The notes beneath the pieces were generated by a model that did no database searches, was not told the origin of the DNA, and was given only the letters and a program-made list of their open reading frames with translations. 6,465 bases of DNA from NCBI GenBank assembly GCA_025774615.1, contig JALGVQ010000162.1, positions 1-6,465 on the forward strand, read 5' to 3'. A program made the translations under genes and the position numbers. Source of the stretch: a bacterium. Its GTDB lineage: Bacteria; Blakebacterota; Blakebacteria; Blakebacterales; Blakebacteraceae. Each line of letters begins with the position of its first letter. The first letter of the stretch is position 1. Below, piece by piece: positions 1-6,465 of this stretch.

Positions 1-615
1 GCAGCCTACAACAGCGCTGTCACGCAGAACCTGATCCAGAAGGGTCTCCCGCCGCTCGACATCACCATCCTCAACCCGATGGTCGTGATCGGACTGCTGC
101 TTGGCGCGATACTGCCCTTTACCGTGGGCGCGATGACGATGACGAGCGTCGGTAAGGCGGCCTTCGAGATGATCAATGAGATCCGCAGACAATTCCGCGA
201 GATCCCCGGTTTGCTCGATGGCAAGGAAGGTGTCAAGCCCGATGCCGCGCGTTGTGTCGACATCTCGACGCAGGCCGCGCTCAAGCAGATGATCGCTCCC
301 GGACTTCTGGCCGTGATCTCACCGGTTCTGATCGGTTTCATCCTGGGGCCCGCCGCTTTGTGCGGGATGCTTGCCGGGGCGACGATCACCGGTGTGATGC
401 TGGCGCTGATGATGGCCAACGGCGGAGGAGCATGGGACAACGCCAAGAAGTGGATCGAGGAGGGCAACCTGGGTGGCAAGGGCTCCGACGCTCACCACGC
501 AGCCGTCGTCGGTGACACGGTAGGTGACCCCTTCAAAGACACCTCCGGTCCATCGATGAACATCCTGATCAAGCTGATGAGCGTGGTAAGTCTGGTGATT
601 GCCCCGCTTCTGTAA
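1..615 (+). CDS. hppA: Membrane-bound proton/sodium-translocating pyrophosphatase, C-terminal part (5' truncated)
   Basis: This is the last 204 residues of a membrane-integral inorganic pyrophosphatase, which hydrolyses cytoplasmic PPi and pumps H+ or Na+ out of the cell. The frame is open from base 1, so the gene starts outside the window; full-length family members are about 650-800 residues. Family blocks seen (fragment numbering): the Cys-Val-Asp-Ile-Ser-Thr region at 85-90, [10 protein letters not shown] at 141-150, [20 protein letters not shown] at 158-177 and FKDTSGPS at 178-185. The last blocks carry the conserved Asp/Lys residues that bind Mg-PPi on the cytoplasmic side. Hydrophobic stretches at about 22-45, 99-138 and 187-204 fit the last transmembrane helices, and the protein ends in the usual short hydrophobic tail. 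The segment that separates K+-dependent from K+-independent enzymes lies upstream of the window, so ion dependence and the pumped ion cannot be called. A 72-base spacer separates it from rpsF. Confidence 0.96.
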
Positions 616-633
616 TGACTGTAGTGAGAAAAA

Positions 634-674
634 CCCTGCCCCGGCCTTCAGGCCGGGGCCTGACGTCCACAGGG
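634..674 (+). promoter_or_regulatory. Nested hairpin in the rpsF leader that pairs with the Shine-Dalgarno (possible r-protein autoregulatory element)
   Basis: The hppA-rpsF spacer holds a strong inner hairpin, CCCCGGCC (639-646) / loop TTCA / GGCCGGGG (651-658), extendable by G638-C659. An outer stem, CCCTG (634-638) with CAGGG (670-674), encloses it and leaves an 11-nt one-sided bulge (659-669). The 3' strand of the outer stem covers the first four bases of the rpsF Shine-Dalgarno AGGGAGG (671-677), so the folded form should hinder S6 translation. Leaders bound by the S6:S18 complex are known upstream of rpsF in many bacteria and are a stem-bulge-stem. I do not see the family's hallmark unpaired CCG in this bulge, so assignment to that family is tentative. 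The alternative is an hppA terminator: the + strand has no T-tract after the hairpin, but an A-run at 629-633 would give a T-tract for transcription on the - strand. Confidence 0.5.
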
Positions 675-677
675 AGG
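671..677 (+). promoter_or_regulatory. rpsF ribosome binding site
   Basis: AGGGAGG lies 10 nt before the ATG at 688 and fixes the S6 start. It is unusual because its first four bases can pair with CCCT at 634-637 in the leader structure, so accessibility may depend on folding. Confidence 0.8.
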
Positions 678-687
678 AACAGTTCAA

Positions 688-1350
688 ATGCGACACTATG
701 AGGTCATGATCGTCCTTGCTCCGGATCAAGCGGAGGACGGTTTCAACAAACATCTGGAACGATTCAAGAAGATCATCGAAGACGGTGGTGGAAGCATCGT
801 AAACGATGACCGCTGGGGTATCCGCTCTCTGTCATACCCGATCAAGAAGTACGATCAGGGTTTCTACACGGTCATCGAGTGGGAAAGCACCCCCGATCTG
901 TTGACTGAGCTCGACCATACACTTCGACTCGATGAAAACGTTCTCCGGCATATGGTGATCCACCTCGATTCGACAGCGCTTGCGGAACTGGCAGAGATGC
1001 GAGCGAAGAGAGTTGAGAGACCGTCTGAGGGGCAGATCGATCGTGTCGATGGTGGCAGCGGTGACAGTGACAAAGCAGATGACAAGGTCGATGAGACGCC
1101 TGAATCTGAGACGGAGCCGAATGCAGAGCCGGATGAGGTGAAGCCGGACGTAGAGCCTGAGGCAGAGCCGGACGTAGAGCCTGAGGCAGAGCCGGACGTG
1201 GAGCCGGAGACAGATTCGGATGTGGAGCCGGAGGCAGAGCTGGACGAGGAGCCAGAGGCGTTGGAGTCTTCAGAATCAGACGCATCGGAAGAGGCCGACC
1301 CGGGTGACACCGGAGAGGTGGATGCGGAAGAAGCAGAGGAGGAGAAGTGA
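688..1350 (+). CDS. rpsF: 30S ribosomal protein S6 with long acidic repeat-bearing C-terminal extension
   Basis: S6 is a protein of the 30S platform that binds 16S rRNA together with S18. Residues 1-94 are a complete S6 domain: the opening [10 protein letters not shown] strand, the [18 protein letters not shown] block (43-60) and the [14 protein letters not shown] end (81-94). S6 is normally about 95-135 residues, whereas this protein is 220. After a basic linker (about 103-112), residues 120-220 form a low-complexity, strongly acidic, probably disordered tail containing five copies of an octapeptide based on PDVEPEAE (153-192). The ATG at 688 has a strong Shine-Dalgarno at 671-677. The stop shares one base with the rpsR ATG, and the tail's last Glu codons form the rpsR Shine-Dalgarno. 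E. coli S6 receives C-terminal glutamates post-translationally from RimK; whether this encoded tail plays a similar role is only a guess. The core assignment is secure, and the tail's function is unknown. Confidence 0.97.
1144..1263 (+). repeat. In-frame 24-bp tandem repeat in rpsF (about 5 copies)
   Basis: Five consecutive 24-base units encode octapeptides [32 protein letters not shown] and LDEEPEAL. The first two units are identical at the DNA level (1143-1166 and 1167-1190 in the shifted register), while the later units diverge. The unit length is a multiple of three, so copy changes by slippage or recombination keep the frame. The near-identity of units 1-2 suggests recent duplication. 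Confidence 0.9.
1337..1342 (+). promoter_or_regulatory. rpsR ribosome binding site inside the rpsF acidic tail
   Basis: AGGAGG is made from Glu codons at the 3' end of rpsF and sits 7 nt before the ATG at 1350. It decides the rpsR start: the in-frame GTG at 1347 is only 4 nt away and is disfavoured. Confidence 0.8.
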
Positions 1351-1568
1351 TGAGACATCAGAAACCCTGCAGATTCTGCGTCGAGAAGAAATCGTGGATC
1401 GATTACAAGGATGACAGGACACTGCGCCGGTTCCTTACGGATCGGGGAAAGATCGTCTCCCGCCGTCAGACAGGGGTCTGCGCCAAGCACCAGCGGCTGC
1501 TGACGACCGCGATCAAGCGGGCGCGTCACGTGGCTCTGCTGCCGTTTACTACTGAATCGATGCGATGA
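1350..1568 (+). CDS. rpsR: 30S ribosomal protein S18, zinc-ligand (C+) form
   Basis: S18 pairs with S6 on the 30S platform and contacts 16S rRNA. The 72-residue product has the family core [19 protein letters not shown] (17-35), SRRQTG (37-42) and the C-terminal [14 protein letters not shown] (54-67). It carries C7-x2-C10 near the N-terminus and C44-x2-H47 just after the RRQTG turn, which are the ligand positions of zinc-binding (C+) S18 proteins; zinc-free S18 lacks most of these residues. I chose ATG 1350, which overlaps the rpsF TGA by one base, because it is 7 nt after AGGAGG; GTG 1347 would add one Met but is too close to the Shine-Dalgarno. The N-terminus is short compared with many S18 proteins, but nothing conserved is missing. 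Its stop overlaps the next gene's ATG in an ATGA junction, and tight coupling with S6 is expected because the two act as a heterodimer. Confidence 0.97.
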
Positions 1569-2536
1569 ACCATGAGAATGAGGGAGGGATCGCCGACTCG
1601 TACTGGGGCCGGTTCGTCCCTGCCTCAGTTGCGGTGGTGGGCGCCGGCATGCTGCTGCTCCCTCTCCCGCTCCTGAATACGGTCGGGGCGGTCGGAACCC
1701 CGGCAGCGCTGATGATCCTCTTCCTGAGAAGGGATGAGGCATCGACGATGCGCTGGGCGCCGGCTCTTACCACGGGAGCCGTGGCGGCGATGGTTGCTCC
1801 AGGGGTGGGCCTGATGGCGCTCTGTCTGGTCGTGACAGCCATCCTGCTTGACGCGGGTATCAGAAAAGGCAGGGAATGGAAGATGGTCGGTACGATCGCT
1901 TCCGCTCCGATCCTCGTCTGGTCACTGATCGGCATGCCGTTCTGGGCTGGGGCAGACTCAACGATCAGGGAGGAACTGGTCGCGGGAATGGCCCCCATGA
2001 TCGAGCGCTTTCAATCACTGGGGCTTGATCCAGCCGCTCTTGAAGAGTCAACTGCACGGACAATAGACCTCTTCATGGGCATATTGCCCTCTCAGATCGC
2101 GATCGTGGCGATCTTCGTGGGATTTGGCGCGCTCTTTGCCGGGAACTGGTGGATGAAGCGCGAAGATGCACGATTGAGTCTGGACATACCACCCTTCACG
2201 ACATGGGAGCTGCCCTTTCATTTCGTGTGGGGGATGGTCGGGGGGCTGGTGATCTGGGCATTCGGCCTGTTGATGCCCGGCTGGGAAACAGTGGCAATGA
2301 TCGGCCTGAACCTGGTGATCGTGGCCAGTCTGTTCTACCTGATCCAGGGATTGGCGATTGTCTGGTACAGTTTTGAGTTACGCGGCACACCCCGCTGGTT
2401 CAGGGTGCTGTTCGCGACTGTTGTAGTAGCACTGATTTTCCCGGGAGTGATTTTACTGGGAATTCTTGAGAACTGGGTTCCTTTCCGCAGGCTCATGGCC
2501 GGAGCGGGAGGGAGCGGTACTGAGGAGGATGAGTGA
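1565..2536 (+). CDS. DUF2232-type polytopic membrane protein
   Basis: This 323-residue integral membrane protein of unknown function most resembles DUF2232 (YybS-like) proteins, which in many bacteria are encoded between rpsR and rplI, as here. Hydrophobic segments lie at about 18-38, 42-55, 64-97, 106-127, 170-194, 220-237, 240-268 and 281-304, giving about eight or nine membrane spans. The region [13 protein letters not shown] (258-270) in the second-last hydrophobic block matches the 'F-x-x-QGLA' style segment of the family. A hydrophilic stretch at 129-168 separates two halves. The start ATG overlaps the rpsR stop by 4 nt and has no visible Shine-Dalgarno, so translation is probably coupled to rpsR. 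The C-terminus is short and acidic (GTEEDE), and its codons supply the rplI Shine-Dalgarno. The family call rests on topology, position and a weak motif rather than a search. Confidence 0.8.
2523..2528 (+). promoter_or_regulatory. rplI ribosome binding site inside the upstream gene
   Basis: AGGAGG, formed by Glu codons at the end of the DUF2232 gene, is 7 nt before the ATG at 2536. It favours that ATG over the in-frame GTG at 2533, the same arrangement as at rpsR. Confidence 0.8.
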
Positions 2537-3138
2537 TGCGGGTGATCCTGCGTGAGGATATACAGAAACTGGGTGAAACGGGTGACATCGTCACGGTCAA
2601 ACGCGGCTATGCCCGGAACTACCTGATACCGAACAAGCTGGCGCTGGAAGCGACCGAGGGGAACCTGAAGACCTTCAAGGACATTGCGCGCGCGCAGGAA
2701 GCGCGCTCGGAGAAGGAGAAGGGCAGCGCCGAGATCCTGGCGCAGAAGCTGGCCGCAGTCAGGCTGGTGATCCCTGTTGAGGTAAGCGATGAAGATCAGC
2801 TCTATGGATCGGTTACCAGCCAGATAATCAGGGATGCTCTGGCGGCAGAGGGTATCGATATCGAACGTCGTCATATCGACCTGCCTTCGCCCATCAAGGA
2901 ACTGGGTTCATTCGATGTTCCCGTTCGTCTCCACCGTGAAGTGGTGCCGACTATCTCGGTTGTCGTGGAACGGACGACCGATGAGGAGGCCGGGTCAGTT
3001 GACTGGGAGGCTGCGGTCGATGCTGAAGACGCGAAGGAAGCGGCTGCCGCCGAGGCTGCCGGATCGGAAGAACCTGAAGGTGAAGTTGATGAGGTTGAGA
3101 CGGTAGAGGAAGACGCCGCGGTGGAAGAGGAGGAATAG
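2536..3138 (+). CDS. rplI: 50S ribosomal protein L9 with acidic C-terminal extension
   Basis: L9 binds 23S rRNA at the base of the L1 stalk, and its elongated second domain reaches out from the ribosome. Residues 1-50 are the N-terminal RNA-binding domain with the L9 signature spacing G13-x2-G16...V21-x2-G24-Y-x2-N28-Y-L30. Residues about 42-78 form the long connecting helix, and about 80-146 the C-terminal domain (LYGSVTSQII, FDVPVRLH, and the closing strand ISVVVER). L9 is usually about 148-150 residues; this one is 200, with a Glu/Asp/Ala-rich tail from about 147 to the end (…AAVEEEE). The start is ATG 2536, overlapping the previous stop by one base and 7 nt after AGGAGG. The tail again ends in Glu codons forming GAGGAGG (3127-3133), but no start codon follows at usable distance. 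The acidic tail parallels that of S6; its function is not known. Confidence 0.97.
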   Translation: MRVILREDIQKLGETGDIVTVKRGYARNYLIPNKLALEATEGNLKTFKDIARAQEARSEKEKGSAEILAQKLAAVRLVIPVEVSDEDQLYGSVTSQIIRDALAAEGIDIERRHIDLPSPIKELGSFDVPVRLHREVVPTISVVVERTTDEEAGSVDWEAAVDAEDAKEAAAAEAAGSEEPEGEVDEVETVEEDAAVEEEE

Positions 3139-3157
3139 CCTCCCCTATACTGGTCTC

Positions 3158-3640
3158 ATGCAGGAATTCACCGTCAGCGGTCTTGCGATCGACTCCGCCA
3201 ATCAATCTCCGGTCGTTCTCCTGAAGGAACTGGATGGCGACCGGGTTCTCCCCGTCTGGATTGGGCCTTCTGAAGCGAATGCGATAGCAGTCAGACTGGC
3301 CGATGTGGAGCCACCAAGACCACTCACCCACGATCTTCTCAAACGTGTGATAGACGGAGCCGGACTCCGCCTTCAACGTGTCATAATCTCGGAAATAAGA
3401 CTGCAGACCTTCTATGCTGAACTGGTGATCGAAGGAGAGGGGAGTATTCTGAAGATCGATGCGCGCCCCTCCGATTCGATAGCACTCGCTCTCCGCACCG
3501 GCGCTCCTATTTTCATCTCTGACGCACTCTTCCAGGAAGAATTCGGAGTCGATCCCGCCGAGGATCCCGAACGGGGAGATCGCCTGAGGCAGCGACTGGA
3601 ACGGATCGATCCCGAAGGATTTGGAGACCTCTCACTATGA
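3158..3640 (+). CDS. Bifunctional nuclease (BFN/DUF151) domain protein
   Basis: This 160-residue protein is a single BFN (DUF151) domain. Visible family blocks are VLPVWIGPSEANAIA (30-44), RPLTHDLL (54-61), the TFYAELVI strand (84-91), and IDARPSDSIALALRTGAPIFIS (100-121, read as one block). The block around D101-x-R103-P-S-D106 is the most conserved part of the family. Plant members were described as having DNase and RNase activity; for bacterial members the role is not well established, so 'nuclease' is a family label. The last 30 residues (DPAEDPERGDRLRQRLERIDPEGF) form a charged tail. No Shine-Dalgarno is visible in the 19 bases after the rplI stop, and no alternative in-frame start lies between that stop and the ATG. 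Its stop overlaps the ltaE start by 4 nt (ATGA), which suggests co-translation with threonine aldolase. Confidence 0.92.
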   Translation: MQEFTVSGLAIDSANQSPVVLLKELDGDRVLPVWIGPSEANAIAVRLADVEPPRPLTHDLLKRVIDGAGLRLQRVIISEIRLQTFYAELVIEGEGSILKIDARPSDSIALALRTGAPIFISDALFQEEFGVDPAEDPERGDRLRQRLERIDPEGFGDLSL

Positions 3641-4689
3641 CACCGATCGACCTGCGCAGTGATACTGTTACACAGCCATCCGATGCCATGCGTCAGGCCA
3701 TGTTCACGGCCGAGGTAGGCGATGACGTCTATGGTGAGGACCCCACCGTCAACCGGCTTCAGGATGAGCTGGCTGCCCGACTGGGGAAGGAAGCTGGCCT
3801 CTACATGGCCAGTGGCACGATGAGCAACCAGGTGGCGATCAATGCTCACACCCATCATGGTCAGGAAGTGATCTGCCACCGCTGGAATCACGTGTTCAAT
3901 TTTGAAGGCGGAACAGCTCCCGCCTTCAGTGGTGTCGGTTTCAATCTTCTGGATGGTGAGTACGGGACGATCACCGCCGAGCAGGTTGAAGAGACGATCA
4001 GACCGGTTTCATACCACTATCCCCAGACTGCCCTGATCTGTCTTGAAAACACACACAACAAGGCGGGCGGTACGATATTTCCGCTCGAGGAGATAGAGAA
4101 GATCCATACGGTCGCTGAGACGCATGGGCTGCCCATGCATCTCGATGGCGCCAGACTATTCAATGCGGTAGTCGCCACAGGCATCGGTCCTGCCGATTGG
4201 GCTGCAGCCTTCGATACCGTCTCGATCTGTCTTTCAAAGGGGCTCGGCGCCCCGGTCGGCTCCGTGCTGATCGGTTCGAGGGATTTTATCGATCAGGCGG
4301 TGTGGGTCAGAAAGCGGTTCGGCGGCGCTATGCGGCAGGCAGGTATCCTTGCCGCTGCGGGACTGTTTGCACTCGAGAACAACATCGATCGTCTGGCCGA
4401 GGACCATGCGAACGCGCGACAACTTGCCGAAAGCGTGAACGCCATGGACGGTCTGAACGTCGATCTCAATGCGGTGCAGACCAACATTCTCATGATCAAC
4501 ACCGCCGGAACCGGTCTGAGCGAGGAGGAGGTGCGCGTGAGGCTGGAAGAGCATGGCGTTCTGGTCCACGCCTTCGGGCGGGATCATCTGCGTGCCGTCA
4601 CGCATCTGAATGTGGCCGCTGACGATATCTCCCGGGCGATCGAGGGATTCGAAAAAGTGACTGCCGATATTAGGTCGGCAGGGGAGTAA
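3637..4689 (+). CDS. ltaE: Low-specificity L-threonine aldolase (PLP-dependent)
   Basis: The predicted enzyme cleaves L-threonine or L-allo-threonine to glycine and acetaldehyde in the cytoplasm. It has 350 residues, the normal length for this fold-type I PLP enzyme. It opens with the family signature IDLRSDTVTQPSDAMRQAM (4-22) and GDDVYGEDPTVNRLQ (28-42). The SGTMSNQ turn (59-65) binds the PLP phosphate, H85 matches the His that stacks on the cofactor ring, and D170 and R173 in HLDGARLFNA match the residues contacting the pyridine nitrogen and cofactor region. K201 in LSKGLGAPVGS is the Schiff-base lysine. All catalytic positions are present. The ATG overlaps the BFN stop by 4 nt, with GGAG at 3623-3626 about 10 nt upstream. 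Some relatives act on phenylserine or other beta-hydroxy amino acids, so exact substrate preference is open. Confidence 0.96.
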   Translation: MTPIDLRSDTVTQPSDAMRQAMFTAEVGDDVYGEDPTVNRLQDELAARLGKEAGLYMASGTMSNQVAINAHTHHGQEVICHRWNHVFNFEGGTAPAFSGVGFNLLDGEYGTITAEQVEETIRPVSYHYPQTALICLENTHNKAGGTIFPLEEIEKIHTVAETHGLPMHLDGARLFNAVVATGIGPADWAAAFDTVSICLSKGLGAPVGSVLIGSRDFIDQAVWVRKRFGGAMRQAGILAAAGLFALENNIDRLAEDHANARQLAESVNAMDGLNVDLNAVQTNILMINTAGTGLSEEEVRVRLEEHGVLVHAFGRDHLRAVTHLNVAADDISRAIEGFEKVTADIRSAGE

Positions 4690-4699
4690 TATCCGTATC

Positions 4700-5446
4700 A
4701 TGAATGATTCCGAGCCTGATCTGAGCCGCTATCTCGATGTCGTGAAGAGTGCCACCCGCTGCGCTGTTCTTACCGGTGCGGGGGTATCCGCAGAGAGCGG
4801 AATGCCCACTTTTCGCGGTAAAGACGGCCTATGGAAGGAATATCGGGCCGAAGAGCTTGCAACCCCGGAAGCATTCGAACGGAACCCTGATCTCGTATGG
4901 GAGTGGTATGATTACAGGAGGGGGATCGTCGAGGGAGTCCAGCCGAATGCCGGACATGAGGCTCTGGCACAAGCGGAGGACCTGTTCGAGGAATTCACAC
5001 TGATCACCCAGAATGTGGACGGTCTCCATCAGCAGGCGGGTAGCAGAAACGTGATCGAACTCCATGGGAATATCCGACGGGACCGCTGCCATCTCTGCAG
5101 CCGGTACCGAGAAGAAGGCGAGGGGCGTGAGTGTGGCTGTGGCGGACCCTTCCGTCCCGATGTCGTCTGGTTCGGTGAAGCACTGCCCGCCGGAGCGATC
5201 GAGGAGGCATTCAGGATAGTTTCAACGGCCGATCTTGTCTTCACTGCAGGAACCTCCTCCCAGGTGTACCCGGCAGCACAGCTGCCCTATACCGCCAAGG
5301 AGCACGGAGCGTTCGTTGTGGAAGTGAACCCGGAGTCTACTCCCTTCACCCCCCTGGCGGATCTCTCGGTTCGAGGACCTTCCGGTGTCTGGCTTCCCAT
5401 TCTCCTCGATCCCTCAGGGATCGGATCACGGTCGGATTCCGGCTGA
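4700..5446 (+). CDS. cobB: NAD+-dependent protein deacylase, SIR2 family (class III/CobB-like sirtuin)
   Basis: This 248-residue sirtuin removes acyl groups from lysines using NAD+, releasing nicotinamide and O-acyl-ADP-ribose. NAD-binding blocks are GAGVSAESGMPTFRG (26-40), TQNVDGLH (103-110), GTSS (194-197) and VEVN (217-220). H122 in LHG is the catalytic base. Y70 and R73 (Y-D-Y-R) match the Tyr-x-x-Arg pair that in SIRT5 and E. coli CobB binds acidic acyl groups such as succinyl, so desuccinylase as well as deacetylase activity is plausible. Zinc ligands are C130-x2-C133 and C145-x-C147; the second pair is one residue closer than the usual C-x2-C, just before RPDVVWFGE. The length fits a core sirtuin without extra domains. 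The start ATG is 10 nt after the ltaE stop, with AGGGGAG (4680-4686) 13 nt upstream, a slightly long spacing. Its stop overlaps the next gene's ATG by one base. Confidence 0.95.
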   Translation: MNDSEPDLSRYLDVVKSATRCAVLTGAGVSAESGMPTFRGKDGLWKEYRAEELATPEAFERNPDLVWEWYDYRRGIVEGVQPNAGHEALAQAEDLFEEFTLITQNVDGLHQQAGSRNVIELHGNIRRDRCHLCSRYREEGEGRECGCGGPFRPDVVWFGEALPAGAIEEAFRIVSTADLVFTAGTSSQVYPAAQLPYTAKEHGAFVVEVNPESTPFTPLADLSVRGPSGVWLPILLDPSGIGSRSDSG

Positions 5447-6465
5447 TGATTCTGCCTGTCTCCGGAAGAAGGATGCATCTGCTCCTTGTCCTGCTCACGG
5501 TAGTCGTGCTGGTTCCGGGTTGTGTGTACTTCAATACGTTCTATTTCGCGCGTCGTCATTACCAGAATGCTGAGGCCGAACGAATCAAAGCGGAGCGTGA
5601 GTTCCGTCCGATCTCATCCCGGGCGCAGCTGTCGTATCAGCAGTCACTCGAGTCCGCGACAAAGGTCCTCATCGATCATCCAGATTCCCGTTGGGTGGAG
5701 GAAGCACTCCAGCTTTCCCAGAAGATCCTCTATCGGCAGGGTGAGCTGGCCGCCTCCATTCAGAAGGGGAGCGAGTTACTTGAGAACTTCCCTGAGAGTG
5801 ACATGATTCCGGTATGCCGACTCTTCCTCGCCCGCGCGCGACTTGATATGGGGGACGCGCTGGTGGCAGCCACAGATGCTTCTCTTGCCGCGGAGGGACT
5901 TGAAGGAAGAGAGTACTTCGAAGCTCTGTTCGTCATGGGACAGGCATACGGAGTGGCATCTTCTTTCGATACGGCACGAACCATCCTGACGCAGCTGATA
6001 GACAACGAAGACACCCCTGCGGATCTCGTACTGAAAACCCGGCTTGAGCTGCAGGAACTGCTTGCCGAAAGCGGTGATTTCCAGGCTGCGGCGGATATCG
6101 TCAAGGATGTGCTGGATGCATCCCGCCTCACGATGACTGTACGGCAGGAGAACCTGCTTCGCTTGATCGATCTGCTGTTTTCAGCCGGCGATCTGGTCGC
6201 GGCCGAAGAGAGGATGGCGGAGCTCGACCGGATCGATGAGACAGGGTTCTACGACGGTGTGTTGAAATACTTCAATGGAATTCTGGCGGGGCTCCGGGGA
6301 GAAACACAGATCGCGCAGAATGAGATGGTTATTGCTCTGGTCACCGGTGTGACCCGGGATTGGGAGGTGCGGATACGGCTTGATCTTGCGTCCCGTCTGG
6401 AGGCGGGCAACACTCCTGAACTTGCCTGTGCCGAGTACCGCACCGTCACCATGGGAATCGGTTCG
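5446..6465 (+). CDS. Putative lipoprotein with TPR-like helical repeats (3' truncated)
   Basis: The frame stays open for 340 codons from ATG 5446 to the window edge, so the C-terminus is missing. Residues 1-26 look like a lipoprotein signal peptide: basic R8-R9, hydrophobic core 12-23, and the lipobox V-P-G-C with C26 as the lipidation site. Start 5446 overlaps the sirtuin TGA by one base. The alternative ATG 5473 (residue 10) would lose both arginines and has its purine-rich sequence directly abutting the ATG, so 5446 is preferred, although it has no clear Shine-Dalgarno. After C26 comes an aromatic patch (VYFNTFYFARRHY) and then alpha-helical repeats: HPDSRWVEEAL (78-88) and a later NFPES resemble the TPR-like units of BamD/YbgF-type envelope proteins, followed by further amphipathic helix pairs. 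It is probably a membrane-anchored scaffold in the cell envelope. The exact family and function are not recognised, and TPR is assigned by pattern only. Confidence 0.82.
   Translation, partial: MILPVSGRRMHLLLVLLTVVVLVPGCVYFNTFYFARRHYQNAEAERIKAEREFRPISSRAQLSYQQSLESATKVLIDHPDSRWVEEALQLSQKILYRQGELAASIQKGSELLENFPESDMIPVCRLFLARARLDMGDALVAATDASLAAEGLEGREYFEALFVMGQAYGVASSFDTARTILTQLIDNEDTPADLVLKTRLELQELLAESGDFQAAADIVKDVLDASRLTMTVRQENLLRLIDLLFSAGDLVAAEERMAELDRIDETGFYDGVLKYFNGILAGLRGETQIAQNEMVIALVTGVTRDWEVRIRLDLASRLEAGNTPELACAEYRTVTMGIGS

Follow-up and report, generated by a model that had tools for sequence, protein, structure and literature searches.

The widespread S6:S18 ribosomal leader is reportedly the subject of work by Matelska in 2013 and Fu in 2014. 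Its mechanism in Escherichia coli has been experimentally demonstrated (PMC4647458), and the essential feature is a conserved cytosine pair that matches C719/C720 of 16S rRNA and is contacted by K60 and R63 of S18 (Babina et al., PMC4647458). The Bacillus subtilis leader is cited in PMC4647458 as having bound S6:S18 in vitro, and an S6:S18 leader with the same operon and presumed ligand as the locus described here, yet unlike the rRNA site, has been described in Chlorobi (PMC7247131).

This locus lies in a 6,465-nt stretch of DNA (the window), contig 232 in a draft genome of 3.3 Mb (G000). By homology, positions 634 to 677 are very probably the S6:S18 (rpsF) ribosomal-protein leader of the rpsF-rpsR-DUF2232-rplI operon, through which S6:S18 would exert feedback. 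The likeness to the widespread leader is extensive: the element sits upstream of rpsF, its outer helix (H1) lies over the Shine-Dalgarno, its inner helix (H2) is closed by G-C pairs, and its bulge ends in a CC placed two bases before H1. The differences are that H1, just 4 bp long, is weaker than that of most members, that the CC is followed by A instead of G (A also being common in the family) and that H2 consists entirely of G-C pairs. Compared with the Chlorobi leader, by description only, the window has the CC of the widespread motif. It is thus an ordinary but previously unlisted example of a known, widespread leader family in a little-known bacterial lineage, and widens the range of a proven ribosomal feedback switch to include a part of the bacterial world that is poorly sampled.

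Operon, position and register

The gene order is hppA - rpsF - rpsR - DUF2232 - rplI, with every gene on the + strand. The window opens with the 3' end of hppA, encoding a membrane H+-pyrophosphatase (1 to 615; Pfam PF03030, E 1.6e-87), whose open frame stops at 615. Immediately downstream of the leader comes rpsF (688 to 1350), whose S6 product carries a long acidic extension at its C-terminus (PF01250, E 2.2e-27, residues 3-91 of 220). The start of rpsR (S18; 1350 to 1568; PF01084, E 3e-26; RNA-contact residues IKRAR kept) overlaps the rpsF stop (TGATG), and stop and start codons likewise overlap at the junctions of rpsR with the DUF2232 membrane protein gene (1565 to 2536; PF09991, E 3.4e-25) and of the latter with rplI (L9; 2533 to 3138; PF03948 and PF01281), the last ribosomal gene of the operon. 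In three distant genomes (L115, L120 and L160), a reading that resembles the C-terminus of hppA (V-A-L-V-x-A-P) is found just before rpsF, and the adjacency of hppA and rpsF may recur outside the window's family.

Two resources were used to place the leader. The first is a covariance model, R1, for which 30 rpsF leaders from other lineages served as seeds after rpsF upstream regions had been collected from many lineages, where they share the pattern CUCCUUGCUCC...GGGGC-bulge-CC[GA]N-AAGGAG; the window and its relative G003 were excluded from R1, and E. coli was also held out. The second is a comparison covering three further genomes from the family: G001 (same genus), G002 and G003 (other genus); all remaining candidate relatives have no more than the domain in common with the window.

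Aligned to R1, H1 pairs CCCU (634 to 637, + strand), which corresponds to an H1 strand that covaries across lineages, with AGGG (671 to 674). In this register H1 overlaps, as E. coli H1 does, the rpsF Shine-Dalgarno AGGGAGG (671 to 677), which lies 10 nt upstream of the ATG at 688 and is identical in G003. Stacked directly on the 4-bp H1 is H2, with 9 bp that are all G-C, formed by GCCCCGGCC (638 to 646) and GGCCGGGGC (651 to 659), whose stem bases are the same in the same-genus and same-family relatives. The loop is UUCA (647 to 650), replaced by GCAA in G001 and CCAC in G003. H2 is followed by the 3' bulge CUGACGUCCAC (660 to 670), which contains the presumed S18-binding cytosines, its position, CC and purine at 665 being as in 52 aligned leaders. 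An earlier reading of these letters without database searches (the sequence-only reading) had correctly picked out CCCTG (634-638), CAGGG (670-674), a GC hairpin (639-646/651-658) and AGGGAGG, but its register, a 5-bp outer stem around an 8-bp hairpin, has to be shifted by one pair: G638 is predicted to pair with C659 (probability 0.98-0.99) rather than with C670 (at most 0.01), which gives the 4-bp H1, the 9-bp H2 and a bulge at 660-670.

Family membership, covariation and the unpaired CC

When R1 was run on the whole 3.3-Mb genome, positions 632-676 of the window came out first with 31.0 bits (E 5.3e-4), the runner-up reaching 14.5 bits. The held-out E. coli leader, which is experimentally proven (PMC4647458), obtains 30.5 bits and that of G003 32 bits, while 38 of 80 further rpsF regions, some of which were R1 seeds, match at E 0.05. 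The R1 score alone is not absolute proof, because a 25.8-bit match in G001 falls within an open reading frame and was taken as chance; most of the certainty for the window is supplied by its position upstream of rpsF. A motif search for H1, H2 and a CC two or three bases ahead of the Shine-Dalgarno strand gave the window a score of 38, which none of 2000 dinucleotide shuffles of the window reached. Scores of at least 28 were found in 39% of 194 rpsF upstream regions (near-duplicates and the window's own copies included) as against 0.7% of shuffles. The central proposal of the sequence-only reading, feedback by S6:S18 at the ribosome binding site of rpsF, is supported by the first rank in the genome, the element in a relative and the CC. 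Among the three origins that it left open, a divergent version comes nearest, except that the leader is not unusually divergent, its R1 score being like that of the validated E. coli leader; the independent leader and the hppA terminator find no support, as set out below.

H1 and H2 covary strongly across lineages. In 52 leaders, 92% of pair cells hold standard pairs and 11 of the 13 pairs change on both sides. The covariation score is 0.581, where shuffles give 0.231 and slid versions no more than 0.252, in an alignment that was fitted to the model; it is 0.594 versus 0.270 in a MAFFT alignment (A1), whose members were chosen by a finder that requires pairing. A second seed alignment (A2) had a one-column slip at its 3' end and was left unused. 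The sequence-only reading had proposed to look in relatives for compensatory changes in both stems, and these are strong across the 52 leaders but absent from the helices between the window and G003; there is no covariation in the window's own family because the paired bases, identical in the two genomes, do not vary.

The same reading had doubted the assignment on the ground that the unpaired CCG of the family was not evident. It missed the CC because it looked for CCG: the conserved unpaired CC sits at 667-668, in two columns where 51/52 and 52/52 of the aligned leaders (alignment A3) have C. These cytosines are followed by A in 27 leaders, by G in 24 and by U in 1, and the base two before the CC is a purine in all 52. 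The window reads G-U-CC-A (CC-A at 667-669) and G003 G-U-CC-G. The essential part of the motif is CC plus a purine and not CCG, and a search for CCG drops about half of the family. By analogy with their E. coli counterpart (PMC4647458), the cytosines at 667-668 are presumed to correspond to those held to contact S18 in the E. coli rpsF mRNA and in 16S rRNA. The S18 of the window keeps residues matching E. coli K60, R61, R63 and Y23, K24 (KRAR, DYK), with KRAR identical to E. coli K60-R63.

Rfam gives a different picture, which has to do with the breadth of its model. Scans of the window and of positions 600-720 returned no leader family and no S6:S18-type match. RF02893 (RpsF_leader, gathering cut-off 37 bits), which shares gene and regulator with the window leader and gives the E. 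coli member 110 bits, leaves the window unmatched: it found nothing above cut-off in G000, G001 and G003, and so no match anywhere in the window's genome. A scan with the S6:S18 covariance model, which the sequence-only reading had proposed as a check, is thus negative with a model that is narrow. Only 1 of 14 control genomes contains a match above its cut-off, and it misses actinobacterial leaders such as that of L066. We infer that the single control is E. coli; in that case even the B. subtilis leader stays under the threshold, a sign of the model's narrowness. RF02893 covers only part of the published rpsF leader family, and this curated model misses members that are recovered by a model built across lineages.

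Folding, relatives and the proposed feedback

According to the nearest-neighbour model, H1 of the window has a probability of about 0.01-0.04 in the absence of protein and lies 2.3-2.9 kcal/mol above the best fold, in which a small hairpin (UCC 666-668/GGA 673-675) takes the place of H1. In the same calculation the median of the other members is 0.64, with 17% of them below 0.1 and E. coli at 0.19. A leader fold that masks the ribosome binding site, as first put forward, is thus unsupported for the RNA alone. H1 being predicted to be weak without protein, masking is therefore expected to need bound S6:S18. Once free S6 and S18 exceed their uptake by 16S rRNA, the S6:S18 heterodimer would bind the CC bulge beside H2, which would mirror its binding of the 16S site with C719/C720. 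Bound S6:S18 would then close the weak H1 over the Shine-Dalgarno and block initiation at rpsF, and the overlapping start and stop codons would carry repression on to rpsR and rplI. It is very unlikely that in this lineage the lone RNA holds both the CC and the Shine-Dalgarno in the competing hairpin (UCC 666-668/GGA 673-675) in such a way that binding of S6:S18 would need a switch between mutually exclusive folds instead of strengthening a fold already present.

The 4 bp of H1 and its low predicted probability could also be taken to mean that the leader was inherited and has decayed, H1 having become too weak to control translation in the window's lineage. The same-genus relative G001 would fit such a remnant. 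It keeps the hairpin with its GCAA loop, has ACCGT instead of CCCTG as the 5' strand of H1 and lacks the 3' half of the leader: 37 nt, which in the window comprise the bulge, the 3' strand of H1, the Shine-Dalgarno and the opening codons of S6, are missing at about 2990-3020 of L032 (JALGWK010000064.1). This gap reflects either an assembly error at the hairpin or a genuine loss. Against decay stands G003, of the sister genus, in which ACACCCTGCCCCGGCCCCACGGCCGGGGCCTCACGTCCGCAGGGAGG is found upstream of rpsF, again downstream of hppA; its S6 is 64% identical to that of the window, and the spacer between hppA and the leader is barely alignable. As many as 38 of 44 leader bases are identical between the two genomes, the differences being confined to the loop (4) and the bulge (2), so that the two helices and the Shine-Dalgarno are unchanged and the greater part of the bulge is kept despite the diverged spacer. 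A 4-bp H1 is also found in other members. A decayed or unregulated remnant is highly improbable. In G002 there was no leader sequence to compare, as no rpsF, hppA end or rpsR was found. Should the 37-nt loss in G001 be real, an in-frame GTG within its hairpin could act as a start codon.

Alternative readings, and the tail of S6

The hairpin might instead serve hppA as an intrinsic terminator, or terminate transcription in both directions, the outer pairing being a chance extension. Its 9-bp all-GC stem does start 22 nt past the hppA stop codon, and on the minus strand (window 628-659) it is followed by TTTTT, a good match to an intrinsic terminator. However, the + strand, which is that of hppA, has no T run after the stem (CTGACGTCC), the T run of the minus strand has no gene to serve with all neighbours on the + strand, no terminator was found in G003 on either strand, and termination leaves the conserved CC bulge and H1 unexplained, all of which makes this reading scarcely credible. 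Hardly any probability attaches either to convergence, in which this lineage would have evolved an independent S6:S18 leader of its own at the same position. The Chlorobi motif (PMC7247131) offers a precedent for this and the missing RF02893 match some encouragement, but the window aligns over its full length to the widespread motif: H1, H2, the bulge and the CC fall in register at matching spacing, and the score equals that of E. coli.

The preferred reading, a member of the widespread S6:S18 leader family upstream of rpsF, is accompanied by a peculiarity of the S6 protein itself. Positions 1018-1347 of the window encode its C-terminal extension, which has ~110 residues and is largely acidic and repeat-like (EPEAEPDV...), and a different acidic repeat (GNDDKA...) is found at the same position in the S6 of G001. 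In E. coli, extra glutamates are added to S6 post-translationally, whereas here the acidic tail of S6 is encoded by the gene.
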